Source: a virus. Taken from it: a stretch of DNA of 64,000 bases. Positions 1 to 64,000 of the stretch are shown piece after piece. A program made the position numbers and the translations under genes. The notes under the pieces are model-generated. The model was not told the origin of the DNA and did no database searches. It saw only the letters and a program-made list of their open reading frames with translations. The stretch spans positions 1 to 64,000 of the IMG/VR virus record IMGVR_UViG_3300031841_005424. The stretch is one strand, 5' to 3'. Positions within the stretch are counted from its first letter, which is position 1, and each line of letters opens with the position of its first letter.

Positions 1-110
1 ACCTCGCTGGCTTTGAACAAGATTGATTTTTCCAGTTCTTTACGAGTTGGAAGTTTGAATGTTTTTCCACACACTTTGCATTCTTGATATAGAATCTCAA
101 TGTTGTTCAT
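1..110 (-). CDS. Small zinc-finger-like protein, 3' end beyond window
   Basis: ATG at 110 opens a frame that runs off the left edge, so only the first 36 residues are visible. They contain a CxxC knuckle (CKVCGKTF, residues 12-19) followed by a charged helix-like stretch, which suggests a small zinc-ribbon protein. Its start overlaps the stop of the preceding gene by an ATGA-type junction, as in a translationally coupled operon. No function is recognised; the second metal-ligand pair, if any, lies outside the window. Confidence 0.6.
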   Translation of the reverse strand, partial: MNNIEILYQECKVCGKTFKLPTRKELEKSILFKASE

Positions 111-313
111 TCTTTTTTCACCGCAAGTTTCTCAACATACGTGCAAGGCTCTTGAGTCGTCTCTCCATGTGCCCAATGAATAGTCAGGCGGTCATCTAGG
201 TGACCACTGTATGACTTACCATAAAACCCTCGCTCTACTTCAAGCACTATCCCAATCCCTACTTCGTTGTTAGAGTATTTGTGCTTTGCTCTTACCAAGT
301 CACCTACTTTCAC
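107..313 (-). CDS. KVGDLV-family small SH3/KOW-like protein
   Basis: 68 residues beginning MKVGDLVRAKH. The layout is short beta strands with a central GIVLE strand and a late W residue, as in SH3/KOW-type barrels that open with a 'GD.V' strand. It is one of about ten paralogs in the first 11 kb of the window. It overlaps its downstream neighbour by 4 nt (ATGA) and the upstream gene by 4 nt, so it is part of a tightly coupled operon. Function is unknown; small KOW-like folds usually bind RNA, ribosomes or protein, but nothing here shows a partner. Confidence 0.75.
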   Translation of the reverse strand: MKVGDLVRAKHKYSNNEVGIGIVLEVERGFYGKSYSGHLDDRLTIHWAHGETTQEPCTYVEKLAVKKE

Positions 314-525
314 TCTTTGTTTTCCTCACGAAATATTCCGTTCTCTTCAGTAAGAACCATAACTTCGTATTTATTGGTGAGGGTGTTCCACAACTCTTTT
401 CCAGCAACAGAACACTCTTTTCCAAAATAACCTTTCAGCCACTGATGCCGTTCCCAAGAGTTGGGCATAGGAACAAAAATAGAACCTGCTTCATTGTTAG
501 TTCTTATGAACTGACATTGTTTCAT
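310..525 (-). CDS. Hypothetical small protein
   Basis: 71 residues starting MKQCQFIRTNNEAG, preceded by a GGGAG ribosome site 8 nt upstream. It has a 'YEVMVLTEENGIF' strand pair near the C-terminus that resembles the last strands of the neighbouring KVGDLV-type barrels, but the N-terminal GD motif is absent. It is the first gene downstream of the structured RNA at 540-779 and could be co-transcribed with it or from read-through. I do not recognise a family. Confidence 0.65.
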   Translation of the reverse strand: MKQCQFIRTNNEAGSIFVPMPNSWERHQWLKGYFGKECSVAGKELWNTLTNKYEVMVLTEENGIFREENKE

Positions 526-539
526 TCTTTATTCTCCCT

Positions 540-570
540 AAAAAGGTGTTAGGCAACCAACCCACCTAAC
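540..570 (-). terminator. Possible terminator hairpin of structured RNA
   Basis: On the minus strand a 6-bp stem (GTTAGG / CCTAAC, 565-570 with 548-553) with an 11-nt loop is followed by ACC and five T (540-544). The loop is large, so it is a moderate terminator at best. Confidence 0.4.
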
Positions 571-779
571 TGACTGTTTCCAGTCCCACCCGCAGATTAG
601 CAATCATGGAGTTTATCCCTCTCCCGCTTCATCCTTACAATCAGGGTATCTTCATTATACAATAGAGTGGTGGGGTTTAAACCCACAGGTGTTCAAGTAT
701 TCCTTTGTTAGACTCTTATTCCTTGAACCGGGTTGTGTATCGTCTCAGTAGAACCCTGCGTAATACCGCCTCACTCCAT
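540..779 (-). ncRNA. Structured RNA with tRNA-like cloverleaf 5' domain
   Basis: Transcription from the promoter at 786-814 would start at about 779. Bases 778-663 fold as a cloverleaf: 7-bp acceptor stem (772-778 with 663-669), 2-nt linker, 3-bp D-like arm (767-769/758-760), 1-nt linker, 5-bp anticodon-like stem (752-756/730-734) with a 17-nt loop, a 7-bp long variable-like arm (722-728/691-697) and a 5-bp T-like arm with a 7-nt loop TTTAAAC (670-686). Linkers and T-arm stacking match tRNA, but the loops are enlarged, there is no CCA and no clear anticodon. Further 3' there is a GACTG-GAAA-CAGTC hairpin (572-585) and the possible terminator. All pairings were read from sequence; function unknown. 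Confidence 0.6.
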
Positions 780-847
780 AATACAATTATACTCCATTTA
801 GAAGTAAATGTCAACCTTTTGTCTCGCACCAAGTCACCGACTTTCAT
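716..847 (-). pseudogene. Truncated KVGDLV-family gene overlapped by RNA gene
   Basis: A 43-codon frame begins MKVGDLVRDKR with the same start context as its neighbours (14-nt overlap with the preceding gene, GAGG 6-7 nt upstream). After residue 11 the sequence no longer resembles the family, and codons 12-20 coincide with the -35 to -10 region of the promoter at 786-814; the rest lies inside the cloverleaf RNA. The simplest reading is a family copy whose body was replaced by the RNA cassette. A short functional peptide cannot be excluded. Confidence 0.5.
786..814 (-). promoter_or_regulatory. Consensus sigma70 promoter for the structured RNA
   Basis: TTGACA (809-814), 17-bp spacer, TATAAT (786-791) on the minus strand: a perfect match to both hexamers at ideal spacing. 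The predicted start (about 779) falls 1-2 nt before the acceptor-like stem of the cloverleaf. Confidence 0.85.
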
Positions 848-1019
848 TGATAACCTCACATTCTTCTTGGATATATTTCTTAGAAAAAGAAATCGGTTTT
901 GTGGAATAACTACAAAGAACCTTGTACGGTTCCTTCGTCCTTAAATCACCGATACTAACAATAAGTCCTGGTGAGTCTTCGGGCCATCGTTTGTCTATTA
1001 TCAAATCACCGACTTTCAC
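834..1019 (-). CDS. KVGDLI-family small SH3/KOW-like protein
   Basis: 61 residues starting at a GTG (VKVGDLIIDKRW). This start is preferred over a GTG 12 nt upstream because GAGG sits 6 nt before it and the same GAGGTTATCA context precedes the paralogous starts. Contains the GD opening strand, a central 'GLIVSI' strand and ends EVINESR. The final codons overlap the next start by 14 nt, a junction repeated in this cluster. Function unknown. Confidence 0.7.
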   Translation of the reverse strand: MKVGDLIIDKRWPEDSPGLIVSIGDLRTKEPYKVLCSYSTKPISFSKKYIQEECEVINESR

Positions 1020-1164
1020 TGATAACCTCACACCCTTGTGTCATGAACCACTTAACCTGACCATCGTGAAAAACTTTCATTGCCCAACCCTGTGGTTCTA
1101 CCCAAAGGACAATGCCTGGATAGTTCCAGCTTCCCGTGTATGAAACCAAATCACCGACCTTCAT
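1006..1164 (-). CDS. KVGDLV-family small SH3/KOW-like protein (52 aa)
   Basis: A 52-residue gene starting ATG at 1164 with MKVGDLVSYTG, then PGIVLWVE, a 'MKVFHDGQ' strand and the terminal EVISESR. It carries all marks of the family in its shortest form (GD strand, G-I-V-L strand, aromatic-rich last strands). It overlaps both neighbours by 14 nt. Recognisable only by its relation to flanking paralogs; function unknown. Confidence 0.75.
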   Translation of the reverse strand: MKVGDLVSYTGSWNYPGIVLWVEPQGWAMKVFHDGQVKWFMTQGCEVISESR

Positions 1165-1336
1165 TGATTATTGATACCTCGTCCTCATAAAACCAATGTT
1201 CCTTGGAGTCCCTAAACAACACAAGAACCTCTACCTCTCTATTGGTACCTGTTGGGCGGTACAACTGCTTGACTAAGCCCAGCAATGAACCAGAATCATT
1301 GGCAAATGGTACCTCAACCAAGTCACCGACTTTCAT
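1151..1336 (-). CDS. KVGDLV-family small SH3/KOW-like protein
   Basis: 61 residues, MKVGDLVEVPF at the start, central LLGLVKQLY strand, and acidic end EDEVSIINEGR. The last five codons overlap the start of the next paralog by 14 nt; its own start overlaps the upstream gene by 4 nt. Part of the same co-translated array. No catalytic residues are apparent, consistent with a binding or adaptor fold. Confidence 0.75.
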   Translation of the reverse strand: MKVGDLVEVPFANDSGSLLGLVKQLYRPTGTNREVEVLVLFRDSKEHWFYEDEVSIINEGR

Positions 1337-1593
1337 TTTTTGTGCCCCCTCATTTTAGCGAACTTTAAATCACGCCGGTCCAACCACACATCGTGGTCTG
1401 CTAGATTGGTTCTAAATCCTGCCATTCGACGGTTACTAAAATTGCTATTGTTCCACAACACTTCATAATAGTACCACCCACAAGTTGGACCCTTGATTTT
1501 AGAGATTATTCCAATATCCCCATCTCTAATCCAAGATGTTCTTTTTACCTTCTTACCGTATGAAGACAATTCTACCAAGTCTCCAACCTTCAT
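1333..1593 (-). CDS. KVGDLV-family protein, longer variant
   Basis: 86 residues, MKVGDLVELSSYG..., then DGDIGIISKIKG and a basic tail ending RGHKK. The insertion of a WYYYEVLW strand and a positively charged C-terminus distinguish it from shorter paralogs and would suit nucleic-acid binding, but this is inference. It is coupled by 4-nt overlaps on both sides (ATGA junctions). Confidence 0.75.
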   Translation of the reverse strand: MKVGDLVELSSYGKKVKRTSWIRDGDIGIISKIKGPTCGWYYYEVLWNNSNFSNRRMAGFRTNLADHDVWLDRRDLKFAKMRGHKK

Positions 1594-1790
1594 CGGCCGA
1601 TGCCTTTTGCTGCCTGCACTGTGCCAACGTACTGGTAGGCACCCTTATTGTAAGCGGGTGCTGAACACTTGGCTCGTCTGGACGCCTCACGCATGGCTCG
1701 AGTGCTTCCACAATCCAAGCAAGTTCGATAACCCAAGGCCTGGCGCGCTGGAGCATACTCTTCAAAACAATCAATACAAGTGGCTTTCAT
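1590..1790 (-). CDS. Zinc-ribbon protein
   Basis: 66 residues with two CxxC knuckles (CIDC at 4-7 and CLDCG at 23-27) spaced like a zinc ribbon, followed by a basic helix and an Ala/Tyr-rich tail (KCSAPAYNKGAYQY). Small proteins with this C-terminal signature are common in tailed phages but, to my knowledge, uncharacterised. The frame is chosen over a competing 73-codon frame on the same strand because its start and stop make 1-nt and 4-nt junctions with neighbours and it has the paired cysteines. Confidence 0.7.
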   Translation of the reverse strand: MKATCIDCFEEYAPARQALGYRTCLDCGSTRAMREASRRAKCSAPAYNKGAYQYVGTVQAAKGIGR

Positions 1791-1942
1791 TAGTGAATCT
1801 CCTTGTTATCTGTTGGTAGTAAATACATCTTAACATCATTTAGAACTTCTGTCAAGACTTCTGCTTTGTCTGGATTATCCCAATTTTCGGCAAACTTTTG
1901 GTTAAGTATCCGAACAATCATTTCAACATCAAGTGTTCTCAT
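1790..1942 (-). CDS. Hypothetical small helical protein
   Basis: 50 residues starting MRTLDVEMIVRILNQKF. The ATG at 1942 is preferred over upstream starts because AAGGAGAG lies 8 nt before it. Predicted mostly helical, acidic, no motif recognised. It overlaps the preceding gene's 3' end by 14 nt and abuts the zinc-ribbon gene. Confidence 0.6.
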   Translation of the reverse strand: MRTLDVEMIVRILNQKFAENWDNPDKAEVLTEVLNDVKMYLLPTDNKEIH

Positions 1943-2093
1943 TTCTACTCTCCTTGATTTCTTCCATAATAGAAACAACCTTCTTTCTCCAAGGTCTCGA
2001 CAAAAGGTTAAGCAGTTCTTCTTTTTTCTCGTCACTCTTATCAACCCACATGCGCGCGATGCGCCGGGCACTGGCAAAAGTCGATAGATTCAA
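1929..2093 (-). CDS. Hypothetical small protein with TTG start
   Basis: A 54-codon frame begins at a TTG overlapping the preceding stop (TTGA) and preceded by GGAGAAAG. The product (NLSTFASARRIARMW..., then a Lys/Glu-rich helix) is amphipathic helical. It fills what would otherwise be a gap in an otherwise gap-free operon and overlaps the next gene by 14 nt. The start codon is the main uncertainty. Confidence 0.5.
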   Translation of the reverse strand: MNLSTFASARRIARMWVDKSDEKKEELLNLLSRPWRKKVVSIMEEIKESRNENT

Positions 2094-2281
2094 CACTTTT
2101 CTTTCTCCATAGTCTGCAGATGTTCCCCTAAAATCTCTTCATAAAAAAGGCTATCTGTTCCTTCTCTAGTCATCATAACACGCCAGATACCCTGCTTAGT
2201 CTTGTGCTCGCCTAAAACATAACCATACCTTACTGTGTTGTTTTTTGTTCTTTGTTGAATAAGTTGCCCGAGCTTAAACAC
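2090..2281 (-). CDS. KVGDLV-like small protein
   Basis: 63 residues, MFKLGQLIQQRT..., with GYVLGEH and IWRVMMTREG strands. The N-terminal 'KLGQLI' replaces the usual KVGDLV, but spacing of the following strands matches the family. First gene after the promoter at 2310-2338, so it likely opens the leftward transcript covering the small-gene array. Confidence 0.65.
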   Translation of the reverse strand: MFKLGQLIQQRTKNNTVRYGYVLGEHKTKQGIWRVMMTREGTDSLFYEEILGEHLQTMEKEKC

Positions 2282-2309
2282 TGTAGCCCTCTTTGTTGTT
2301 TATATTATG

Positions 2310-2338
2310 ATAATAGCAGGATATGTGCTATATGTCAA
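2310..2338 (-). promoter_or_regulatory. Sigma70-type promoter for the small-gene array
   Basis: TTGACA (2333-2338), 17-bp spacer, TATTAT (2310-2315), reading leftward. It lies just past the T-run of the Hsp20 terminator and about 30 nt before the start at 2281. Confidence 0.8.
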
Positions 2339-2383
2339 GAAAAAAATGGCGGCGATTCGGGTCCGCAAGAATCCCGAATCACC
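2339..2383 (-). terminator. Rho-independent terminator after Hsp20
   Basis: 11-bp stem (2373-2383 with 2351-2361, one G-U) with an 11-nt loop, followed on the minus strand by GCCA and a run of seven T. It ends the Hsp20 transcript just before the next promoter. Confidence 0.8.
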
Positions 2384-2391
2384 ATGGTGTG

Positions 2392-2817
2392 TTACTTGAT
2401 GTCAATCACCAAAGGATTGGCCTCTGGACGGGTCGGAACCCTAATGCTCAAAAGACCATTCTCAAACGTTGCTTCCGCTTGTGTCAAGTCAAGATTGTCA
2501 TCGTAATTGACATATGTTCTGGTGAAGTTCCGGCGAGCAATACGAGACCTTTTTTCATTGTTCTCGTTCACTGTACCGGTAATGGTAATAGTCCGCTTTC
2601 CTGGCTGGACGTTAATATCTAACTCTTCTCGAGTGAAGCCAGCTAAAGCAAATTCTAATACCGTAGAGCCATCGTCGTCTCGATAGATGTCGGCAACGGG
2701 ATAACCCTGTGTGGATGCCTTCAAGTGACTAGGGAAGTCACTGAAGAAGTTATCAAAAACCTCGTTGATAACTTTGTGGCCTAACAAACCAGGCCTATAT
2801 GTGGCAATTGCATTCAT
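2392..2817 (-). CDS. hsp20: Small heat-shock protein, Hsp20/alpha-crystallin family
   Basis: 141 residues. The N-terminus (ATYRPGLLGHKVINEVFDNFF) matches the start of IbpA-type proteins; residues about 40-135 form the alpha-crystallin domain, with 'YPVADIYRDDD', 'LEFALAGF', an 'ITITG' strand, and the late ENGLLSIRVP signature (A-x-x-x-n-G-L). Small heat-shock proteins hold unfolded proteins in an ATP-independent way and occur in several T4-like marine phages. It has its own promoter (2896-2923) and terminator, and an AAGGAGG site, so it is a monocistronic unit. Confidence 0.93.
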   Translation of the reverse strand: MNAIATYRPGLLGHKVINEVFDNFFSDFPSHLKASTQGYPVADIYRDDDGSTVLEFALAGFTREELDINVQPGKRTITITGTVNENNEKRSRIARRNFTRTYVNYDDNLDLTQAEATFENGLLSIRVPTRPEANPLVIDIK

Positions 2818-2895
2818 GTTTGTTTCCTCCTTATTTAAGCAAGTTGCAATATCGTACTCGTTAATCCCTTGCGGCGGTTAACAGTGTACTTTCTA

Positions 2896-2923
2896 AGTAT
2901 AGCAACATTTCAAACATTGTCAA
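2896..2923 (-). promoter_or_regulatory. Sigma70-type promoter for Hsp20
   Basis: TTGACA (2918-2923), 16-bp spacer, TATACT (2896-2901). Predicted leader of about 70 nt before the ATG at 2817; a short GTTAACC/GGGATTAAC pairing is possible in it but it does not cover the ribosome site. Confidence 0.75.
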
Positions 2924-2940
2924 GGAAAAAAATACTTTTT

Positions 2941-3126
2941 TTACCAAGCAGTGTATTCGTTGTCAAAATCTTGCTCTGCTGTTTCCTGAAGTGCAATCCT
3001 TGGTTCATTGCCTTGGACCAAGAAACCTCGAAGCTCCAAGTGGCAATGAAGTTCATCGCTCGTCATATTTGCAAAATCTTCTCTTGCAAGAGAAACACTT
3101 CCGCCCTCATGAGTATCCAAAAACAT
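2941..3126 (-). CDS. Hypothetical small acidic protein
   Basis: 61 residues from ATG at 3126 (MFLDTHEGGSVSL), with GGAGG 11 nt upstream; a GTG 18 nt further upstream is less likely because the ribosome site would lie inside the coding sequence. Contains a 'DELHCHLELRGFLV' helix and an acidic tail. No family recognised. Last gene before the Hsp20 promoter. Confidence 0.6.
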   Translation of the reverse strand: MFLDTHEGGSVSLAREDFANMTSDELHCHLELRGFLVQGNEPRIALQETAEQDFDNEYTAW

Positions 3127-3128
3127 TG

Positions 3129-3212
3129 TTATGGATTCCTCCACCAGTCAATAAGTACTTGGCCAACCCAAAGGCCTACAGCAATCGTAATAACGCTTCC
3201 AATAAATCCCAT
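3129..3212 (-). CDS. Very small membrane protein (27 aa)
   Basis: ATG at 3212 follows the stop of the previous tiny gene by 1 nt. The product, MGFIGSVITIAVGLWVGQVL..., is a single hydrophobic helix with a Trp/Arg end (DWWRNP). Its stop (3129-3131) lies just before the start of the next gene and its last codons contain that gene's GGAGG. Plausible as a small phage membrane protein paired with the 33-aa neighbour; no family known. Confidence 0.5.
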   Translation of the reverse strand: MGFIGSVITIAVGLWVGQVLIDWWRNP

Positions 3213-3213
3213 T

Positions 3214-3315
3214 TTACTTCTCTTTTCTCACAATATATGGCGCAGCGATAACAGCTGCTACTAAAACAATGCCAGTTGCAACGCAAATAGCATCAACGAT
3301 CTTTTGGCGAATCAT
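3214..3315 (-). CDS. Very small membrane protein (33 aa)
   Basis: ATG at 3315 overlaps the 3' end of the preceding gene. The product has a short charged N-terminus (MIRQKIVDA), one transmembrane helix (CVATGIVLVAAVIAAPYI) and a basic end (VRKEK). It is followed after 1 nt by another single-helix protein, suggesting a two-component membrane pair. Function unknown. Confidence 0.5.
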   Translation of the reverse strand: MIRQKIVDAICVATGIVLVAAVIAAPYIVRKEK

Positions 3316-3448
3316 CCATTATCCTCTTGAACTCTTCAATTACTTTAATCCTATCACGTCCCGGAATAGAAGTCAAGATTTTTGTTCGTTCTGGTGGAGG
3401 AAATTGTATTAAATGCCTTGCTATACGCCTAACGTTGTTTATGTTCAT
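3293..3448 (-). CDS. Hypothetical small basic helical protein
   Basis: 51 residues from ATG at 3448 (MNINNVRRIARHLIQ). A longer frame extends upstream but there overlaps a better-supported 50-aa gene, so the internal ATG with AAGG close by is used. Contains 'FPPPERTKIL' and a 'RDRIKVIEEFKRIMD' helix. No family recognised. Confidence 0.55.
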   Translation of the reverse strand: MNINNVRRIARHLIQFPPPERTKILTSIPGRDRIKVIEEFKRIMDDSPKDR

Positions 3449-3452
3449 GACC

Positions 3453-3605
3453 TTAAATCTCCGATATTGAGACGATTCTCCAATCAGAGCCCATAATAGC
3501 CCTTTGGACATTCGCCTGTACTACTGCCTCTGAGAAAACTACTTTTTCCCAGAAGAACCTTTGCACAGTTTCTTCTCTTTTCAAGACAACCTCAAATTGC
3601 TTCAT
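3453..3605 (-). CDS. Hypothetical small protein (50 aa)
   Basis: ATG at 3605 (MKQFEVVLKREET...), ending 'SDWRIVSISEI'. It starts 3 nt after the stop of the gene at 3608-3874 and ends 4 nt before the next ATG, fitting the operon exactly. Predicted beta-alpha-beta; no family recognised. Confidence 0.6.
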   Translation of the reverse strand: MKQFEVVLKREETVQRFFWEKVVFSEAVVQANVQRAIMGSDWRIVSISEI

Positions 3606-3607
3606 GA

Positions 3608-3874
3608 TTACGACCCCGATACATGATGACCAGGGTACATCGTTTCCGAGGCCAAAAAACAGTCTGTCGCGTCGACTCGAGAAGGGTTCTTCTTCGTGTT
3701 GTCGATTAGCTTCAGGTTTGCATAAACCTTCTTATTTTTCATATCCAAGTCCAATCCGACGACGCGGGCAACATACGAATAGCCAGACATTTTTACCCTA
3801 ACTCGGTCACCTGCTTTGATCTTATTTGGATTCCATTGGTCGAACAATTTCTCAATATCTCTATTCGAGAGCAT
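3608..3874 (-). CDS. KOW-like small protein with N-terminal helix
   Basis: 88 residues. After a 15-residue helix (MLSNRDIEKLFDQW) comes 'IKAGDRVRVKMSG' and 'ARVVGLDLDMKNKKVYANLKL', the GD-opening and following strands of the same SH3/KOW-like fold as the KVGDLV array. A strong GGAGGAG site precedes the ATG. First protein gene downstream of the two tRNAs, probably on the same transcript. Confidence 0.7.
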   Translation of the reverse strand: MLSNRDIEKLFDQWNPNKIKAGDRVRVKMSGYSYVARVVGLDLDMKNKKVYANLKLIDNTKKNPSRVDATDCFLASETMYPGHHVSGS

Positions 3875-3895
3875 AAGCTCCTCCTTTTTTCGTTT

Positions 3896-3981
3896 TGGTA
3901 GCTAGGGCGGGACTCGAACCCGCAAGGTCTAGGACCGGCAGATTTTAAGTCTGCTGTGTATACCAGTTCCACCACCCAGCC
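3896..3981 (-). tRNA. tRNA-Leu (TAA)
   Basis: Full type II cloverleaf: acceptor GGCTGGG/CCTAGCT, anticodon loop ACTTAAAAT with anticodon TAA between 5-bp stems (CAGA/TCTG core), long variable arm, T arm GCGGG-TTCGAGT-CCCGC, discriminator A and an encoded CCA (3896-3898). It reads TTA leucine codons, frequent in an AT-rich phage. Confidence 0.95.
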
Positions 3982-3992
3982 AAATAAAAATG

Positions 3993-4065
3993 TGGAGCAC
4001 CTGGGACTCGAACCCAGAACCAGCGGATTAAAAGTCCGATGCGCTGCCAATTGCGCCAGTGCTCC
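3993..4065 (-). tRNA. tRNA-Lys (TTT)
   Basis: Acceptor GGAGCAC/GTGCTCC, anticodon loop ACTTTTAAT with anticodon TTT, T arm CTGGG-TTCGAGT-CCCAG, discriminator A. CCA is not fully encoded. It lies 11 nt from tRNA-Leu, in the same transcript. Confidence 0.95.
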
Positions 4066-4083
4066 TAACGCTATCTTTTCTCT

Positions 4084-4112
4084 ATGATATCAAGCTTTTT
4101 TCTATGTGTCAA
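4084..4112 (-). promoter_or_regulatory. Sigma70-type promoter for the tRNAs
   Basis: TTGACA (4107-4112), 17-bp spacer, TATCAT (4084-4089). The -35 box contains the TGA stop of the upstream 47-aa gene. tRNA-Lys begins about 18 nt after the -10 box. Confidence 0.8.
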
Positions 4113-4252
4113 GCAATTTTTATGCGAGAAAACCTAATTTTATCTCCATGCTCTTTTTCGAGCTGTTTCTTTCTCTTCTCACAAATCTTCCTAAGAGCAT
4201 AAATATGCTGCTTTCTGCCATTGTCGATTCTGTACTCGAGATGATAAATCAT
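4109..4252 (-). CDS. Hypothetical small basic protein (47 aa)
   Basis: ATG at 4252, immediately after the stop of the preceding gene. The product (MIYHLEYRIDNGRKQHIYAL...) ends in a very basic helix (KICEKRKKQLEKEHGDK). Basic character suggests nucleic-acid or membrane-surface binding but no family is recognised. Its stop codon is embedded in the tRNA promoter. Confidence 0.55.
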   Translation of the reverse strand: MIYHLEYRIDNGRKQHIYALRKICEKRKKQLEKEHGDKIRFSRIKIA

Positions 4253-4438
4253 TTACTTATAGCTCATTTCAATAAGAAAGCAGGCAATCACCAGCATTAT
4301 CCCTAAAGTAAAATAAAGAAACACACCAAGACAACCACCTTTGGCAGCTGCCCAAATGACCTCTCCAGGGTCCTTGGCCTCTTTTGAAGAACGGTATGCA
4401 AAGATACCAGCCATAAGCCACGCTATTGCTCTGAGCAT
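4253..4438 (-). CDS. Small membrane protein, two helices
   Basis: 61 residues with hydrophobic segments at about 4-16 (IAWLMAGIFAY) and 36-58 (GVFLYFTLGIMLVIACFLI), separated by a charged loop (RSSKEAKDPGE). It overlaps the end of the coiled-coil gene upstream. A holin-like role is possible from topology alone; no family match is recognised. Confidence 0.6.
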   Translation of the reverse strand: MLRAIAWLMAGIFAYRSSKEAKDPGEVIWAAAKGGCLGVFLYFTLGIMLVIACFLIEMSYK

Positions 4439-4641
4439 TTTCTCTCCTTTTGACGAATGATCGCTCTTAAACGTTGGTTTTCTTCTTCTAGTTTAGTTCC
4501 ATACTCTAGAAGCCTATCGTTCTCATAGCTGACTTCCTCTATTCTCGAGTCTTCAATACAATTCTTCACAGACAGTACCAAAGATAGAAACACAGCGAAC
4601 AAAGCCATCTTTTCAAGTCTAGTCATGCTTTGAGATCTCAA
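4423..4641 (-). CDS. Small membrane-anchored coiled-coil protein
   Basis: 72 residues from a TTG with GAGG 6 nt upstream; an ATG five codons later (MTRLEKMALF) is an alternative. One transmembrane helix (ALFAVFLSLVLSV) then a cysteine and a coiled coil (ENDRLLEYGTKLEEENQRL). Topology recalls small inner-membrane spanins, but the length is half of usual and no outer-membrane partner was found nearby. Confidence 0.6.
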   Translation of the reverse strand: MRSQSMTRLEKMALFAVFLSLVLSVKNCIEDSRIEEVSYENDRLLEYGTKLEEENQRLRAIIRQKERKCSEQ

Positions 4642-4666
4642 GTAAGCCTCTATTCTTTATATTTAT

Positions 4667-4695
4667 ATGATATCAAGTCGCAGAGATGATGTCAA
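4667..4695 (-). promoter_or_regulatory. Sigma70-type promoter
   Basis: TTGACA (4690-4695), 17-bp spacer, TATCAT (4667-4672). The -35 overlaps the TGA stop of the gene at 4692-4949, the same arrangement as the tRNA promoter. It would drive the membrane-protein genes at 4253-4641. Confidence 0.8.
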
Positions 4696-4949
4696 GTATT
4701 TTCTTTAGTCTTATCTTGGATAAGGTTTTTTAGGAGGCCGATTCTTTCATCGTCAAAATACGGAGTCCCTGGTAAGCCTTCTTTTGAGAAATAACCATCC
4801 TTAAACCAAAACACTTTCATACTAGACTCTTCTACCTCAACCACAATTCCAATCTCAAGACTTTTGATAGGTAATGACTTTAGTGGTGTTACCGAACCAT
4901 CAGGGTTATAGTAGAACGGGGTGAAATATAAGAGATCACCGACTTCCAC
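4692..4949 (-). CDS. KVGDLV-family small SH3/KOW-like protein
   Basis: 85 residues from a GTG (read M)EVGDLLYFTPF, with GGAGG upstream. Contains 'IGIVVEVEESSMKVFWF', the central strand pair of the family, and a longer acidic/Lys-rich tail. Its start overlaps the preceding paralog by the recurrent 14 nt. Confidence 0.75.
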   Translation of the reverse strand: MEVGDLLYFTPFYYNPDGSVTPLKSLPIKSLEIGIVVEVEESSMKVFWFKDGYFSKEGLPGTPYFDDERIGLLKNLIQDKTKENT

Positions 4950-5151
4950 TTACAACCTCCAACATCCACCTAGGATAGTCTGCAATCTTGGTTCTCTCTC
5001 CCCAAGTAGCGTATACGCGGAACCAATCCTTATCTATTTGCGAGAATATCACCCCCTTTGTAGCGCGGGTGCGGTCAAACGGATAATGACTGTTATTGCC
5101 TCTTCCAGGTTTTATGAAAACTAAATCCCCAACATTCACCAGTCGTTCCAA
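4936..5151 (-). CDS. KVGDLV-family small SH3/KOW-like protein
   Basis: 71 residues: MERLVNVGDLVFIKPG..., a 'KGVIFSQIDKDWFRVYATWG' strand pair and the C-terminal LEVVSGSR whose codons form the 14-nt overlap with the next start. Its own start overlaps the upstream gene by 16 nt. Same family and arrangement as the array at 834-1336, 3.6 kb away. Confidence 0.75.
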   Translation of the reverse strand: MERLVNVGDLVFIKPGRGNNSHYPFDRTRATKGVIFSQIDKDWFRVYATWGERTKIADYPRWMLEVVSGSR

Positions 5152-5531
5152 TCTTTGAATAAATCTAGATCTGCGTAGTCCGATGGATTCAAGTCTTTTT
5201 GGAGGTCCTTTTCAGGCTTCTTACGAACAAGGCGAGTTCCACTAAATGCTTCATCGTGCGCATCCATCACTCCTTGGGCCTCGATCACTGGCCAGTCTCC
5301 GGCGCCGCCAACATAAACTCTAAGTTTATCTCCATTGCCGAGCGTTAACACAGGGTCTGCGTTCTTTACCAAGGGGTGCTCAACAAACCTCATAGCCGTA
5401 AAATATTTTGTGCTTGTCGCAGACCTGTGACTGCCAGGGATTTTTAGCGGAAACAATCCTCGACTGTTTGGCTTACTTATCCTTCTCTCTCCATGAAAAA
5501 GAAAAGAGATATGTCTTATCTTATTGTTCAT
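5136..5531 (-). CDS. Hypothetical protein
   Basis: 131 residues. A basic N-terminal half (FLFHGERRISKPNSRG) is followed by 'VLTLGNGDKLRVYVGGAG' and an acidic C-terminus (YADLDLFKDWNDW). Start overlaps the upstream stop by 4 nt. I do not recognise a family; the middle segment looks beta-rich. Confidence 0.65.
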   Translation of the reverse strand: MNNKIRHISFLFHGERRISKPNSRGLFPLKIPGSHRSATSTKYFTAMRFVEHPLVKNADPVLTLGNGDKLRVYVGGAGDWPVIEAQGVMDAHDEAFSGTRLVRKKPEKDLQKDLNPSDYADLDLFKDWNDW

Positions 5532-6208
5532 CTTTTTCTCTTTAGATCAGACTCATGGGCATATATTGGTGACACCTCACCAGTAAGTAGTATCTTGTAA
5601 ATTCTTGCTCCTTTTGCAGAGCGAGTAATTGGAAGGGCATCCGTCTCCAAGATGAAACCAACATGATTTGGCCGTGGTGGACGCATTCGAGTGATACCAC
5701 GATTTGCCAAAGGGATCTTGTTGTTTGCCCGAATCTGAATGCAATCAGATTTATGAAATTTCAATGCTGTATCATATAACTTTGTGATCTTTAAGGCATA
5801 TTTGTTTTCGCAGAAACTCTTCCACTCTGCTCTAGATAGCACAAAATCATCTGGATTTGACAGAACTCTTTTCACAATCTCCTTATAGTACGGAGGATTG
5901 TATTGGTAGTACTGTGCTACTCGATATGCAATCTTTCTTCTCTCTTTGTCAAAGCATTTTCTCCAATCTCTCTCTAGCTTGATTCCTTCATCACTATACT
6001 TTTCCATGAGAGTTTTTAACCACCTATTTTGAGAAAAAGAAAGTTGCTCTTTTTCAGAGAGATGATACTGACAAGATTTCATGAAGTTGACTTCTCTGTC
6101 AGTTGCATACTCCAAACTGCGAATGATAAGGTCACTCACCTCTGTTAGATTGTACTCAATGACATTCCACTTTTCATCTTTCTGGTTACCCCATTTGTGC
6201 CAACCCAT
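5528..6208 (-). CDS. Hypothetical protein with KOW-like C-terminal end
   Basis: 226 residues, the first about 160 largely helical and rich in aromatic and basic residues (RWLKTLMEKY, YYQYNPPYYKEIVKRVL). The last 50 residues (VGFILETD..., RIYKILLTGEVSPIYAHESDLK) match the strand order of the small KVGDLV-type proteins nearby, so it may be a fusion of a helical domain to the same barrel. It is the first gene after the promoter at 6244-6272. Function unknown. Confidence 0.65.
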   Translation of the reverse strand: MGWHKWGNQKDEKWNVIEYNLTEVSDLIIRSLEYATDREVNFMKSCQYHLSEKEQLSFSQNRWLKTLMEKYSDEGIKLERDWRKCFDKERRKIAYRVAQYYQYNPPYYKEIVKRVLSNPDDFVLSRAEWKSFCENKYALKITKLYDTALKFHKSDCIQIRANNKIPLANRGITRMRPPRPNHVGFILETDALPITRSAKGARIYKILLTGEVSPIYAHESDLKRKR

Positions 6209-6243
6209 TTTATAAAATCTCCAAAAAACTGTTTTATAATATG

Positions 6244-6272
6244 ATTATATGAAATATTCTCGAGAAAGTCAA
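6244..6272 (-). promoter_or_regulatory. Sigma70-type promoter
   Basis: TTGACT (6267-6272), 17-bp spacer, TATAAT (6244-6249); the -35 overlaps the TGA stop of the preceding gene (6269-6271). A GGAG site precedes the ATG at 6208. Confidence 0.82.
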
Positions 6273-6454
6273 GATATATCTTTGATGTCTGTAAAATCTT
6301 CAGTAAGCTCAGAGCAGTGGTACCATCCAGATGGGACATTTCTGTCTAGAAATACCATGTATGCCATGAAGTCCATAACAGCGAAACATTTACCCATGCA
6401 CTTAAATCTAGTGGAATAAAATATTGCATTTACTTTGAGATCTTCCTTCTTCAT
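6269..6454 (-). CDS. Small SH3-like protein
   Basis: 61 residues, MKKEDLKVNAIFYS..., with 'KCFAVMDFMAYMVFLD' and a final 'HCSELTEDFTDI'. The pattern of short strands and a late acidic turn resembles the neighbouring barrel family, though the GD motif is replaced by KVNAIF. Function unknown. Confidence 0.6.
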   Translation of the reverse strand: MKKEDLKVNAIFYSTRFKCMGKCFAVMDFMAYMVFLDRNVPSGWYHCSELTEDFTDIKDIS

Positions 6455-6462
6455 GCTTTCAA

Positions 6463-6717
6463 TCAGGGCGTTTCAAAAGTAATCCGCATGGTGTGTATAC
6501 GATTAACAAAGTCCTGATTCTCTTCGGAAACATATCCCTCTTGTACTCTTTCTAAATTATCCTCTTCTAATTCTGCCCACTCGCCATTGGTTGGAATATA
6601 GATAAGATGTTTTTGACTAGATGGTGTCGTTTGGATATATATTCCGATCTCGTCTTTTATATTGAGATCAAAAAGGTCATAGTCTATCAAGATCTTGACT
6701 TCTTCTCCTCTTTTCAT
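6463..6717 (-). CDS. Small SH3-like protein
   Basis: 84 residues: MKRGEEVKILIDYDLFDL, 'DEIGIYIQTTPSSQKHLIYIP', 'GEWAELEEDNLERV'. Strand order and the 'GEWaeleedNLE' ending match the KVGDLV family's last strands. A 20-residue C-terminal extension follows. Coupled by a 4-nt overlap to the gene upstream. Confidence 0.6.
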   Translation of the reverse strand: MKRGEEVKILIDYDLFDLNIKDEIGIYIQTTPSSQKHLIYIPTNGEWAELEEDNLERVQEGYVSEENQDFVNRIHTMRITFETP

Positions 6718-7001
6718 TCACCGTCCCTTGAGATAAGTCGATTTTCCTTTAAAATATCTGAAATTTCTTGACAGAGGTTCAATCTGTCCTCGTAATCATC
6801 ACAACATGCAGCATTATTCTTCTCTAGGGTCTCCCTGATCAGGATGAAGACCTTTTCATATGAATTGCTTGCTTGTTTGAGGCTTTTGCTGTCTAAAAAA
6901 TCTACCGTAAAACCCCTAACGGAGCGTTCCATGCCACTCTTTTGGCTTGGGCACTCTTCAAGTTGCCAGTAGTAGCCATGGCCCTTCCTCTTGTTACCCA
7001 T
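6714..7001 (-). CDS. Hypothetical protein
   Basis: 95 residues from ATG at 7001 (MGNKRKGHGYYWQLEECP); this start has AAGGAC 8 nt upstream and overlaps the preceding gene by only 8 nt, better than an ATG 21 nt further up. The C-terminal half is helical with Cys-Cys-Asp and ends 'SRDGE'. No family recognised. Confidence 0.6.
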   Translation of the reverse strand: MGNKRKGHGYYWQLEECPSQKSGMERSVRGFTVDFLDSKSLKQASNSYEKVFILIRETLEKNNAACCDDYEDRLNLCQEISDILKENRLISRDGE

Positions 7002-7194
7002 AATCAGGTCCTTCCATCTCATTCGCTAGTATTATTAAAGAATCAGCCAATTCAAATGCCGAATCTGCATCGAGGTCAATACGCTGGTTTTCACCCAGCA
7101 ATATGGTTACAGTTTTACCTTCTTGAAATAATTCTGCAAGAATAGAGTCTCCACTTGGTGTGTTTATGTAAAAACACTTCTTATTAAAGGTCAT
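6994..7194 (-). CDS. Hypothetical small protein
   Basis: 66 residues (MTFNKKCFYINTPSGDSILAEL...), beta-rich first half then an amphipathic helix 'SAFELADSLIILANEM'. Such a strand-strand-helix layout with 'FYI.TPSGDSI' resembles small phage proteins of unknown role. Probably transcribed from the promoter at 7221-7249. Confidence 0.6.
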   Translation of the reverse strand: MTFNKKCFYINTPSGDSILAELFQEGKTVTILLGENQRIDLDADSAFELADSLIILANEMEGPDYG

Positions 7195-7220
7195 TGGTCA
7201 CCACTTTACTTTCTTTAATG

Positions 7221-7249
7221 ATAGTACTATATTTCTTCGGTCTCGTCAA
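7221..7249 (-). promoter_or_regulatory. Possible sigma70-type promoter
   Basis: TTGACG (7244-7249), 17-bp spacer, TACTAT (7221-7226). It sits over the last codons of the upstream gene, in a short tandem repeat that duplicates the -35 sequence. Confidence 0.5.
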
Positions 7250-7466
7250 GCGTTTCTTCGGTCTCGTCAAGTATTTCTTGAGACTCGTCTAGGGGAAAGA
7301 GTCTCCAGTATTTATATTTGACGATATCTCCCTTGAGCATACCAGTCTCAACACGCACATTGTAGTGGTCTTTACCTACATGCCCAATGACAACACCCTC
7401 TACTTTTAGGGGTCGACCAAAAGGAAAATCTAGTACCTTAACTTTATCGCCTTTTTTAAACTCCAT
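7227..7466 (-). CDS. KGDKV-type small KOW-like protein with repeat tail
   Basis: 79 residues: MEFKKGDKVKVLDFPFGRP, 'VEGVVIGHVGKDHYNVRVE', 'DIVKYKYWRLFPLD'. This is the clearest KOW/SH3-like member of the family (GD-V-V strand, G-V-V-I strand). The C-terminus is a degenerate tandem ILDETEE/TLDETEE encoded by repeated DNA at 7230-7290. A CTATTTA motif lies only 7 nt before the ATG. Confidence 0.75.
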   Translation of the reverse strand: MEFKKGDKVKVLDFPFGRPLKVEGVVIGHVGKDHYNVRVETGMLKGDIVKYKYWRLFPLDESQEILDETEETLDETEEI

Positions 7467-7508
7467 ACATTTAAATAGTTTAGAGTCTTCAATATTGCTT
7501 CAGTCTAG

Positions 7509-7661
7509 TCAATCAGGATCCTGAAGTCTCTTTTTAACCTCTTTCCTGATTGTCTCCGCGAGGGCCAGAGATAAATGTTCTCTGGCGCGCTGTGAGGCCA
7601 AGTTTATCTGAGATTCTTTGACTCTTTCAAGATATTCGAGAATTATATTTTCTAGTCTCAT
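7509..7661 (-). CDS. Hypothetical small helical protein (50 aa)
   Basis: ATG at 7661 overlaps the Dam gene's stop. The product (MRLENIILEYLERVKESQ..., ending KKRLQDPD) is a continuous amphipathic helix with alternating charges. No family recognised; position suggests co-translation with the methyltransferase gene. Confidence 0.55.
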   Translation of the reverse strand: MRLENIILEYLERVKESQINLASQRAREHLSLALAETIRKEVKKRLQDPD

Positions 7662-8674
7662 TATCTTTCGCCCCCTATCATTAGTATCTCTCTCGCTGCT
7701 TTAGCAGAATGAGAATCATCTGCTTCTTTCTTTTTTCTACCTACAGTATAGGTTACATCAAAGTATTCTATTTTGCAACCTTTATTTCTGTTTTCAAAAA
7801 AGCCATCTCCCCAATCGCGATTCGATAATAAAGAGTATGATCCACTATTGTATGAATGGTGAAAGAAGTCAAGGACTTTTTCTTGGAAAATATCATCCAA
7901 GTTGGTCCCATAATCAGCAAAGGTCCTCTCTTCTTCCGAGGCTGACCGATAAGGAGGGTCTAAGAAGACAAAGGAACCTTTCCCGATGGACTGGAGCGTA
8001 TCGGCAAAATCACATGAAGTAATAGTACACTTTTGGAGTGCTTCGTGCCACTTTTGTACGTTTTCTTTGTCATAAACCGTGTCTGTTTGCCGCATAAGGC
8101 CACAAGGGGTGTTAAAGCGACCATGACCCTTGCCAAGCTGCCAAACGCCGTTAAAGGCTGTTTTCATTAGGAAATAAAGGACTCCTGCTTCAAACGATGG
8201 ATGCCAGTTTTGATAGCTTTCCTGATAAGACTGACGAATCTTAAAGAAGAAACTTCTTCTTGTTTCTTTCTCCTTGTAAATCTTGTGCCAATCGTACTTG
8301 TTTCCCTTTAGTTTAAACTTCTTCTCGAGATCTACATCTTTTGCACCTGTTGGATGATCAACCCAAACGGTCTTGTTATCTTTCTTTGATTTTTGCTTTG
8401 GGGGATCAAGGTCCAAATATTTTGATGACAATCTATCCATCGTTGCCGTGAAGGTAGGCAAATCATCTCGAATGGCCTGATAGATGCCAATGATGTGTTC
8501 GTTAATATCATTGATAAAGAAATTGGCATCTGGGTTCTTTTCATATGCCCAGGTAAACATTGCACCTCCACCAAAAAAAGGCTCATGATAAGAGTCAAAA
8601 CTTTCAGGAAGAAAAGGTGCATAATGTTCTAAGAGCTTGGTCTTGCCACCAGCCCACATAAAAAGAGGTGTCAT
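7661..8674 (-). CDS. dam: DNA adenine methyltransferase, Dam (D12) class
   Basis: 337 residues. Motif I and the AdoMet site are seen as MWAGGKTKLL (6-15) and EPFFGGGAMF (31-40); the catalytic DPPY is at 239-242 (VFLDPPYRS). This is the N6-adenine methylase class of T4 Dam and E. coli Dam. It is longer than T4 Dam by an insertion of about 50 charged residues (90-140). The product would methylate phage DNA and protect it from restriction. It overlaps by 4 nt a nuclease-like gene upstream (8671-9153). Confidence 0.93.
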   Translation of the reverse strand: MTPLFMWAGGKTKLLEHYAPFLPESFDSYHEPFFGGGAMFTWAYEKNPDANFFINDINEHIIGIYQAIRDDLPTFTATMDRLSSKYLDLDPPKQKSKKDNKTVWVDHPTGAKDVDLEKKFKLKGNKYDWHKIYKEKETRRSFFFKIRQSYQESYQNWHPSFEAGVLYFLMKTAFNGVWQLGKGHGRFNTPCGLMRQTDTVYDKENVQKWHEALQKCTITSCDFADTLQSIGKGSFVFLDPPYRSASEEERTFADYGTNLDDIFQEKVLDFFHHSYNSGSYSLLSNRDWGDGFFENRNKGCKIEYFDVTYTVGRKKKEADDSHSAKAAREILMIGGER

Positions 8675-9153
8675 ACAATATCCATAATTTGTTGGGCAAC
8701 TTCCTCGATGTTGCCAAAGTCTTCCTTCATAATAGCATAGTTCTCTTCTTCTAGCAAGAGAGAAAACTCATTAATGTATTTTTCTTTCTGAAAGGTCTTT
8801 CCCGAAAAAATAAAGAAGAATGGCTTTGGAACAGTACCATACTCCCTTGAAACTTTCTTCTGAAGGGGTTTGGACAAAAACTTATATACCCTTTCGTGAG
8901 CGTTTCCTCCGTTATTGCCTGTCTTCTTTTCGATGAAGATCTTCTTGCCAGACTGGCGATTGGTGATCATGGCGTCTAAGACAACTCCCCTTCGGGAGCC
9001 ATAAATCTCAAGTTTTTTCGGCTTGAGAGTCACCTCATAATAATCTGGCAGGTGTTTTGCCAAAGCGGTGACGATCGCTTCCTCGCCTGTGTCCCCAATG
9101 ATTCGGGCACCAAGTTGCCAGTTACCTCTGTCTGAAAGATGTTTCGCTGCCAT
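8671..9153 (-). CDS. Putative PD-(D/E)XK nuclease, restriction-enzyme-like
   Basis: 160 residues. A helical N-terminus (NWQLGARIIGDTGEEAIVTAL) with a conserved-looking Glu, then 'GVVLDAMI', 14 residues later 'IFIEKKTGNNGG', and 'NAHERVYKF'. The D-x(n)-ExK order fits the core of PD-(D/E)XK nucleases, and type II restriction enzymes often show this GGNAHER-like tail, by my recollection. Coupling to Dam by a 4-nt overlap supports a restriction-modification or DNA-degradation pair, but the assignment is inference from motif order. Confidence 0.55.
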   Translation of the reverse strand: MAAKHLSDRGNWQLGARIIGDTGEEAIVTALAKHLPDYYEVTLKPKKLEIYGSRRGVVLDAMITNRQSGKKIFIEKKTGNNGGNAHERVYKFLSKPLQKKVSREYGTVPKPFFFIFSGKTFQKEKYINEFSLLLEEENYAIMKEDFGNIEEVAQQIMDIV

Positions 9154-9157
9154 TATC

Positions 9158-9706
9158 TTAATCTCTTACCAATGAATGTTTATAGCAAACTGGCTGGTAA
9201 GCCTCTGCTCCTCCAACCAATACTTCTTTTTCTTCTTTGCAAAGACGCTCTGTGTAATAAGCATCCCTATCACACTTAGCACACACAGCAGGGCACACCT
9301 CTATACTAGTTGCCCAAGGCATAATACCCTTAACCTCTTCAAATGCGGTATAGCCCGTAGGCTGGGAGGACAATTGTAGAGTAGATATTAGAATGGTCTT
9401 CCCTTGCCTATAGAGGTCAAAGCAAGCGCGGGCTGACCCTGGGATCATAAACATTTCATCCACGGCCACAACGTCATGCTCTGTTGCTCTTTCAAACATT
9501 TCTGCACCTGTTCTCACCAGTACAGAAGTGTGCTCCTGTCCTTTGTGTGTAACCACCTTACTATCAGAATATCTGTTGTCCATTTTTGGTTTGAACAAGA
9601 TAGTGCTCTTGTTTTGGTATCGGTATCTTTCCAGTGCCGCAAGCATTCTGGTAGTTTTACCGCCAAACATTGGTCCAGTAAATATTTTGAGTTCAGGTGA
9701 TTTCAT
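9158..9706 (-). CDS. tdk: Thymidine kinase
   Basis: 182 residues. P-loop GPMFGGKTTRML (11-22), 'DEMFMIPG' Walker B-type segment with catalytic Asp-Glu, lasso segment and a C-terminal zinc ribbon (CPAVCAKCD ... C ... C). This is the type II thymidine kinase found in bacteria and T4 (Tdk). It phosphorylates thymidine to dTMP and would act with ThyX and Dut elsewhere in this window to supply dTTP. Confidence 0.95.
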   Translation of the reverse strand: MKSPELKIFTGPMFGGKTTRMLAALERYRYQNKSTILFKPKMDNRYSDSKVVTHKGQEHTSVLVRTGAEMFERATEHDVVAVDEMFMIPGSARACFDLYRQGKTILISTLQLSSQPTGYTAFEEVKGIMPWATSIEVCPAVCAKCDRDAYYTERLCKEEKEVLVGGAEAYQPVCYKHSLVRD

Positions 9707-10180
9707 TTACAGCACCACCGAAAAGGTTCCACCGTTATGCTCAACACTAGCAGTCCAGCCAGAAGCAGAACTTGGTGACTCCTTCAGTTGACCCAAGGTT
9801 GTTTTGAGCGTTGAGGACACAGTGCAAACTCCACGCTTGTGGTCGTACTGCTCGATGCTGGTTTCAATGAGAGAGTCAAGTTCCCAAAAGTTCTCCTTGA
9901 TTTGCTCTGTGACATAAGTCTCAAAATCAAAATCACCTCTCTCATAATCTTCAAGAAGGTCTTGGTCTCTCAACTCATCAAGAGCATTGCTGTTTGTCCA
10001 ACCAACCGTGGCTGCTAATGTATAATCAGTAATAACTGATGCTACATGGTCTGCTGTAACAGTTTCCTGAACTGCGTCGCTCTCCAATTCGCCAGTCGAA
10101 TGCCAACCTTCGTGTCGGTCCTCATAGGTTAAAGTTACAATAGTATCGTCATTCCCAGGAATGTTATTTACATCGCTCAT
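9707..10180 (-). CDS. Hypothetical acidic protein
   Basis: 157 residues from ATG at 10180 (MSDVNNIPGNDD) with AAAGGAG upstream; an in-frame ATG 24 nt earlier lacks a ribosome site. Acidic, with 'DYERGDFDFETYVTEQIKENFWE' helices and a beta-rich end (GWTASVEHNGGTFSVVL). Own promoter at 10227-10255. Family not recognised. Confidence 0.65.
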   Translation of the reverse strand: MSDVNNIPGNDDTIVTLTYEDRHEGWHSTGELESDAVQETVTADHVASVITDYTLAATVGWTNSNALDELRDQDLLEDYERGDFDFETYVTEQIKENFWELDSLIETSIEQYDHKRGVCTVSSTLKTTLGQLKESPSSASGWTASVEHNGGTFSVVL

Positions 10181-10226
10181 GTTTTCTCCTTTATTGTTAA
10201 GCAAATGTGTTTCACATTGTTTTTAT

Positions 10227-10255
10227 ATATTATCGTATCTTTCGGGATTTGTCAA
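10227..10255 (-). promoter_or_regulatory. Sigma70-type promoter
   Basis: TTGACA (10250-10255), 17-bp spacer, TAATAT (10227-10232). The -35 box contains the TGA stop (10252-10254) of the upstream lipoprotein gene, the same overlap as at 4109, 4692 and 6269. Confidence 0.75.
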
Positions 10256-10563
10256 TCAAAAAAGTGACAGTTTTCTCTTTGCCAGGCGAATTCGATTGTG
10301 TCGCAATCTTCAGGCCGAAGGATCCAACAATATTTGCTATTGTCTTTCGTGTCACCGTAACATTGTGGTGTGCATAGTTTTCCATGCTCTCTTGATTCTG
10401 GGTTGTGACAGATCCATATTTCATTAGATCGCACTAATGCATCTAATACATCTGTCGTGATCGGAGTCGGGGTCGGGGTCGGAGTGGTGGGATCTGGGTC
10501 TTCCATTGCTACCTGATAACTACAGGCGACCAAGAAAATAGCGAACAAAGTCTTTTTAAGCAT
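10252..10563 (-). CDS. Small secreted lipoprotein, Cys-rich
   Basis: 103 residues. Lys-Lys N-terminus, hydrophobic core and lipobox (LFAIFLVAC, Cys at about 14) indicate a lipoprotein signal; a Pro-Thr repeat linker (TTPTPTPTP) precedes a domain with seven Cys (ICHNPES, LCTPQCYG, YCWIL, DCD, NCHF). Would be lipid-anchored in the host envelope, perhaps in superinfection exclusion or host-surface alteration, which is inference. Pro-Thr linkers and Cys pairs suggest disulfides. Confidence 0.7.
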   Translation of the reverse strand: MLKKTLFAIFLVACSYQVAMEDPDPTTPTPTPTPITTDVLDALVRSNEIWICHNPESREHGKLCTPQCYGDTKDNSKYCWILRPEDCDTIEFAWQRENCHFFD

Positions 10564-10987
10564 AATCCTTTTCTACTACTATTAGTGCTCCCAAGTTGTG
10601 CTCGCTTTCGTGGTGGCATGACCAGCCATATTCTTCCACAACCATAGTAGCAATACCTCTCATCTTGTCAGAAGTGCCTGTTATTATCTTACAGGGAAGC
10701 TCAATAAAATTTAAGAACTTTTTTATTTTTTCTTCTGCGTCCTGATGTCTTGTCCCGTGAAGATCAAGAGTTCTCATTTTTCTTTGCATTCTCCTTCTTT
10801 TTGACGTACTATAGCTTATGAAGACCTTTGAGTTGGTATCGACGGCGCTCCAAAGATTCTCTTTCTTTAGGCGGCCCTCGTAGCCCTCCATTATGTAGTA
10901 TATGTATTTTGGTGTAACCTTAACAACTAGACCGTTGTTTTCACCTGCGATGATGAGATCGCCTTTTCTTATCTTGTAACCTTGCAA
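10556..10987 (-). CDS. KOW-like domain fused to Smr domain
   Basis: 143 residues from a TTG with AAGGA 6 nt upstream. Residues 1-50 (KIRKGDLIIAGENNGLVVKVT) repeat the GD-opening barrel of the cluster; residues about 75-143 form an Smr domain: LDLHGTRHQDAEEKI followed by a beta-alpha layout and 'ITGTSDKMRG' in place of the usual GKG loop. Smr domains are nucleic-acid endonucleases or ribosome-collision factors in MutS2. The missing GKG makes activity uncertain. Confidence 0.65.
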   Translation of the reverse strand: MQGYKIRKGDLIIAGENNGLVVKVTPKYIYYIMEGYEGRLKKENLWSAVDTNSKVFISYSTSKRRRMQRKMRTLDLHGTRHQDAEEKIKKFLNFIELPCKIITGTSDKMRGIATMVVEEYGWSCHHESEHNLGALIVVEKDYA

Positions 10988-10989
10988 GT

Positions 10990-11274
10990 CTATTCCTTTC
11001 TTTCTTCCAGCTTGAAAAGCCAATTGGTCGAAACCATACCCATTGAATCGGTAATCCTATTTTGACTAGAAACCATATTCATAAAAAATCTTTCGTACTT
11101 AGTGCCGGGTTGCATCTTTACTAGTCCCAGCTCCCTGTGGTTTGTTCTCCCGTCGCTGAGTTCGTGGACATCTATTATCTCCAGAAGAACCCCTATCCAC
11201 TTCTTGCCGTGAAGAAGATGGTATACAAGATCTCCCACTTTCAGCCCTCTGACGATCGATGTCTTTTTGTGCAT
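10990..11274 (-). CDS. KVGDLV-family small SH3/KOW-like protein
   Basis: 94 residues as drawn (MHKKTSIVRGLKVGDLVYHLL...); the true start may be nearer to the KVGDLV segment, where AGAGGG lies upstream. Contains 'WIGVLLEIIDV' and a C-terminal 'TNWLFKLEERKE'. It is followed immediately by the KOW-Smr fusion, so two GD-type barrels are adjacent. The first third overlaps another frame (11099-11344). Confidence 0.65.
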   Translation of the reverse strand: MHKKTSIVRGLKVGDLVYHLLHGKKWIGVLLEIIDVHELSDGRTNHRELGLVKMQPGTKYERFFMNMVSSQNRITDSMGMVSTNWLFKLEERKE

Positions 11275-11344
11275 AGTAAGATAATACTCCTAAAGTAATT
11301 AAGGAGACTATCCACATAACGACCACTATTCTAGTAAAATTCAC
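11099..11344 (-). CDS. Possible small membrane protein overlapping next gene
   Basis: From a GTG at 11344, 81 codons: one transmembrane helix (IVVVMWIVSLITLGVLSYY) then a charged segment that becomes low-complexity (SSSRQEVDRGSSGD) where it overlaps the KVGDLV gene in another frame for 176 nt. The hydrophobic part lies in sequence not used by neighbours, so a membrane peptide is likely, but its natural end is uncertain. Confidence 0.4.
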   Translation of the reverse strand: MNFTRIVVVMWIVSLITLGVLSYYAQKDIDRQRAESGRSCIPSSSRQEVDRGSSGDNRCPRTQRRENKPQGAGTSKDATRH

Positions 11345-11955
11345 GTACTCATTTTCCTCTTCACACAATCATACATATTTACCGATGCCAGTAAACAAAG
11401 ATCACTAACACAAGACTGCGCGACGTCGCCCCTTCTTCTATCCTCAGCATCCTTCAGCACAAACTGCAGTTTTCTGAATGCTTTTTCACAGTTCATATAA
11501 AACTGAAAGGCATCCAACATTGCTGAAAAGCTAGAAAACACAATAGATCGTGAACGAGAGGTGAAATCTGACACGCCATGCTTTTTCACTTCTAGACGAA
11601 AGATAACATCTGTCTTTGCATCGGACCCAGATTGAGAGCGGGACATGGAAAAAATAGGCTTAACGATCAAATCTACCAATTTCAAATTTTGAAGAGATAC
11701 GTAGTCTTTCAAAAAAAGATGGTGACAAGTGGTAAAAATAGCATCGACGAAACCGTGAGCGACGACACCATCAAACGAATGACGAACAACGTTATTGGAC
11801 TCTGAAAAATCAAAAGAAAAATCAACAGATGTCTGACTTTCCAAGCTTTCCTGAATGCTAATAGCCACTGGATTCAGCTTTATGATATCGTCACCCAAGC
11901 GGGAGACAAACATTTCTCTAACATCTTCTCTGCGAAAATCATCTGGGGTTTTCAC
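11341..11955 (-). CDS. LeuA-dimer (allosteric) domain-like protein
   Basis: 204 residues. The order of features recalls the regulatory domain of 2-isopropylmalate synthase: 'SFDGVVAHGFVDAIFTTCHHLF' (G-x-x-x-VDA with a following helix), a strand segment, 'SGSDAKTDVIFRLEVKKHG' (the T/S-D-A-x-x-x-V-x-v sequence), then 'SRSIVFSSFSAMLDAFQFY'. No synthase catalytic domain is present. Function in a phage is unknown; ligand binding or dimerisation is inferred. It abuts the 883-aa gene. Confidence 0.5.
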   Translation of the reverse strand: MKTPDDFRREDVREMFVSRLGDDIIKLNPVAISIQESLESQTSVDFSFDFSESNNVVRHSFDGVVAHGFVDAIFTTCHHLFLKDYVSLQNLKLVDLIVKPIFSMSRSQSGSDAKTDVIFRLEVKKHGVSDFTSRSRSIVFSSFSAMLDAFQFYMNCEKAFRKLQFVLKDAEDRRRGDVAQSCVSDLCLLASVNMYDCVKRKMST

Positions 11956-14606
11956 TATTCTAGCCTTTCAAGACCTGCAGAGACCTTGAAGACAGATTTC
12001 ACGTTTTGTAACTTCTTGGTGTCTCTTAGTATCCTAGCCTTGACATCTTCCGGGGAACGAAAGGTGCCGGGTGTCGAAGGAATAAACTTAATCGATAGGC
12101 CAGCAATGTAAGCCCCCTCTGAAATTTTCTGGTTCTTTACAACCACCGTAACTATCGTTACATTCTCGAGGGCTCGCAGATCGGCCAAGATATCATCAAG
12201 GCCTCGGACGCGATCGGATTCTGTGGTCAAGCTATAGGACAACATACAATAGAACTTGTAGATACCCCTTTGGCGGGAACGGCCCTTTTCTTCAAAAATC
12301 GCGCTCTCCACTTCACTAAAAAAGCTGTTTTCTGTTACTCTTCCTTTTCCTAAGAAGGCGTCAATCTCTTCAGCTATATCAATATTCCCTAAACCATGGC
12401 CGTGGGCCTGTCCCTCAGAAACAAAAAAGTCGTCCTCGGTAAAGGGAATCTCCTTTTCTTGTGGGATCACTCCGCCGCGCTGGAGGTACATCCACAAAGG
12501 AACCAATACATAACGGGCTAACTCTTGGTATAGGTCGTTTTCGGTGCCAAGCTTTTTCGATTTCCAAAATCTAGAAGAAATAGAAACTTGCCCTGAATGA
12601 TCGCCCTCAGGACGGTCAAGGCGGTCAAGGGTAGATTTAAGGGCGCGGGTATCACCCCCGAATGACGGATCAGTGAGCGCTTCTCTTGCCATGGCAATTG
12701 TCTGTCTTGCTATATCTGGTAAACCTTCAACAAAGTCTCGCTTGGCTTGGAGCACCTCCGAAGCTATCTCCGATGCTGCTTCCGCTACTGCATTAATGAC
12801 CTTTTCATAATTTTGATCGATAAACTCAACAATATTTAGTACTACATCGATCTCCTGCTGATCTGCTTCCGGGTTCTCCAGAGAGAGCCTAATCTTACCC
12901 TGAAGCCATTCAGTGGAAGGCTGGAGCACATCCAATATATATACCGACAAGGTTTCTGGTATACTTAAATCTTGAATTTTCTTTTGGGCCAGGCCCTTGA
13001 TTGGGAGAACTAGCTGCTTTGCTGCGTAGTCCTGAATCTCTCTATTTAAAGATTGTAGCTTTGAGTCCACTCTTTGTTTTAGTTCTGTTGACGCATACCC
13101 TGAGGGGACTTTTTCACCGAAGGCGTATACTAGTCTTGGAGGCATCCCGGTGACCGGAAAGCTGACCTTACTCTCAAACCTTATTTCCTCTTCACCCACT
13201 GTGTCAAACTTAACAATCTTAAGGTTGTTTAGCTTTGGCTCAGCTATCTCCAAGCTGTCACTAAAAGCATCAAACGCGCTATCCGGAATAAACTCTCCAT
13301 CCATAAGAAACTTCAAAACCACTCTTCGAAGAGTAGCGTGTTCTGAATCTATTTCTGCCATCTTGTCAAGAAAATATTCATACCCATCTGGATTAGGTTC
13401 TGCTTCATCAGCGCTGACCCTGAAACTGAACCGGGTGACTCCGGAATAATCTTCGATCTCTACGTCTTCTAATCCGAAAATCCCTGCTTCGTAGACCCTG
13501 TCAGATATTCTACTAGCTAGCATAGCTATTTCTCTGTAGTCGTCTGGTAATGGTACTTCTCCTTCTTCAAAGATACTGTTGTCCAGTTCTACGTCGAATC
13601 CGCCGGACATCATGACATAGGCACCGTCGCCATAATCACCCACTTCCGCGTCATAGTAACCATGCTGAATCTTAGAATGATATTCTTCGTTAAGCTCATT
13701 GATCCTAGCTTCCCAGCCTGACGTTACATCTGGTGGATCGGTGAGTATGTTTTCTGATCCTGCAAGCAAAAGCTCATCTGCAAATTCCTCAACCTCTTCT
13801 CGTTCTTCATCGTCCAAATCATCAATGGGGTTTTGACCAGTTCTTTTGTGATTAAGGGAGACGGCATTAATGAAAGCTTCGTAGCCGATTTCGTCATCTC
13901 TAGCGTCGAAAAACTCTTCATACTCACCATCACTATCATAAACAACAGCAATCTTATGTAATGGTAGATTATCCTCTATATTGTCGAACCTCATCATTAC
14001 GAAACCCTTTCCGTCTGATGTATATTGATCAAAATAGTTTCTAGATTTCTCTGCGGAAATGCACCACCTTGTATTTCTTCCATAAAAACAAGAAGCTTCT
14101 TTTGTTTTTGGTCGAACCGCAAAGACATCATCGTCGTCATATACGATTTCAGAACCCTCCATAGCCTGCTCTTTCTTTCTCTCTCTCTTTTTTGCCTGGG
14201 TTTCAGGCAACTCATCTAGAGCAGACCTGAGACTGCTTTCATCAAATTTGTAGATATCTTTTTCTTTCATTCTTTGTTGGTTTTTTTCAAACTCGGATAT
14301 CAAAGTAAGAAAGTCATCAGCCACTGCAAGGACAGCTGGGCTGTTCGCTGTTCGATGAGGCCACCATGGTGGATTGCCCATATCCTCTTCATATTTGTTT
14401 TTCATCTCTCTGGCAAACCAGAGCAAATACTTTGAAACACCCCTAGGCCCGAGGGAGTTTTCTATTTGTCGGCGGGCATAGTTTATCCATCCGCCCTCAT
14501 CAAGTAAGGGATACTTTTTTTTGATATCCTTAACCTTCGCCTCTACGATTAGGTCAGGATATCTCTGCTCGAGAAGAAAGCTTCTCCATTTTTTCTGAAA
14601 TTTCAT
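11955..14606 (-). CDS. Large protein of unknown function, possible internal virion protein
   Basis: 883 residues from ATG at 14606 (MKFQKKWRSFLLEQ), AAAGG upstream; a GTG three codons earlier is possible. Recognisable parts: an N-terminal basic 'FLLE' peptide like T4 capsid-targeting sequences, 'CFYGRNTRWCISAE...NYFDQY' at about 170-195 (a signature I associate with uncharacterised large phage proteins), then acidic and helical domains with many Asp/Glu. No catalytic motif identified. A CTATTTA candidate late promoter lies 20 nt before its start. Confidence 0.6.
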   Translation of the reverse strand: MKFQKKWRSFLLEQRYPDLIVEAKVKDIKKKYPLLDEGGWINYARRQIENSLGPRGVSKYLLWFAREMKNKYEEDMGNPPWWPHRTANSPAVLAVADDFLTLISEFEKNQQRMKEKDIYKFDESSLRSALDELPETQAKKRERKKEQAMEGSEIVYDDDDVFAVRPKTKEASCFYGRNTRWCISAEKSRNYFDQYTSDGKGFVMMRFDNIEDNLPLHKIAVVYDSDGEYEEFFDARDDEIGYEAFINAVSLNHKRTGQNPIDDLDDEEREEVEEFADELLLAGSENILTDPPDVTSGWEARINELNEEYHSKIQHGYYDAEVGDYGDGAYVMMSGGFDVELDNSIFEEGEVPLPDDYREIAMLASRISDRVYEAGIFGLEDVEIEDYSGVTRFSFRVSADEAEPNPDGYEYFLDKMAEIDSEHATLRRVVLKFLMDGEFIPDSAFDAFSDSLEIAEPKLNNLKIVKFDTVGEEEIRFESKVSFPVTGMPPRLVYAFGEKVPSGYASTELKQRVDSKLQSLNREIQDYAAKQLVLPIKGLAQKKIQDLSIPETLSVYILDVLQPSTEWLQGKIRLSLENPEADQQEIDVVLNIVEFIDQNYEKVINAVAEAASEIASEVLQAKRDFVEGLPDIARQTIAMAREALTDPSFGGDTRALKSTLDRLDRPEGDHSGQVSISSRFWKSKKLGTENDLYQELARYVLVPLWMYLQRGGVIPQEKEIPFTEDDFFVSEGQAHGHGLGNIDIAEEIDAFLGKGRVTENSFFSEVESAIFEEKGRSRQRGIYKFYCMLSYSLTTESDRVRGLDDILADLRALENVTIVTVVVKNQKISEGAYIAGLSIKFIPSTPGTFRSPEDVKARILRDTKKLQNVKSVFKVSAGLERLE

Positions 14607-14625
14607 AAAAAACACCTTTATATTC

Positions 14626-14632
14626 TAAATAG
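14626..14632 (-). promoter_or_regulatory. CTATTTA candidate late promoter
   Basis: CTATTTA on the minus strand, 19 nt before the ATG of the 883-aa gene, with AAAGGTG between. The same heptamer precedes several virion genes in this window. Confidence 0.4.
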
Positions 14633-14650
14633 TAACTTGTAAAGGACCGT

Positions 14651-14989
14651 TCAATAAAAAATCTGTATTGCTATAATCAACATAGAAAGAAACAAACAGA
14701 GCATGGTTTTGGTTGTGAACATTGACTCTCCCAGCAAATAATAGGTCAATATTGGAAATATCACAAATCCAGTGCAAGAGCCGATAAAACGAGCAGACCA
14801 AACAGAACCAGTCGCTTCGCTTACAAGCTTCCATGCGTACCAGAAGGATATACTAGCGGGGATTCCTATAGCTATGGCAGATAATATCGGCTTGTCTTTC
14901 CACCATTCTGACATTTTCTGTAAGTTAAGTTGATACCAGCCAAAAATTTGACCTAAAAAAAATATTGCAATACCTAGCCAGAGCTTCAT
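14651..14989 (-). CDS. Small membrane protein, DMT-transporter-like half
   Basis: 112 residues with four hydrophobic helices (about 3-20, 34-55, 63-85, 92-112). The last two (PILTYYLLGESMFTTKTMLC) resemble the final helices of drug/metabolite-type transporters, which end with 'P.L..LLGE.....K'. Very similar small membrane proteins occur in marine T4-like phages, by recollection. Role unknown. ATG overlaps the stop of the next gene upstream. Confidence 0.7.
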   Translation of the reverse strand: MKLWLGIAIFFLGQIFGWYQLNLQKMSEWWKDKPILSAIAIGIPASISFWYAWKLVSEATGSVWSARFIGSCTGFVIFPILTYYLLGESMFTTKTMLCLFLSMLIIAIQIFY

Positions 14990-15336
14990 CAGTGTACTCT
15001 TAAGGAAACGTTGCCAATATTAGAAATAACAGCCATTTCTAAGCTGTGGGCTAACGTCGCAATCAATTGTATTTCCTGTGCCGATAAGTGTACCTCAGAT
15101 ACGTCTGCCTCAATCGACTGTTCTTCTAGTTCGCTTATGCGTTCGTTGAGGATCTGAGCTGATAATCTCATCTCTAACAACGAGATAAGAAGGTCCCCCT
15201 TTAGTTCAAAGAGGCCGCTGTAATGATCTTTTAAGAGGGAGTCTGCTCTTTGAAGGTAGGAAGAAACGGGCTCGTTTATCGCCTTTAACGTAGAGACCTT
15301 AACTTTAAGTGCATCACTTTTGGACGACTTGTCCAT
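14989..15336 (-). CDS. Hypothetical helical protein
   Basis: 115 residues, mostly helical (LQRADSLLKDHYSGLFELKGDLL; EMRLSAQILNERISELEEQ), ending 'GNVSLRVH'. Overlaps the membrane-protein gene by 1 nt and follows the glutaredoxin gene by 3 nt. No motif recognised. Confidence 0.65.
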   Translation of the reverse strand: MDKSSKSDALKVKVSTLKAINEPVSSYLQRADSLLKDHYSGLFELKGDLLISLLEMRLSAQILNERISELEEQSIEADVSEVHLSAQEIQLIATLAHSLEMAVISNIGNVSLRVH

Positions 15337-15339
15337 TTC

Positions 15340-15600
15340 TTACTCCTCTTTCTTTGTTTCAACTATTAGTTCTGAATATCCACCTACTTTTCTAGTATAG
15401 CCTGTGGCCTTGTTGTTTTCAAGTATAATCGGAACCGTTTCCTGATCATAAAACTTTTTATAGTCCTCCAAGATATGCTGTCGGGTTTCATAGTCGCAAA
15501 AAACATATTCCAAGGGCATACTTTTACAATAATCTACAGCAAGGGCACAGAAGGTACAACTCGACCTTCCAAAGATTAAGTACCTAATATCGTTAGCCAT
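15340..15600 (-). CDS. Glutaredoxin-like protein
   Basis: 86 residues with a thioredoxin fold: strand 'YLIFGRSSCTFC' (active CxxC = C15-x-x-C18), 'YVFCDYETRQHI', cis-Pro segment 'ETVPIIL' and the 'VGGYSELI' turn. Such proteins reduce ribonucleotide reductase or protein disulfides. The class II reductase in this window also uses a C-terminal Cys pair, a plausible partner. Confidence 0.85.
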   Translation of the reverse strand: MANDIRYLIFGRSSCTFCALAVDYCKSMPLEYVFCDYETRQHILEDYKKFYDQETVPIILENNKATGYTRKVGGYSELIVETKKEE

Positions 15601-15880
15601 TTAAGAGCCTTGTCTTTGCAGAAGCATCATTTATCGCTGAATAGATATGATCAGCTGTACCTACAGCTATGACTTCTTCGATTTTGCTGCCATGGTTAAT
15701 TTTCAAGAGAGAGAACTCAGCACTCGAAAACTCGGATTTCTCTAGAAGCAAAAAATTCTGCGCTCCATCATAATCAGTGATCGAAACTATATTGGAACTG
15801 TTAACATACATACTTTTGCAGTATATATCTCTTTTATAGCCATTGTTCTCTATCATTAATCTCTTTATTTTTATAAGCAT
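15593..15880 (-). CDS. Hypothetical small protein
   Basis: 95 residues, beta-rich (MYVNSSNIVSITDYDG, FLLLEKSEFSSAEFSLLKI), C-terminal helix 'TADHIYSAINDASAKTRLL'. The opening resembles proteins with a single 'IVSI.d.dG' beta-sheet such as Hfq-like or RemA-like folds, but not enough to assign. Overlaps glutaredoxin by 8 nt. Confidence 0.6.
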   Translation of the reverse strand: MLIKIKRLMIENNGYKRDIYCKSMYVNSSNIVSITDYDGAQNFLLLEKSEFSSAEFSLLKINHGSKIEEVIAVGTADHIYSAINDASAKTRLLNG

Positions 15881-15890
15881 TTTACTCTCA

Positions 15891-16160
15891 CTACTCTAAC
15901 GTTTTCAACACAAAGGCACAAATAAGACCCACAACACTGGTGAAAAGTGTCCAAATCATCTTAGAGGATGTTGTTTTCCAGGTCTCCAACTCTCTCAGCC
16001 TTGCATACAGGCCTTGATCGGGATTATAGACTGCTTCTTTTATTTTAGCGATGTCTTCTGACATCTCTTCTTGTTTATCTCTCAAAACATCAATACCATT
16101 ACAAACCTTGTCAAGCTTTCCTTGCATTTCCAACATACAAAGTCTATTTTCTTCATTCAT
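15891..16160 (-). CDS. XhlA-like coiled-coil membrane protein
   Basis: 89 residues from ATG at 16160 (MNEENRLCML), GGAGGG 7 nt upstream. A long coiled coil (MQGKLDKVCNGIDVLRDKQEE) leads to one C-terminal transmembrane helix (MIWTLFTSVVGLICAFVL). This topology is that of XhlA-type or holin-associated phage proteins, so a lysis-accessory role is possible. It lies directly downstream of groEL. Confidence 0.55.
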   Translation of the reverse strand: MNEENRLCMLEMQGKLDKVCNGIDVLRDKQEEMSEDIAKIKEAVYNPDQGLYARLRELETWKTTSSKMIWTLFTSVVGLICAFVLKTLE

Positions 16161-16181
16161 AGCGCAGCCCTCCACATGTTT

Positions 16182-16203
16182 ATACTACTCTTGTAAGTAG
16201 TAT
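16182..16203 (-). promoter_or_regulatory. AT-rich hairpin after groEL
   Basis: Perfect 8-bp stem ATACTACT/AGTAGTAT with a 6-nt loop, 4 nt after the groEL stop. No T-run follows on the minus strand, so it is more likely an mRNA 3'-end stabiliser or weak attenuator than a terminator. Confidence 0.45.
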
Positions 16204-16206
16204 TCT

Positions 16207-17772
16207 CTAGTGGACAATACTGTGATTAGTCAATAAAAGAGTACTAGCAACTGAAATAGCATTCTTTACAGCGCATCTAGTAACTTTCGCTGGATCAATG
16301 ACTCCTGACTGGAAGAGGTCTTCTTTTTTGTTTGTAAGAAAATTGAAACCCTCTTTTTCGCCGCAGGCACCAAGGGTTAGTCTAAGCACCTCTGGGTTGT
16401 GTCCTGCGTTGACAGCCATGGTGTTAAATGGTGATTGTAGCGCTTTTCTGATAATGGTGAGTGCAGTTTCCTGTTCTTCGTTATCAAACTCCACGTCTAA
16501 GGCTTCTGAAACCTTCAGTAGGGTCATACCACCTCCGAGAACAATCCCCTCTTGCTGGGCACTATTAACGGCTTCCAGAGCATCTTCGATTCTGTGCTTC
16601 TTCTCAACCAACTCTACTTCAGAGTTTGCACCAACACGAATAATACCAACGCCAGAAGAGAGACGTGTGATTCTGTCCTGAAGGCGGGCTGCAGCATGAA
16701 GGTCCTCAGTGTCTTCAATTTCATTTTTGATCTCCTCTATTCTAGATTCTACCAAGTCATAATCTCCCTCACCATCAACTACAGTAGTTCTAGACTTACT
16801 GATCTCGATAGAGCGAGACGTGCCAAAATCAGACAAAGACACATCAGATAACTTATGTCCCATAGTCTGTTGTAAGAAAGTGGCTCCAGTTGCTGTAGCA
16901 AGATCACTCATAATGCCTCTTCTATCTTCGCCATAACTTGGAGCCTTAACGGCTGCAACTTTCATAGAACCTCTGATCGTATTCATAATCAAAGCTGCTA
17001 AGGCCTGACCTTCGATCTCTTCGGCAACAATGACGAATGGCCTGCCCTCTCGGGCGGCAATTTCAAGTGAAGGCAAGATATCTGCAACTTGCTCAATCTT
17101 GTTATCGGTGATAAGGAACATTGGGTTATCGTATTTGACGAGTCCAAGTCGCTCATCAGTAACGAATGCCCTGGCAGCATATCCTGAGCTGAATTTAAAC
17201 CCCTCCACCAGTTCCAGGGTTGTCTCGTGGGACCTGGCTTCCTCGATTGAAATAGAGCCGTTCTTACCCACCTTATCTACTGCCGTGGCAACTAGGTCCC
17301 CAATGACTGCATCATTGTTTGCAGAAATTGTAGCTACATGTCTGACGTCCTCAATTGAGGATACGGGTGTAGCCAAGGACGAGATGCCTTCACAGACAAC
17401 TTCGCAGCATTTATCTAGGCCTCTCTTAATCTCGATAGGGGAGACGCCGGCCTCAATGTGCTTATTAGCCTGACGGAGAATTTCTCTAGCTAGAATCGTA
17501 CTAGTAGTAGTCCCATCACCTGCTTCAGAGTTGGTCATCGCAGAAACCTGCTTGACAATCTGGGCTCCAGCATTCATGTGAGGGTCTTCAAAATCCATAT
17601 TCACCGCAACGGTGACTCCATCTTTTGTGATGAATGGCATCTTATCTTTCTGGTGGATAAGAACATTTTGACCCTTTGGTCCAAGGGTAGTCGCAACATA
17701 ATCAGCCAGAGTATTCACTCCCTCTAAGACCTTGTTGCGTAAGGTCTGGCCGTGTTCTAACTTAGTAGTCAT
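16207..17772 (-). CDS. groEL: GroEL-type chaperonin (Hsp60)
   Basis: 521 residues, slightly shorter than E. coli GroEL. Equatorial ATP site: 'TLGPKGQNVLI', 'TKDGVTVAVNM' with the ATP-hydrolysis Asp, and 'GDGTTTSTIL'; apical part present (YAARAFVTDERLGLVKYDNP, EGQALAALIMNTIRG); C-terminal equatorial 'VLGGGMTLLKVSEAL'. The Gly-Gly-Met tail is missing. Phage-coded GroELs refold capsid and other virion proteins in single-ring or double-ring form. It has its own promoter. A GroES-like gene is present but 15 kb away (32599-32934). Confidence 0.97.
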   Translation of the reverse strand: MTTKLEHGQTLRNKVLEGVNTLADYVATTLGPKGQNVLIHQKDKMPFITKDGVTVAVNMDFEDPHMNAGAQIVKQVSAMTNSEAGDGTTTSTILAREILRQANKHIEAGVSPIEIKRGLDKCCEVVCEGISSLATPVSSIEDVRHVATISANNDAVIGDLVATAVDKVGKNGSISIEEARSHETTLELVEGFKFSSGYAARAFVTDERLGLVKYDNPMFLITDNKIEQVADILPSLEIAAREGRPFVIVAEEIEGQALAALIMNTIRGSMKVAAVKAPSYGEDRRGIMSDLATATGATFLQQTMGHKLSDVSLSDFGTSRSIEISKSRTTVVDGEGDYDLVESRIEEIKNEIEDTEDLHAAARLQDRITRLSSGVGIIRVGANSEVELVEKKHRIEDALEAVNSAQQEGIVLGGGMTLLKVSEALDVEFDNEEQETALTIIRKALQSPFNTMAVNAGHNPEVLRLTLGACGEKEGFNFLTNKKEDLFQSGVIDPAKVTRCAVKNAISVASTLLLTNHSIVH

Positions 17773-17796
17773 GTAACCTCTCTTTGTTATACTACT

Positions 17797-17824
17797 ATTA
17801 TAATGTAATTTGAAAAAAAGTCAA
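17797..17824 (-). promoter_or_regulatory. Sigma70-type promoter for groEL
   Basis: TTGACT (17819-17824), 16-bp spacer, TATAAT (17797-17802), about 24 nt before the ATG at 17772, with AGAGAGG in between. Confidence 0.78.
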
Positions 17825-17838
17825 GTGGTTTTTTAGTT

Positions 17839-19776
17839 TTATTCTTCACTGGCCTGCTTGAGATCAGTTGTTCTTTGAATGATGTCGTTTGAAGCGTCGA
17901 TAGCTGCGTCTGCCATAGCTTCGTCTTGCATCCCGCCAGCCATGTAAGAATAGGTGTTGTCTTGTACGTTCTTTACGCTTAAGAAGATACCGAAGATAGC
18001 ATCGTTAATAAGACTAGTCATTCTGTTTAGCATGTTTTGTGTATTCTGCATACCTATTTGAAGTTCTGCAAACTTTGGCTCTGTCTGCCCTTCTGGTAAC
18101 GTTCTTTGTTTCGTGAGGGTGTGGACTTTTGCCACGACAGATTGGTTTAGGTTGAACTGCTCGGTTGTAAGATACCCATAACATTGCTTTAGTGCAGCTT
18201 TTCTCTCCTCGTCGGAGCGACCTTCGGCATTATACCATTTTAATGATTCCTCAATTGAGGCAAACAAATTAGATGGTCCGCCACCAGATTTCAGCTTCCC
18301 AAGACGCTCATCTTTTAGTTTGGATTTGGAATAAACAGATAGAACACTGTCTTCGCCTGCTGCTGTTCCTTTTCCACCATTGTTAGCGTTCTTTGCACAA
18401 GTAGCTAGATTCCTTGCCTTCGTTTTTAACGCCTTGGCATCAAGGCCTTGGACGGCTGGATGGTTCGCTGCTTGTGCTTGCGTTAAAGCACCGAGTATAA
18501 CACTCTGCAAAGCACTCCATCCTTTACGGCCGTCGTCTCCTCTGGCGTCTTGACCCATCATTTTTGAGTCGCCCCTAGAAACATAAGCTGGGGTTGGCTC
18601 AAAGTCTTCTGGAGGCTCTTCTCCCTTCTTTTCTAGCTTTTCAAGATACTCCTTATCGGGACTGTAAAATACGAAGTAGGTGTCTTCTGTGGACCAGTTT
18701 ATTGCTGCTGTAATCATACGAAATAGATCCTCATCTACTTGGCCCATTTCATTTCCATTTGCAACCTGTGTTTCATTATACACTGCAATTTCTTTCTTGA
18801 AAGCGTTCAAAAATACATTCTCAAGCTGTTCTGGAGAAGGGACAGCGGAACCTGGTAGAGTTGCTGCAAAGTCAGGTGTCTCGCCAGACATGAAAGATAC
18901 AGGAAGCTGAATGCACTTTTGAGACTTTGCTGATGAGCGGGCGAGGATGTCAAATACGTTTTCCAGTGTAAAGTCAAACTGATACCAGCGAAGTATTCCG
19001 TTGATGTCTAGACCTTCTTTTTGGCCACCTTCAAACTCTTTTGTTACCGCAAGATAACGCATGAATGGGTGGTCAAAAGCCTCCTTCTGTTCTGCTAAAT
19101 CGTTCGCTAGATCGGTAAATGAACCACCAACGTGCAGTTTGCCTTCCTGATAAAGCTTTAGAGAGATAGGCGTGTTTGTTCCATCTGCTCTTGAAACAAA
19201 GTCAGCAATGGTTCCTGTGTTTGCTTTAACCTGATAACCAGAAACAAGAACAGCAAGGAAAGCTTCAAAGTTAAACCCTGCTGATGCAGCATTAAAGTTT
19301 GAGATAACTTTTGTAAGTGTCTTGAAGAAGGTTAAATACCCAAGAGCCGCTGCGATTTGTCTTGGCATTGATGAACTACCTTCTGGAAACATTTCCTGCA
19401 TTGCTGCGTCGGGGTCGTCATAGAACTTTGCCAAAGAGTTAATTTTTGTTTGGAAGCTGTCACCTTGGATTTTGGAAAGAAACTGCTCTAGCTTCTTTCT
19501 TTCGGGGCCAGAGACTGCTGTGTCTCCCTCACCTGTAAGGTTCGTCCATCCAAGTTCCGAAACTGCAATCTCTGGGACTGCCTGCAAAGTCATTGAGACT
19601 TCTTTTCTCTCATTAACAAACTGCTCTCTAAGAAGCTCTATTTCGCTTTTGTGGGTCTTAAAAAGCTTGTCTTTTTCTACCTCATAGACTTCTGCGATTA
19701 GACCATAAAGGTCTCCAAAAGTTGAAAGCGATGGTTTCTTGTTGTTCTCAGATAAAAATTCTTTGTGCCAGGTCAT
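17839..19776 (-). CDS. Large protein of unknown function, possible internal virion protein
   Basis: 645 residues. N-terminus MTWHKEFLSEN resembles a T4 capsid-targeting peptide. At about 165-235 'FEAFLAVLVSG...TGTIADFV...PISLKLYQEGKLHVGGSFTDL' is a striking block with E...D...S-x-K order that could be a degenerate PD-(D/E)XK core; this is a weak inference. The rest is helical, Ala/Lys/Asn-rich, with an alpha-helical tail (MADAAIDASNDIIQRTTDLK). AGGGG precedes the ATG. It lies between groEL and clpP. Confidence 0.55.
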   Translation of the reverse strand: MTWHKEFLSENNKKPSLSTFGDLYGLIAEVYEVEKDKLFKTHKSEIELLREQFVNERKEVSMTLQAVPEIAVSELGWTNLTGEGDTAVSGPERKKLEQFLSKIQGDSFQTKINSLAKFYDDPDAAMQEMFPEGSSSMPRQIAAALGYLTFFKTLTKVISNFNAASAGFNFEAFLAVLVSGYQVKANTGTIADFVSRADGTNTPISLKLYQEGKLHVGGSFTDLANDLAEQKEAFDHPFMRYLAVTKEFEGGQKEGLDINGILRWYQFDFTLENVFDILARSSAKSQKCIQLPVSFMSGETPDFAATLPGSAVPSPEQLENVFLNAFKKEIAVYNETQVANGNEMGQVDEDLFRMITAAINWSTEDTYFVFYSPDKEYLEKLEKKGEEPPEDFEPTPAYVSRGDSKMMGQDARGDDGRKGWSALQSVILGALTQAQAANHPAVQGLDAKALKTKARNLATCAKNANNGGKGTAAGEDSVLSVYSKSKLKDERLGKLKSGGGPSNLFASIEESLKWYNAEGRSDEERKAALKQCYGYLTTEQFNLNQSVVAKVHTLTKQRTLPEGQTEPKFAELQIGMQNTQNMLNRMTSLINDAIFGIFLSVKNVQDNTYSYMAGGMQDEAMADAAIDASNDIIQRTTDLKQASEE

Positions 19777-19796
19777 GATCTATCCCCTTGGTATAA

Positions 19797-20516
19797 TTAG
19801 ATTATTTCGTCAGCAATGCCCAACTTAATTGCTTCCTCTGCAGAGATGTAAACATCTCTCTGAGTCTTGAGCATTCTCTTGATCTTCGTCTTGGTCATCT
19901 TCGTATATCCAGCCAAGGTTTCTATGTAGCTGTCCTGAACCCACTTGATTTCTTCTAGCTCATTTTCCATATTGAAGATTGTTCCGCCGGCTCCTGCGAG
20001 CACGTTATGTAACATGATCCTGCAGTTCTTGCCAATCTTTCTACGGCCTGGGGTGCCTGCTGCCAGAATCGGTACACCTGCAGACATAACCTTACCTATT
20101 CCTATTGTCTCTATGTCGCAAGTTCTTTCCTTTATCATGTCCATAACATCCAAGATAGAAAACATATCAGATGCTACTCCACCATGAGTTGAAACGTACA
20201 TCTGAATAGGTCTTGCGACGGTCAAGACTGGAGATTTTGGATCAGATGGATTCTCGAAAATCTGTGTAAGAGAGCTGCTCTCTAAATACAACAAAGCAGC
20301 AACCACATCTGCACCTCGGGGCTCAGATATATCCCCATAAAGGCTTATCGTTCTTAATTCTGGAGTATCATCCTGGGGTGGCTGGATATTGTTGATAATA
20401 ACGAATTTTTTATCATCAATCGAGTCTAGTGTCGTTGGCTCCAAGTCTATGTGTTGGAGTTCTTCTGCTTTCTTTTTCTTGTTTTTGTTCTTTTTGTCTT
20501 TCTTTTTATCGCTCAT
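19797..20516 (-). CDS. clpP: ClpP-like serine protease
   Basis: 239 residues. A Lys-rich N-terminal extension of about 20 residues precedes the ClpP fold: 'GDISEPRGADVVAALLYLES', 'MYVSTHGGVASDMFSILDVM', catalytic Ser145 (GKVMSAGVPILAAG), His170 (IMLHNVLAGAGG) and Asp221 (TQRDVYISAEEA). ClpP-type proteases work with Clp ATPases or, in phages, in head maturation or proteome turnover. No T4 gp21-type prohead protease is seen in the window, so a maturation role cannot be excluded. Confidence 0.9.
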   Translation of the reverse strand: MSDKKKDKKNKNKKKKAEELQHIDLEPTTLDSIDDKKFVIINNIQPPQDDTPELRTISLYGDISEPRGADVVAALLYLESSSLTQIFENPSDPKSPVLTVARPIQMYVSTHGGVASDMFSILDVMDMIKERTCDIETIGIGKVMSAGVPILAAGTPGRRKIGKNCRIMLHNVLAGAGGTIFNMENELEEIKWVQDSYIETLAGYTKMTKTKIKRMLKTQRDVYISAEEAIKLGIADEII

Positions 20517-20761
20517 TTTATCTCTTTCACAATAATATTGTTGTCTAAGCTGCCTATAAAAGCCACAAACTCATCATTTGATGAGAAAACTTTCTTAAAA
20601 ATTAATATTTCCTCATCCTTTGTCGTATCCACACCTTGTGCGACATTAGACCAATCCGAAAACATGTCAAAAATATATTTTTCTTCTTCTACGGGGAAAG
20701 ACAACTGAATTCTATATTCGTTTTCTTGCCTCCAGAAGACCCCTCTTGTTTTTTCTTTCAT
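20513..20761 (-). CDS. Hypothetical small protein
   Basis: 82 residues (MKEKTRGVFWRQENEYRIQL...), mixed alpha-beta, with 'EEEKYIFDMFSDWSNVAQGV' and a terminal 'DNNIIVKEIK'. Overlaps clpP by 4 nt and follows the promoter at 20802-20830. Family not recognised. Confidence 0.6.
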   Translation of the reverse strand: MKEKTRGVFWRQENEYRIQLSFPVEEEKYIFDMFSDWSNVAQGVDTTKDEEILIFKKVFSSNDEFVAFIGSLDNNIIVKEIK

Positions 20762-20801
20762 AACAAATGCACTCCGAAAATTGTGAGCACTTGTTATAAC
20801 T

Positions 20802-20830
20802 ATTATAACAGAAATGTTTTAGCATGTATA
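20802..20830 (-). promoter_or_regulatory. Extended -10 promoter before clpP operon
   Basis: TATACA (20825-20830), 17-bp spacer, TGT-TATAAT (20802-20810). The -10 is perfect and extended by TG. It lies directly after the terminator at 20832-20862 and would drive the 82-aa gene and clpP. Confidence 0.65.
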
Positions 20831-20831
20831 T

Positions 20832-20862
20832 AAAAAAACCCCAAAGATTTTAGTCTTTGGGG
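20832..20862 (-). terminator. Strong terminator after the acidic-repeat gene
   Basis: 9-bp stem CCCCAAAGA/TCTTTGGGG, 6-nt loop, seven T following on the minus strand. The plus strand has TTTT after the stem, so it may act weakly both ways. Confidence 0.9.
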
Positions 20863-20893
20863 TTTTGGATCCAAATGAGTGAAAATAAGATCC

Positions 20894-21451
20894 TTACTTG
20901 CTATTCATCTTCTCGCGAATAATACGCTTTGTTACTCTGCGAAGAATCTCCTGAACAACAGCATCTCTGTCTTCAAGAAGGTCCTCCTCCTCTTCTTCCT
21001 CAGGCTCGCCCATGTCCATCTCTGGCTCTTCCTCAGGCTCACCCATGTCCATCTCTGGCTCTTCCATCTCTGGCTCTTCCATCTCTGGCTCTGCAGCCAT
21101 GGCTTCCTTCAGACGCTCGCCAAGCTCAATAAGGACCTGAGCCTCTTCCTCGGTAAGGCTGATGTCTGCGTCACCTGGCTCTTCGTCCATGTCCATGTCC
21201 ATGTCGAGTTCCATGTCCTCTTCGTCGGCGGCTTCTTCTTCCTGCTCAGTGATCTCTTCTTCCTGCTCAGTGATCTCTTCTTCCTGCTCAGTGATCTCTT
21301 CTTCAGTCTCGTTAATCTCTTCTTCGTCGTCTCTCTTGTTCATCTTTCCATAACCCATCTCCTGAATGAAGTTATCAGTGAGGGGCGATGTATTTGCCAA
21401 CGCCATAAATCGGCGGACTGTATTTTCGTTAAGTAATTTCTTGTCACTCAT
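20894..21451 (-). CDS. Highly acidic repeat protein, possible prohead core/structural
   Basis: 185 residues. N-terminal 'LLNENTVRRFMALANTSPLTDNF' is followed by long Glu/Asp blocks: ITEQEEE repeated three times, MDMDMDMDEE, and two blocks of EPEMEEPEMEEPEM/DMGEPEEE. The DNA is repetitive (21001-21300). Acidic repeat proteins occur in phage scaffolds; N-terminal 'RRFM.LAN' segments recur in marine-phage proteins, by recollection. A CTATTTA motif lies 45 nt upstream and a strong terminator follows. Confidence 0.6.
   Translation of the reverse strand: MSDKKLLNENTVRRFMALANTSPLTDNFIQEMGYGKMNKRDDEEEINETEEEITEQEEEITEQEEEITEQEEEAADEEDMELDMDMDMDEEPGDADISLTEEEAQVLIELGERLKEAMAAEPEMEEPEMEEPEMDMGEPEEEPEMDMGEPEEEEEEDLLEDRDAVVQEILRRVTKRIIREKMNSK
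21001..21310 (-). repeat. Tandem repeats coding acidic protein blocks
   Basis: Near-identical coding repeats: three 24-nt units (ITEQEEE-type) around 21230-21310 and GAGCCAGA-type units around 21010-21100. They are in-frame and prone to slippage. Confidence 0.7.
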
Positions 21452-21496
21452 TTAAAAAATCTCCTTTTATACACAAAATGGTGTGAAATACATAAA

Positions 21497-21503
21497 TAAA
21501 TAG
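21497..21503 (-). promoter_or_regulatory. CTATTTA candidate late promoter
   Basis: CTATTTA 45 nt before the acidic-repeat ATG, in a 70-nt gene-free gap that also holds a short CACACC/GTGTG pairing. Confidence 0.35.
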
Positions 21504-21521
21504 TGCTTTTACACTATAAAA

Positions 21522-21737
21522 TCATTTTTTTATTCTCTTTGAAAGCTTCTTCAAAGCCTGCTTTTCGATTTGCGATACCCTAACCAAAGATATGTGCAAT
21601 CTTTTCGCCACTTCCTCTAGAGTCATGGCTCCATGTTTCTCTATCGCAGTAAGGGCACAGTTGTCGTCTTCTGGGTAGTCAATCCAGTATCTATAGTTTT
21701 GTTCGTTCTTTTCAATGTTTTCTTTATTCTTCTTCAA
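21522..21737 (-). CDS. Stand-alone sigma region-4-like HTH protein
   Basis: 71 residues. Residues 26-70 (CALTAIEKHGAMTLEEVAKRL, then HISLVRVSQIEKQALKKL) match sigma70 region 4.2: helix, turn, recognition helix, basic end. Regions 2 and 3 are absent and the Glu/Asn-rich N-terminus is short. In T4, gp33 occupies the RNA-polymerase beta-flap as a sigma region-4 mimic, so a late-transcription coactivator role is a natural hypothesis, but a repressor is also possible. Confidence 0.7.
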   Translation of the reverse strand: MKKNKENIEKNEQNYRYWIDYPEDDNCALTAIEKHGAMTLEEVAKRLHISLVRVSQIEKQALKKLSKRIKK

Positions 21738-22038
21738 AGTCTTCCTCTATTAGATCAAATATAAAATTCTTCTCGTTCTCTGTCAAACCTAAATCATGCA
21801 AAATTTCCTCCCCTTGTTCTATTTCTTTCACAGAGGCTTTTCTCTTTCTCTTTCCCATTGAGCTTTTTTCAATCTTTATTCTTTCCACTATCTTAGCCAT
21901 CTCCAAATCGTTGTCGACATATAACTTTACTAATCCCCTGAAAAAGTTTCCCTGAGTTAATCTGTCATACCTCAACCTAACAATCATTCTAGCGTGCTGG
22001 TCATCAACTTCTTTAAATTGTATTATCTTCGTTTTCAT
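21724..22038 (-). CDS. Hypothetical protein, possible transcription partner
   Basis: 104 residues. 'QHARMIVRLRYDRLTQGNFFRGLVKLYVDND' has a strand-helix form that recalls ribbon-helix-helix proteins; a basic linker (GKRKRKASVKE) and an acidic helical end (IEEDFEEE) follow. It overlaps the sigma-region-4-like gene by 14 nt, so the two are probably translated together. A DNA- or polymerase-binding partner is inferred. Confidence 0.55.
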   Translation of the reverse strand: MKTKIIQFKEVDDQHARMIVRLRYDRLTQGNFFRGLVKLYVDNDLEMAKIVERIKIEKSSMGKRKRKASVKEIEQGEEILHDLGLTENEKNFIFDLIEEDFEEE

Positions 22039-23072
22039 CTGGACAAGATATGAGTACTGCTCTCTAATTGACCTGCTGAAGATTGCTGAATAAAGTCAGC
22101 CACAGACTGCATTTCGGAAATACTTCTTGCTCCAGAATAAGACAGACCAGACTTTATGTTCTTCACAAGATTAGCAATAATATTATTGACGGAACCCTTA
22201 TATGGTATGGTGGTGGAAATACCCTCCAGAGACCTTGCTTGTCCCCGCCAGGCAACCTGTGCCTCGACACTGGCCATACCTCTATAAACCTTATATTTCT
22301 TATCAGCTTTCCCACTCAGAACCTCTCCAGGACTTTCATCGGTGCCAGCCAACATAGAGCCGAGCATAACAAAATCAGCACCAGCAGCGAGCGCCTTCAC
22401 GATATCTCCAGAGGTCTTTATACCCCCATCGGCGATGATTGCCGCACCAGGCGTGTCCCTGCAATCATAGACAGACTGAAATGTTGGCACACCATGACCA
22501 GTCTGAATCCTTGTGGAACAAATAGATCCTCCTCCTATACCTATTCTTACAGCGTCGGCTCCCCACTCAGACAAATCAGAGTAACCTTCCGCAGTCGCGA
22601 CGTTACCCGCAATAATGGCGATAGAGTCAGCATGTTTATCTCTGAGAGATTTGATAGTTCTTTCGACCAAAACGTGATGGCCATGGGCAACATCAACACA
22701 TATTAGACGGGCGCCGGCTTCGATAAGGTCCTCAGCCCTCTTTACGCTGTCCTTAGAAGCCCCGATTGCTGCAGAGAGCTTTCCCGCAAATACATTCGAT
22801 TCTAACTCGAGTATATCTCTCGTTTCATGCAAGATTCTTATTTGCTCTTCTGCACTCTTATATCTGTGCAAAATACCCAAACCGCCATGGCGAGCCATAG
22901 TTATCATCATGTTTGATTCAGTGACCGTATCCATGGGGCTTGAAATTATCGGCATAGTAAAATTGACATTACCAATAGTCGAGTTTAGACTAACTTCGTC
23001 TCTCGTCCTGATGTTGCTACTCTTCGGCACCAGTAGTATATCATCAAACGACAAAACTTGCTTAGGTCTCAT
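22035..23072 (-). CDS. guaB: IMP dehydrogenase-type protein without CBS domains
   Basis: 345 residues, shorter than IMPDH (about 490) because the CBS pair is missing. TIM-barrel motifs: '[10 protein letters not shown]', '[14 protein letters not shown]', catalytic loop 'GGGSICSTR' with Cys185, '[16 protein letters not shown]', 'MLGSMLAG', '[10 protein letters not shown]' and 'IPYKGSV'. The YRGM and PYKG segments favour IMPDH over GMP reductase, but CBS-less size is as in GMP reductase. It would feed GMP synthesis. Overlaps the neighbouring genes. Confidence 0.85.
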
Positions 23073-23289
23073 TGTTTAGTGTTCCTCCTTGGTCAAAACA
23101 GTCAAGACAAAGAAGATCCAAGTTCTCACTCTGCTGATTAATCTTCCAGTTATCAATCTTCTCATCTGGATGTGGTGGCCTTTGACATGACGAACATACC
23201 ACCATCTTTTTAAACTGTCTCATCCTCTTTTTAAATTCCTTGAAGACAGTCTTTTGCTTTTTTCTTGCGATCTTCCTTGCTAAACTCAT
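23062..23289 (-). CDS. Zinc-ribbon protein
   Basis: 75 residues from ATG at 23289 (MSLARKIARKKQK), CAGGAG upstream; the longer frame is rejected because it runs into dut. A very basic N-terminal helix (KKQKTVFKEFKKRMRQFKK) is followed by CSSC...CLDC knuckles. The basic helix plus zinc knuckle suggests nucleic-acid binding. Overlaps guaB start by 11 nt. Confidence 0.65.
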   Translation of the reverse strand: MSLARKIARKKQKTVFKEFKKRMRQFKKMVVCSSCQRPPHPDEKIDNWKINQQSENLDLLCLDCFDQGGTLNNET

Positions 23290-23290
23290 T

Positions 23291-23746
23291 TTATTCTCCT
23301 GTAGATCCAAAGCCGCCAGTGCCACGAGCGGTCCTTCTAGAATACACCATATCTTCATCTATTTCAACAAGAATCGGAGAGGATATTGGAATAAACACAC
23401 CTTGAGCCAACTTCGTCCCCGGTTCAATAACTTGCTCAGTTGTTCCTATGTTTTGAAGGTTCACGAACAATTCTCCATCATAGCCACAATCCACAACACA
23501 GGCTCCGGTGATTAACTGTTTCTTGGACGCTACACCCGACTTGTTCATAATCTGGAGCATATGCCCCTCCGGGACGCCAATCTTTAGACCTGTTCCCAAG
23601 ATTGCAGACTGATTAGGCTGCAAAACAACAGGTTCATTGTTCTCTGGGGCAAAAAAGAAATCCATACCCGCGTCGAGGTCATGGGCCCTCAGCGGTAGTC
23701 GTGCGGATTCCCTCAATCTATAAACTCTAACTTTTTCTTTAAGCAT
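23291..23746 (-). CDS. dut: dUTPase
   Basis: 151 residues with the five trimeric dUTPase motifs: 'DLDAGMDFFFAP' (I), 'MNKSGVASK' (II), 'GVVDCGYDGEL' type (III, here ACVVDCGYDGEL), 'KLAQGVFIP' (IV) and C-terminal 'RGTGGFGSTG' (V). Hydrolyses dUTP to dUMP, which supplies ThyX and keeps uracil out of DNA. Confidence 0.96.
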   Translation of the reverse strand: MLKEKVRVYRLRESARLPLRAHDLDAGMDFFFAPENNEPVVLQPNQSAILGTGLKIGVPEGHMLQIMNKSGVASKKQLITGACVVDCGYDGELFVNLQNIGTTEQVIEPGTKLAQGVFIPISSPILVEIDEDMVYSRRTARGTGGFGSTGE

Positions 23747-24380
23747 TTCTCTCTCCTTTTGTTTTTACGTCCTGCTCCTCAAGAAGTGTATATGTAAAAC
23801 TGTTTCCAAACTTGTCGGCGCACTTGTTGCAAGTATCCATAAACTCATAAAAGTCCTTACTTGATTGAAACACTTGGCAACCAGCTGACACGCCATCAGT
23901 GTATTCTCTTTCATCAGAGCCAAACTGACGGTGGATATTAATGCCATAAAACCCCTCGTGCTCTGGACCCACATAATCTGGAGTAGTATCTCTGTTGGTG
24001 TCTCTCCAAATCCTCACCTTTCCATTACGTTGACATAGAGCTGTATACTTTCTCTTTCCTCCATGAATATCGATCTTATACACTCCCCTATATTGATCCG
24101 GTACCAGAATCGCAGTGCCCGTCGAAACGATAGGTTTTGTCAGTATCCTTGTACCAGGCTCTGTGGTTGCTGGGTACATGTCACACACCCATTGGCCATT
24201 AATCTTATAGAACAAATTAATAAAATCATCAAACTGTGATGCATCACCTGAATCATTTCTCACTCCTATGATATTGAGATTATAGTCTCCGTTTTCAAAG
24301 AATGCATAACCCTTGTTCTCTAAGGTATCTTTATAATGTTCTGCCATTATCTTGGCAGCAAGCCCTGTTATTCTAGACAT
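23739..24380 (-). CDS. Putative L,D-transpeptidase-like cell-wall protein
   Basis: 213 residues. After a beta-rich N-terminal half the C-terminal part has 'GFYGINIHRQFG...VSAGCQVFQSS', with a His and an S-x-G-C in the order of the YkuD catalytic motif (HGT...S-x-GC). Proteins with 'GINIHR...SAGCQVF' occur in marine phages. A role as cell-wall hydrolase or transpeptidase is inferred; no signal peptide is seen, so a holin or tail delivery would be needed. Confidence 0.55.
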   Translation of the reverse strand: MSRITGLAAKIMAEHYKDTLENKGYAFFENGDYNLNIIGVRNDSGDASQFDDFINLFYKINGQWVCDMYPATTEPGTRILTKPIVSTGTAILVPDQYRGVYKIDIHGGKRKYTALCQRNGKVRIWRDTNRDTTPDYVGPEHEGFYGINIHRQFGSDEREYTDGVSAGCQVFQSSKDFYEFMDTCNKCADKFGNSFTYTLLEEQDVKTKGERNA

Positions 24381-24390
24381 TACTTTCTCC

Positions 24391-27300
24391 TTATGCTAAT
24401 AATTTAAACATCTTTCTAACGCTGAAGGTTGAGAACCCCCAATTCGGGTCATACTTTAGTCGTGCCATATATGGACGGTTAATATGGACCACGTCTTTGT
24501 CAGGGTCAACACCCCAGCATCTTATTGTGTTAGTCTCATTGTTGTCGTCAATAACTTTCACAACAAAGAAACTCTTTCCGTTCTTTGATTTCTTAAGCTT
24601 GCATTCTCTTGGGATAAACCAAGTTACGCCAAGCTCTGGATCATATTCAGAGATGGGTGGAATATAAAGCTCGTTAAGTTTGTTCCTTACCTCTGGGGTC
24701 ACCACAGCATTAATGGGGAACACTCCGGTCAGGCTAACCAAATATTCTAGTTTCTCTTCTTCTGTAAAGTCTCCCTCTGGAGCATAGGTTACTATGTTTT
24801 CTTCTAAGTTCTTTTGCTTCCTAGGCCGGTCGATCACGCATGCGGACCAGAAGTGTCTTAAACCAGTAAACCTATCATCTACAAGATCATTCAAAGCCTG
24901 TGCCCTACACAGTGCGTCAAGAGCCTTTTTATTCAGCTTAGAGTATCTTACCTCTTCATGAAAGAGAAACTCTTCAATCGTGTTGAAAGGTCGGTGCTCT
25001 ATAATCTGCTGAATAGCTACGTCGCCAAGTCCCTTGATTGAAGTTAGAGGCTGGACCAGGGTCTTTCCGTCTTCTGCGATATCCCACACAACCCCAGAAG
25101 TATTGACGTTTAGTGGCTCCACAGAGTATCCCATAGATTTTGCAGTTGAAATGGCTCGCTCTTTTCTTGTTTCTGGTTCCTTATCCAAAAAGGCAGCTAG
25201 CCACTCTGCAGGATAATAATTCAACAACCAAGCACACTGAAAGGACAGAATACAGTAAGATACAGCGTGAGACTTGTTAAAACCATAACCTGAAAAGTAT
25301 TCAAATTTATTCCATAGCTCTCGAGCTTCATGCGAAGCCATACCCTTCTCAAGGCAACCTTTGTGGAACTTGTCAAAGATCTTATCTTTTGCTTCCTGTA
25401 CTTCTCCCGTGCCCTTCTTGGTGAGGAGCTTTCTAAGTTTATTGCCCTCATCAAGAGAAAGGTTTTTGCCCAACTTGTGAGCCAACATAGCGATTTGCTC
25501 TTGAAAGATAAGAAAGCCATAAGTCTCTTCTGTTACTTCCCGAACAGTATCATTGAGATAGTCTACCTCATCTGGTTCTTGTTTAGCTCCAACATACATC
25601 TTATCAACACCGGCCGAGAGTGGGCCTGGACGGTAAATGCTGGTAATGGCTGCTAGATCCGTGATGTTGTTTGGTTTCGCGTTCTTGCAAAAAGATTGTG
25701 CTCCTGCCTCTGTGAATTGAAAGATTCCTGCCCACTTTCCAGAATGAAACACATTCCTCCAAACACTCTCATCAGATAGATCAATCTTGTCGGGATGAAG
25801 ATACTCGTCATAAAATTTCTTGATGTGCTCAAAAGTAGGCTTTTCTACATTGTGGTGTCGCCTGAGAATGCGATCAATGGCACCTTCGACCATCCTAAGG
25901 GAAGCCAGGCCAAGAATATCAAACTTAATGAAACCCATTGGCTCGAGATGTCTAACGTTTTGACCTTCGCTCCAAGGAGTCTGTCGAACACCACCACTGT
26001 TGATTAGGGGCATCCATTCGTTCAGGCGCTCTCCGACAACTACACCACCTGCATGACGACTGGCTGATCTTGTTTGACCATAGAGCGTCTCAACGTGGGT
26101 TTTGATGTGTGGATATTTTGTCAAAAACTTCTGCAATGTTTCTGAAAACTCCATCAATTCCTCAAAGGTCGGAGCATACACACCGGCAGTAATACCGTGC
26201 TTCTTCTTGGCAAGTGGTGTCGCTTCATGAACCATTTTGCTTGTTACATTATTGACTTCTGTAAACTCAATGCCATAGAACTTTGAGATGTCTTTAATAA
26301 GAGAACGCAGCTGTAGAGTGTTCCAGTTTGTAATCGGTACAACAGTATCGTCACCCCATTCTTCAATCAAATGTTCTTTAAGGGCCATTGGGTCCGACAC
26401 ATCGTAATCGATATCTGGATAACCTGTTCCGCCCTTTGTCAAGAATCGCTCAAACTGAAGCCCGTACTTGATTGGATCAACCTGGGTAATACCTAGGACA
26501 TAAGATACTAGCGAGCCTGCCGCAGAGCCTCGTCCGGGGCCAGCTAGCTGCTTCTCGACGGCCATGTCAGCAATTGCCTTCATCGTTAGAAAGTATTTTG
26601 AGAATCCACGATCCTCAATGACACCAACCTCATACCTAAGCCTCTCGACATATTCCTGATTGTTCTGCAGACCCAATGCTCGAAGGCCTTCGACCGAAAG
26701 GGCTGCTAAGGTCTGTCCAGCGGTTGATCCCTCTGGAACTACAAAATCTGGTAATCTCACAGTATTATCAGGTAGAAAAGCCTCAATCCTGTTGTGAGCT
26801 ATGTGGTGTGTTCTTTCAATAGATGCTCGAACCAAATTATCATCGTATTCTACACCACAAAGTTCAGAATAGTGCTTGTAACTCTCCCACATCTGATCGC
26901 CGTTCTTTGGGTAAAGTTCATAGCCGATCTCCTCAACTGACACTGGCAGCTCGTCAGAAAGATAGTCTGGCTTGCCCTTTCCTAGCCAACCTAGACGCTT
27001 GTAAAGTTCTCTATCCTTCCAAACACTCTCGTTGTAATAGTGAGAGTCCGCCGTAGAGATAAGCTCAATGCCGAATTCGTGATGCATCTGAATAATGTAC
27101 TGATTAAGTTCATGCTGTTCTGGTACGTTGTTCCACTGAAGTTCTCCGTACCATCTATCGCCAAAGACAGACTGCATCTTTTGGGTGGTCTCTCTCATCG
27201 CATCCAAGATAGCATCAGGGCCATCGTCCCTATTTTCCCAATAGTTTCCAGCATATACGCCGCCGAGACAAGCAGAAGCAGCGATGACGCCTTTATTGTA

Positions 27301-27825
27301 CTTCTTGAGTAGCGCATAATCGACACGGGGATATCGATAAAAGTGATCTCCGATATAACTGGTAGAAATCATCTTAAAGATATTTTGCAGGCCTTCCTGG
27401 TTTTGGGCCAAAAGAATTAGATGCCTTCGACGGTTCAAAATGGACTTCATCTTCTTCTTTGAAGCCTCGTTCTCAACTGTCGTACCGGATAAGCCAGCGT
27501 CGTATTCTGACTTGTTCTTTGCAGCGGCTTTGACTAACTCATATTCTTTCTTCCAATTTGCGACGGAAGGAATGAAGTACGCCTCGACGCCAAAAATAGG
27601 CTTAAACTCCTTGCCTTCTTTCTGCATCCTCTTTGCATGCAGAACCTGACCTGCAAGACCATTGGCATTTCCGTGGTCCGTGAGAGCGAGGGCGTCCATC
27701 CCGTTGTTAAACGCAAAGTCCATGTGCTCATTCGGATATCCGAGCGCATCAAAGGGAGATCCAGCCACAGAATGTGCGTGGAGCCCCACAAAAGGAATGC
27801 TTGATTTATTTCTTGACTGAGTCAA
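24391..27825 (-). CDS. dnaE: DNA polymerase III alpha-type (DnaE) replicative polymerase
   Basis: 1144 residues from a TTG at 27825 with GGAGG 6 nt upstream; the longer ATG frame overlaps the next gene and is less likely. N-terminal PHP domain (VGLHAHSVAGSP, ALALTDHGNANGLAG, GVEAYF). Family C palm: 'GPGRGSAAGSLVSY', catalytic 'PDIDYD' and 'FQEQIAML'. Helix-hairpin-helix region 'SIKGLGDVAIQQI' and an OB-like C-terminus. Replaces the T4-type family B polymerase in this replisome. Confidence 0.95.
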   Translation of the reverse strand: MTQSRNKSSIPFVGLHAHSVAGSPFDALGYPNEHMDFAFNNGMDALALTDHGNANGLAGQVLHAKRMQKEGKEFKPIFGVEAYFIPSVANWKKEYELVKAAAKNKSEYDAGLSGTTVENEASKKKMKSILNRRRHLILLAQNQEGLQNIFKMISTSYIGDHFYRYPRVDYALLKKYNKGVIAASACLGGVYAGNYWENRDDGPDAILDAMRETTQKMQSVFGDRWYGELQWNNVPEQHELNQYIIQMHHEFGIELISTADSHYYNESVWKDRELYKRLGWLGKGKPDYLSDELPVSVEEIGYELYPKNGDQMWESYKHYSELCGVEYDDNLVRASIERTHHIAHNRIEAFLPDNTVRLPDFVVPEGSTAGQTLAALSVEGLRALGLQNNQEYVERLRYEVGVIEDRGFSKYFLTMKAIADMAVEKQLAGPGRGSAAGSLVSYVLGITQVDPIKYGLQFERFLTKGGTGYPDIDYDVSDPMALKEHLIEEWGDDTVVPITNWNTLQLRSLIKDISKFYGIEFTEVNNVTSKMVHEATPLAKKKHGITAGVYAPTFEELMEFSETLQKFLTKYPHIKTHVETLYGQTRSASRHAGGVVVGERLNEWMPLINSGGVRQTPWSEGQNVRHLEPMGFIKFDILGLASLRMVEGAIDRILRRHHNVEKPTFEHIKKFYDEYLHPDKIDLSDESVWRNVFHSGKWAGIFQFTEAGAQSFCKNAKPNNITDLAAITSIYRPGPLSAGVDKMYVGAKQEPDEVDYLNDTVREVTEETYGFLIFQEQIAMLAHKLGKNLSLDEGNKLRKLLTKKGTGEVQEAKDKIFDKFHKGCLEKGMASHEARELWNKFEYFSGYGFNKSHAVSYCILSFQCAWLLNYYPAEWLAAFLDKEPETRKERAISTAKSMGYSVEPLNVNTSGVVWDIAEDGKTLVQPLTSIKGLGDVAIQQIIEHRPFNTIEEFLFHEEVRYSKLNKKALDALCRAQALNDLVDDRFTGLRHFWSACVIDRPRKQKNLEENIVTYAPEGDFTEEEKLEYLVSLTGVFPINAVVTPEVRNKLNELYIPPISEYDPELGVTWFIPRECKLKKSKNGKSFFVVKVIDDNNETNTIRCWGVDPDKDVVHINRPYMARLKYDPNWGFSTFSVRKMFKLLA

Positions 27826-28039
27826 TGATTGCCTCCAAATCAGCCTTAATGTACTCAAGGTCTTGTAATAGTGTTTCGTTGTTCTCTTCGTCTAGATATA
27901 TCCCAGAACAGAATACCCTAAAAAACAGTTGCTGGTCAAGTGCTAAGTTTCTGAAATGGAACGGCATCTTTGCCGAGTCCTTTAGATAATAGGGAACACT
28001 GTCATACAACTCTTCGATATTTGCATCTTTTAATCTCAA
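27806..28039 (-). CDS. Hypothetical small acidic protein
   Basis: 77 residues (MRLKDANIEELYDSVPYYLKDS...), helical, acidic, ending in 'ADLEAIIDSVKK'. Overlaps the dnaE start by 20 nt, and its own last codons carry the GGAGG for dnaE. No family recognised. Confidence 0.65.
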   Translation of the reverse strand: MRLKDANIEELYDSVPYYLKDSAKMPFHFRNLALDQQLFFRVFCSGIYLDEENNETLLQDLEYIKADLEAIIDSVKK

Positions 28040-28048
28040 TGTTGTCTC

Positions 28049-28882
28049 CTAAATTGTAAATGGTTTTGCCATCGTTTTTGGCATTTTCTTTATGTTTAAA
28101 TCTGATTTATAAAAATTCTTTAACGAATCCCATGAGTCTAAATCATGGTACTCACTTATCTCGAGCTTTTTATCTATTACTATTTTATCATTCTTGAATA
28201 TTTTGTCAAGCGTAAAATTCTTTGCAGACCATCTTTCTGCTAACGGTATGTTTTTGTTTCCACCTGTGTTCTCTCTGTTGATATTTCTCCTAAACTCGAG
28301 CCAATCCTCTGGTGTAAAACTAAATGGTAAATATAAATTGTCTCTTACCGTTTTTCCTTCATATGAGCCATAGCACTTCTTCCCAGCTCGGATGTCTGCC
28401 CTTATAGACTTCAATGATTTTACGTCATATATGCCATAGGGGAAAGAAACATAATAACTAGTCGGCGCAACCCATCTAGAAATCTTCTTTGAGACTATAA
28501 ATGCGGTTAGGGCTCCATGCAAAACAGACCACCCTAGAGTATCTTTTCTGTTTCTATCTCTCTGGAGAACCGGCGCATAGAAAACCGGTATATATTCTTT
28601 TGATAGGTGCGGGATTCTTTTATAGCCCCAGCTGGCATATATGTCTGGGTTTAGTACATAATCTCCTATTCTTTTCTTAATAAGAGGAGCGGAGTCATCA
28701 TTGCAAATAATCCAGATTGAGTTGCACTTCATGACTGCACATTCATAAACAGAACGCTCAATGGCCGTCATACCCTCTCCCAGAGGCTGAAGACAGTCTG
28801 GCCATGGTAGATCCAGCATATCACTTCTACCTGTGATAGGAATTATGCCTGCTAAATTTCTACCTGCTGGTGCAGTGTTCAT
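28049..28882 (-). CDS. Nucleotidyltransferase-like (sugar-nucleotide) protein
   Basis: 277 residues. 'LAGIIPITGRSDMLDLPWPDCLQPLG' matches the N-terminal nucleotide-binding loop and 'LP...L.P' of GT-A nucleotidyltransferases; 'IERSVYECAVMKCNSIWIICNDD' is the following helix-strand. The rest is divergent. It pairs with the gene upstream by a 23-nt overlap. Possibly modifies DNA or glycan precursors; this is inference. Confidence 0.6.
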   Translation of the reverse strand: MNTAPAGRNLAGIIPITGRSDMLDLPWPDCLQPLGEGMTAIERSVYECAVMKCNSIWIICNDDSAPLIKKRIGDYVLNPDIYASWGYKRIPHLSKEYIPVFYAPVLQRDRNRKDTLGWSVLHGALTAFIVSKKISRWVAPTSYYVSFPYGIYDVKSLKSIRADIRAGKKCYGSYEGKTVRDNLYLPFSFTPEDWLEFRRNINRENTGGNKNIPLAERWSAKNFTLDKIFKNDKIVIDKKLEISEYHDLDSWDSLKNFYKSDLNIKKMPKTMAKPFTI

Positions 28883-29651
28883 TTAATATTTCCTGTATAC
28901 TCAAAGACATAAACTTTACTTTCTCAGTGCTTTCAAATACGTTTTTGTCTATAGGTATTACGTATCTTTTGATATGTTGCACTGTTGGTTTTTTATAAAT
29001 GTCTGTGCCGTTCTTATATTTTCCTTTTTCTTTTAGTCCTTTAAATCCCATATCTTTAATAAGCTTTCTTAACTTGAATAAAACTATTGTATCAGAATAG
29101 TCGAAATCTTGCAACTGTTCTTGCCTCAGATTTGAGACGGTGACTACATCTGTGACCCACTTGGCGCCATCGATTCTCATAGAGTTGTAAAAATATGCTT
29201 GATTTAGTAGATTGTCCGAAGTTTGAACTGGATCTATGTGGGTTGTGTTTCTACCCATTCTGGATACTTTGAAATCATCTACGACCATGTAAGAATTTTC
29301 AAAGTGTTCTATTATTTTGTTTTCATGTACTACGTTCAAGGTTTCAAAGATATAACACCTTTCAAACTCAAATCTACACAAAAGATTATCACCAAACAGG
29401 CTGATAGTTTTGTCTTCTATCCTTATTTGCTTTACATCTTGGTAATCTAGGCCTTTTGCAAGGAGACCTAAGTGGAGTTTTATCTTTTGCCAGATTTGCT
29501 TTTTGTTTGTTGTACCAAATAAAGCAAAGTCATTATATTCTTCGAAAAAATAAGGCAGGTTGGGAGCACTCTGGATATGATAATGTCCGTTGAGATAAGC
29601 ATAAAGTACTGATTCTACAGAGTGTCCTATGACGACATTCTCTAAAAACAC
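28860..29651 (-). CDS. Hypothetical protein
   Basis: 263 residues, mixed alpha-beta, N-terminal 'NVVIGHSVESVLYAYLNG' and several aromatic-rich strands (FEFERCYIFETLNVV). It is coupled to the nucleotidyltransferase-like gene by a 23-nt overlap and to the lipoprotein gene upstream by 10 nt. I do not recognise a family. Confidence 0.65.
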   Translation of the reverse strand: MFLENVVIGHSVESVLYAYLNGHYHIQSAPNLPYFFEEYNDFALFGTTNKKQIWQKIKLHLGLLAKGLDYQDVKQIRIEDKTISLFGDNLLCRFEFERCYIFETLNVVHENKIIEHFENSYMVVDDFKVSRMGRNTTHIDPVQTSDNLLNQAYFYNSMRIDGAKWVTDVVTVSNLRQEQLQDFDYSDTIVLFKLRKLIKDMGFKGLKEKGKYKNGTDIYKKPTVQHIKRYVIPIDKNVFESTEKVKFMSLSIQEILNEHCTSR

Positions 29652-31855
29652 ATCTTCATCTCATCAAAGGAGGCAGGAATATACCCCACTTCATAATCAC
29701 GATCAGGAAAACTCATCAGCGCAGCTGCTTGCTCTTCGCGATTGGGGGCGCAAACTTGGTCTAATATCGTCATCAAGTTGTCGTACATCTGTTGGGCATT
29801 CGAAGTAAGATTAAAATTATTTCCTCCTGATGCGAGAGCTATTTCATCCCAACCGTAAAAAGCCAAGGCGAAAGTATATAGGGTCGTATTTGGAGACGCA
29901 GCAACAGCGGCTCGAACATCCCCCACCTGAAACCTAGGTCTCATGTAAGACTGCTCGTCCTCATCAGAAAAAACAATAATGATTCTATCCGTATTAGGTC
30001 GCCAGTTTAAAATAAAGTCGTCTTTCGGTGGCTCCGAGCCTGTACCTGGAGACCATTCTCTTTCGTTTAGTGCGACATGGCCGGGTGCCAAGTTCCTCAA
30101 AGATAACATCACCGCGTCCATTAACATCTCCATTCCGCCATCAATCTCCTCTGTATTAATGCCCATGAAAGTATTAAAGAACTGATCAAATGGAGCAATA
30201 TCCGAGATAAGGCGCAATAACTCGAACTCTGAACCCGGAAAGTCTGGGTGATCTACCCTTACTGGACCCAGGATGAGACCCCAATGAATGATATCTTCAG
30301 CCGCAAAGTGCTGACCGAAACGAGATAAAGCTGACGTCACTGCTCTGATCTCTGCATCCATGGATCCGCTAGTGTCAATGATTAGCAAAATATCTGTTTG
30401 TCTCATTTCTTCGCCAAAATCTGTTTGTCCGTCGCAATCATCATCTGCACCATTACAAATCTCCTGTTGTGGTACGGTCTCACCAGCACAAAGATCTTGA
30501 ACCCACTCTCCATCTTCGGGTGCAGCTCCCCATCTCCCTTCTTGGCAAGTTTGTTCACCAGGAGCACAAATACCCACACCTAAAGTATCTCTAGGGCCAG
30601 TATAACAAGCCTGCGACAAGCCTTCATCTATCACCTGATCGCAATCTTCATCAAAATTGTTGCAAATCTCTGAAGGGTTTGGCTGTCCTACGCGGGGATC
30701 ACAATCTTCTGGTACTTCGGGAAAGTGGGAGCAGAGCGCTCTGCACTCGCCCATTTGTAGTAGGGTACAATCAACATCCAAGCATTCACAAGTCTTAAAG
30801 CCAACGCCGCAAAGTAAAGGCTCTTCGGTGCAAGGCACCAAAACGCCAACCTGATCGGGCGTACAATCGCATTCTATTTCTTCATCGGGGGCACCGTCAC
30901 AATCATTATCCAAACCGTCACACACCTCGTCTTGTGGTTGTCTGGCTGTGCATCCGGCCCATTGAGCGCCCAAGCACACCTCAACACCTCTCTCGCAAAT
31001 AGTCTCACATTCCCTTACTAGGTTTTCGTCTGTTGCCTCGTCACAATCATTATCTATTCCATCGCATACCTCTTCTGGTAGTTCTCCGCATAAATCACAA
31101 CGGTTTCGCTGCCCTTCATCGATATCACCATCGCAATCATCGTCGATAAAGTTACAAATATCCTCACTAGGTTCGCGATTAACACAATCTACAACTACAC
31201 CGTCCCTACAAAGTGCAACGCCGGGGCCACACTCATCTTCACACAAAACCGGATCTTCATCGATCAATTCATCGCAATCGTCATCTTCTCCATTACAAAC
31301 TTCTTGTTCTCCACAATCAGTACAAGGACCATGAACAATATTCCCTTTATCACACAATACCCTTTGTCTACCTTGTCTGCCATCCTCTAGTTGGCACTCG
31401 AACCAACGCAAAAAATCCCGCGAAGAACCCGGTGGGCAATTGTGCGTAATAACACACTCACTACGATATATAATACTTGGAGGAGGACACTCTGGGTCCA
31501 CACCAAACTCACAAGGCTCTTGTTGGTCTCCGCAAATATCAATAACAACCTGCATTGAAGAAATCTCTGTTCCTCCGCTGGGTGGACAATACCATTCCTG
31601 AGTTGAGCAACATTCAGGCCGGCAAGTGCAGTACCTTTCATGGTCTAAGTTTGTAACCACGTCACAAGGCGTTAGAGATTGATCTGGTGTTCCCAAGTCT
31701 TGGGGCACAATAAACGCATAGTCAGGACCGGCATCTTTTAGCAATGCGTCCCTTCCGGAACCTATAGACGTGTCTTGTGTTATCAGCTGTTGATTTGGCG
31801 GATCATCAGAACACCCCCACAGCACAAACGCCGATAAAATAATGATTTTCTTCAT
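29642..31855 (-). CDS. Secreted lipoprotein with MopE-type repeats and a VWA domain
   Basis: 737 residues from ATG at 31855 (AAGGA 6 nt upstream). Lipoprotein signal MKKIIILSAFVLWGC (lipobox LWGC). The middle holds six Cys-Asp repeats of the form EVCNGxDDDCDGxxDEG, known as the MopE/putative metal-binding motif abundant in Myxococcota and deltaproteobacteria. The C-terminal third is a VWA domain with MIDAS 'DTSGS' and a later 'FSDEDEQS'. Would be lipid-anchored in the host envelope, calcium- or copper-binding. It sits inside the replication/nucleotide block and looks acquired from a host. Confidence 0.85.
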   Translation of the reverse strand: MKKIIILSAFVLWGCSDDPPNQQLITQDTSIGSGRDALLKDAGPDYAFIVPQDLGTPDQSLTPCDVVTNLDHERYCTCRPECCSTQEWYCPPSGGTEISSMQVVIDICGDQQEPCEFGVDPECPPPSIIYRSECVITHNCPPGSSRDFLRWFECQLEDGRQGRQRVLCDKGNIVHGPCTDCGEQEVCNGEDDDCDELIDEDPVLCEDECGPGVALCRDGVVVDCVNREPSEDICNFIDDDCDGDIDEGQRNRCDLCGELPEEVCDGIDNDCDEATDENLVRECETICERGVEVCLGAQWAGCTARQPQDEVCDGLDNDCDGAPDEEIECDCTPDQVGVLVPCTEEPLLCGVGFKTCECLDVDCTLLQMGECRALCSHFPEVPEDCDPRVGQPNPSEICNNFDEDCDQVIDEGLSQACYTGPRDTLGVGICAPGEQTCQEGRWGAAPEDGEWVQDLCAGETVPQQEICNGADDDCDGQTDFGEEMRQTDILLIIDTSGSMDAEIRAVTSALSRFGQHFAAEDIIHWGLILGPVRVDHPDFPGSEFELLRLISDIAPFDQFFNTFMGINTEEIDGGMEMLMDAVMLSLRNLAPGHVALNEREWSPGTGSEPPKDDFILNWRPNTDRIIIVFSDEDEQSYMRPRFQVGDVRAAVAASPNTTLYTFALAFYGWDEIALASGGNNFNLTSNAQQMYDNLMTILDQVCAPNREEQAAALMSFPDRDYEVGYIPASFDEMKMCF

Positions 31856-31907
31856 CTCTATTCCTTTGATTTTGTAGTGAATTTGGAACTGCTGCACATT
31901 GTATCTG

Positions 31908-32609
31908 TTATTCCAAGTTATATTTTCTCATATAAGCTGCCACAGACTCAGGAAAGTGCTCTTTCGCAATCTGAAGGCATGCCTTTGCAACTTGCTGTAT
32001 CTCCCATTGGGCGCCCTCATGCATTCTTAAGCCAACAAACTTCAGCAAATTGTGCAGGTTTACAGTTCCATAGTACTGAGTATACAAGTTCTGAGGTAAT
32101 ACCCCTCTTGCTTGCTCTCGGCAAACTCCAGATTTCAAAAGGGCTTCATACAGACTAATGCTTCGAGAGTGATGCATCCTTACAGCCTCTGAGGCCTTTT
32201 CAAACCCAATGGACATATAAGAAGAGTCAAGAATTGGGTTCACCATCTCATCATTACTTGCCTGTCTGTTGCTCTTGTGCTGGGTTCTAAACCCTTGAGG
32301 ACTATAAAAATCCATATCAACAGAAGTATATCGCCTACTGATCTCATTATAGGCCCAGGTTCTGTGTCGGTGGTGCTGTGATCTTATGAAAAGAGGAACC
32401 ACAAAGCGCATTGTAACAGAACAATGCTCAAATGGACTGCTGTGGTTATGCTCCATGAGATAGTTAATGAGCTTAATATCTTTTTGATCAATTTCATTCT
32501 TTTCGGTCCCAAAACTCACTCGGGCTGCATTGACGACTGTTAAGTCGCTGCCCATATGAGATATATATTCTACAGAACCAATATTGTCTCCAAAAAGATC
32601 AATTCTCAT
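31908..32609 (-). CDS. thyX: Flavin-dependent thymidylate synthase, ThyX
   Basis: 233 residues from ATG at 32609 (GAGGGA upstream). The ThyX signature RHRx7S is seen (RHRTWAYNEIS), with 'SPFEHCSVTMRFVVP' before it and the C-terminal 'NLHNLLKFVGLRM..GAQWEIQ' FAD/folate segment. Makes dTMP from dUMP using methylene-THF and FAD. Complements Dut and Tdk in this phage. Confidence 0.97.
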   Translation of the reverse strand: MRIDLFGDNIGSVEYISHMGSDLTVVNAARVSFGTEKNEIDQKDIKLINYLMEHNHSSPFEHCSVTMRFVVPLFIRSQHHRHRTWAYNEISRRYTSVDMDFYSPQGFRTQHKSNRQASNDEMVNPILDSSYMSIGFEKASEAVRMHHSRSISLYEALLKSGVCREQARGVLPQNLYTQYYGTVNLHNLLKFVGLRMHEGAQWEIQQVAKACLQIAKEHFPESVAAYMRKYNLE

Positions 32610-32934
32610 CAATCCCTCGCATAATACCTACAACATAATTCTCCAAAACTGTATAATAAGATTTGTCTTTAACAACAACCTCTTCGATCATTGAGGCGTC
32701 GACAACAATAACTCGTGATGTCGAAGCGGATCCTCTCAGCTGTCGCATTGCAGAAGAACAGTCTGCTGCAACATCTACAACTGTAGCCGTGACATAACGT
32801 GCTTCTTCTGGTTCAAAACCATCAGGTAGGATGACCCCGCTAGGGGTTGTGTTGTCTGTGTCCTTAGTGCCGGAATGCGGTACGATAGTCAAGTGGCGAT
32901 TAACTGGTTTAAGTACAGGTGGGATTTTAAACAT
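32599..32934 (-). CDS. GroES-like co-chaperonin
   Basis: 111 residues. 'VLKPVNRHLTIVPHSG', a mobile-loop segment with 'PSGVILPDGF', 'YVTATVVDVAAD' and 'KSYYTVLENYVVGIM' match the GroES barrel order (first strand, mobile loop, core strands, C-terminal strand). T4 gp31 is the phage example. Would cap the phage or host GroEL. It overlaps thyX by 11 nt and is 15 kb from groEL. Confidence 0.75.
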   Translation of the reverse strand: MFKIPPVLKPVNRHLTIVPHSGTKDTDNTTPSGVILPDGFEPEEARYVTATVVDVAADCSSAMRQLRGSASTSRVIVVDASMIEEVVVKDKSYYTVLENYVVGIMRGIDEN

Positions 32935-33196
32935 TGATGGTACCTACCGCTCTCTTAAGCTTGTTGAAATAATCAGTCAGCTGCTCCATATCTGTGTCTG
33001 ACTTTACGAGTCTATAGGCTTTTACAGCGAGGCGCATCTCTTCCTTGGAAAGCCAACCATTATCGTTATAGGATTCACGAAGGTCCCTTCGTTGCTCCTT
33101 AAAAGGCTCCATTGCATCTTCGATTGCGGCGAACTCCTTCACAAAATTAGAAAGGTGCTCTTCTGTTGTTAACAACTTTTCATTATCAGAACTCAT
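32927..33196 (-). CDS. Small helical protein, GapR-like
   Basis: 89 residues, nearly all helical with alternating charges (FVKEFAAIEDAMEPFKEQRRDLRESY, WLSKEEMRLAVKAYRLVKSD). The order resembles DUF2312/GapR-type nucleoid proteins, which bind overtwisted DNA. Weak inference. Own promoter at 33227-33255; overlaps the GroES-like gene by 8 nt. Confidence 0.5.
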   Translation of the reverse strand: MSSDNEKLLTTEEHLSNFVKEFAAIEDAMEPFKEQRRDLRESYNDNGWLSKEEMRLAVKAYRLVKSDTDMEQLTDYFNKLKRAVGTINV

Positions 33197-33226
33197 GTTT
33201 TCTCCTTTATTTTAAGTTCTATATAA

Positions 33227-33255
33227 ATAATAGTTCATTGTATCATGTTTGTCAA
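33227..33255 (-). promoter_or_regulatory. Sigma70-type promoter
   Basis: TTGACA (33250-33255), 17-bp spacer, TATTAT (33227-33232), 7 nt after the RNR stop codon. Drives the 89-aa gene, groES-like and thyX. Confidence 0.75.
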
Positions 33256-33261
33256 TAGCTT

Positions 33262-35124
33262 TTATACAAATTTTATTTCACAGGCTCCGCCAGCACAAGC
33301 TGCCTCACCCTTAAGGTCTGTGTTGTCCTCTTCTTCGTTAATTTGAGTAAGATCAATTGACGTCAAGGAACCCATAAGTGCTTCATAGGTCTCCTTTGAA
33401 CAATCCTCAAAGGGAGCCTGCTTATAGGTGTGATCCGAAAACGGAAGCACAGATAGCCCATTATAGCTCTTTCTGTTTTCCCACATCCACTCTCCAACGT
33501 CTGCCCATTCAGCATCTTTAATAGAGATGGTAGCGGAAATATTGTGAGTGTTCTGACCCTTGCGAAAACCAGGCTTAACCCACTGATCTGTCACGCTTTT
33601 AACTCTCTTTAGCAGCTGAAGGGCTGATTCTGTTCGAAGAATCGAGCCTTCTGGAGCCTTTTGTGGCACAGAAATAACTGCAGTTGTGTGAGGGCTAAAA
33701 TATTCATCCTCAACAAGTTCTGAGTGATTAGTTGCCAAATAGTTATATATTGCTTCGCTTTTACCTACTCTTAGACGTCTAATATAATAATCATTATGCC
33801 AAGCGTGAATACCAGAGCTGGTTCCCAAAGTCAAAGATGTGGTTCCTGCAGGCTTAACACAGGTTGTTCTTGCTGCCGGATTGATTCCCAAAAGTTCTGC
33901 AACACGTGCATTTTCTTCTTTGACGCAATTAGCCGCTTCGGTCATATCAAGCTTGAGCACTGCCCCAGAGGCGATACCAGTCATAGAAACGCCGATGAGA
34001 GCGTCTTTTTCAGTTGTCCTACGCCACACATCACGAAGGTAGTGAAAGTCCGTATAACTGGCTTGTAGCGTGCCTATAAAGGCAGCTGCACGGACTCTTT
34101 CATTAAGATCTTCCTGGTTCTCGACATTAGAGACATTTACCTCTGTGAGATTACAGAACTGATAGGGTCGAAGACCAATCTCGCAGCAAGGATTAGTTCC
34201 CCAATCTTTATCATTTGAGAAATAGAAACCAGGCTCGCCGGCACCAGATGCCTTAACTCTGTCCCATAGGTTCATAAAATACTCTTTATCAATCTTGTGA
34301 CGCAAAAGAACCACCGAGTTGTTCGCTCTTCCTCTCTGAGGGTTAGTCTCCCACCAATTACCGGACTTTGCAGCGATCATATCCTCATCGTCTGCGGAAA
34401 ATAGTGAAATCAGAGCAGCCCTACGGATACCGCCTGCCAGCACAGCGTCAGCTATATGACAGATCATATCGTGTACTTCGATTGGCGTTAGTTTATCTCC
34501 ATTTTCCTTCTGTGACAGCATGCCTTCCAGCTTTACTAAACACTCACGAAGAGGTTGTGGTCCTGGGGCTTTACCTCCAGAAGTAATGAGAGCAGCACCT
34601 TTCGGGCGAATATCTGAAAAATCAAAACGAAGACGTGAACCTCCGTTAAAATAAGAGCGGACGAGTGCCTTTACAGCATCTGCCCAGCCCTCAATAGAAT
34701 CGTTAACGAGAAACCTTCTCGTGCGCTTAGAGTTGGGAAGCGTAATCTCTGGCAACCTCTCAACATGGTGCTTCTGTACTGAATATCCCACTCCTGTTCC
34801 GCCAAGAAGCAAAAACATAGCTTCACCAAAGCAGCGCCAGTCATCAGCAGGCATAAAAGCACAGTTAAAGATACGGTTTGGTGCAACTTCGATGGGCTTG
34901 CCACCAAATTGCATCGAGCGCATAGAAGGAAGAACCTTCTTATCAAATACCATTTTATAAGCTTTTCTAATCTGAAGTTCCATGTTCGGAAACTTCTTAA
35001 GGTGCATGTTCATATTCCTAGTTACAAGCTCAGCCCAAGTTTCCCTGCGTTGCTTATCCTCTAGATATCTAGCATACTTCATATGCACAGTGATCTCTGA
35101 TAAAATTCTATTTGATAATTCCAT
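33262..35124 (-). CDS. Class II (B12-dependent) ribonucleotide reductase, monomeric
   Basis: 620 residues. 'PSMRSMQFGGKPIE', 'NCAFMPADDW' (Cys of the active-site pair), 'LLGGTGVGYSV', the finger loop 'NPCCEIGLRPYQFCNLTEVN' with the radical Cys, 'PAGTTSLTLGTSSGIHAW' and a C-terminal redox tail with CAGGAC. This is the Lactobacillus-type ribonucleoside-triphosphate reductase, shorter than the classical 739 aa. It needs adenosylcobalamin from the host and glutaredoxin/thioredoxin for reduction. Confidence 0.95.
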   Translation of the reverse strand: MELSNRILSEITVHMKYARYLEDKQRRETWAELVTRNMNMHLKKFPNMELQIRKAYKMVFDKKVLPSMRSMQFGGKPIEVAPNRIFNCAFMPADDWRCFGEAMFLLLGGTGVGYSVQKHHVERLPEITLPNSKRTRRFLVNDSIEGWADAVKALVRSYFNGGSRLRFDFSDIRPKGAALITSGGKAPGPQPLRECLVKLEGMLSQKENGDKLTPIEVHDMICHIADAVLAGGIRRAALISLFSADDEDMIAAKSGNWWETNPQRGRANNSVVLLRHKIDKEYFMNLWDRVKASGAGEPGFYFSNDKDWGTNPCCEIGLRPYQFCNLTEVNVSNVENQEDLNERVRAAAFIGTLQASYTDFHYLRDVWRRTTEKDALIGVSMTGIASGAVLKLDMTEAANCVKEENARVAELLGINPAARTTCVKPAGTTSLTLGTSSGIHAWHNDYYIRRLRVGKSEAIYNYLATNHSELVEDEYFSPHTTAVISVPQKAPEGSILRTESALQLLKRVKSVTDQWVKPGFRKGQNTHNISATISIKDAEWADVGEWMWENRKSYNGLSVLPFSDHTYKQAPFEDCSKETYEALMGSLTSIDLTQINEEEDNTDLKGEAACAGGACEIKFV

Positions 35125-35125
35125 T

Positions 35126-36517
35126 CTAATTTCCTCCGTTTCCTTCTTTACTACTCTTTTTAAAGACTGCGTATTTTTGCTTCAAATTGTCTAACCTCTC
35201 TTTAGAGGACCTTTCCACTATCTCACCTATAGACTCGTTTGTCTTATTTAGGACTTTTATTTTTACATTGCTCGTATCCATAAAAATAGGAAATATTAAA
35301 CCGTCGGGCCCATTCCTGTTTTTAGCAAGAAAGATGCGACCCTGATTGGTATTCTTATCCTCAATCGTTCTTGAAACAGTAAAAATAAAGTCTGCGACAA
35401 AACACTTATTGAACGCCTCTGATATCGATTCCATTGTTATTACTTCGGCATTCAACCCAGACCTATTCGTTTGTGATGCGGTCCACACAGGGCAACCACA
35501 TTCTTGTGCTAAGCCTCGCAACTCTTCGTAAATAGTCTCTAGTTGGTGCCTTTTTTCTGTCTTATTCGAAGATTCTGGCTTAATCAAATCTCCATAATCT
35601 ATGATTATCATGTCGGGCGTGAAATCTCTTCTTCGTAACTTATCGATATGATTTCTAATTGTCTGAATCGTTGCGGACCTAGTTGGATATTCCTTTACGA
35701 TCAATTTTCCTGTCAAATCTTTGATTTCATCATAAATCTTTTCTTTAAAAACCGCTAGATTCTTTAATTCAACACCTGTTATAGATGAATCGTATCTACT
35801 GGCCACAATAGTGTCTGCTAGCTCTAGCGTATAGTGCAGTACGTTCTTGCCTTGCTTAAGTGCTTGGGCGCCCAAATGAACCAAAACCATTGACTTGCCG
35901 GCACCAGTAGGTGCAACAACGACACCTAACTCGCCCTTTCCCAAGCCGCCCTTTGAAATGTCGTCAATCTGTTGCCATCCAGTTGAAATCGGATCTCGAG
36001 CACGGATTTCAAACCTCTTTTCAAAGTCCGCAATATATTCATACCCAAAAGAGTTATCAGAACCCAGCTTTAAAGCCCCGTCAATAATTTTAGACACTTC
36101 ATCAAAAGATGAAGACTTAATGAGATCAACTGATTTGATAAGTGCTTCTTTTAATTTTTGCTTTTTACAGAAATCAAGCGCAGTATCTTTGATATATTCA
36201 GAAGAGTTTGGGATGTGGCCTTTTGCCAGAACCCTTGCATAATACTCCCTGATTCGCACCTTGATTGATTCTGGTTCTGCATCCAAACCTGTTCGTATGA
36301 TGGAATGCATAATATTAGATGTAGGGTGGACTCCATACTTCTTTCTATACTCCTTGATCTTTTTGACGAAAACTCTAAGATGCTTCAACTCAAGGAAGTT
36401 GACGTCTAGAACCTCAAACATCTGATCAGCAAATGGCCTATCATTTAAGACAAGATGACACAAATCTTCCTGAAAAGATTTTCCAAATTTTGAAAAACTG
36501 ACTGTTGTAGGTTCCAT
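35126..36517 (-). CDS. Replicative DNA helicase, T4 gp41/DnaB-like
   Basis: 463 residues. Walker A 'APTGAGKSMVLVHLG', then Walker B-like 'DMIIIDYGDLI', and 'EELRGLAQECGCPVWTASQTNRSG' with the conserved Gln-Thr-Asn/Arg of DnaB-type RecA folds. An N-terminal helical domain of about 150 residues precedes the ATPase. Unwinds the fork for DnaE. The primase must be elsewhere; none is seen in the window. Confidence 0.88.
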   Translation of the reverse strand: MEPTTVSFSKFGKSFQEDLCHLVLNDRPFADQMFEVLDVNFLELKHLRVFVKKIKEYRKKYGVHPTSNIMHSIIRTGLDAEPESIKVRIREYYARVLAKGHIPNSSEYIKDTALDFCKKQKLKEALIKSVDLIKSSSFDEVSKIIDGALKLGSDNSFGYEYIADFEKRFEIRARDPISTGWQQIDDISKGGLGKGELGVVVAPTGAGKSMVLVHLGAQALKQGKNVLHYTLELADTIVASRYDSSITGVELKNLAVFKEKIYDEIKDLTGKLIVKEYPTRSATIQTIRNHIDKLRRRDFTPDMIIIDYGDLIKPESSNKTEKRHQLETIYEELRGLAQECGCPVWTASQTNRSGLNAEVITMESISEAFNKCFVADFIFTVSRTIEDKNTNQGRIFLAKNRNGPDGLIFPIFMDTSNVKIKVLNKTNESIGEIVERSSKERLDNLKQKYAVFKKSSKEGNGGN

Positions 36518-36557
36518 GATCTCCCTTGGTTTATTTATTTAGGTACTATATCAGATT

Positions 36558-37523
36558 TTAATCTGAAAAGGAAGTGATAATGTCATTAAATTTTTGCTCT
36601 AGGTCTGACATATTCACTGTTAACACACCATCTTGCAGCATCAATTTTCTCACTTCAGTTTGGTTATAATGTGGCTGATACTCTTCAAGAGTTTGATCTA
36701 TCCTGGTTTTACACTGGATAGACATTTGTGGTGAAGAAAGTTGCATAATATCATAGTTTTCCTTGATTATTTCTTCAGATTCCAGCACATTTTGATATAC
36801 CTTTAGTTTATTATTGTTGGAATCAGATGATTCGTCCAGAATATCAGATATGTAATAATCCTTATCTTCTTTTAAGAAAGGGAATCGTTTTGCAACGGTG
36901 CCCAATCCTACTCTAGGCACACCTGCAAGATTGTCGCTTGGGTCACCTGCCATAGCTCGAGCCAGAGCAAAATTCCTAGGATGAATACCATACTTCTCGA
37001 TAACGATGTTCGTATTTAACACCTCTTTTTGAATTGGCCTAAACAAGAGTGTCCTGTCATCCAACAATTGAATGAAATCTTTGTCGGCTGAAACAATAAC
37101 CTTTTGCCATTCCTGAAATGTTGAAGAAGATTTAATGTAAGATATCACATCATCTGCTTCTACCTCTGGTTCCATGAACTGAATGATTGGCGTATGATTG
37201 AGATACTCTATCACTCTGAGTTGCTGCCAAAGTTTGTTGTTATCTGTGTCTTGTGGCGTCATCCCATCAGAATCCCAATTGACCCTTAGAGGCTTTCTGC
37301 CAGCCTTATAATTCTTGTTCATGGATCTGCGCTTTCGTGATCCGCCTTGTCCATCCCAAACCACCACAATCATATCTGGTTTTGTTTCCCGAGTGATCTT
37401 GTTCAGGATGTTAATAAAGGTACGCATTCCTCCAATGGGGTTTCCGTTCGGATTCTTGCTAGGATCTACGATATAACCTCGCAGAAACTGATTGAACGCA
37501 TCTACAATCATTACTCTCTTCAT
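36558..37523 (-). CDS. 5'-3' exonuclease / RNase H (flap endonuclease family)
   Basis: 321 residues. Acidic metal site spread over 'MIVDAFNQFLRG', 'VVWDGQGGSRKR', 'EVEADDVISY', 'VSADKDFIQLL' and 'AGDPSDNLAGV'; the H3TH DNA-binding segment 'PRVGLGTVAKRF' follows. This is the PolA N-domain/T4 RNase H family, which removes RNA primers and flaps. No polymerase domain is fused. Confidence 0.9.
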   Translation of the reverse strand: MKRVMIVDAFNQFLRGYIVDPSKNPNGNPIGGMRTFINILNKITRETKPDMIVVVWDGQGGSRKRRSMNKNYKAGRKPLRVNWDSDGMTPQDTDNNKLWQQLRVIEYLNHTPIIQFMEPEVEADDVISYIKSSSTFQEWQKVIVSADKDFIQLLDDRTLLFRPIQKEVLNTNIVIEKYGIHPRNFALARAMAGDPSDNLAGVPRVGLGTVAKRFPFLKEDKDYYISDILDESSDSNNNKLKVYQNVLESEEIIKENYDIMQLSSPQMSIQCKTRIDQTLEEYQPHYNQTEVRKLMLQDGVLTVNMSDLEQKFNDIITSFSD

Positions 37524-37543
37524 GTTTTATTCTCCAAATGAAT

Positions 37544-37564
37544 GGCCCGCCAGATAGGCGGGCC
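37544..37564 (-). promoter_or_regulatory. GC-rich hairpin between recA-like and exonuclease genes
   Basis: Perfect 8-bp stem GGCCCGCC/GGCGGGCC with a 5-nt loop in the 49-nt gap, one of the most stable hairpins in the window. It is followed by ATTCATTT rather than a T-run, so it is more likely an mRNA-stability or processing element than a terminator. Confidence 0.5.
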
Positions 37565-37572
37565 TGGTAGGG

Positions 37573-38715
37573 CTACTGAATCTCTTCGGAGAGATCTTCC
37601 GAATCGTAAAAATCAGTAGCGTTGCCTTGTCTATTCTTGAATTTCAGAATAACATCCTCGTCCATGATTGTCAAGACGCTTTTACGAAAATCTTCCTTTT
37701 GAAGCTTTTCTGCCCACTGCTTTCGCTGGAACTTTTCTTCTGAGCCATCATCCTTTACCAGAGCAAACCATGCTCCAGATTGCTTCAGTCTCTCAGAAAC
37801 TTGAATTGCATCAAACCAACTCTCCTCATCTTGAACGCCGATATCTTCATCACCCCAAAGAATCTTGAAGTTACAGGTTCTGCCGGCTGTACCAAAACGA
37901 GACTTCTCAAGCTTTACCTTGACCTCAGAGCCAATACGATATCCGTTTTCATCGGTAATAAAAGAGGCCTTTGCCTTTCGAGCAGTAAGCCAAACTCGGA
38001 GAGAGTAGGCATATGACATTGCCTTGCCACCCGGAGTGAAATAAGGTGTAGTCATAGCCTCTGCAGGGGTTCGAGCTGCCATGTTTGTCTTCAACTGATT
38101 AAGAACCAGCAACGTTGCATTAGCATCTGCAATAGGGATAGTCAACTTGGCCATACCCTTCGACAGAATTCTTGGCTTTACGGCCATAGAAGACTGAGGG
38201 TTAAAGTCACCCTCAACATCTGAAATGGAAGGCGTTAGCGCTAAAGAGTCCCAAATAAACAACCACTTGTTACCGGTGCTCAAAAGCTCTTCCATAGTCT
38301 CTAATACAAACTCTACTGACTCCGCTTGAACATACATGAGCCTCTCGAGATCACATCCTGCTCTCTCCAGAAAACTAGGGTCCAGAGCAGATTCTGAATC
38401 GAAATAAACAACATCGATCCCCATCTTTTGGGCATTGCCAGCAATCTGTGCTGCCATAAATGACTTACCAGTTGCTTCCAGGCCGGCAATCTCTGAGATC
38501 TTGCCGACTGGAACACCCGCTAGTTTACCCTTGCAGATGATTGAATCTAACCACCTGGACCCCGTAGGGATCCATTCAGTGACTTCAGTTGGGTTATTAT
38601 CTTGAAGAGAGTGTGCTACTTCTCTTCCTGCTTTCTTATTGATAATACCGCGAACGGCAGCAATATCAAGAGAGCCTTTACCCAATTTTGTAGTTTTTGT
38701 TTTTGCTCTAGCCAC
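37573..38715 (-). CDS. uvsX: RecA/UvsX recombinase
   Basis: 380 residues. Walker A 'AGLEATGKSFMAAQIAG', 'VVYFDSESALDPSFLERAG' and Walker B 'WLFIWDSLAL', then 'LLVLNQLKTNM' (motif near L2). The C-terminal part has 'VKLEKSRFGTAGR'. T4 UvsX (391 aa) is the closest type. Promotes strand exchange for recombination-dependent replication. Lies between the SSB-like and exonuclease genes in T4-like order. Confidence 0.93.
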   Translation of the reverse strand: MARAKTKTTKLGKGSLDIAAVRGIINKKAGREVAHSLQDNNPTEVTEWIPTGSRWLDSIICKGKLAGVPVGKISEIAGLEATGKSFMAAQIAGNAQKMGIDVVYFDSESALDPSFLERAGCDLERLMYVQAESVEFVLETMEELLSTGNKWLFIWDSLALTPSISDVEGDFNPQSSMAVKPRILSKGMAKLTIPIADANATLLVLNQLKTNMAARTPAEAMTTPYFTPGGKAMSYAYSLRVWLTARKAKASFITDENGYRIGSEVKVKLEKSRFGTAGRTCNFKILWGDEDIGVQDEESWFDAIQVSERLKQSGAWFALVKDDGSEEKFQRKQWAEKLQKEDFRKSVLTIMDEDVILKFKNRQGNATDFYDSEDLSEEIQ

Positions 38716-38726
38716 CGTTCTTGCTC

Positions 38727-39485
38727 CTATGAGTTCAAAAGATCGTTAAAAGCTGCTTCGACAGCATTTGCGGATCCTTCAATTTCTGTTGGTTTTCCAT
38801 ACTTTTCGACTTCCGTATTTCCGGTTTCGCCTGACAGAAACTGATCCAGAATAGACTGGACCTCCTCTGTTGCCTTTCTTTCGAAAAGGGAATCAAAATC
38901 CGGAATAGTCTCGAGAAGTTCTGCACAACGCTCATCTCCACCGACTGCATCATCACAAAGAATGGTCTTTCGGGGGCGCGGTCGGATATCTGTTCGTGGG
39001 AAGCTGGCTCCAGGCAATTTCCCATACATCAGCTTCAAGTCGTTTCCATTTTCTGGATCTGTGATGTCTCCGTAGTCCGGGTCGAGCACGATAGTCAGAA
39101 GCTTTTCATATGCCATCTTACCATATCCCCAAATACGAATCCCCTGGTCCTCTTCTCCTCTGACCAAAACAGGGGAAAAGAAACGCTGCTTTGCGAAAAG
39201 ATCCTTGGCCTGGCGCTTACTCTCTTCAGTTCCCTCGTTCCAAAGCTGGTTTGCAAAGTTACAAACCGGGCAGTCATCTCCAAAGTTCCTCTTGGGGCAT
39301 AAGAAGCCAGATGTGCCAACGTTATAGTGGAAAAACCTCTCCTTGAAGGGGTCGCCGTCGGGAGTCGAAACGATCCTGACATTATTCTCTCCGTCTTCTG
39401 GGCGCCAAAACTGATTCTTGGTGCTGTCACCCTTTCCATTCAACTTATCGAGCTTTGCTCGCATTGCGTCTAAATTAAGTGCCAT
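38727..39485 (-). CDS. Single-stranded DNA-binding protein, gp32-like
   Basis: 252 residues. N-terminal basic helix 'MRAKLDKLNGKGDSTKNQFW' (cooperativity domain type), an OB-fold with zinc ligands 'GFLCPKRNFGDDCPVCNFA' (C-x7-C-x2-C), 'RFFSPVLVRGEEDQGIRIWGYGK', and an acidic C-terminal tail ending 'AAFNDLLNS'. Similar to T4 gp32. Upstream promoter at 39568-39596. Confidence 0.9.
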   Translation of the reverse strand: MALNLDAMRAKLDKLNGKGDSTKNQFWRPEDGENNVRIVSTPDGDPFKERFFHYNVGTSGFLCPKRNFGDDCPVCNFANQLWNEGTEESKRQAKDLFAKQRFFSPVLVRGEEDQGIRIWGYGKMAYEKLLTIVLDPDYGDITDPENGNDLKLMYGKLPGASFPRTDIRPRPRKTILCDDAVGGDERCAELLETIPDFDSLFERKATEEVQSILDQFLSGETGNTEVEKYGKPTEIEGSANAVEAAFNDLLNS

Positions 39486-39567
39486 ATTTAATACCTCCTA
39501 TGGTTATTGTTGTTTTTTTGCACTCTCGGCTATAGCAGGTCAGCAAATATCCTGACCAACTGTTGTA

Positions 39568-39596
39568 ATACTACTATATTTTTATTGTTCTGTCAA
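39568..39596 (-). promoter_or_regulatory. Possible sigma70-type promoter for SSB
   Basis: TTGACA (39591-39596), 17-bp spacer, TAGTAT (39568-39573); -35 perfect, -10 weak. Overlaps the end of the gene at 39582-40430. Confidence 0.55.
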
Positions 39597-40430
39597 CTGT
39601 ATTTTTGGAGAAAAATATTCGACATAAATGTAGTCGTTTTCGTATTGTGTCGAATAGATGCCAAAATAAGCTTTTCTTTCGTCTGCTATTCGGGCCTTGA
39701 CGCTAGTGGTCAAATCCCTAAGTAGACTACCTTGTGTCTTTAGTTTTTCCTCATTAATACCAAGGTAGTATAACACCTCCACTTCTTGCTTAAAAGGAGA
39801 AAACATCCTATCTTCACAATTGATGCTGCTGACACCAATGGTTCTTATTCTACAAGATTCCCTTATCTTTGAGAAGGTTGACATCACTGGTTTTGTGTTT
39901 TTGAAAAGCTCAATCATGTGATAGCTGTCACAAAAGATAGAATTTATCTGACTATAAAATTCGTAAATGTTTGCATCATCTCCTAAAAGATCTTGAAGGG
40001 TCTTGTTATCTACAACGGTAATATCCCTGAATAAGCCAGAACGCGCATATTCCTGTAGGACAGCTTTTACAACCTTTTCTTGCAAAAGCTGCTCATCTGA
40101 AAGAAAATCAAGAACCGGCTGAAAATAGACTACCCTTATGCTTGTTCCCTTCTTGTGAAGAGACTCTAAAATCTTTAGGCTCATAGCTGAGGTCTTTGAG
40201 GCTCCGCAGACAAAAAAGGTGACTTCTTCCTTAATTTTGCCAAGAAACTTGATCTTACTCAGTAAATTTAAGTTTTCATATTGTTCTGCTGAGTCTAGCT
40301 CTGGAACAATATAAGTGTTTTTAGAATTTTCACCATTATTTTTGATTCTATAGATGTTGTATTGTTCATACTTTTCTAAAGAGGTCACAATGTTGCATGC
40401 TGCGTTACCGAGAGCCAAAATATTCTTCAA
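39582..40430 (-). CDS. Possible tubulin/FtsZ-like protein
   Basis: 282 residues. The N-terminus 'NILALGNAACNIV' lines up with the first glycine-rich loop of FtsZ/tubulin (G-x-G-G-x-x-x-N); 'FFVCGASKTSAMSLKILES' (73-90) occupies the place of the T4 tubulin loop (GGGTGTG) but has only one Gly; 'KAVLQEYARSGLFRDI' and 'DSYHMIELFKNTKPVMS' resemble the helix and core strands of phage tubulin-like proteins; a domain 2-like half follows. Loss of most glycines argues against canonical GTPase activity. Inference from layout. Confidence 0.45.
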   Translation of the reverse strand: MKNILALGNAACNIVTSLEKYEQYNIYRIKNNGENSKNTYIVPELDSAEQYENLNLLSKIKFLGKIKEEVTFFVCGASKTSAMSLKILESLHKKGTSIRVVYFQPVLDFLSDEQLLQEKVVKAVLQEYARSGLFRDITVVDNKTLQDLLGDDANIYEFYSQINSIFCDSYHMIELFKNTKPVMSTFSKIRESCRIRTIGVSSINCEDRMFSPFKQEVEVLYYLGINEEKLKTQGSLLRDLTTSVKARIADERKAYFGIYSTQYENDYIYVEYFSPKIQLTEQ

Positions 40431-41566
40431 ATTGTTACCTTCCTCATTTCTCCAAAATTCTTTCCAATACTCACGTTAGATAAGAACCTGCCAAAAAGAT
40501 TTGTTTCAAAAATATTCTTTATCTCTTCTACGAGACAGGAATCTTCTCTAGCAAAATCAAGAACAACAGAGTCATGCATCGTAAAGGCAATAAAGCTTCT
40601 TTTTCCTCTTAAAAGTTTCATTATATCGTAAGCGTTACTCAACACTATATCACTAGTTGTTGATTGAAGCAAATAATTTAATGCTCTTCTTTCGTCTACA
40701 GACAACCTTCTGCCAAATGGAGTTTGTATGGAATCGTTTACAAAATGTTCTAAATATGCTTTTTTATTATAGATTCTATCATAAACCTCATGCTCTGACT
40801 TTGGGTTATACAGCCAGGCAAAAAACTGCTCTTTTGCCTGTTCTCTGGAAATCCAAGGCTCTATCTGTTTCGTGTTCCAAGAGTGTATATCTTCTTTGGG
40901 TTGCTCAACACCAGAAAACGCTAACAGTGTTCTAATTTCAGCGCCATTTAAATCTAGCTCCAGATATAAATCATTTTTAGGCTTTATGTTTGATCTTTCG
41001 TTTTTATGTAAATTTAATACGGGAAATGATCCTTTTTTTGTTGCAAGTCTTCCAGTGGCAGAGGAGAACATATCGTACATCACCCTCTCGTCATTTCCAG
41101 AGACTTCGATATCCTGGTTTGCTATTTCTGATGTTAGGACGTGTATTTTGTGCAAAATATCATAGTCTGATGGCCTATCTATCTCTTTGGAAATACCCTT
41201 CATCGCTGACTCTCTCAAAGTGAGCCACCTGTTTAAAAGATGATCAGGCAACAAATCATAGAAACACAGAGAAGCAAGGTCTATTTTAGCTGTCAAAGCT
41301 GCTTTTTTCTGCGATTCTATCGCTTCTGCAACGCTTTTCATGTATATTGGATCACTAGAGTATCCTTCTAGGGATTCCGATCGCAAATAAAGGCTTAAAT
41401 AAGTATATTTAGCGTCTTCTTGTAGAATAGGCGAATGTTTCCAGGCAAAACTTGATTCTTTCAATATCTGCGAAAAACCCTCAAAGTAAACCTGACCTTC
41501 TGTGAAAATACCTACACAATTGTTTTCGATATTAAGTGCTTGGATTATTCTCTCTTCTTGATTCAT
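40427..41566 (-). CDS. Minimal family-A DNA polymerase-like protein
   Basis: 379 residues. Palm/fingers motifs of PolA: 'TGRLATKKGSFPVLNL', motif A 'LELDLNGAEIRTLLAFSG' (catalytic Asp205 in place of D-Y-S-Q-I-E-L-R), motif B 'SREQAKEQFFAWLYNP' (R241, K245, Y253), 'TPFGRRLSVDERRALNYL', and motif C 'FTMHDSVVLDF' (Asp332). The 3'-5' and 5'-3' exonuclease and much of the thumb are missing. A second, divergent polymerase beside the DnaE gene. Confidence 0.7.
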   Translation of the reverse strand: MNQEERIIQALNIENNCVGIFTEGQVYFEGFSQILKESSFAWKHSPILQEDAKYTYLSLYLRSESLEGYSSDPIYMKSVAEAIESQKKAALTAKIDLASLCFYDLLPDHLLNRWLTLRESAMKGISKEIDRPSDYDILHKIHVLTSEIANQDIEVSGNDERVMYDMFSSATGRLATKKGSFPVLNLHKNERSNIKPKNDLYLELDLNGAEIRTLLAFSGVEQPKEDIHSWNTKQIEPWISREQAKEQFFAWLYNPKSEHEVYDRIYNKKAYLEHFVNDSIQTPFGRRLSVDERRALNYLLQSTTSDIVLSNAYDIMKLLRGKRSFIAFTMHDSVVLDFAREDSCLVEEIKNIFETNLFGRFLSNVSIGKNFGEMRKVTI

Positions 41567-42707
41567 ATATACTCTTTATTATTTCCGCAGATATCTGCCC
41601 GATCTTACCTGTAGCTTGTTTTATACCATAGATCCTATAGTTTTGCAAGACAATTTCTTCATTTTGTCTGAAAGCTTCATCTGAATATTTTCCAAGCTCC
41701 ATCATGCGGACCATAAGTAAAAGGCTCAACCATTCCTCAGAAGAGAGCATCTCAATCTCTGGTCGGAACACATTACTGATCTCAGTTGAGGAGCTTCTAT
41801 TATTATAGCGTATTTCTGTGAAGAATGGAACTTGTTTCTTTATATCGTTGTACGTTTTTATGACAAAGTCCTGCAAATCATATAAATCATCATCGTGAGA
41901 TTTGAGGCGATATATTGAATCCATGATTTTTTCTACATCATAAGGTGCCGCATTCTCATCCAAAGCTGCTCCAGCCTTCCGAATTCTAGTTTTTATTGTT
42001 GGGTGCTCCAAATTGGCGTGCAATCTCCAAGGGCTATATTTGTCGACAAAAAAACCGTTAGAAGAAGCATAGTCCAAAAAACATTGGAAATTAGGGCTTT
42101 GTATTATTTCACCTTTCTCGAAATCACTATTGTAATCCAAATTCGATAGTTCTACGGACAATCCAGAAGTTCTAATATTATTGTGTCTCGAAAGTATGAA
42201 TCCGCTCCTCGTTACCGGGAATGCGTTAATGTGGGTTTTCAATAATTGCTTTAAAGCAATCAAATAGCATCTGTAGTCATTAACGGTGCGGTCATTCTGC
42301 AATAGAGAAGAATACTTGATAGAAACATAGGTCAAATAATCGCCATATAGCGGCTCTAAGGGCTCATATCCCAAAACCGGCACTACACCATCCAAAAAGG
42401 GTGGATACCCTCTTGTAGTGTTCTCAATGCGCGTGGTATAGTCGTTTCTAAAGGCATTGAATGCCTTCGCAACAAACCCAAGACATCTAACATCACTAGC
42501 TATATCTCCGATTGAAATCATAACATCGGGGTCGTCAATCAAATAAACTGGCTCATAGTTCTTGTTGATCAGGCCATATGAGAAATTGTTGTATAACGTG
42601 TCGATCATCCCAGGAAAATCAACCAGAGTCTTATATTTAAGCCTCTCACTAAACTCTGCTTTAAGCGTAGAAGTAGAACCGCCTAAAAATGTTATTTTTT
42701 CAGCCAC
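41532..42707 (-). CDS. Hypothetical protein, probable virion component
   Basis: 391 residues, no catalytic motif recognised. 'TRSGFILSRHNNIRTSGLSVELS...NFQCFLDYASSNGFFVDKYSPWRLHANLEHP' is a conserved-looking block that I associate with structural proteins of marine myoviruses. It overlaps the polA-like gene by 35 nt and precedes the 929-aa gene in the same direction. Location suggests baseplate or head. Confidence 0.5.
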   Translation of the reverse strand: MAEKITFLGGSTSTLKAEFSERLKYKTLVDFPGMIDTLYNNFSYGLINKNYEPVYLIDDPDVMISIGDIASDVRCLGFVAKAFNAFRNDYTTRIENTTRGYPPFLDGVVPVLGYEPLEPLYGDYLTYVSIKYSSLLQNDRTVNDYRCYLIALKQLLKTHINAFPVTRSGFILSRHNNIRTSGLSVELSNLDYNSDFEKGEIIQSPNFQCFLDYASSNGFFVDKYSPWRLHANLEHPTIKTRIRKAGAALDENAAPYDVEKIMDSIYRLKSHDDDLYDLQDFVIKTYNDIKKQVPFFTEIRYNNRSSSTEISNVFRPEIEMLSSEEWLSLLLMVRMMELGKYSDEAFRQNEEIVLQNYRIYGIKQATGKIGQISAEIIKSIYESRRENNPST

Positions 42708-45489
42708 GTCCTCTTAATCTCCCCGTAACATCTCTACCTATAACTAGAACTACTGCCTTATCTTGTGGCCTCGAATCGTCAATCTCAACTATCTCTCCTC
42801 TTACTAGGTTGTACCTAACGGCTCCTGAATTGATATTTTTACTCTTGTCAATAACTCCTGGGATGGAAGATCTAGTCGTTTCTTGATTTAGAATATAGTC
42901 ATTGGAAATCTGTCTCGCAAGGGTACTGTCCATAACTCTTTCACCAGTGAGGGGATCGGTCAAGCTTTCCAGTTGGTTGACATAATTAACTTGAGATACG
43001 TTGGGCAAATCCGTAGACAAGGGAGCAGGGTCGCCTGGGATTGCGTCATTACTAGGTCTTACCTTGTTTATAAAGTCGATAGTCCTTGGAGACATCTCGA
43101 CTCCTGATAGGCCCAATTGATCCCCAACTGGTGCGCCAAAGGAGCAATCAAGATCCGTGCTCAGCACACCATTGGAAAACGTGGTTTTCACTCCTAGTAC
43201 TGAATAATACCCGCCCAAACCTATCTTGAAGGCCGGGGAGTCAGTGTCGGTGGGCGAACCAAATCCAATATTATTGGGGTTTATAAATATTTGACTCCCC
43301 GGAAAAAACAAATTGTTTCCAATCATAGAGATGCTAGCCTGGTATGGCATTTTAAGTTCATCATACAATCCGACTTGATTTGTCATTAACTGCTCTTGTG
43401 CAAAAGGTACATCAAATCTACTAAAATTTATTTCTTTTATTAATCCTCGATTCTTTCCCAATAAGAAATGATAAATACCGTCTCTAGAATCCTTATCTTC
43501 ATTGCCGGCACGATCAGAGGCTAATTCTCTATCAACTTTTTGAAAAATGACAAAATAATCATTTTCGTCTGTTATCCCTAAAGCTCTAAAGTCTTTCTGA
43601 GGGCTGGGTACTGCTTCTGGATCAAGATCTGCACTCTTTGCTATGGCGCTCCTAAGTTGTGGACCAGTGTATGTCGCAGATACAAAGCTTGGGGGCGCTG
43701 ATATAATTTGAGGCGCTATTCCTACATTAGACCATGCTCTACCGAAAGCGTTTGGCAATAGAGTCGAAATACAGTCATTTAAAAACTGTGGTACCGTATA
43801 AGTGTTCCTATACGAGTTAATGATTTTGTCATACATGAATTCCTGGTATAGTTCCAATGACACTGGTATATCGGCTATATTTATTCTTGCCATTTCCTCA
43901 TCCCCTGATGAGGTGTGGTGCTTATATTCAATATCCGCCATGAACACTTTAAAAGTTGTCAGCTTCTTTATTGCTCCATTTATGACCGCTATTATTTTGT
44001 TTTTTTCATCCTCTGATTTTTTCGAAATAGCTAACAGATCCTTAAACTCGTTCTCTGTGACTTTTAAGGAGGTGGCGAGAGCTTTTCTAAATTGTTGATC
44101 TCTGTCTTGGATGTCTTTAGGGATCAATGGTAACTTTTTTAGCAATTGCGCCGACTCTTTGAGAGACTCTTTTGTCTTTAAAAAGAATGCCTCTATCAGA
44201 TCCCCGAACAAAACATAGTTTATTGTCCTGTTTGAATTATCCAGATCGTTTATCATTTTAGTTAATTCTTCGGATTTTCGGTTTTCATTTTCGATCTGGT
44301 CCTTTGGGGGTTCTTGCGACTTTCCTGTCAAACTAGTTGATGCTTCTGTGGGCGCCGTTGCCGTAGTGTCACCCATGACAGTGTATTCTAGCATCTTCAG
44401 ATCATTATCGGAAGTCTTTGTCACCAAAGAATGTATTTTGTTTTTAGACTCTAGAATTTCCATTATCTTTCTTATTTCTAGCGCCTTTTGTATTTGGCTC
44501 CTCCTTGAAGACCCTGGAGTCTCTGGCTTATCTTTCTTGTCTAGAGAGTCTGTGTTTTTACCCTCTGAGGAGAAAAGTTGCCTTATATTTGCCCTTTTCA
44601 ATAAATCAGTCGGAGTGTCTGTTGAGCTAAATATTTTATCTCTGGCTGTATTATTTATTCTAGCTGTATATTCTATATTTATCTCTGCAGATCCATCTTG
44701 TTTGACCTTGATGTCGTGCTTTATAACGTTCATGCGAAGGGCCAAATTTGAACTTTGGATCTCCCTTATTTCCTCTTGTGTGAACAAACTCAAACTTGAA
44801 GGAGGGATGCTGTACCCTAAAGTAGCTGCTACTTCAATAGGCCGCTCCAAATCACCAGACGTAACTGTTGCTCCATTAACTTCCTTTTTTTGTGCGCTCC
44901 TGGCAATAGAAATCGTAAATAAATCAGCTAATCTTGCATAACCAGGCTGTTTATCAAATATATTAGCCAAGTTATCCACATATAGTTGTAAATCCGCTTT
45001 CAAAAACCTTGGGGCTGTAAATGGATCTGTACCCAGGAAATCAACAGAAAAAGTTTTCACTCCCGAAGCCTTGAGTCGGCTACGCCCCTGTAGTGTCGCT
45101 GCTTCGTCACCCAAAGAAGATATAGGAAAAAAGAAAGGAGTATATATGTCGTCCTGCACCAAAAAAAACCTTATTTCTGGTACCAATGCAGTAATCTTGT
45201 GAGTCTCAAGATTAAAAAAATGTGCTTTTATAAGCTTTTCACCTGCAGAGTCCCTTGAGTTGTATATTTTAGACATAACTGACTCTGGACGATAGCTGCC
45301 AACCAGCCTATGGATAGAAGTAGCGTCACCGCCAGGAGACAAATCGCTTGACTTTAAACCTGAAGACGCCCCCTCTGTTGAAGCTCTTTCTCCGAAGCCC
45401 AATCCGCCTCCCGAAAAATGCAGAAACATAAGAAAAGCCTGCGGGTGGAAATGGTTTAAAATAAATTCTGATTTTTCTTTAACTGACAT
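42700..45489 (-). CDS. Large probable baseplate/virion structural protein
   Basis: 929 residues. Gly-rich N-terminus (FSGGGLGFGERASTEGASSG), then 'EIRFFLVQDDIYTPFFFPI', coiled coil around residues 330-470 and a C-terminal beta-rich part ending RLRGRG. 'SIIGNNLFFPGSQIFINPNNIGFG'-like segments resemble hub/wedge proteins. It is adjacent to the LysM wedge gene, so a baseplate position is inferred from context. Confidence 0.5.
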   Translation of the reverse strand: MSVKEKSEFILNHFHPQAFLMFLHFSGGGLGFGERASTEGASSGLKSSDLSPGGDATSIHRLVGSYRPESVMSKIYNSRDSAGEKLIKAHFFNLETHKITALVPEIRFFLVQDDIYTPFFFPISSLGDEAATLQGRSRLKASGVKTFSVDFLGTDPFTAPRFLKADLQLYVDNLANIFDKQPGYARLADLFTISIARSAQKKEVNGATVTSGDLERPIEVAATLGYSIPPSSLSLFTQEEIREIQSSNLALRMNVIKHDIKVKQDGSAEINIEYTARINNTARDKIFSSTDTPTDLLKRANIRQLFSSEGKNTDSLDKKDKPETPGSSRRSQIQKALEIRKIMEILESKNKIHSLVTKTSDNDLKMLEYTVMGDTTATAPTEASTSLTGKSQEPPKDQIENENRKSEELTKMINDLDNSNRTINYVLFGDLIEAFFLKTKESLKESAQLLKKLPLIPKDIQDRDQQFRKALATSLKVTENEFKDLLAISKKSEDEKNKIIAVINGAIKKLTTFKVFMADIEYKHHTSSGDEEMARINIADIPVSLELYQEFMYDKIINSYRNTYTVPQFLNDCISTLLPNAFGRAWSNVGIAPQIISAPPSFVSATYTGPQLRSAIAKSADLDPEAVPSPQKDFRALGITDENDYFVIFQKVDRELASDRAGNEDKDSRDGIYHFLLGKNRGLIKEINFSRFDVPFAQEQLMTNQVGLYDELKMPYQASISMIGNNLFFPGSQIFINPNNIGFGSPTDTDSPAFKIGLGGYYSVLGVKTTFSNGVLSTDLDCSFGAPVGDQLGLSGVEMSPRTIDFINKVRPSNDAIPGDPAPLSTDLPNVSQVNYVNQLESLTDPLTGERVMDSTLARQISNDYILNQETTRSSIPGVIDKSKNINSGAVRYNLVRGEIVEIDDSRPQDKAVVLVIGRDVTGRLRGRG

Positions 45490-45490
45490 T

Positions 45491-45838
45491 CTATCTTTCT
45501 CTTGTGGCTATTCTCAATGCTACGTCTAACTCTTTTGGAATGTAAACAATATCTCCAATTTTGAAATGCGCATCAGTTGGCTTGTTATTATACCACGCAA
45601 TAATCCACCAATAATCAACATTTCCATAATATTCATAGGCAAACTTGTAAAGTTTATCTCCAGTCGAATAAATTCTTTGAATCGAAGTGAGGTTTTGCCT
45701 CAGTTCCTCCTCTGTTGGGTCTCCTGATGGCATTCTTGATAAAATTTTAGTAGTTTCTATGAATCGTCTATCGTGAACGGTATTTCTATGAAATTTATCA
45801 ATGATTTCAGTAAATCTGTATGTATTTCTACTGGTCAT
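45491..45838 (-). CDS. LysM-domain baseplate wedge protein (T4 gp53-like)
   Basis: 115 residues. C-terminal LysM domain: 'IYSTGDKLYKFAYEYYGNVDYWWIIAWYNN' and 'FKIGDIVYIPKELD' with the hydrophobic core and the Asn turn. T4 gp53 is a LysM-containing baseplate wedge protein of 196 aa. Position beside other baseplate genes fits. ATG precedes a clear operon run. Confidence 0.75.
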   Translation of the reverse strand: MTSRNTYRFTEIIDKFHRNTVHDRRFIETTKILSRMPSGDPTEEELRQNLTSIQRIYSTGDKLYKFAYEYYGNVDYWWIIAWYNNKPTDAHFKIGDIVYIPKELDVALRIATRER

Positions 45839-45853
45839 AGTCTTGTTCCTGTA

Positions 45854-46540
45854 TTAGTCTGTTAGTAATCTATCAATATTTGCTGAGTTAAGCCTGGCAT
45901 TATCTCCTCCCTGGTTTGTTACAGATGTTGAAACTCGACCGGTCGAATAAGGGAATTCTTTAGTCAAAAATTCGGTTGTTTCTGCATCCCAGCCCAACGG
46001 AGATTCATGTTGAGGCACAAAATTAAAACTAATGTTAAACTTTTTAGGGTACAATTCTCCAGATCTTTCTACAAAATATCCCATTTCTTTATCTGGTTCA
46101 AAATTGACCCCTTCTATACAACCAAGTAAAGCGCCGCCAGCTGCACCGGCTGACTGGATCATATTCACAAATTTGACTCTTAGCAAAGGTGGGGCTTTGA
46201 TTGTTCTCCCTACGGATCCGCCAGAGCCATCAAGCGGAGCACTATATACGGGATACATCATCCTTACAAGTGTTTGAAACTTTTCCAAATTCTCTATAGC
46301 ACTAGTAAAATTTGGAGACAAAACGTCAAATGCCACTGATAAGCGACGAGTCGTATCCTGGTATGGTTTGATAGGATCATTTCTTCCGAAGATCTTCTCA
46401 CTACCCCAACCGACCTGATAAGTATCTCTGTATTCTGTTAAAAAAGCAGGAAATGCTACAGTTGTGTTTGTTGCAACATGAGTTAAAACTACTTCTTGAT
46501 TTTTACTCTTTGCAACATCATTAAAATTTGTAAAACTCAT
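45854..46540 (-). CDS. Putative tail-tube initiator/baseplate junction protein
   Basis: 228 residues from ATG at 46540 (MSFTNFNDVAKS) with GGAGG upstream. 'VATNTTVAFPAFLTEYRDTYQVGWGSEKIFGRNDPIKPYQDTTRRLSVAFDV' and 'PPLLRVKFVNMI' are beta-rich as in tube-like folds of tail initiators. T4 has gp48/gp54 at this place. Inference from order and fold type; no diagnostic motif. Confidence 0.45.
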   Translation of the reverse strand: MSFTNFNDVAKSKNQEVVLTHVATNTTVAFPAFLTEYRDTYQVGWGSEKIFGRNDPIKPYQDTTRRLSVAFDVLSPNFTSAIENLEKFQTLVRMMYPVYSAPLDGSGGSVGRTIKAPPLLRVKFVNMIQSAGAAGGALLGCIEGVNFEPDKEMGYFVERSGELYPKKFNISFNFVPQHESPLGWDAETTEFLTKEFPYSTGRVSTSVTNQGGDNARLNSANIDRLLTD

Positions 46541-46558
46541 GTTTTTATCCTCCAAACA

Positions 46559-48142
46559 TTACTGTGGTCCGATTGTTATTTCGCCCTTGCCGTCGATTAT
46601 TTTAATGGTCATTCCTCCGAAAGCATTAGTTATCGCGTCAGTAATAGACCCAAGAACTTGTTGAGTAACTGTGATCTTTCCAATGTTCTCTTGCATCCCC
46701 TTGGCTATCGCCGCGCCGGCTGCGGCAGCGATAGTAGAATCCATTTTCGTAACGTTGTCTCTAACAAACTTGTCTATACTCGAGATCATGTTATTTGTCT
46801 TGGTCAAGACGCCAGCAATATTCACACGTTCAATAATTGGCCTTCCCTGATCATCCATTGCAACCTGGCCGGTAGCTTTAGCAGCTTGTGCCATAACTAT
46901 CGTAGGAATAGAAGCTCCTGCTTCGGATAATCCTTTAGTAAATTTATTTAAACCTTCAAGTGTTTTCTCCTCCATCTCGACACCTAATCTAAGCATCTGC
47001 AGCTGCATTGTCTCTAGTGGTGTTCTGGTTTTATTGATGGTATTTATCAAAAAATCCATGGTATCGCCGAGTTGTCTAGATTTGATCGTGTTGGGATCCG
47101 CAGCTTCGATTCTTGCCATGGCGCCCCTTTCGTCGAGGGCAAGGTCCCCTCTGAGGAATCTTCTTGTTTCTTCTACACTTCCGAACCCAAGAGACTTTTG
47201 AAGTGCCAAAATCTCGAACTTACCCATATCTTCAATACTGCGACCAGATTCCATGATCGCTGAGCGTACTCGAGTGGCGCGCTCTGTCTCTGTCATGGTC
47301 AACAACTCCATGCTGTTGAATGCAGACTTACCCAAAATCTGGTTTAATTGACCTGCCATTTGGGCTGATCCCCTAAAGGTATCAAGATTTTGACCAAAGA
47401 CATTCGTTAAAGCGCCGAAGCTGATTCCAGTGGTTGTCGACATCTTTTGCAGACCAATAAAATTATCCATCATCTGATCTGCAGAATAAGCAAAATCCTG
47501 CTGGGCTCTACGAAAGTTTTGCGCCAGCTCCCTTCCCGAGACTGGTATCTCCCTCTGGACATTGATAAGAGTAGAAGTGAGCGCGTCTATCTCTTGCTCA
47601 TTGCTGTTGAAAGCTAAGGCTGCAGAGTCAACGATTTTTGCAAATTCCCCTATATTGAATCCTGCTCGATCAAGAACAACTGATTGTTTCATCAATGATT
47701 CTTGAAAGTTTTCATTCGTAAAAGCCAAAACTTTTGTCGATGCTGCCCAATCTTGATTGATCCTGGCTCCAGCTTTAGCATTACCATTGAACAAGATGCT
47801 TGCCCTATTTGCCGCATCGATGGCCTTTGAAAAATCAAACATCTGGCCGGTGAAACCCTGTTGGAGATAGTTCTGAGTTGCCTTTGTGAGTTCTTGCGTC
47901 CTTTGTATCAAGGAATCAAATTGCTTATTGATCCGTTCCGTCGGCCTGAGTGCTTCCTCTATTGCTTCTGCGATATTTGTTACACTTTTGCCTATAGCTT
48001 GACGGACCTCTCCCGGTCTATCATCATCCCTGCCGGCGCCTAGGTCAATGCCGCGCTGCCTGAACACTTCTCGCAGGCGTCGAAGTTCGCCCTCATCTGC
48101 ATCCCGGACGGCTTGAACAATCTCGTTTATTTCTAATCCCAT
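46559..48142 (-). CDS. Tail tape measure protein
   Basis: 527 residues, largely alpha-helical, with long amphipathic stretches (EVFRQRGIDLGAG, QRTQELTKATQNY) and an Ala/Gly-rich membrane-like segment near the C-terminus (AAAAGAAIAKGMQ). Position directly after the chaperone pair and before the LysM wedge protein is the typical place of a tape measure. T4 gp29 is 590 aa, so the tail should be slightly shorter. A CTATTTA motif lies 36 nt upstream. Confidence 0.75.
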   Translation of the reverse strand: MGLEINEIVQAVRDADEGELRRLREVFRQRGIDLGAGRDDDRPGEVRQAIGKSVTNIAEAIEEALRPTERINKQFDSLIQRTQELTKATQNYLQQGFTGQMFDFSKAIDAANRASILFNGNAKAGARINQDWAASTKVLAFTNENFQESLMKQSVVLDRAGFNIGEFAKIVDSAALAFNSNEQEIDALTSTLINVQREIPVSGRELAQNFRRAQQDFAYSADQMMDNFIGLQKMSTTTGISFGALTNVFGQNLDTFRGSAQMAGQLNQILGKSAFNSMELLTMTETERATRVRSAIMESGRSIEDMGKFEILALQKSLGFGSVEETRRFLRGDLALDERGAMARIEAADPNTIKSRQLGDTMDFLINTINKTRTPLETMQLQMLRLGVEMEEKTLEGLNKFTKGLSEAGASIPTIVMAQAAKATGQVAMDDQGRPIIERVNIAGVLTKTNNMISSIDKFVRDNVTKMDSTIAAAAGAAIAKGMQENIGKITVTQQVLGSITDAITNAFGGMTIKIIDGKGEITIGPQ

Positions 48143-48177
48143 ATACTGTGGATTCCCTTATGATCTCTCATATAGAA

Positions 48178-48184
48178 TAAATAG
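48178..48184 (-). promoter_or_regulatory. CTATTTA candidate late promoter
   Basis: CTATTTA in the 59-nt gap before the tape measure gene, 36 nt upstream of its ATG. Confidence 0.4.
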
Positions 48185-48201
48185 GCAAGAAAAGAGTTTT
48201 A

Positions 48202-48384
48202 TTATTCTGGTTTCTGTTCAAAGTCTCGCACTAAGCGCTCGACAAACCATTCTCGTAGGCGAACTGGCAAACTATAAGCCTCTGTGAAAGACCAGTTTGC
48301 ATGCTTCATAAGTATGAAGATTGATTCGTAAGTAGATTTCTCAACATATTCTTTAGTTAGTCCAAAACCAGCCCACAGAAAAGG
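48202..48384 (-). CDS. Second frame of tail-assembly chaperone (frameshift extension)
   Basis: About 60 codons lie in the +1 frame after the first chaperone ORF: 'PFLWAGFGLTKEYVEKSTYES...WSFTEAYSLPVRLREWFVERL'. No credible start codon with in-frame ribosome site exists, while the first frame has AAGGAGGTG just before CCC-TTT (48380-48394). A +1 shift there gives a continuous EKEVPFLWAGFG product. Helical EAYxLPxxLRxWF segments are typical of tail-assembly chaperone extensions. Re-initiation from CTG is the alternative. Confidence 0.6.
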   Translation of the reverse strand, partial: PFLWAGFGLTKEYVEKSTYESIFILMKHANWSFTEAYSLPVRLREWFVERLVRDFEQKPE

Positions 48385-49243
48385 GCACCTCCTTTTCCGC
48401 TGTGGCAGAACATTCAGAACAAGCAACTTCTTGGCTCGTATCAAAGACTGGAATGTTGGTGTTATGGACTATCTTTATTTTTCTTGCATCTGCAGAAGGT
48501 AGAACTTCTGTTAATTTTGCTAAATCTGAAGGGTCTGTCTCTCCGTTGGCTGAGACGAGGACTCTTCTTAAGAATTCTATTGTGTCACTATGGGGCAAAG
48601 ATAATTTTTGCTTTTGTTCTTTTGATTTGGCCAAATAAGCAAAATCTTCATTGTTTAAGATTCGGATCACAACATTAAGCTTTGTGACAGGCAACTCAAA
48701 AGATAGCGTTCCGCTTGTCTTATCAAATGTCCAGTCATCTCCATCTTCTATAGTGAATTTTTCTGTTTTTGCCTTGTCCAACATATCAGATAAACTAATA
48801 TCAACTTCTCCGGTGTGACCACACTCTCCACAGTTGTGGATGATTGTTAGCTCGTCGCCATATCCTGTTTTTCTAGCTGCAGTCAATAAGGCAACCTTAT
48901 CACAATCAATAAAGTCTGAAGCTTTAACACCTGGTGTGATCAAAAGAGAGTCAATTAACTTATCAAACACAATACCTTGCTCGAGATAGCTATCATTTAT
49001 CATGATATCCTCTTCTTTAGCAGTCATCGCCTTAAGTTCGATAGTCTCAACACCTTTTAGGGGGCTGTCTTCACTATAGAAATTGCCGCCACTAGGCAAA
49101 TAAACTATTTCTGTTGCGACTGCAAAGGAAAGCCCAAATGGATTGGGCCTTTCTTGCGGAACTTCCGGTAAAACCGGTGTTGGGGTGGTGTTAATTGGTT
49201 CTTTTTGTCTAGGTACTCTATTGCGGTTGGTATTTCTTCCCAT
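48353..49243 (-). CDS. Tail-assembly chaperone / gp26-like baseplate protein
   Basis: 296 residues. Pro-rich N-terminus, then 'VYLPSGGNFYSEDSPLKGVETIELKAMTAKEEDIM' and 'FIDCDKVALLTAARKTGYGDEL', a domain found in T4 gp26-type baseplate/hub and chaperone-like proteins; two zinc-knuckle pairs (NCGECGH, ACSECSA). Ends 'FSVGWFWTN'. The last 11 codons overlap the second frame, giving two products by predicted +1 frameshift. Confidence 0.7.
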   Translation of the reverse strand: MGRNTNRNRVPRQKEPINTTPTPVLPEVPQERPNPFGLSFAVATEIVYLPSGGNFYSEDSPLKGVETIELKAMTAKEEDIMINDSYLEQGIVFDKLIDSLLITPGVKASDFIDCDKVALLTAARKTGYGDELTIIHNCGECGHTGEVDISLSDMLDKAKTEKFTIEDGDDWTFDKTSGTLSFELPVTKLNVVIRILNNEDFAYLAKSKEQKQKLSLPHSDTIEFLRRVLVSANGETDPSDLAKLTEVLPSADARKIKIVHNTNIPVFDTSQEVACSECSATAEKEVPFSVGWFWTN

Positions 49244-49277
49244 GCTTCCTCTTTAAATAAACTAAAACTCTGTATTA

Positions 49278-49865
49278 TTAACCCTCTGGGTTAAAACCAG
49301 CTCCAGCTTGGCTGTTGAAGGTCCAAAGTGTCGAGCCAGCGTAGTTGCCAGTAGCTGTGCGTCCCTCTAAAGTTGCGTAGTCATATTTGATGGTGACATC
49401 AATGTTCAACAATTCATCGGAACTATAATCTAGTGTATCAAAAGTTGCGGCAGTTATTAAGGGGTTTTTTATTACCCAAGTCTCAATAGGGGTTGTTCCA
49501 TCTGCAGAGAGCTGAGAGAGCTTTATCTCTGTTCCTAGAGCATCAACCATGCCTTGCTTGGAGATTGTAGCAGCTGCTGCCTCTGAATACTCACTTGGGA
49601 TGACATACCCAGAATTCTCTAGGATCTTGTAAAGGCTCTTTGTTGAATCGGGATCAACAGGATCAACAATCTTAATCTGTACCTCGTCCCATGTAACGCG
49701 GCCTGGATAATAAAACTCGTAGTTTAAGAACTGATGTGGTGTTGTTGCGACCTTGTAAGCCGGCTTCTTCACACTCTTGACTACAAACTGTGGTACGCCA
49801 GACCAATAAAGAAGCCACCTAAACTTTCTCTTTGGCTCGACTGTTTTTTCACTCCAAAATGCCAT
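49278..49865 (-). CDS. Tail tube protein, gp19-like
   Basis: 195 residues. 'RKFRWLLYWSGVPQFVVKSVKKPAY', 'HQFLNYEFYYPGRVTWDEVQIKIVDP' and 'DVTIKYDYATLE' are tube-type beta strands of the T4 gp19 family. It is the next gene after the sheath, as in T4 (18-19). Polymerises into the inner tail tube. Confidence 0.88.
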   Translation of the reverse strand: MAFWSEKTVEPKRKFRWLLYWSGVPQFVVKSVKKPAYKVATTPHQFLNYEFYYPGRVTWDEVQIKIVDPVDPDSTKSLYKILENSGYVIPSEYSEAAAATISKQGMVDALGTEIKLSQLSADGTTPIETWVIKNPLITAATFDTLDYSSDELLNIDVTIKYDYATLEGRTATGNYAGSTLWTFNSQAGAGFNPEG

Positions 49866-49907
49866 TATTTAAGTCTCCTATTAATATATATTATTCTCTA
49901 CGTTTTT

Positions 49908-52799
49908 TTAGTCCTCAAAAGAGGCTCCGGAGCGAGTTATAACAAAATCTACTGCGATAAACTCGATAGCGCGCGCTGGCTTCAAGAAAATCTTTGCGTA
50001 CATAATGTTTCTGTCGATAAGATCCGGAGTTGTCGTGGTTCTATCGAGCACCACTTTAAAGTCAGCCAAACCAAGGCGAGTCTTTACACTCTCGAGGAAA
50101 GGAACGACTTGGCCAGTGAATCGGTTCCATGTGGCCGGCAAGTTCTGGTCGAACAACAAGCCACTGGCAATTCTCGATACCTCTTTCTTAACGAAAATCA
50201 ACAAACGTCGAACATTGATACGATCCAGAGCCGATGGTGTCATTTGCAAGGTCTTCTGACCAAAGACAACCAAACCCTCTGAAACAAAAGAGGCAATTGG
50301 ATTAATATTCGCCTCATAAAGGGTGTCTCTTTGAGAAGAAAGCAGTTGCTCTGAAGCCTGTAGGACTGGCAATCCGGCATTACCCTCATTGAGGCCTCCT
50401 CGGTTGAAGCCAGCAGGAGCAAACCAAACTTCATCTCTCTGCTCGGTGTAACCCATGACACCCAGAGCAATAACCGAAGGTGGTGCCCAAACATCCCTAG
50501 AGTTAATCGTATCTCTGACCTTTACCCAAGGATAGTATGTGGCTCCGTAAGAAGAGTTGATCTGACGTGCCTTAAGTGCTTTTGCACTCTTTTCTGGGTT
50601 AGTATTATCAACCCTATCCTTAAATGTGCTGCAGCGCTGCTCATGAGGAGGAATATACACATCTGGAAGGTCAATGATTGCAAGAGCATCTGCTCTAGCT
50701 TCACAAGTTTGAATCAATTTCGTCGTAAGAGAAGCGTTTGTGATGCCAGGCATGGCTGCAAGGTTCATTTCAATTGCCTCTGGGTCTCTCACTAACTCAA
50801 TAGCTCTATCAATTGAGGCATGTGCGTAGCTGGTTCTAGTTGTCGAATCAGCATTTACTATTCTCATATTGAATGGGTCAGCCTCAGTGACATCCACCCC
50901 GTCAAAACCATGCGCTAATGGCATGGAGAAAGTAGATACAACACTTGCAAGTGCTGATGCAGAAGCGTTGCTTAAGGAAGTGTAAGCCGTTCCAGCACGT
51001 TGAGAGCCGCTAATAAATGCTACGCTTGTAGGCTGGAATGTACTTAAATCTGCAACGTTAGCTGTCGTAGTGCCGGTCAGGAAGACCTCATCCATCGAAA
51101 AGATATATGAATATTCACCTGTGGAAGCAATACCGCTAATCTGCTCATTCAAAATCGCACTGCTGTTCCAAGAGCTAGCCCTTCTTAAGTGGTCTTTCAT
51201 GCCCTTATTAACAACTGCGAAACTGCCCGTACCATTTGCATCCTTTAGATATTCGGTACTTCCGAGGATGTATTCGGATGCCAGGTCTGCACTTCTAGAG
51301 CCTGTCACAACGCGGGGACATTGTGGCCACTTCAAAGTCAGCGCTTTGCTCCCGTGAGCTGCCCCGAAGTTAATAGACTGGTTTAACCACTCACTCGCGC
51401 CGTCGAGAGTGCCAGCACCAGAACCGTCTAGCGTTTCTGTTACAGCAGTGGGTACGATAGGCCCAAAGAAACCGAAAGGCACTGAGGCTGGGTCAGTTGG
51501 CCCATTTTCACCGACAGCCTCAGACATTTCGACACGAATGTAACTAGACTGGTTCGGATAGTTGCCGTATACCTTGTTTCTCTTCTCTACTGCGTCCCAC
51601 TCAAAATACTGATCACCGATGCGGCGAGCAATAAAGTTGTTAGAGTTTGGATTAAGGTTTAAGTTTTCATAACTGTCAACAACATATATACGATCACCTC
51701 GGCGCTGTTCGACAACAACATCAAACCGACCATAAGAAGACGGGCTGCCGGGATCGGCAATCTTGATGTTTGCAATCTTAATATTCAGATCCATACCCTG
51801 CTCGCCCTCTTGAATTGCAATAAATCTAAAGAGCCTTTCAAGATTCTCGGGAGCAAAAGAACCTGTTGCACCATTATACTGCGGGATTACCCATCCAGAT
51901 CGAGCTGCAGCAAGTTGATGCTTATCGCTCTTGAAGTCTTCCATAGACTCGCTGAGCTTTGCTGCAAAGACAAACATAGCCAGAGTTCCGCCGGAAGTGG
52001 TAACTTCTTGAACTATTCTTTCATACTCCTCTTCAAATGTCTCACCGAGCCAATAGTCTTCCGCCAAAGAGCCAGAACTAGGAGCAATAACATTGCTGTT
52101 TGTGGCAACCGGGTTGGTATTGAGAACGTCTCTTATGAAATTTTTACCGTTACGGAACGAAACAGTCTTGTTTACCGTTTTAACCGGAGAGCTGTTATTC
52201 TTCAGAGCTATTGTAAACTGGTGACCGGAAGTAGAAACTGGCTGAACCTGTACTGAGGATCCTGCAGCCTTCGCGTAGGAGGAAGTAACAGTAGCTGGGT
52301 CTGAATAGAGTGCGCCGTTAACACCAAACTCGAAATTTGCATCATTAGTATAAACTATTGCTGCAAGTGATGCAGAGAGCGGACCACCGGAAGAACCACT
52401 TTGGCCTACAAACAGACCAAAAGCGTTTGTGGCTTCCCATCCTGCCTGACCTGCATCAGAAGCATCATCACCCTGAACGCCTGCAAGACGAATCACAGTT
52501 ACTGGTGAATCAATGTCTGCTTTTAGATAAGCCTGGGCAGCATAGGGCGCATAGGCTGGTGCCAATAATCCATTTCCATCTCTCCATGGATCCTGACCTT
52601 CATTACCAGGGATTGGCTCGCCAAAGACTTCAACAAACTCTTGGAACGATGATACCTTTACTGGTTTCATCGCGGGCCCTCTTCTAGTGCGACCTATTAT
52701 TACTGGTCCGACACCATCACGAATGGCTGGAAGCTGGCTATTATCAATCTCACTCAAGAAGACACCAGGCGAGACAAACTTAAATTTCTTTGCAGACAT
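49908..52799 (-). CDS. Contractile tail sheath protein, gp18-like
   Basis: 963 residues. N-terminus 'KFVSPGVFLSEIDNSQLPA', 'GPVIIGRTRRGPAMKPVKVSSFQEFVEVFG', and the C-terminal core 'VARNVLIFVKK..RIASGLLFDQNLPATWNRFTGQVVPFLESVK'-type region of contractile sheaths. Much longer than T4 gp18 (659) through inserted beta domains in the middle. Ends 'FVITRSGASFED'. Leads the tail operon after the terminator at 52920-52939. Confidence 0.95.
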   Translation of the reverse strand: MSAKKFKFVSPGVFLSEIDNSQLPAIRDGVGPVIIGRTRRGPAMKPVKVSSFQEFVEVFGEPIPGNEGQDPWRDGNGLLAPAYAPYAAQAYLKADIDSPVTVIRLAGVQGDDASDAGQAGWEATNAFGLFVGQSGSSGGPLSASLAAIVYTNDANFEFGVNGALYSDPATVTSSYAKAAGSSVQVQPVSTSGHQFTIALKNNSSPVKTVNKTVSFRNGKNFIRDVLNTNPVATNSNVIAPSSGSLAEDYWLGETFEEEYERIVQEVTTSGGTLAMFVFAAKLSESMEDFKSDKHQLAAARSGWVIPQYNGATGSFAPENLERLFRFIAIQEGEQGMDLNIKIANIKIADPGSPSSYGRFDVVVEQRRGDRIYVVDSYENLNLNPNSNNFIARRIGDQYFEWDAVEKRNKVYGNYPNQSSYIRVEMSEAVGENGPTDPASVPFGFFGPIVPTAVTETLDGSGAGTLDGASEWLNQSINFGAAHGSKALTLKWPQCPRVVTGSRSADLASEYILGSTEYLKDANGTGSFAVVNKGMKDHLRRASSWNSSAILNEQISGIASTGEYSYIFSMDEVFLTGTTTANVADLSTFQPTSVAFISGSQRAGTAYTSLSNASASALASVVSTFSMPLAHGFDGVDVTEADPFNMRIVNADSTTRTSYAHASIDRAIELVRDPEAIEMNLAAMPGITNASLTTKLIQTCEARADALAIIDLPDVYIPPHEQRCSTFKDRVDNTNPEKSAKALKARQINSSYGATYYPWVKVRDTINSRDVWAPPSVIALGVMGYTEQRDEVWFAPAGFNRGGLNEGNAGLPVLQASEQLLSSQRDTLYEANINPIASFVSEGLVVFGQKTLQMTPSALDRINVRRLLIFVKKEVSRIASGLLFDQNLPATWNRFTGQVVPFLESVKTRLGLADFKVVLDRTTTTPDLIDRNIMYAKIFLKPARAIEFIAVDFVITRSGASFED

Positions 52800-52872
52800 A
52801 TTAACTAATCTCCTTAAAATCAGGCTTTTCCTTAAAATTAGGATTCATGTAAAAAGTAAAATATTACTTTAG

Positions 52873-52879
52873 TAAATAG
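52873..52879 (-). promoter_or_regulatory. CTATTTA candidate late promoter for sheath
   Basis: CTATTTA about 41 nt after the terminator and 73 nt before the sheath ATG, in the only gene-free gap of that part. A 14-codon AUG frame with doubled TTTTAAGGA sits in the leader. Confidence 0.5.
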
Positions 52880-52907
52880 TTGTACGTTTTTTCAAAAGAA
52901 TAAAAGA

Positions 52908-52939
52908 AAAGAAAAGAAAGCCCCGGCCGAAGCCGGGGC
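52908..52939 (-). terminator. Strong terminator after fibre-like gene
   Basis: 8-bp stem GCCCCGGC/GCCGGGGC with a TTCG tetraloop (minus strand), followed by TTTCTTTTCTTTTC. Very stable; ends the fibre-like gene transcript. Confidence 0.92.
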
Positions 52940-52982
52940 ATTTTGGGTGAGAAGTGTGAGGTAAATTTTGGTAAGTATTCTT

Positions 52983-55900
52983 TTAGGCCTTAATGTACTT
53001 GACAACAACCTCATCTGCAGCCACTAGGCTGTTTGCACCAGCGAGTGAGAGGGTTGTGTTGCCTGTACCGCCAAGAGCGTAATCGTAGTCCTGCGACTGC
53101 ATCATACCATTGACGAATACGAAAACAGATCCTGTAGAAGCAGGTGCCTGTGAAAGGGTACCAACAGTACCACTAACTGCGACGTCAGAGCCAGTGAAGC
53201 GGTCCTCGATTGAAAGAATCGACATAACGCCACTTGAAACCTGAAGACCGTCACCAGCCTGGAAGCTGGAGATATCATCAATGCTCTCAAGCTGATGGGT
53301 GCTGCCATCAGAATCCAACATCAAGAACTTGTCGCCAGAGGCAACCGCAACATCACTGTACTCGGAAATGTCAAGCTCAAGTGCGCCACTCGAAGCAGCA
53401 ATACCGTCTCCTGCGATAGCAGTAGCGTAGTCAGCCAAGCTCTCCTTCTTGGTGCTGTTGTCTGTAGCATCAACAAACAAGAAGCTGTCAGCCGATGCGT
53501 CAACGTCTGCTGCTGAAATTTCGTTGAAATCTACAGCGAGAACACCACTAGAAGCACTAAGACCGTCACCAGCAGCTGCGGTCATGATGTCTGCAATGCT
53601 CTCCTTCTTTGTGCTGTTGTCTGTAGCGTCAATGATAGCAACACTGTCAGCGCCGACATCAACAGCTGCAGCAGCAAGATCATTGAGATCCAAGTTGACA
53701 TCGTCGGCATTAACCGAAAGACCACCGTTGCTAGCATTAACAACAGCAAGAACACCACTAGAAGCAACAAGACCGGCGCCTGCCTGGAAGCTAGAAATGT
53801 CATCAATGCTTTCAAGCTGATGAGTGCTGCCGTCAGAGTCGAGCATCAAGAACTTGTCGCCCGAAGCAACTGCGACGTCGCTGTACTCAGATATATCAAG
53901 CTCTAGTGCGTGAGAGCTAAGTGCCAAACCATCACCAGCAATGCCAGAAGCCAACTGAACTTCGTCAGAAGCAATCTGGAAAGAAGTGCTGTTTGCCTGA
54001 ACTGCAAGAACACCACTGGAAGCTGCAAGAGCGTCACCAGCCATGAAAGTGGCGATATCATCAATGCTTTCCTTCTTGGTGCTGTCATCAGTTGCATCGT
54101 GGAAGACAAACTTGTCACCAGAAGCAACAGAAGCATCAGAAATCTCAGAAGCGTCCATCGAGAGAACACCGCTAGAGGCAGCAAGACCATCACCAGCCAT
54201 GAAGGTGGCGATATCATCGATGCTTTCCTTCTTAGTGGTGTCATCAGTTGCGTCATGGAAGACGAACTTGTCGCCAGAAGCAACAGCTGCATCGGAAATC
54301 TCAGATGCATCAACCGAGAGAACACCAGAAGAGTGCGCCAAACCGTTACCTGCAACATCGCTGGTAACCTTTGCAGAACCAGATGCAGAAAGCATATCAG
54401 CGCCGTCAAACTTAACAACCTGGCCGGAAGCCATGTTGAGGTGATCGGAAAGATCCCAAGAATCAACACCGTCATAGAGGAACGAAGCCAACTCGCTTCC
54501 GCCCTCTCCCGCAATGTTGATGCCGGCACCGCCGGCAGCTGCAATCTGGCTGTCGTTCGAACCTGAAGCAAGAACCATTGCCTTATCGGCGATTGCTACG
54601 ACAGTAGAATCAACAGTTGTCGTCGTACCCTGAACTGTTAGGTCACCGCTCAAAGTAAGATCGGTAAATTGTGGGCTGTCGCCAGTACCGAGACCCAAGC
54701 TTGTACGAGCAGTGTTGCCGCTCTCATAAGCGAAAGCGCCAGCACCAGTAGCAACGATAAACTCACCGTCAGCTGAAGCGGCGCCGAGGCTGTCGAGGTC
54801 TTCTAGAACACCGTCAACAGCGAACTGTCCACCAGAAGCAACAATACCGGTACCGGAAGCCATGGCAGAAGCTAGGTCTGCAATGCTTTCCTTCTTGGTG
54901 CTGTTGTCTGTTGCATCAATGATAGCGATGCTGTCAGCAGAAGCATCAACTGCAGCTGCAGCAAGATCATTAAGGTCAATGTTAATGTCATTAGCATTAA
55001 CAGAAAGACCACCATTAGTGGCATTGACAACAGCCATAACTGCCGAAGAAGCAGTCATACCAGCACCTGCGAATAGGGCTGCGATATCGTCAATGCTTTC
55101 CAACTGCTCGGTTGATCCATCGGAATCAAGAACAAGCAATTTGTCGCCCGAAGCGATCTGAACATCGGAGTATTCAGAAAGATCAAGACTCATAACACCA
55201 CTGGAAGCAGCAAGACCTGCTCCAGCGAGGCCGGCAGCTACGTCGTCATTCAACATAGCGTCCTGAACAGCGTCATTGGCGATAGTAAGAGCACCACCAG
55301 CTGCGATTGTTGCGTCACCGGAAACATTTCCGAAGACTGCGTCCTCGAAGTCACTAAAAGTGATCTTCTTAGGAAGGTTGCTCGAGTCTGCATCTGCGAA
55401 TGCAAGAACGTCAGTCTGAGCGATTGATGCGGCCGAAAGACCGGCAAGGTCAAGAACAAGTGCGGACTTAGCATCCGCCGAACCCGACAAACCACCTGAC
55501 CCTGAAAGGGCAATCTGTCTTGCTGAAATTTGTAGTCGCTTAGCCATTGCGTTTCCTCCTCCAGATTCGGCTGCTCCGCCGGAAAAACTGGTTATAGATA
55601 GGTTAGTTGTACTCGATGACTCAACATCACTGCTGTACTTCACCGAGGTTATTGTTGTGTTACCTGCTGTACCGTGATTATCATTAGTTAAACTTAACGT
55701 GCCAGCACTTGCTACCGCTGTTATCTGAATAGGCATGCTATTAATGATATCAGCAAGATATGCGGCCATGGCTGTTTCAGAGCCAGATGTAGAGTTGCCT
55801 GGTCCATACATTCGTATGTCAGTTGAGTTGTTTTGGATCGAATACACAGGCTCGTCAGGGGCGCTAATCTTTGCAGTAACATACCCTGCACCGGTACCTG

Positions 55901-56612
55901 TTGTTATGTGATTCCAGAAAACATCCTTACTTGTGTTTGACCAGGAGCCAGATGCTCTCTTTAGTCTTACCATCATAGGAGCCTTTGAGATACCGTTTGA
56001 TTCTGCACCAATTTGCAGATACGTGGTACTCAAGACTCTGAGGTAGGTAGAAGCATGAAGGCTCATATCTCCATCTGTTCTAGCCTGCTGTAGAATATAC
56101 AGCATCTCATTAGTGAAAGTCCCTGCCGCAAGTCCTGCTCCACTACTGCCGTAGGTGTTAAGCTCGTACTCGCCAGAAGAAACCTTTCGAGAATGTGTTG
56201 CATTTGTGACGTCTGCAGTAAAGCTGGACGTATTAACAAATGTGACATTAACTGTGTTTCCATCATAGTCTTTAAATTCTAGAACTGCAGGTGTTGAACC
56301 GCCAGTAGAAATATCCTGAAAAAAGGATGCATCTTGGCTCGCTGCTCCAAAATTTAGATACAAATAAGCAACATGATTTGCATTGGTTGTGTCATTACCA
56401 TAAATTGTAACAACCTTTGACGCATTGCCGTTAAAGATGTTGTTATTGTTCGATGTACCTAGGGCTGCTTGGTCTCCCAATGCACTACCAACAGTTTGCC
56501 CCATATAAAATGTGACTTGACTGTGGCCGTTGCCCTGTCCATCATCAATGGTAATTCTTGCATGTCGCTCAGGTATGCCTGTAAAGACTATTTGTCCTGT
56601 TGCTTTTGCCAT
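52983..56612 (-). CDS. Repeat-rich tail-fibre-like structural protein
   Basis: 1209 residues. N-terminal ~350 residues are beta-rich (RHARITIDDGQGNGHSQVTF). The rest consists of about a dozen degenerate units of about 40-45 residues with 'AxSSGVLxxDxSEI(S/N)xAxVASGDKFVFxDATDDxTKKESIDDI'. Two units ('ELDISEYSDVAVASG...') are near-identical. The C-terminus 'VNGMMQSQDYDYALGGTGNTTLS' is typical of fibre/adhesin tips in marine phages. Function: receptor binding or virion decoration. Confidence 0.75.
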   Translation of the reverse strand: MAKATGQIVFTGIPERHARITIDDGQGNGHSQVTFYMGQTVGSALGDQAALGTSNNNNIFNGNASKVVTIYGNDTTNANHVAYLYLNFGAASQDASFFQDISTGGSTPAVLEFKDYDGNTVNVTFVNTSSFTADVTNATHSRKVSSGEYELNTYGSSGAGLAAGTFTNEMLYILQQARTDGDMSLHASTYLRVLSTTYLQIGAESNGISKAPMMVRLKRASGSWSNTSKDVFWNHITTGTGAGYVTAKISAPDEPVYSIQNNSTDIRMYGPGNSTSGSETAMAAYLADIINSMPIQITAVASAGTLSLTNDNHGTAGNTTITSVKYSSDVESSSTTNLSITSFSGGAAESGGGNAMAKRLQISARQIALSGSGGLSGSADAKSALVLDLAGLSAASIAQTDVLAFADADSSNLPKKITFSDFEDAVFGNVSGDATIAAGGALTIANDAVQDAMLNDDVAAGLAGAGLAASSGVMSLDLSEYSDVQIASGDKLLVLDSDGSTEQLESIDDIAALFAGAGMTASSAVMAVVNATNGGLSVNANDINIDLNDLAAAAVDASADSIAIIDATDNSTKKESIADLASAMASGTGIVASGGQFAVDGVLEDLDSLGAASADGEFIVATGAGAFAYESGNTARTSLGLGTGDSPQFTDLTLSGDLTVQGTTTTVDSTVVAIADKAMVLASGSNDSQIAAAGGAGINIAGEGGSELASFLYDGVDSWDLSDHLNMASGQVVKFDGADMLSASGSAKVTSDVAGNGLAHSSGVLSVDASEISDAAVASGDKFVFHDATDDTTKKESIDDIATFMAGDGLAASSGVLSMDASEISDASVASGDKFVFHDATDDSTKKESIDDIATFMAGDALAASSGVLAVQANSTSFQIASDEVQLASGIAGDGLALSSHALELDISEYSDVAVASGDKFLMLDSDGSTHQLESIDDISSFQAGAGLVASSGVLAVVNASNGGLSVNADDVNLDLNDLAAAAVDVGADSVAIIDATDNSTKKESIADIMTAAAGDGLSASSGVLAVDFNEISAADVDASADSFLFVDATDNSTKKESLADYATAIAGDGIAASSGALELDISEYSDVAVASGDKFLMLDSDGSTHQLESIDDISSFQAGDGLQVSSGVMSILSIEDRFTGSDVAVSGTVGTLSQAPASTGSVFVFVNGMMQSQDYDYALGGTGNTTLSLAGANSLVAADEVVVKYIKA
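53250..55300 (-). repeat. In-frame DNA repeats of the fibre gene
   Basis: Degenerate tandem units of about 120-135 bp; blocks around 53260-53400 and 53770-53910 are almost identical. They could recombine and change the length of the fibre. Confidence 0.7.
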
Positions 56613-56694
56613 TTAAAATCCTCCTGTTTTTGTTTTACACAGGCTGACTGTTATATTATGTGATTAAATAAAATGGTAAGGTAAGATTAGTAAA

Positions 56695-57120
56695 TTAGTC
56701 TTTATTAAAAATAACTTTTTCACTTTCGCTGGTCGGTAACTGAACTGAATATCCCTCTGAGGGGATTCCGTACTCTAATCGAAGAGAGTCTAATTCCTGA
56801 TAGAAACCTTTTGTTGCTTCAGAGATTTCTTGTAGTAGCTGTCTCTTTCTTGATTCATAAGTAAGAACGAGATCTGCTATTGCAGTTTTTGATTTATTAA
56901 CTCGCTCAAATTTCTCAAACAATACTCGAGACTCTTCCTCGGTACACTCTAAATAGTGTGAATCAGCCTCAACTTCCTCATTTTCTTCGTCGTGAAGTGG
57001 GGTTTCTTCTAAGTCCTCAGGATCTGAAGATATTATTTGATCTTCCTCTATTTCTGTCTCTTTTTTTGATTCACTTTCCATTGCTTCTACAAGATCTTTT
57101 AATTTATCTAAAATACTCAT
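56695..57120 (-). CDS. Hypothetical acidic coiled-coil protein
   Basis: 141 residues with a very acidic first half (IEEDQIISSDPEDLEETPLHDEENEE) and coiled coil 'SRKRQLLQEISEATKGFYQELDSL'. No family known. It lies in the head/neck module between fibre and neck genes. Confidence 0.65.
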   Translation of the reverse strand: MSILDKLKDLVEAMESESKKETEIEEDQIISSDPEDLEETPLHDEENEEVEADSHYLECTEEESRVLFEKFERVNKSKTAIADLVLTYESRKRQLLQEISEATKGFYQELDSLRLEYGIPSEGYSVQLPTSESEKVIFNKD

Positions 57121-57138
57121 GTGTATGTTTTTCTCCCA

Positions 57139-57378
57139 TTATGAAAAAAGAATTTTCTTAAGATTCCTAACATTATTATCAAACTTACAAAAATCAGACT
57201 CTAAAAATTCTAGAGACTTAATTTTGCATTCTTCATTCGAGTCTTCGAACTGAAAGATAAACTTGCCCGTTTCGGCTCTCTTGCAAGTAACCAGCTTAAA
57301 GCCCTGTAATTGCAAATAGGCAGCAATACCAATGTCGCTAGTTGTGAAAAGCTTAATGTTATCTTGTGTATCCGACAT
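57139..57378 (-). CDS. DUF5659-like small protein
   Basis: 79 residues: 'FTTSDIGIAAYLQLQGFKLVTCK', 'GKFIFQFED', 'EFLESDFCKFDNNVRNLKKIL'. The layout matches, by recollection, the DUF5659 domain of unknown function. CTATTTA at 57413-57419 lies 34 nt before the ATG; GGAGGG precedes it. Confidence 0.55.
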   Translation of the reverse strand: MSDTQDNIKLFTTSDIGIAAYLQLQGFKLVTCKRAETGKFIFQFEDSNEECKIKSLEFLESDFCKFDNNVRNLKKILFS

Positions 57379-57412
57379 CTATTTACCCTCCAATATCTTT
57401 ATACGTACAAGA

Positions 57413-57419
57413 TAAATAG
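57413..57419 (-). promoter_or_regulatory. CTATTTA candidate late promoter
   Basis: CTATTTA (minus) in the 69-nt gap before the 79-aa gene, 34 nt upstream of its ATG. Confidence 0.4.
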
Positions 57420-57447
57420 AAGTTCCGTATTGATATCGCCAGGTGTT

Positions 57448-57819
57448 TTACTCTTTTCTAACGAAATAGCCCTTTTCGCCAGAACTTGCCGGAAGCTTAA
57501 GTTCGTAAGTAAGATTTTCATCAATATTTAGACTATTTTGAAGCTTCTGAGCCATAGAGTATAGGTCTGCTTGACCGTAAATGATTTGATTCATTAGGTT
57601 TGCCTTGTTTTTCTCGAATTGGAGGCACATATTTGAGAAATATGTCTCAAGATTCTCAAGACGGGCCTTGAATTCAAAAACTGGCTGTACGTTTTCCCAA
57701 TCAACCTCAATGATTTCGCCAGTTTGAGAAGTATTTGTGTTTTCTGCTGTTTCTGTTGTTTCTGTTGTTTCTGTTGTGCTTTCGCTTACGGGAAGCTTCT
57801 TTTTTGTTGCTTTGGCCAT
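57448..57819 (-). CDS. Hypothetical protein with Thr-Glu repeat
   Basis: 123 residues. TETTETTET repeat (about 15-25, coded by tandem repeats in DNA 57745-57780), then 'VDWENVQPVFEFKARLENLETYFSNMCLQFEKNKANLM' coiled coil. AAAGGAG precedes the ATG. Possible head- or neck-associated protein by position. Confidence 0.6.
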   Translation of the reverse strand: MAKATKKKLPVSESTTETTETTETAENTNTSQTGEIIEVDWENVQPVFEFKARLENLETYFSNMCLQFEKNKANLMNQIIYGQADLYSMAQKLQNSLNIDENLTYELKLPASSGEKGYFVRKE

Positions 57820-57880
57820 TGCTTAATGCTCCTTTTAGTGTTTTAGCCTGTTAATAATATATCACACCAAAAGAATATTT

Positions 57881-59104
57881 TCAACCTTTTATGTAAGTAA
57901 TTCGCACCACATCGCTTGGATCTAAGTCATATTGAAAAACAATCTGATTTGAGCCTTGCACCACATAATCGTTTGTTGCCCCAAGCGCTTGAATCACACC
58001 GTTAACAGTTACAGTCTCCGTGTTCGACCTAATGTCATGAATAGTTGTAAAAGTCCTCTTATCACCTGGTAGCGCTTCGTCCTCCTCCTTTAGCACCTCG
58101 TTTATAGAAAACCTAGAAGCCATTTCTGATGCCAGATTATCAGTTGTGACCACGTTTGCAGAAACATTGGCGCCTCCGCCAGTACCACTCGTGCTGAAAA
58201 AACTAGCAGCTGGAGCATTACCCAAGATATAGGGCGACATCAACAAAGAAGCTAATACCTCTTCCGGAACCCCTGCAAGGCCATAGTATGCCCCGTATTC
58301 ATGTTCTGGAATCTCTCCTAAAGTAATTCTTTCTCTTGGTATCTTTATCTCCACTGCGTTCTCTCTTATTGCATAGTGGGGCTTTTCTCTGTTCTTACCC
58401 TCTCCCACAATATAACCTATTACCTTAAGACTTATCTTGGTCTCAAATTTCCGTTCATCGGATGAAAAATCATTTAAGTTGTCATTAGAAGTAAAATCAG
58501 GCTGAATAAATCCTTCATATTTATGATCTTTTTCAGTCAAAGTAACAAAGTTAATGGTTCCAGGCTTTGTTATAAAAGGTGTCATCAGGTCATTCATTTG
58601 CTGCTGGTATTCTGTTCTTAAGGTTATCTCATAAGTCACCTCAACGTTTACCGGCATAGGAACCGAAACGGTTCTATATACAACCTTTGGATTAGGGCCT
58701 GGGTAGTTTTTCTGACCATAAAGCCTAAGAGCATCAGCGTTAGCAAATTTAAGCGTCTTTTGTTGGAATATTGTTCTCGTGATATTTAGAGCGCCGCCTT
58801 TGTCATCTTGGTTCTCCGGAACATTACCCTGGAACACACCTGGACTTTGTCTTGATTTAACAAAGTTTGTTCTGCGTATCGAAATAATAGGCAACACTAA
58901 TAAACCTTGCTGGTCTCTTATCTCCTTGTTACTCTTTACTTGGAAGGCTCTTTCTGCGGTACCCCAAATAACTGGTACTGGCTTGAAACCTTTGTTAGTA
59001 AGAGTCGATAAATTGAGTGATTCTACAAAATTTAAAACAGACTGATCTATCGTTTCTATAGTGGAGACTTCAAAATGTACTTTTTTATCAACTGTTTCTG
59101 ACAT
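57881..59104 (-). CDS. Tail completion / sheath-stabiliser protein, gp15-like
   Basis: 407 residues. 'KPVPVIWGTAERAFQVKSN', 'LLVLPIISIRRT', 'VEVTYEITLRTEYQQQMNDLMTPF' and 'SSDERKFETKISLKVIGYIV' correspond in order to T4 gp15 (sheath stabiliser). A unique C-terminal 140 residues (GGGANVSANVVTT...) follow. It lies after gp13- and gp14-like genes in T4 order. Confidence 0.7.
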   Translation of the reverse strand: MSETVDKKVHFEVSTIETIDQSVLNFVESLNLSTLTNKGFKPVPVIWGTAERAFQVKSNKEIRDQQGLLVLPIISIRRTNFVKSRQSPGVFQGNVPENQDDKGGALNITRTIFQQKTLKFANADALRLYGQKNYPGPNPKVVYRTVSVPMPVNVEVTYEITLRTEYQQQMNDLMTPFITKPGTINFVTLTEKDHKYEGFIQPDFTSNDNLNDFSSDERKFETKISLKVIGYIVGEGKNREKPHYAIRENAVEIKIPRERITLGEIPEHEYGAYYGLAGVPEEVLASLLMSPYILGNAPAASFFSTSGTGGGANVSANVVTTDNLASEMASRFSINEVLKEEDEALPGDKRTFTTIHDIRSNTETVTVNGVIQALGATNDYVVQGSNQIVFQYDLDPSDVVRITYIKG

Positions 59105-59588
59105 TGAACAAGCCCTCTCTAGCTCTTACGCATGTTGCTGCAATTTCAAAACTTGATTCTACTTGACCGAACAGCCATTTTGGCTCCTCAAGGGTTAAAA
59201 TCTCATACATGTGTTCGCCATATTGTATAAAATCACCTTCTCGAACAAAAAGATCTTGATCTTCTGTTAATCTCCTTTTATGGAAGGCAACAGATATCTT
59301 CTCAACCCTATCAACACCTAGAGGTGTCGTAGTCGTTGTTTGTGACTGATATTTAACCATCGCGTAGACTCTGATTGGGTCCAAAAAAGATTTATCGATC
59401 GATTCTCCATAAAGCTTATGGAATTTTGTATGTTCCAGACTTATTGGATAATATACTATAGTCTGGCCGATTACTCTTTCAATGACCTCATCATTAACCT
59501 GCTTTACAAAGTCCTTTTCCTTTTTGCCAGTAAATAATGGCGGGGGAGGACTTGCAGGTTGTGACCATCTGTTGTCGTCGCTTGCCAT
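59088..59588 (-). CDS. Neck protein, gp14-like
   Basis: 166 residues. 'FHKLYGESIDKSFLDPIRVYAMVKY' and 'VREGDFIQYGEHMYEILTLEEPKWLFGQ' match the strand order of T4 gp14 neck proteins. It overlaps the gp15-like gene by 17 nt. A Pro-rich N-terminus (PASPPPPLF) is unusual. Confidence 0.7.
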   Translation of the reverse strand: MASDDNRWSQPASPPPPLFTGKKEKDFVKQVNDEVIERVIGQTIVYYPISLEHTKFHKLYGESIDKSFLDPIRVYAMVKYQSQTTTTTPLGVDRVEKISVAFHKRRLTEDQDLFVREGDFIQYGEHMYEILTLEEPKWLFGQVESSFEIAATCVRAREGLFNVRNS

Positions 59589-59593
59589 TTATA

Positions 59594-60853
59594 TTACCCC
59601 ACAAAAATATAGTTTGGAATCTTCTGGACTGTCTTTTCTGCATTTTCCAACATTGTTGAGTCTCTCTCAGATAATTTAAGATAAGTTAATTCCGACAATG
59701 TGGTCTTCAACTCTTCTCTTAATTTCTGTTGCTCATCTTTTGCCTCAGCCAATAGGGCTGGGCCGTTTAGAGTAACCTGCTCGCCGGGGATTGGCACCGT
59801 CCCGAACTTGGACCTTACTTGGCCCAAAATCTCCTTGCAGAGGGCCAATGCGAACCTTCGAATCCACTGTTTACCTATTGCGTTGATACTAACAAATGGT
59901 ATATTACCAATCGGAAGAGTGTTCATGTTATTGACACCATCTTGCGCAGGATCATCACCTTCCCAAACATCCTCAGGGATCGAAAAATCAACCCACATCT
60001 TTGTTGGGCCACCAGTATATGGTATCGGGAACAATCTTAACTTATTGTTCTTCAGCTCATAAGAAAAATGAGACATCCTTGTGTATATCGCGTCCTCAAA
60101 AGCCATGGCTTGTGCTTTGTTGTGCCAAGCTGGAATCAGCTGAAAAGTCGAATCATCAGAGAACTGGCCATAATTATGCAAGTTACCCACGACGTTTAAG
60201 CCACCATAATACCCAAAGAACCGCCACATGGCGTGAGGTGTCTTATAATACACCTTCTTAACAAGAATCTTTTTATCACCAACAGACCCGGAAAATTCTG
60301 TACTGGTTGATATTATGTCTTGCAGATCATAATCTTGCTTTCCCGTTTCAATATTAACACTGGCAGAGAACTGTATAGAGTTCTTTAGTCCGATGTCTGC
60401 GCTTACGCCCTCTGTGGTTCTCCTTGACATCCCATAATCAAATCTAGGATATTTTAAGGCGACATGTTTGCCTCCCAGAGAGGAAGATAGAGAGCCAGAC
60501 ATTATATTGCCCTTAGAATCAAAACTACCTGTTGTGCTTCCTAGGGCATCTGAAAGCATGTTTGTTGCTTGGTGGACGTTTATTAGATAAGAATATTCCA
60601 ATACAGCTTCTTCATATGCTGCATAAACATTTCCTTCTGTGATCTCTAGATCAAGAACATCGCCTCCAAGCTTTTTATATACGTAAGATACTTGATCTAC
60701 CGCGCCGGATAAGAATTCGGAAGAATAAAGCGGAGCAGTGTCGTCTGAATAAATCTTATATGGCAGCGCATCATTAACATTCGATATAGTGCCCGTCACA
60801 GGCAGCACTACTGCAGAGAGCGTGCTGACTGGGGTCAGAGTAGGTAAAGACAT
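59594..60853 (-). CDS. Neck protein, gp13-like
   Basis: 419 residues. 'YAAYEEAVLEYSYLINVHQ', 'VKKVYYKTPHAMWRFFGYYGGLNVVGNLHNYGQ' and 'SKFGTVPIPGEQVTLNGPALLAEAKDEQQKL' are hallmark segments of phage neck/head-completion proteins of marine T4-like viruses. T4 gp13 is 309 aa. It closes the head after DNA packaging and docks the tail. Confidence 0.85.
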   Translation of the reverse strand: MSLPTLTPVSTLSAVVLPVTGTISNVNDALPYKIYSDDTAPLYSSEFLSGAVDQVSYVYKKLGGDVLDLEITEGNVYAAYEEAVLEYSYLINVHQATNMLSDALGSTTGSFDSKGNIMSGSLSSSLGGKHVALKYPRFDYGMSRRTTEGVSADIGLKNSIQFSASVNIETGKQDYDLQDIISTSTEFSGSVGDKKILVKKVYYKTPHAMWRFFGYYGGLNVVGNLHNYGQFSDDSTFQLIPAWHNKAQAMAFEDAIYTRMSHFSYELKNNKLRLFPIPYTGGPTKMWVDFSIPEDVWEGDDPAQDGVNNMNTLPIGNIPFVSINAIGKQWIRRFALALCKEILGQVRSKFGTVPIPGEQVTLNGPALLAEAKDEQQKLREELKTTLSELTYLKLSERDSTMLENAEKTVQKIPNYIFVG

Positions 60854-60917
60854 TCATTGTCCCTCGCTAAATATAGTTATTCAATATAACTAGTATTTGA
60901 GGCTGGCAAATGGCTGA

Positions 60918-61301
60918 CTAGTCTGTTTTTGTTTTGGTAGTGCGGCGTTTACGAGCTGTAGTCTTCTTAGTCGTGGTAGTTTTTTTAGTTGTTAGCTTCT
61001 TTGTTACGGCCTTCTTGAGGCCATTTGGCTTATTGTTCGAAGTTGTTTCGACTTGCTGTAGCTGCAATTCAGGCTCTAAAACTACTGTAGGAGAATCCTC
61101 TTTTATGTTCTCTGGTTCTTTGTTTTTAACAACAATGATATCGGATTTGCTTTCTTCTATTAGGTCTTTTGTTGTGACAATTTCCATACCAGATGAGGTG
61201 TCCTCTATGTTTGTAGAACTTTCTTTTGATTGTTCTAATCCAATGTTTTGCCTTAAAGTAGCAAATTTCTTTTTAAGTAGTCTGCGCTTTTTCTTTCCCA
61301 C
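60918..61301 (-). CDS. Lys/Thr-rich protein, histone H1-like tail
   Basis: 127 residues. Basic N-terminus (GKKKRRLLKKKFATLRQ), acidic middle and a C-terminal Lys/Thr repeat (KKLTTKKTTTTKKTTARKRR). Composition resembles DNA-condensing tails. In the head module it might bind packaged DNA; inference. Confidence 0.6.
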   Translation of the reverse strand: MGKKKRRLLKKKFATLRQNIGLEQSKESSTNIEDTSSGMEIVTTKDLIEESKSDIIVVKNKEPENIKEDSPTVVLEPELQLQQVETTSNNKPNGLKKAVTKKLTTKKTTTTKKTTARKRRTTKTKTD

Positions 61302-61303
61302 GG

Positions 61304-61471
61304 TTACTCCTTTTCGTCTTCGTCTTCATGAGGGCAAGGCTCCTCTTCGCATTCATGCTCCTCAGCAGCAGGCGCCTCTTTCACAACCGGCTCAGGTGCT
61401 CTTCTAATCAATCCGTTCAATTTTTCTGCAAGTCTTTGCAGAAATCTCATCTTCTTTTTCTTGACCGCCAT
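61304..61471 (-). CDS. Small protein with basic head and acidic Cys-rich tail
   Basis: 55 codons from ATG at 61471 with GGAGG 10 nt upstream: MAVKKKKMRFLQRLAEKLNG..., then Pro/Glu-rich 'EHECEEEPCPHEDEDE'. Stop 3 nt before the next ATG. Follows the terminator and CTATTTA element, so it opens the neck-gene transcript. Confidence 0.65.
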   Translation of the reverse strand: MAVKKKKMRFLQRLAEKLNGLIRRAPEPVVKEAPAAEEHECEEEPCPHEDEDEKE

Positions 61472-61500
61472 TTTGAATATCCTCCATTCAGGCTATGTAT

Positions 61501-61507
61501 TAAATAG
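61501..61507 (-). promoter_or_regulatory. CTATTTA candidate late promoter for neck genes
   Basis: CTATTTA 29 nt before the ATG of the 55-aa gene and 17 nt past the capsid-gene terminator. Confidence 0.5.
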
Positions 61508-61512
61508 TTCTT

Positions 61513-61544
61513 CAAAAAAGAAAAGCCCCGCACAAGGCGGGGCT
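61513..61544 (-). terminator. Strong terminator after major capsid gene
   Basis: 8-bp stem AGCCCCGC/GCGGGGCT with a 5-nt loop, followed on the minus strand by TTTCTTTTTT. Insulates capsid mRNA from neck genes. Confidence 0.92.
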
Positions 61545-61584
61545 CAACTCAATAGATTTCTCTATTACTTGTTATTGGGCGCTA

Positions 61585-63345
61585 TTAGGCACCGGACTCA
61601 CCGAGGAGACCACGGACAACAACAAGGCCGTACATGTCAGGACGTACCATCTTCTTGGCATAGCGCGTCATGACGCCCTTGCGAGGTACGAAGTCCTCGG
61701 TGCCAAAGATGGTGGGAGTGACCTGCAACGGTACGTATGGAGCATAAACGAAGCCGCTCTCGAGGAACGAGCTACCCTTACGACCAACGAGGATAACGTT
61801 GCGCAAGAAGTAAGGATCAACATAAACGTCGAACTTCTTGCTTAAGCTACCGGCGCGGACTGCGCCGATTGTGCCACGGTCCTGATCAGCAGTAACGCTT
61901 GCGCGGAAACCGCTGGTGAACTCAAGGATGTTAGCAACCTCAGGCGAACAAACAACAAAGTTTGCACCACCGCGAAGTGTCTTTCTGTGGATCTGAGCGC
62001 TTACATCATTGATAGTCTCAATGAGTGTCTCATACCACTCGCTAACAGTACCAGTGAAGTCAGGAGCAAGTGCGCTTGCACCAATTTCATTGCCGTTGCT
62101 GTCAACGAAAAGACCTGGTGCACGGCTCCAGTAGCGAGTACCAGCAGTTGCACCGTTTACAAGCTCACCTAGAAGCTCGCGGTCGATTTCCAAAGCAATC
62201 TGCTCAGAAAGAATACCGGTAAGCTCAACCTCTGCGTCCAAGTTGTGATAGGCGTTAAGGTCCTGACCCAATTCTGGAGACCACTTTGCCTTCAACTTCT
62301 TGGTCTGAGCGGTAACAGCAATGCTATCGACCTTGATGTCGATTTCGGCGATAGTTGACTTAGGATCAGTTGCTGATCCTGCATTACCAGTTCCTGGTCT
62401 TGGTTCTTCAAGACCCCATGGATCGTTACCAACAACAGAACCAACAGCGCCTCCGGCTTCGAACTGATCCACGATTGGATGTGTAAAAGCTATGGTAGCA
62501 GCCGCTGCAGGTGTTGGTGCACCGCCAGTCTGATGGATAACCGCAAGCAAGTTGCCGGATGCATCCAGCTGCGTCAATCTTCTGATATGCTTACCAGCAG
62601 TCGTTGTTACAACGACGCCAGCAAGGTGACCTGAGTCGAGAGTCGAAGGGACCTCTGAAGCTGAAACGGCGAGTACAGAGATTTGATCTGTGTCGTTGCT
62701 TGCCAAAAGATCAGCGTCATAACGAATAGCCTTAAGCGCAGCCTTACGGAAGTCTGTGTCGCCGAGCTTGATATTTGCTATTGTAGAAGCCGACAAAGAA
62801 TAAACTCCGTTATCTACAAACTGGCTAGCCTGCATTGTGACGATGCCAGTAGCAGAACCAGAAGGAGCCGCAAAAGCATTACCAAGGTTGTAATGACCGC
62901 CGGCTCGGCCTTGGCTGTCAGCTGAAAGCTGAACACCACCAGTCAACTGACGACCGACGATGTTACCACCGTACACTGATAAGTCAGCCTCAGCACCAAG
63001 ACGGCTGTCCTGATGTGTAAAGTCAAGGAAGAAGATGAGGCCAGATGGCAAGCTCATCGGCTGTACCGAGACAAGATCGTTAGCAATCAATCCACCGAAA
63101 ACACGGCGAACGATTGGGAAAGCAACTGCTGCGAAGCCTTCGACATCGCCAGCTGCCATAGAAGAAGCCTCACGGAGAAGCTCCTTGGCCTGGTTCTCAA
63201 GCAGAACGGCCATGCCCTGCTTCTGCTGTCCGTCGTTAAGTCCCTCAAGAAGACCAGTCTGCTCCCACTTGTTGAGCAGAGCCTCACCTTCCTTGCGAAC
63301 GTCACGAGTGACAACACCTTCAGTTAGTTTTTGTAATACAGACAT
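61585..63345 (-). CDS. Major capsid protein, gp23-like
   Basis: 586 residues (T4 gp23: 521). 'FPIVRRVFGGLIANDLVSVQPMSLPSGLIFFLDF' is the strongly conserved part of T4-type capsid proteins; 'LKAKWSPELGQDLNAYHNLDAEVELTGILSEQIALEIDRELL' is the next block; ends 'MYGLVVVRGLLG'. N-terminal 'TGLLEG' (about 30-35) fits the T4 prohead-protease site LxE. Forms HK97-type shells. Confidence 0.96.
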   Translation of the reverse strand: MSVLQKLTEGVVTRDVRKEGEALLNKWEQTGLLEGLNDGQQKQGMAVLLENQAKELLREASSMAAGDVEGFAAVAFPIVRRVFGGLIANDLVSVQPMSLPSGLIFFLDFTHQDSRLGAEADLSVYGGNIVGRQLTGGVQLSADSQGRAGGHYNLGNAFAAPSGSATGIVTMQASQFVDNGVYSLSASTIANIKLGDTDFRKAALKAIRYDADLLASNDTDQISVLAVSASEVPSTLDSGHLAGVVVTTTAGKHIRRLTQLDASGNLLAVIHQTGGAPTPAAAATIAFTHPIVDQFEAGGAVGSVVGNDPWGLEEPRPGTGNAGSATDPKSTIAEIDIKVDSIAVTAQTKKLKAKWSPELGQDLNAYHNLDAEVELTGILSEQIALEIDRELLGELVNGATAGTRYWSRAPGLFVDSNGNEIGASALAPDFTGTVSEWYETLIETINDVSAQIHRKTLRGGANFVVCSPEVANILEFTSGFRASVTADQDRGTIGAVRAGSLSKKFDVYVDPYFLRNVILVGRKGSSFLESGFVYAPYVPLQVTPTIFGTEDFVPRKGVMTRYAKKMVRPDMYGLVVVRGLLGESGA

Positions 63346-63369
63346 TGTATTATACCTCCAAAAAATGTT

Positions 63370-64000
63370 TTATTTCGTTATACCTGCTAATCTTTGCAAT
63401 CTTTCGAATGCGGGGTTAGCATTCCCCTTTTTTTGCTCTTCACGAGCGCTTACAAGCAGCGTAGACCTTCTAGAAACGGCTTCACTGAGGCTATTGACCT
63501 TCTTCTCTGCAGGTGAAGAGGTGACAGTCTCAAGAAGTGTATCAAAGATTATCTTTGCTTCTTGTATAGTTTCGGCTTTCGAAATGGATTCAACAATTCT
63601 TTCTTTTTGTCGCTCATTCAGGGAGGCATTTTCCAAAGCCCGACTAATATACAACAGCTTTGCGTTGGAGATATTTGCTGATTCCAACTTTTCTTGCAAA
63701 GTCTCTAGTGTTGTAACATATTGTTTGTTCTGCGCCTCTAATTTAGTGGCTGCAGAAGCTAAAACCTTGTTTTCTTCTTGAAGACTTGCGACTGTTTTGC
63801 GCAATTCCTCATTTTCTTTTTTTGTTTCGCTATCTTGTTCTCTTGCAAGCAGCATAGACTCGTATTCTCTCATGATTGGCTCAGGAGTGCCGGCCCAACC
63901 AGACTTTTGGGGCTCAAAATCCACTCTAACTCTTTCCATGAGGTCATCTATATCAATTTCTTCATTATCCAGACCTAATTCACTTAGTGCTTCCGCTACC
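63370..64000 (-). CDS. Prohead core/scaffold protein, gp22-like (5' end beyond window)
   Basis: Open to the right edge: the frame continues upstream of the ATG at 63939 with VAEALSELGLDNEEIDIDD, so the true start lies outside. The visible 210 residues are acidic then coiled-coil (KENEELRKTVASLQEENKVLASAATKLEAQ), ending 'AFERLQRLAGITK'. Position directly before the major capsid gene and coiled-coil form fit T4 gp22. Confidence 0.75.
   Translation of the reverse strand, partial: VAEALSELGLDNEEIDIDDLMERVRVDFEPQKSGWAGTPEPIMREYESMLLAREQDSETKKENEELRKTVASLQEENKVLASAATKLEAQNKQYVTTLETLQEKLESANISNAKLLYISRALENASLNERQKERIVESISKAETIQEAKIIFDTLLETVTSSPAEKKVNSLSEAVSRRSTLLVSAREEQKKGNANPAFERLQRLAGITK

Follow-up and report, generated by a model that had tools for sequence, protein, structure and literature searches.

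The first 64 kb of the IMG/VR virus record IMGVR_UViG_3300031841_005424 (record length 78,585 bases), which is the stretch of DNA analysed here and is called the window, carries on its minus strand a perfect promoter that points into a tRNA-like cloverleaf. This raises the question of what kind of RNA the locus encodes and how it might act. Matches to T4-type families in the window included the major capsid protein, tail sheath, helicase and recombinase. The capsid protein was about 31-53% identical over aligned residues to those of the nearest isolates, and in a search with the first 24 kb none of 50,697 phage records proved to be closely related at the DNA level. These matches mark the window virus as a distant T4-like virus. 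At 29642-31897 (minus strand) lies a gene for a large protein rich in cysteine; it contains repeats of DNDCDG-like motifs and starts in the manner of a lipoprotein, which is uncommon in phages. The RNA element is surrounded by small genes, several of which are paralogs starting with MKVGDLV. One paralog, apparently the 47-aa ORF at 716-859 (minus strand), is truncated after about ten codons, and its remnant contains the promoter. No Pfam family was found for the (M/V)KVGDLV paralogs of the window; relatives of them flank the RNA in L103. The features of the locus are as follows.

786-814, minus strand: sigma70-type promoter, TTGACA-N17-TATAAT
664-779, minus strand: cloverleaf RNA, supported by its own fold, RNAalifold and a covariance model
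772-778, minus strand: acceptor 5' strand, paired with 669-663; two-sided compensatory change in 5 of 7 pairs
758-769, minus strand: D-type arm, GCG-GUAUUA-CGC, the same in every copy, the distant homolog L186 among them
730-756, minus strand: anticodon-type arm with a 17-nt loop on a 5-bp stem; in L186 both bases of one pair are changed
691-728, minus strand: variable-type arm with a 24-nt loop on a 7-bp stem; two-sided compensatory change in 5 of 7 pairs
670-686, minus strand: T-type arm, 5-bp stem and 7-nt loop, abutting the acceptor; two-sided compensatory change in 2 of 5 pairs
663-669, minus strand: acceptor 3' strand, not followed by CCA
540-656, minus strand: 3' module of three hairpins, long form with an insert, ending in the terminator
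572-585, minus strand: GAAA-capped hairpin, GACUG-GAAA-CAGUC; other complementary stem sequence in L116 and L100
540-570, minus strand: terminator-like hairpin and T run
310-525, minus strand: small gene downstream of the terminator, 71 aa; the gene here differs between the window and the near-identical L082
107-313, 834-1031, 1006-1164, 1151-1336 and 1333-1593, minus strand: run of five small paralogs starting (M/V)KVGDLV

The initial annotation had described a cloverleaf with an enlarged anticodon loop and a long variable-type arm and without CCA. We folded 664-779 (minus strand) alone and obtained a cloverleaf with all four of the arms described, and CCA is indeed absent. The acceptor has 7 bp and is lengthened in 11 of 18 copies by an eighth pair, A-U; a 2-nt linker (AG) separates it from the 3-bp D stem, and a 1-nt linker precedes the anticodon-type stem. 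The folding energy of this segment was ordinary (z = -1.14, with 23 of 200 shuffles equally good), and the predicted minimum-energy fold of the whole 240-nt transcript differs from the cloverleaf. The case for the cloverleaf is therefore comparative. RNAalifold, applied to 18 distinct copies, arrived at the cloverleaf by itself; eight of the pairs were doubly compensated, and the consensus agreed with the annotated anatomy. The comparison for compensatory changes that the annotation had proposed, with L186 included in a model-fitted alignment, gave two-sided changes in 13 of 27 pairs, and the stems were kept. In this alignment, 99.1% of pair cells were intact standard pairs, against 35-44% with slid partners. 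The annotation had also envisaged homologs that keep a protein frame and break the stems; no reading frame was open across all copies, and a protein-coding explanation was discarded. Since the D stem is the same in every copy, covariation lends it no separate support, and the invariance of the D arm is partly explained by search patterns that favoured copies with that arm. A kissing interaction between the anticodon-type and variable loops (AGAY/RUCU; CUGUUU/AAACAG in L186) showed one covarying pair but did no better than shuffled loops, and was rejected. The comparison across copies indicates that the cloverleaf is real and maintained by compensatory change, with the fold under selection.

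A 23-nt pattern from the T arm and acceptor matched six further viral contigs and a 19-nt D-arm pattern matched 25, while a separate anticodon-loop pattern recovered the same 25 contigs together with five unrelated chance matches. Including the window, there were 27 cloverleaf copies on 26 viral contigs (20 distinct; identity 75-100%). A 15-nt D-arm pattern revealed L186, which is 62-67% identical and scores 56 bits with the covariance model. L186 retains every arm, its own minimum-energy fold is the cloverleaf, and it carries inserted hairpins in the anticodon-type loop (33 nt) and in the T loop. In the records searched with the model, true copies scored 133-154 bits and the next matches 9-20 bits, mostly tRNAs; a phage tRNA-Pro sharing the acceptor sequence reached 20 bits, and a 20-bit match in a megaphage record was dismissed as no higher than ordinary tRNAs. 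Beyond the matches listed by a looser pattern scan, further distant members may exist; L118-L123 and L213-L288 were chance pattern matches and not family members. One scan of bacterial genomes gave no match and another gave nine chance matches, and blastn against INPHARED found no credible match to the cloverleaf among isolated phages. The family covariance model found no credible match in T4, Mel-JY01, immuto, RM378, P-SSM2, X1 or S-SSM7, and among records with related capsid genes no cloverleaf was found in 23 searched with model R1 or in 20 others searched with model R2. The carriers are all uncultured contigs, many of them fragmentary. These searches indicate that the same tRNA-like RNA gene is carried by several different uncultured bacterial viruses.

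The promoter, which the initial annotation had called ideal, matches the consensus at 12 of 12 positions and is the single perfect TTGACA-17-TATAAT site in the 64 kb, against 0.04 expected. Position 779, the seventh base past the -10 box, is the first base of the cloverleaf and the predicted transcription start, in keeping with the start previously placed at the first pairs of the cloverleaf. A sigma70-like promoter (at least 9 of 12 matches) was aimed at the acceptor 5' end in 10 of 15 distinct contexts, compared with 1.8% of shuffles. The position of the promoter is conserved between contexts, while the promoter sequences differ. A promoter at L110 was an artefact of the contig end and was not accepted.

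The GAAA-capped hairpin and terminator that had been reported to follow the cloverleaf are both present (585-572 and 570-540), but they belong to a separate module that also occurs without it. The 3' module stands without a cloverleaf in L124, L125, L126 and at a third place in L103, and the cloverleaf stands without the 3' module in the first copy of L103, in L105 and in L186. In L116 and L100, entire stems of the 3' module are swapped for different complementary sequence. The cloverleaf and the hairpins and terminator that follow it thus appear to be separable modules. The 3' module has a short form of 75 nt and a long form of 117 nt, and it opens with a possible leaderless mini-frame, ATGAAGTTACCCCGATTGTA (MKLPRL). 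A group I intron-like AAUCUGCGGG in the long form was dropped because it spans the insert missing from short forms. At L124:234-308 and L125:8955-9029 the 3' module alone sits right after promoters and before ribosome-binding sites, and it may function by itself as an attenuator. The genes that follow cloverleaves lacking the 3' module, at L103:3391-3895 and L105:13206-13511, share the N-terminal motif MKITKRQLRxIIREA.

The neighbours of the RNA change between carriers. Upstream contexts fell into twelve clusters, and downstream genes also differed; among comparable flank pairs, 11 shared both flanks, 9 the upstream flank only, 27 the downstream flank only and 163 neither. As far as the terminator, the window and L082 have the same sequence, and beyond it their genes differ; L103 carries two cloverleaf copies at a spacing of 2.5 kb. 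The carrier of L086 is a 232-kb phage whose portal differs from that of the window and in which no match to the T4-like sheath, capsid or helicase of the window was detectable, and the RNA region of L086 is 95% identical despite the unlike carrier. In the records of L103 and L105, sheath and helicase are just 38-41% identical to those of the window. A near-identical RNA in a phage with another portal and without T4-like capsid, sheath or helicase argues that the RNA moves between phage lineages, and horizontal spread is the simplest reading of these comparisons. A gene of about 190-200 aa near the RNA, L103:4667-5260 (plus strand), resembles residues 21-83 (40%) and 317-393 (29%) of the window major capsid protein, as if it encoded a miniature capsid-like protein; similar gene matches were found in the records of L102, L108, L110, L113, L114 and L126. 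In the L103 record (280,913 bases), the helicase match at 142711-144078 spans two TAA codons; either the gene is broken or the stop codon has been reassigned.

We then compared the RNA with tRNA (RF00005). The two share the 7-bp acceptor, the 2-nt and 1-nt linkers, a 5-bp/7-nt T arm on the acceptor and a class-II-like variable arm. In contrast to tRNA, the anticodon-type loop has 17 nt (33 nt in L186) and not 7, the 6-nt D loop has no GG (G18G19), T-loop positions 55 and 56 are not kept, and CCA is absent. The best-scoring copy with the Rfam tRNA model, L116, has a canonical T loop and reached 23.1 bits (E 0.0089; gathering score 29); the window copy gave no match even at an E of 10, and ARAGORN called no tRNA or tmRNA at the cloverleaf. 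The L186 cloverleaf begins 3-4 nt after a tRNA-Gln, with no space for a promoter between them, and judging from this position its RNA is therefore probably matured by tRNA-processing enzymes, RNase P. A tmRNA with the tag ANDDIEMFEDVAFAA lies about 290 nt past this RNA, at L186:1017-1339 (plus strand). In L114, the RNA comes directly after the 5' half of a tRNA (about 4210-4175, minus strand) whose break lies in the anticodon stem; this suggests recombination into a tRNA gene. The cloverleaf is built like a class-II tRNA whose lower half is deformed, and a common origin of the RNA and tRNA is likely. A functional odd tRNA, for example one whose anticodon loop holds a short intron, would account for the tRNA-like acceptor/T half, the linkers, the class-II variable arm and the 23.1-bit score. 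However, the anticodon-type loop is too large for decoding, G18G19 of the D loop and encoded CCA are missing, T-loop positions 55/56 are not kept, and there is no ARAGORN call; it is very unlikely that this RNA serves as a tRNA in translation.

Among known RNAs, we compared it with those encoded in the tRNA region of T4. T4 species 1 RNA (rnaC), of 139 nt, lies downstream of the tRNA genes with species 2 RNA (rnaD) beside it, and the functions of both have been described as unknown (PMC3014915, PMC9697503); an evolved T4-like phage carried a parallel mutation in the rnaD region (PMC12685909). The new RNA lies in a tRNA array in L186 and by the remains of one in L114; rnaC is a small stable phage RNA behind tRNA genes. 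Its 3' part has a T arm (CCGGG-UUCGAAU-CCCGG) and then an acceptor-like strand, and both RNAs have a long variable-type hairpin and no CCA. In rnaC, however, one long irregular arm replaces the D and anticodon arms, whereas the new RNA mostly has its own sigma70-like promoter and changing neighbours. No sequence or covariance-model (R1, R2) similarity was found between the new family and rnaC, which may be regarded as the best analogue, with a relation that is not proven. The earlier view that the RNA matches no known class holds for Rfam 15, a search of the kind the initial annotation had proposed, in which no family matched the cloverleaf above threshold and the two tRNAs of the window were the only matches. 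It needs amending as to kind, since the stable tRNA-region RNAs of T4, the tRNA-like species 1 and species 2, mean that this kind of RNA is not wholly without precedent.

Bacterial Y RNAs (YrlA) mimic tRNAs and bind Ro60. They resemble the new RNA in having a tRNA-mimicking module within a noncoding RNA, and they have been reported from phages too; the new RNA differs in being without any Rfam match, and no Ro60/TROVE gene was found in the 78.6-kb record of the window virus, which is possibly incomplete. GOLLD and ROOL are likewise structured noncoding RNAs of phages, but they are several times longer than the new RNA, and neither gave an Rfam match to it at the gathering score or at E <=10.

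We favour, at a probability of roughly 60%, the reading that the locus encodes a trans-acting tRNA-like RNA. The fold of the RNA, its independent promoters and its shifting gene neighbourhood speak for this reading, and the twelve upstream clusters together with the differing downstream genes argue against a cis role for one gene. The predicted minimum-energy fold of the whole transcript, which differs from the cloverleaf, counts against it. The cloverleaf, hairpins and terminator could instead form a cis-acting 5' leader that attenuates the next gene, possibly by sensing a tRNA-binding factor. In most copies the terminator is followed by a ribosome-binding site and a start codon, and the 3' module alone lies between promoter and gene in L124 and L125. 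A leader role also keeps some standing because a same-direction gene follows the cloverleaf in nearly every context. Nevertheless, the genes downstream of the cloverleaf differ, the terminator module is missing in the first copy of L103, in L105 and in L186, and L186 lies behind a tRNA, so that we consider a leader unlikely. The locus might also be a mobile promoter-terminator cassette that shuffles genes and drives small ones, with the cloverleaf as cargo or processing signal. The PeSLs of T4-type phages have been described as cassettes of a promoter and a stem-loop that lie between genes and bring about gene shuffling (as cited in PMC4503421). On that description, the likeness lies in a promoter and a terminator stem-loop between genes, with neighbours reshuffled at the edges (promoter and 3' module); it is borne out by the window and L082, which agree up to the terminator, and by the flank pairs that share one side only. 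The difference is a covarying tRNA-like RNA between promoter and terminator, sometimes without either, as in L186. Compensatory changes at 13 pairs would not be expected from shuffling, because shuffling needs sequence identity and not base pairing. The PeSL description fits the promoter and 3' module and leaves the cloverleaf unexplained, and as an account of the whole locus it is distinctly improbable.

Two further readings start from the loops and the lower half of the cloverleaf. The large loops are strongly conserved in sequence, and the variable loop has two GGAAUA motifs, as might be expected of a small RNA that base-pairs with mRNAs or acts as a sponge for a protein such as CsrA (GGA). 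The first GGA is missing in L104 and L115, and a CsrA sponge was rejected on this ground; antisense matches to rRNA were no better than those of shuffles, and this candidate was rejected as well. We regard such a role as quite doubtful. The D/anticodon segment, GCGGUAUUACGCAGGGU, matches 15 of 17 positions of E. coli 16S 527-543, and L186 matches 22 of 29. This resemblance to the 16S 530 loop is weak (shuffle fraction 0.11 for the window and 0.008 for L186, uncorrected for ten tests) and is a lead only. That the horizontally spread RNA joins a tRNA-like acceptor/T half to a mimic of the 530 loop and acts on the ribosome or on assembly or modification factors has, in our view, only a slim chance of being correct.

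Under the favoured reading of a trans-acting tRNA-like RNA, the product of the locus would be a noncoding RNA, small and stable, that descends from a class-II-like tRNA and works in trans by mimicking a tRNA, without serving as an adaptor. It would be transcribed by the host sigma70 RNA polymerase or, in tRNA arrays, excised by RNase P instead. The tRNA-like acceptor/T half would allow the RNA to be matured and protected like a tRNA and would give it stability. Contact with a host or phage tRNA-binding factor would be made through the D and anticodon arms, which are invariant, and through the variable loop, which is conserved. This contact would most plausibly serve as a decoy for a tRNA-acting enzyme, a step that is itself tentative and drawn by analogy. 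The preference for a decoy comes from earlier findings that phage tRNAs counter host defences which cut tRNAs (PMC10264068, PMC11555353, PMC13096335).

A second, apparently unrelated family backed by covariation, beside the two RNAs of T4, suggests that altered tRNAs are a recurring tool of phages. The family occurs in several phages, sometimes within a tRNA array, and its covariance model provides a means of finding more copies. Concrete targets for mutagenesis are provided by the D and anticodon arms, which do not vary, and by the stems with compensatory changes. If the decoy step proves true, the use of phage tRNAs against tRNA-cutting defences would extend to RNAs that are not tRNAs.
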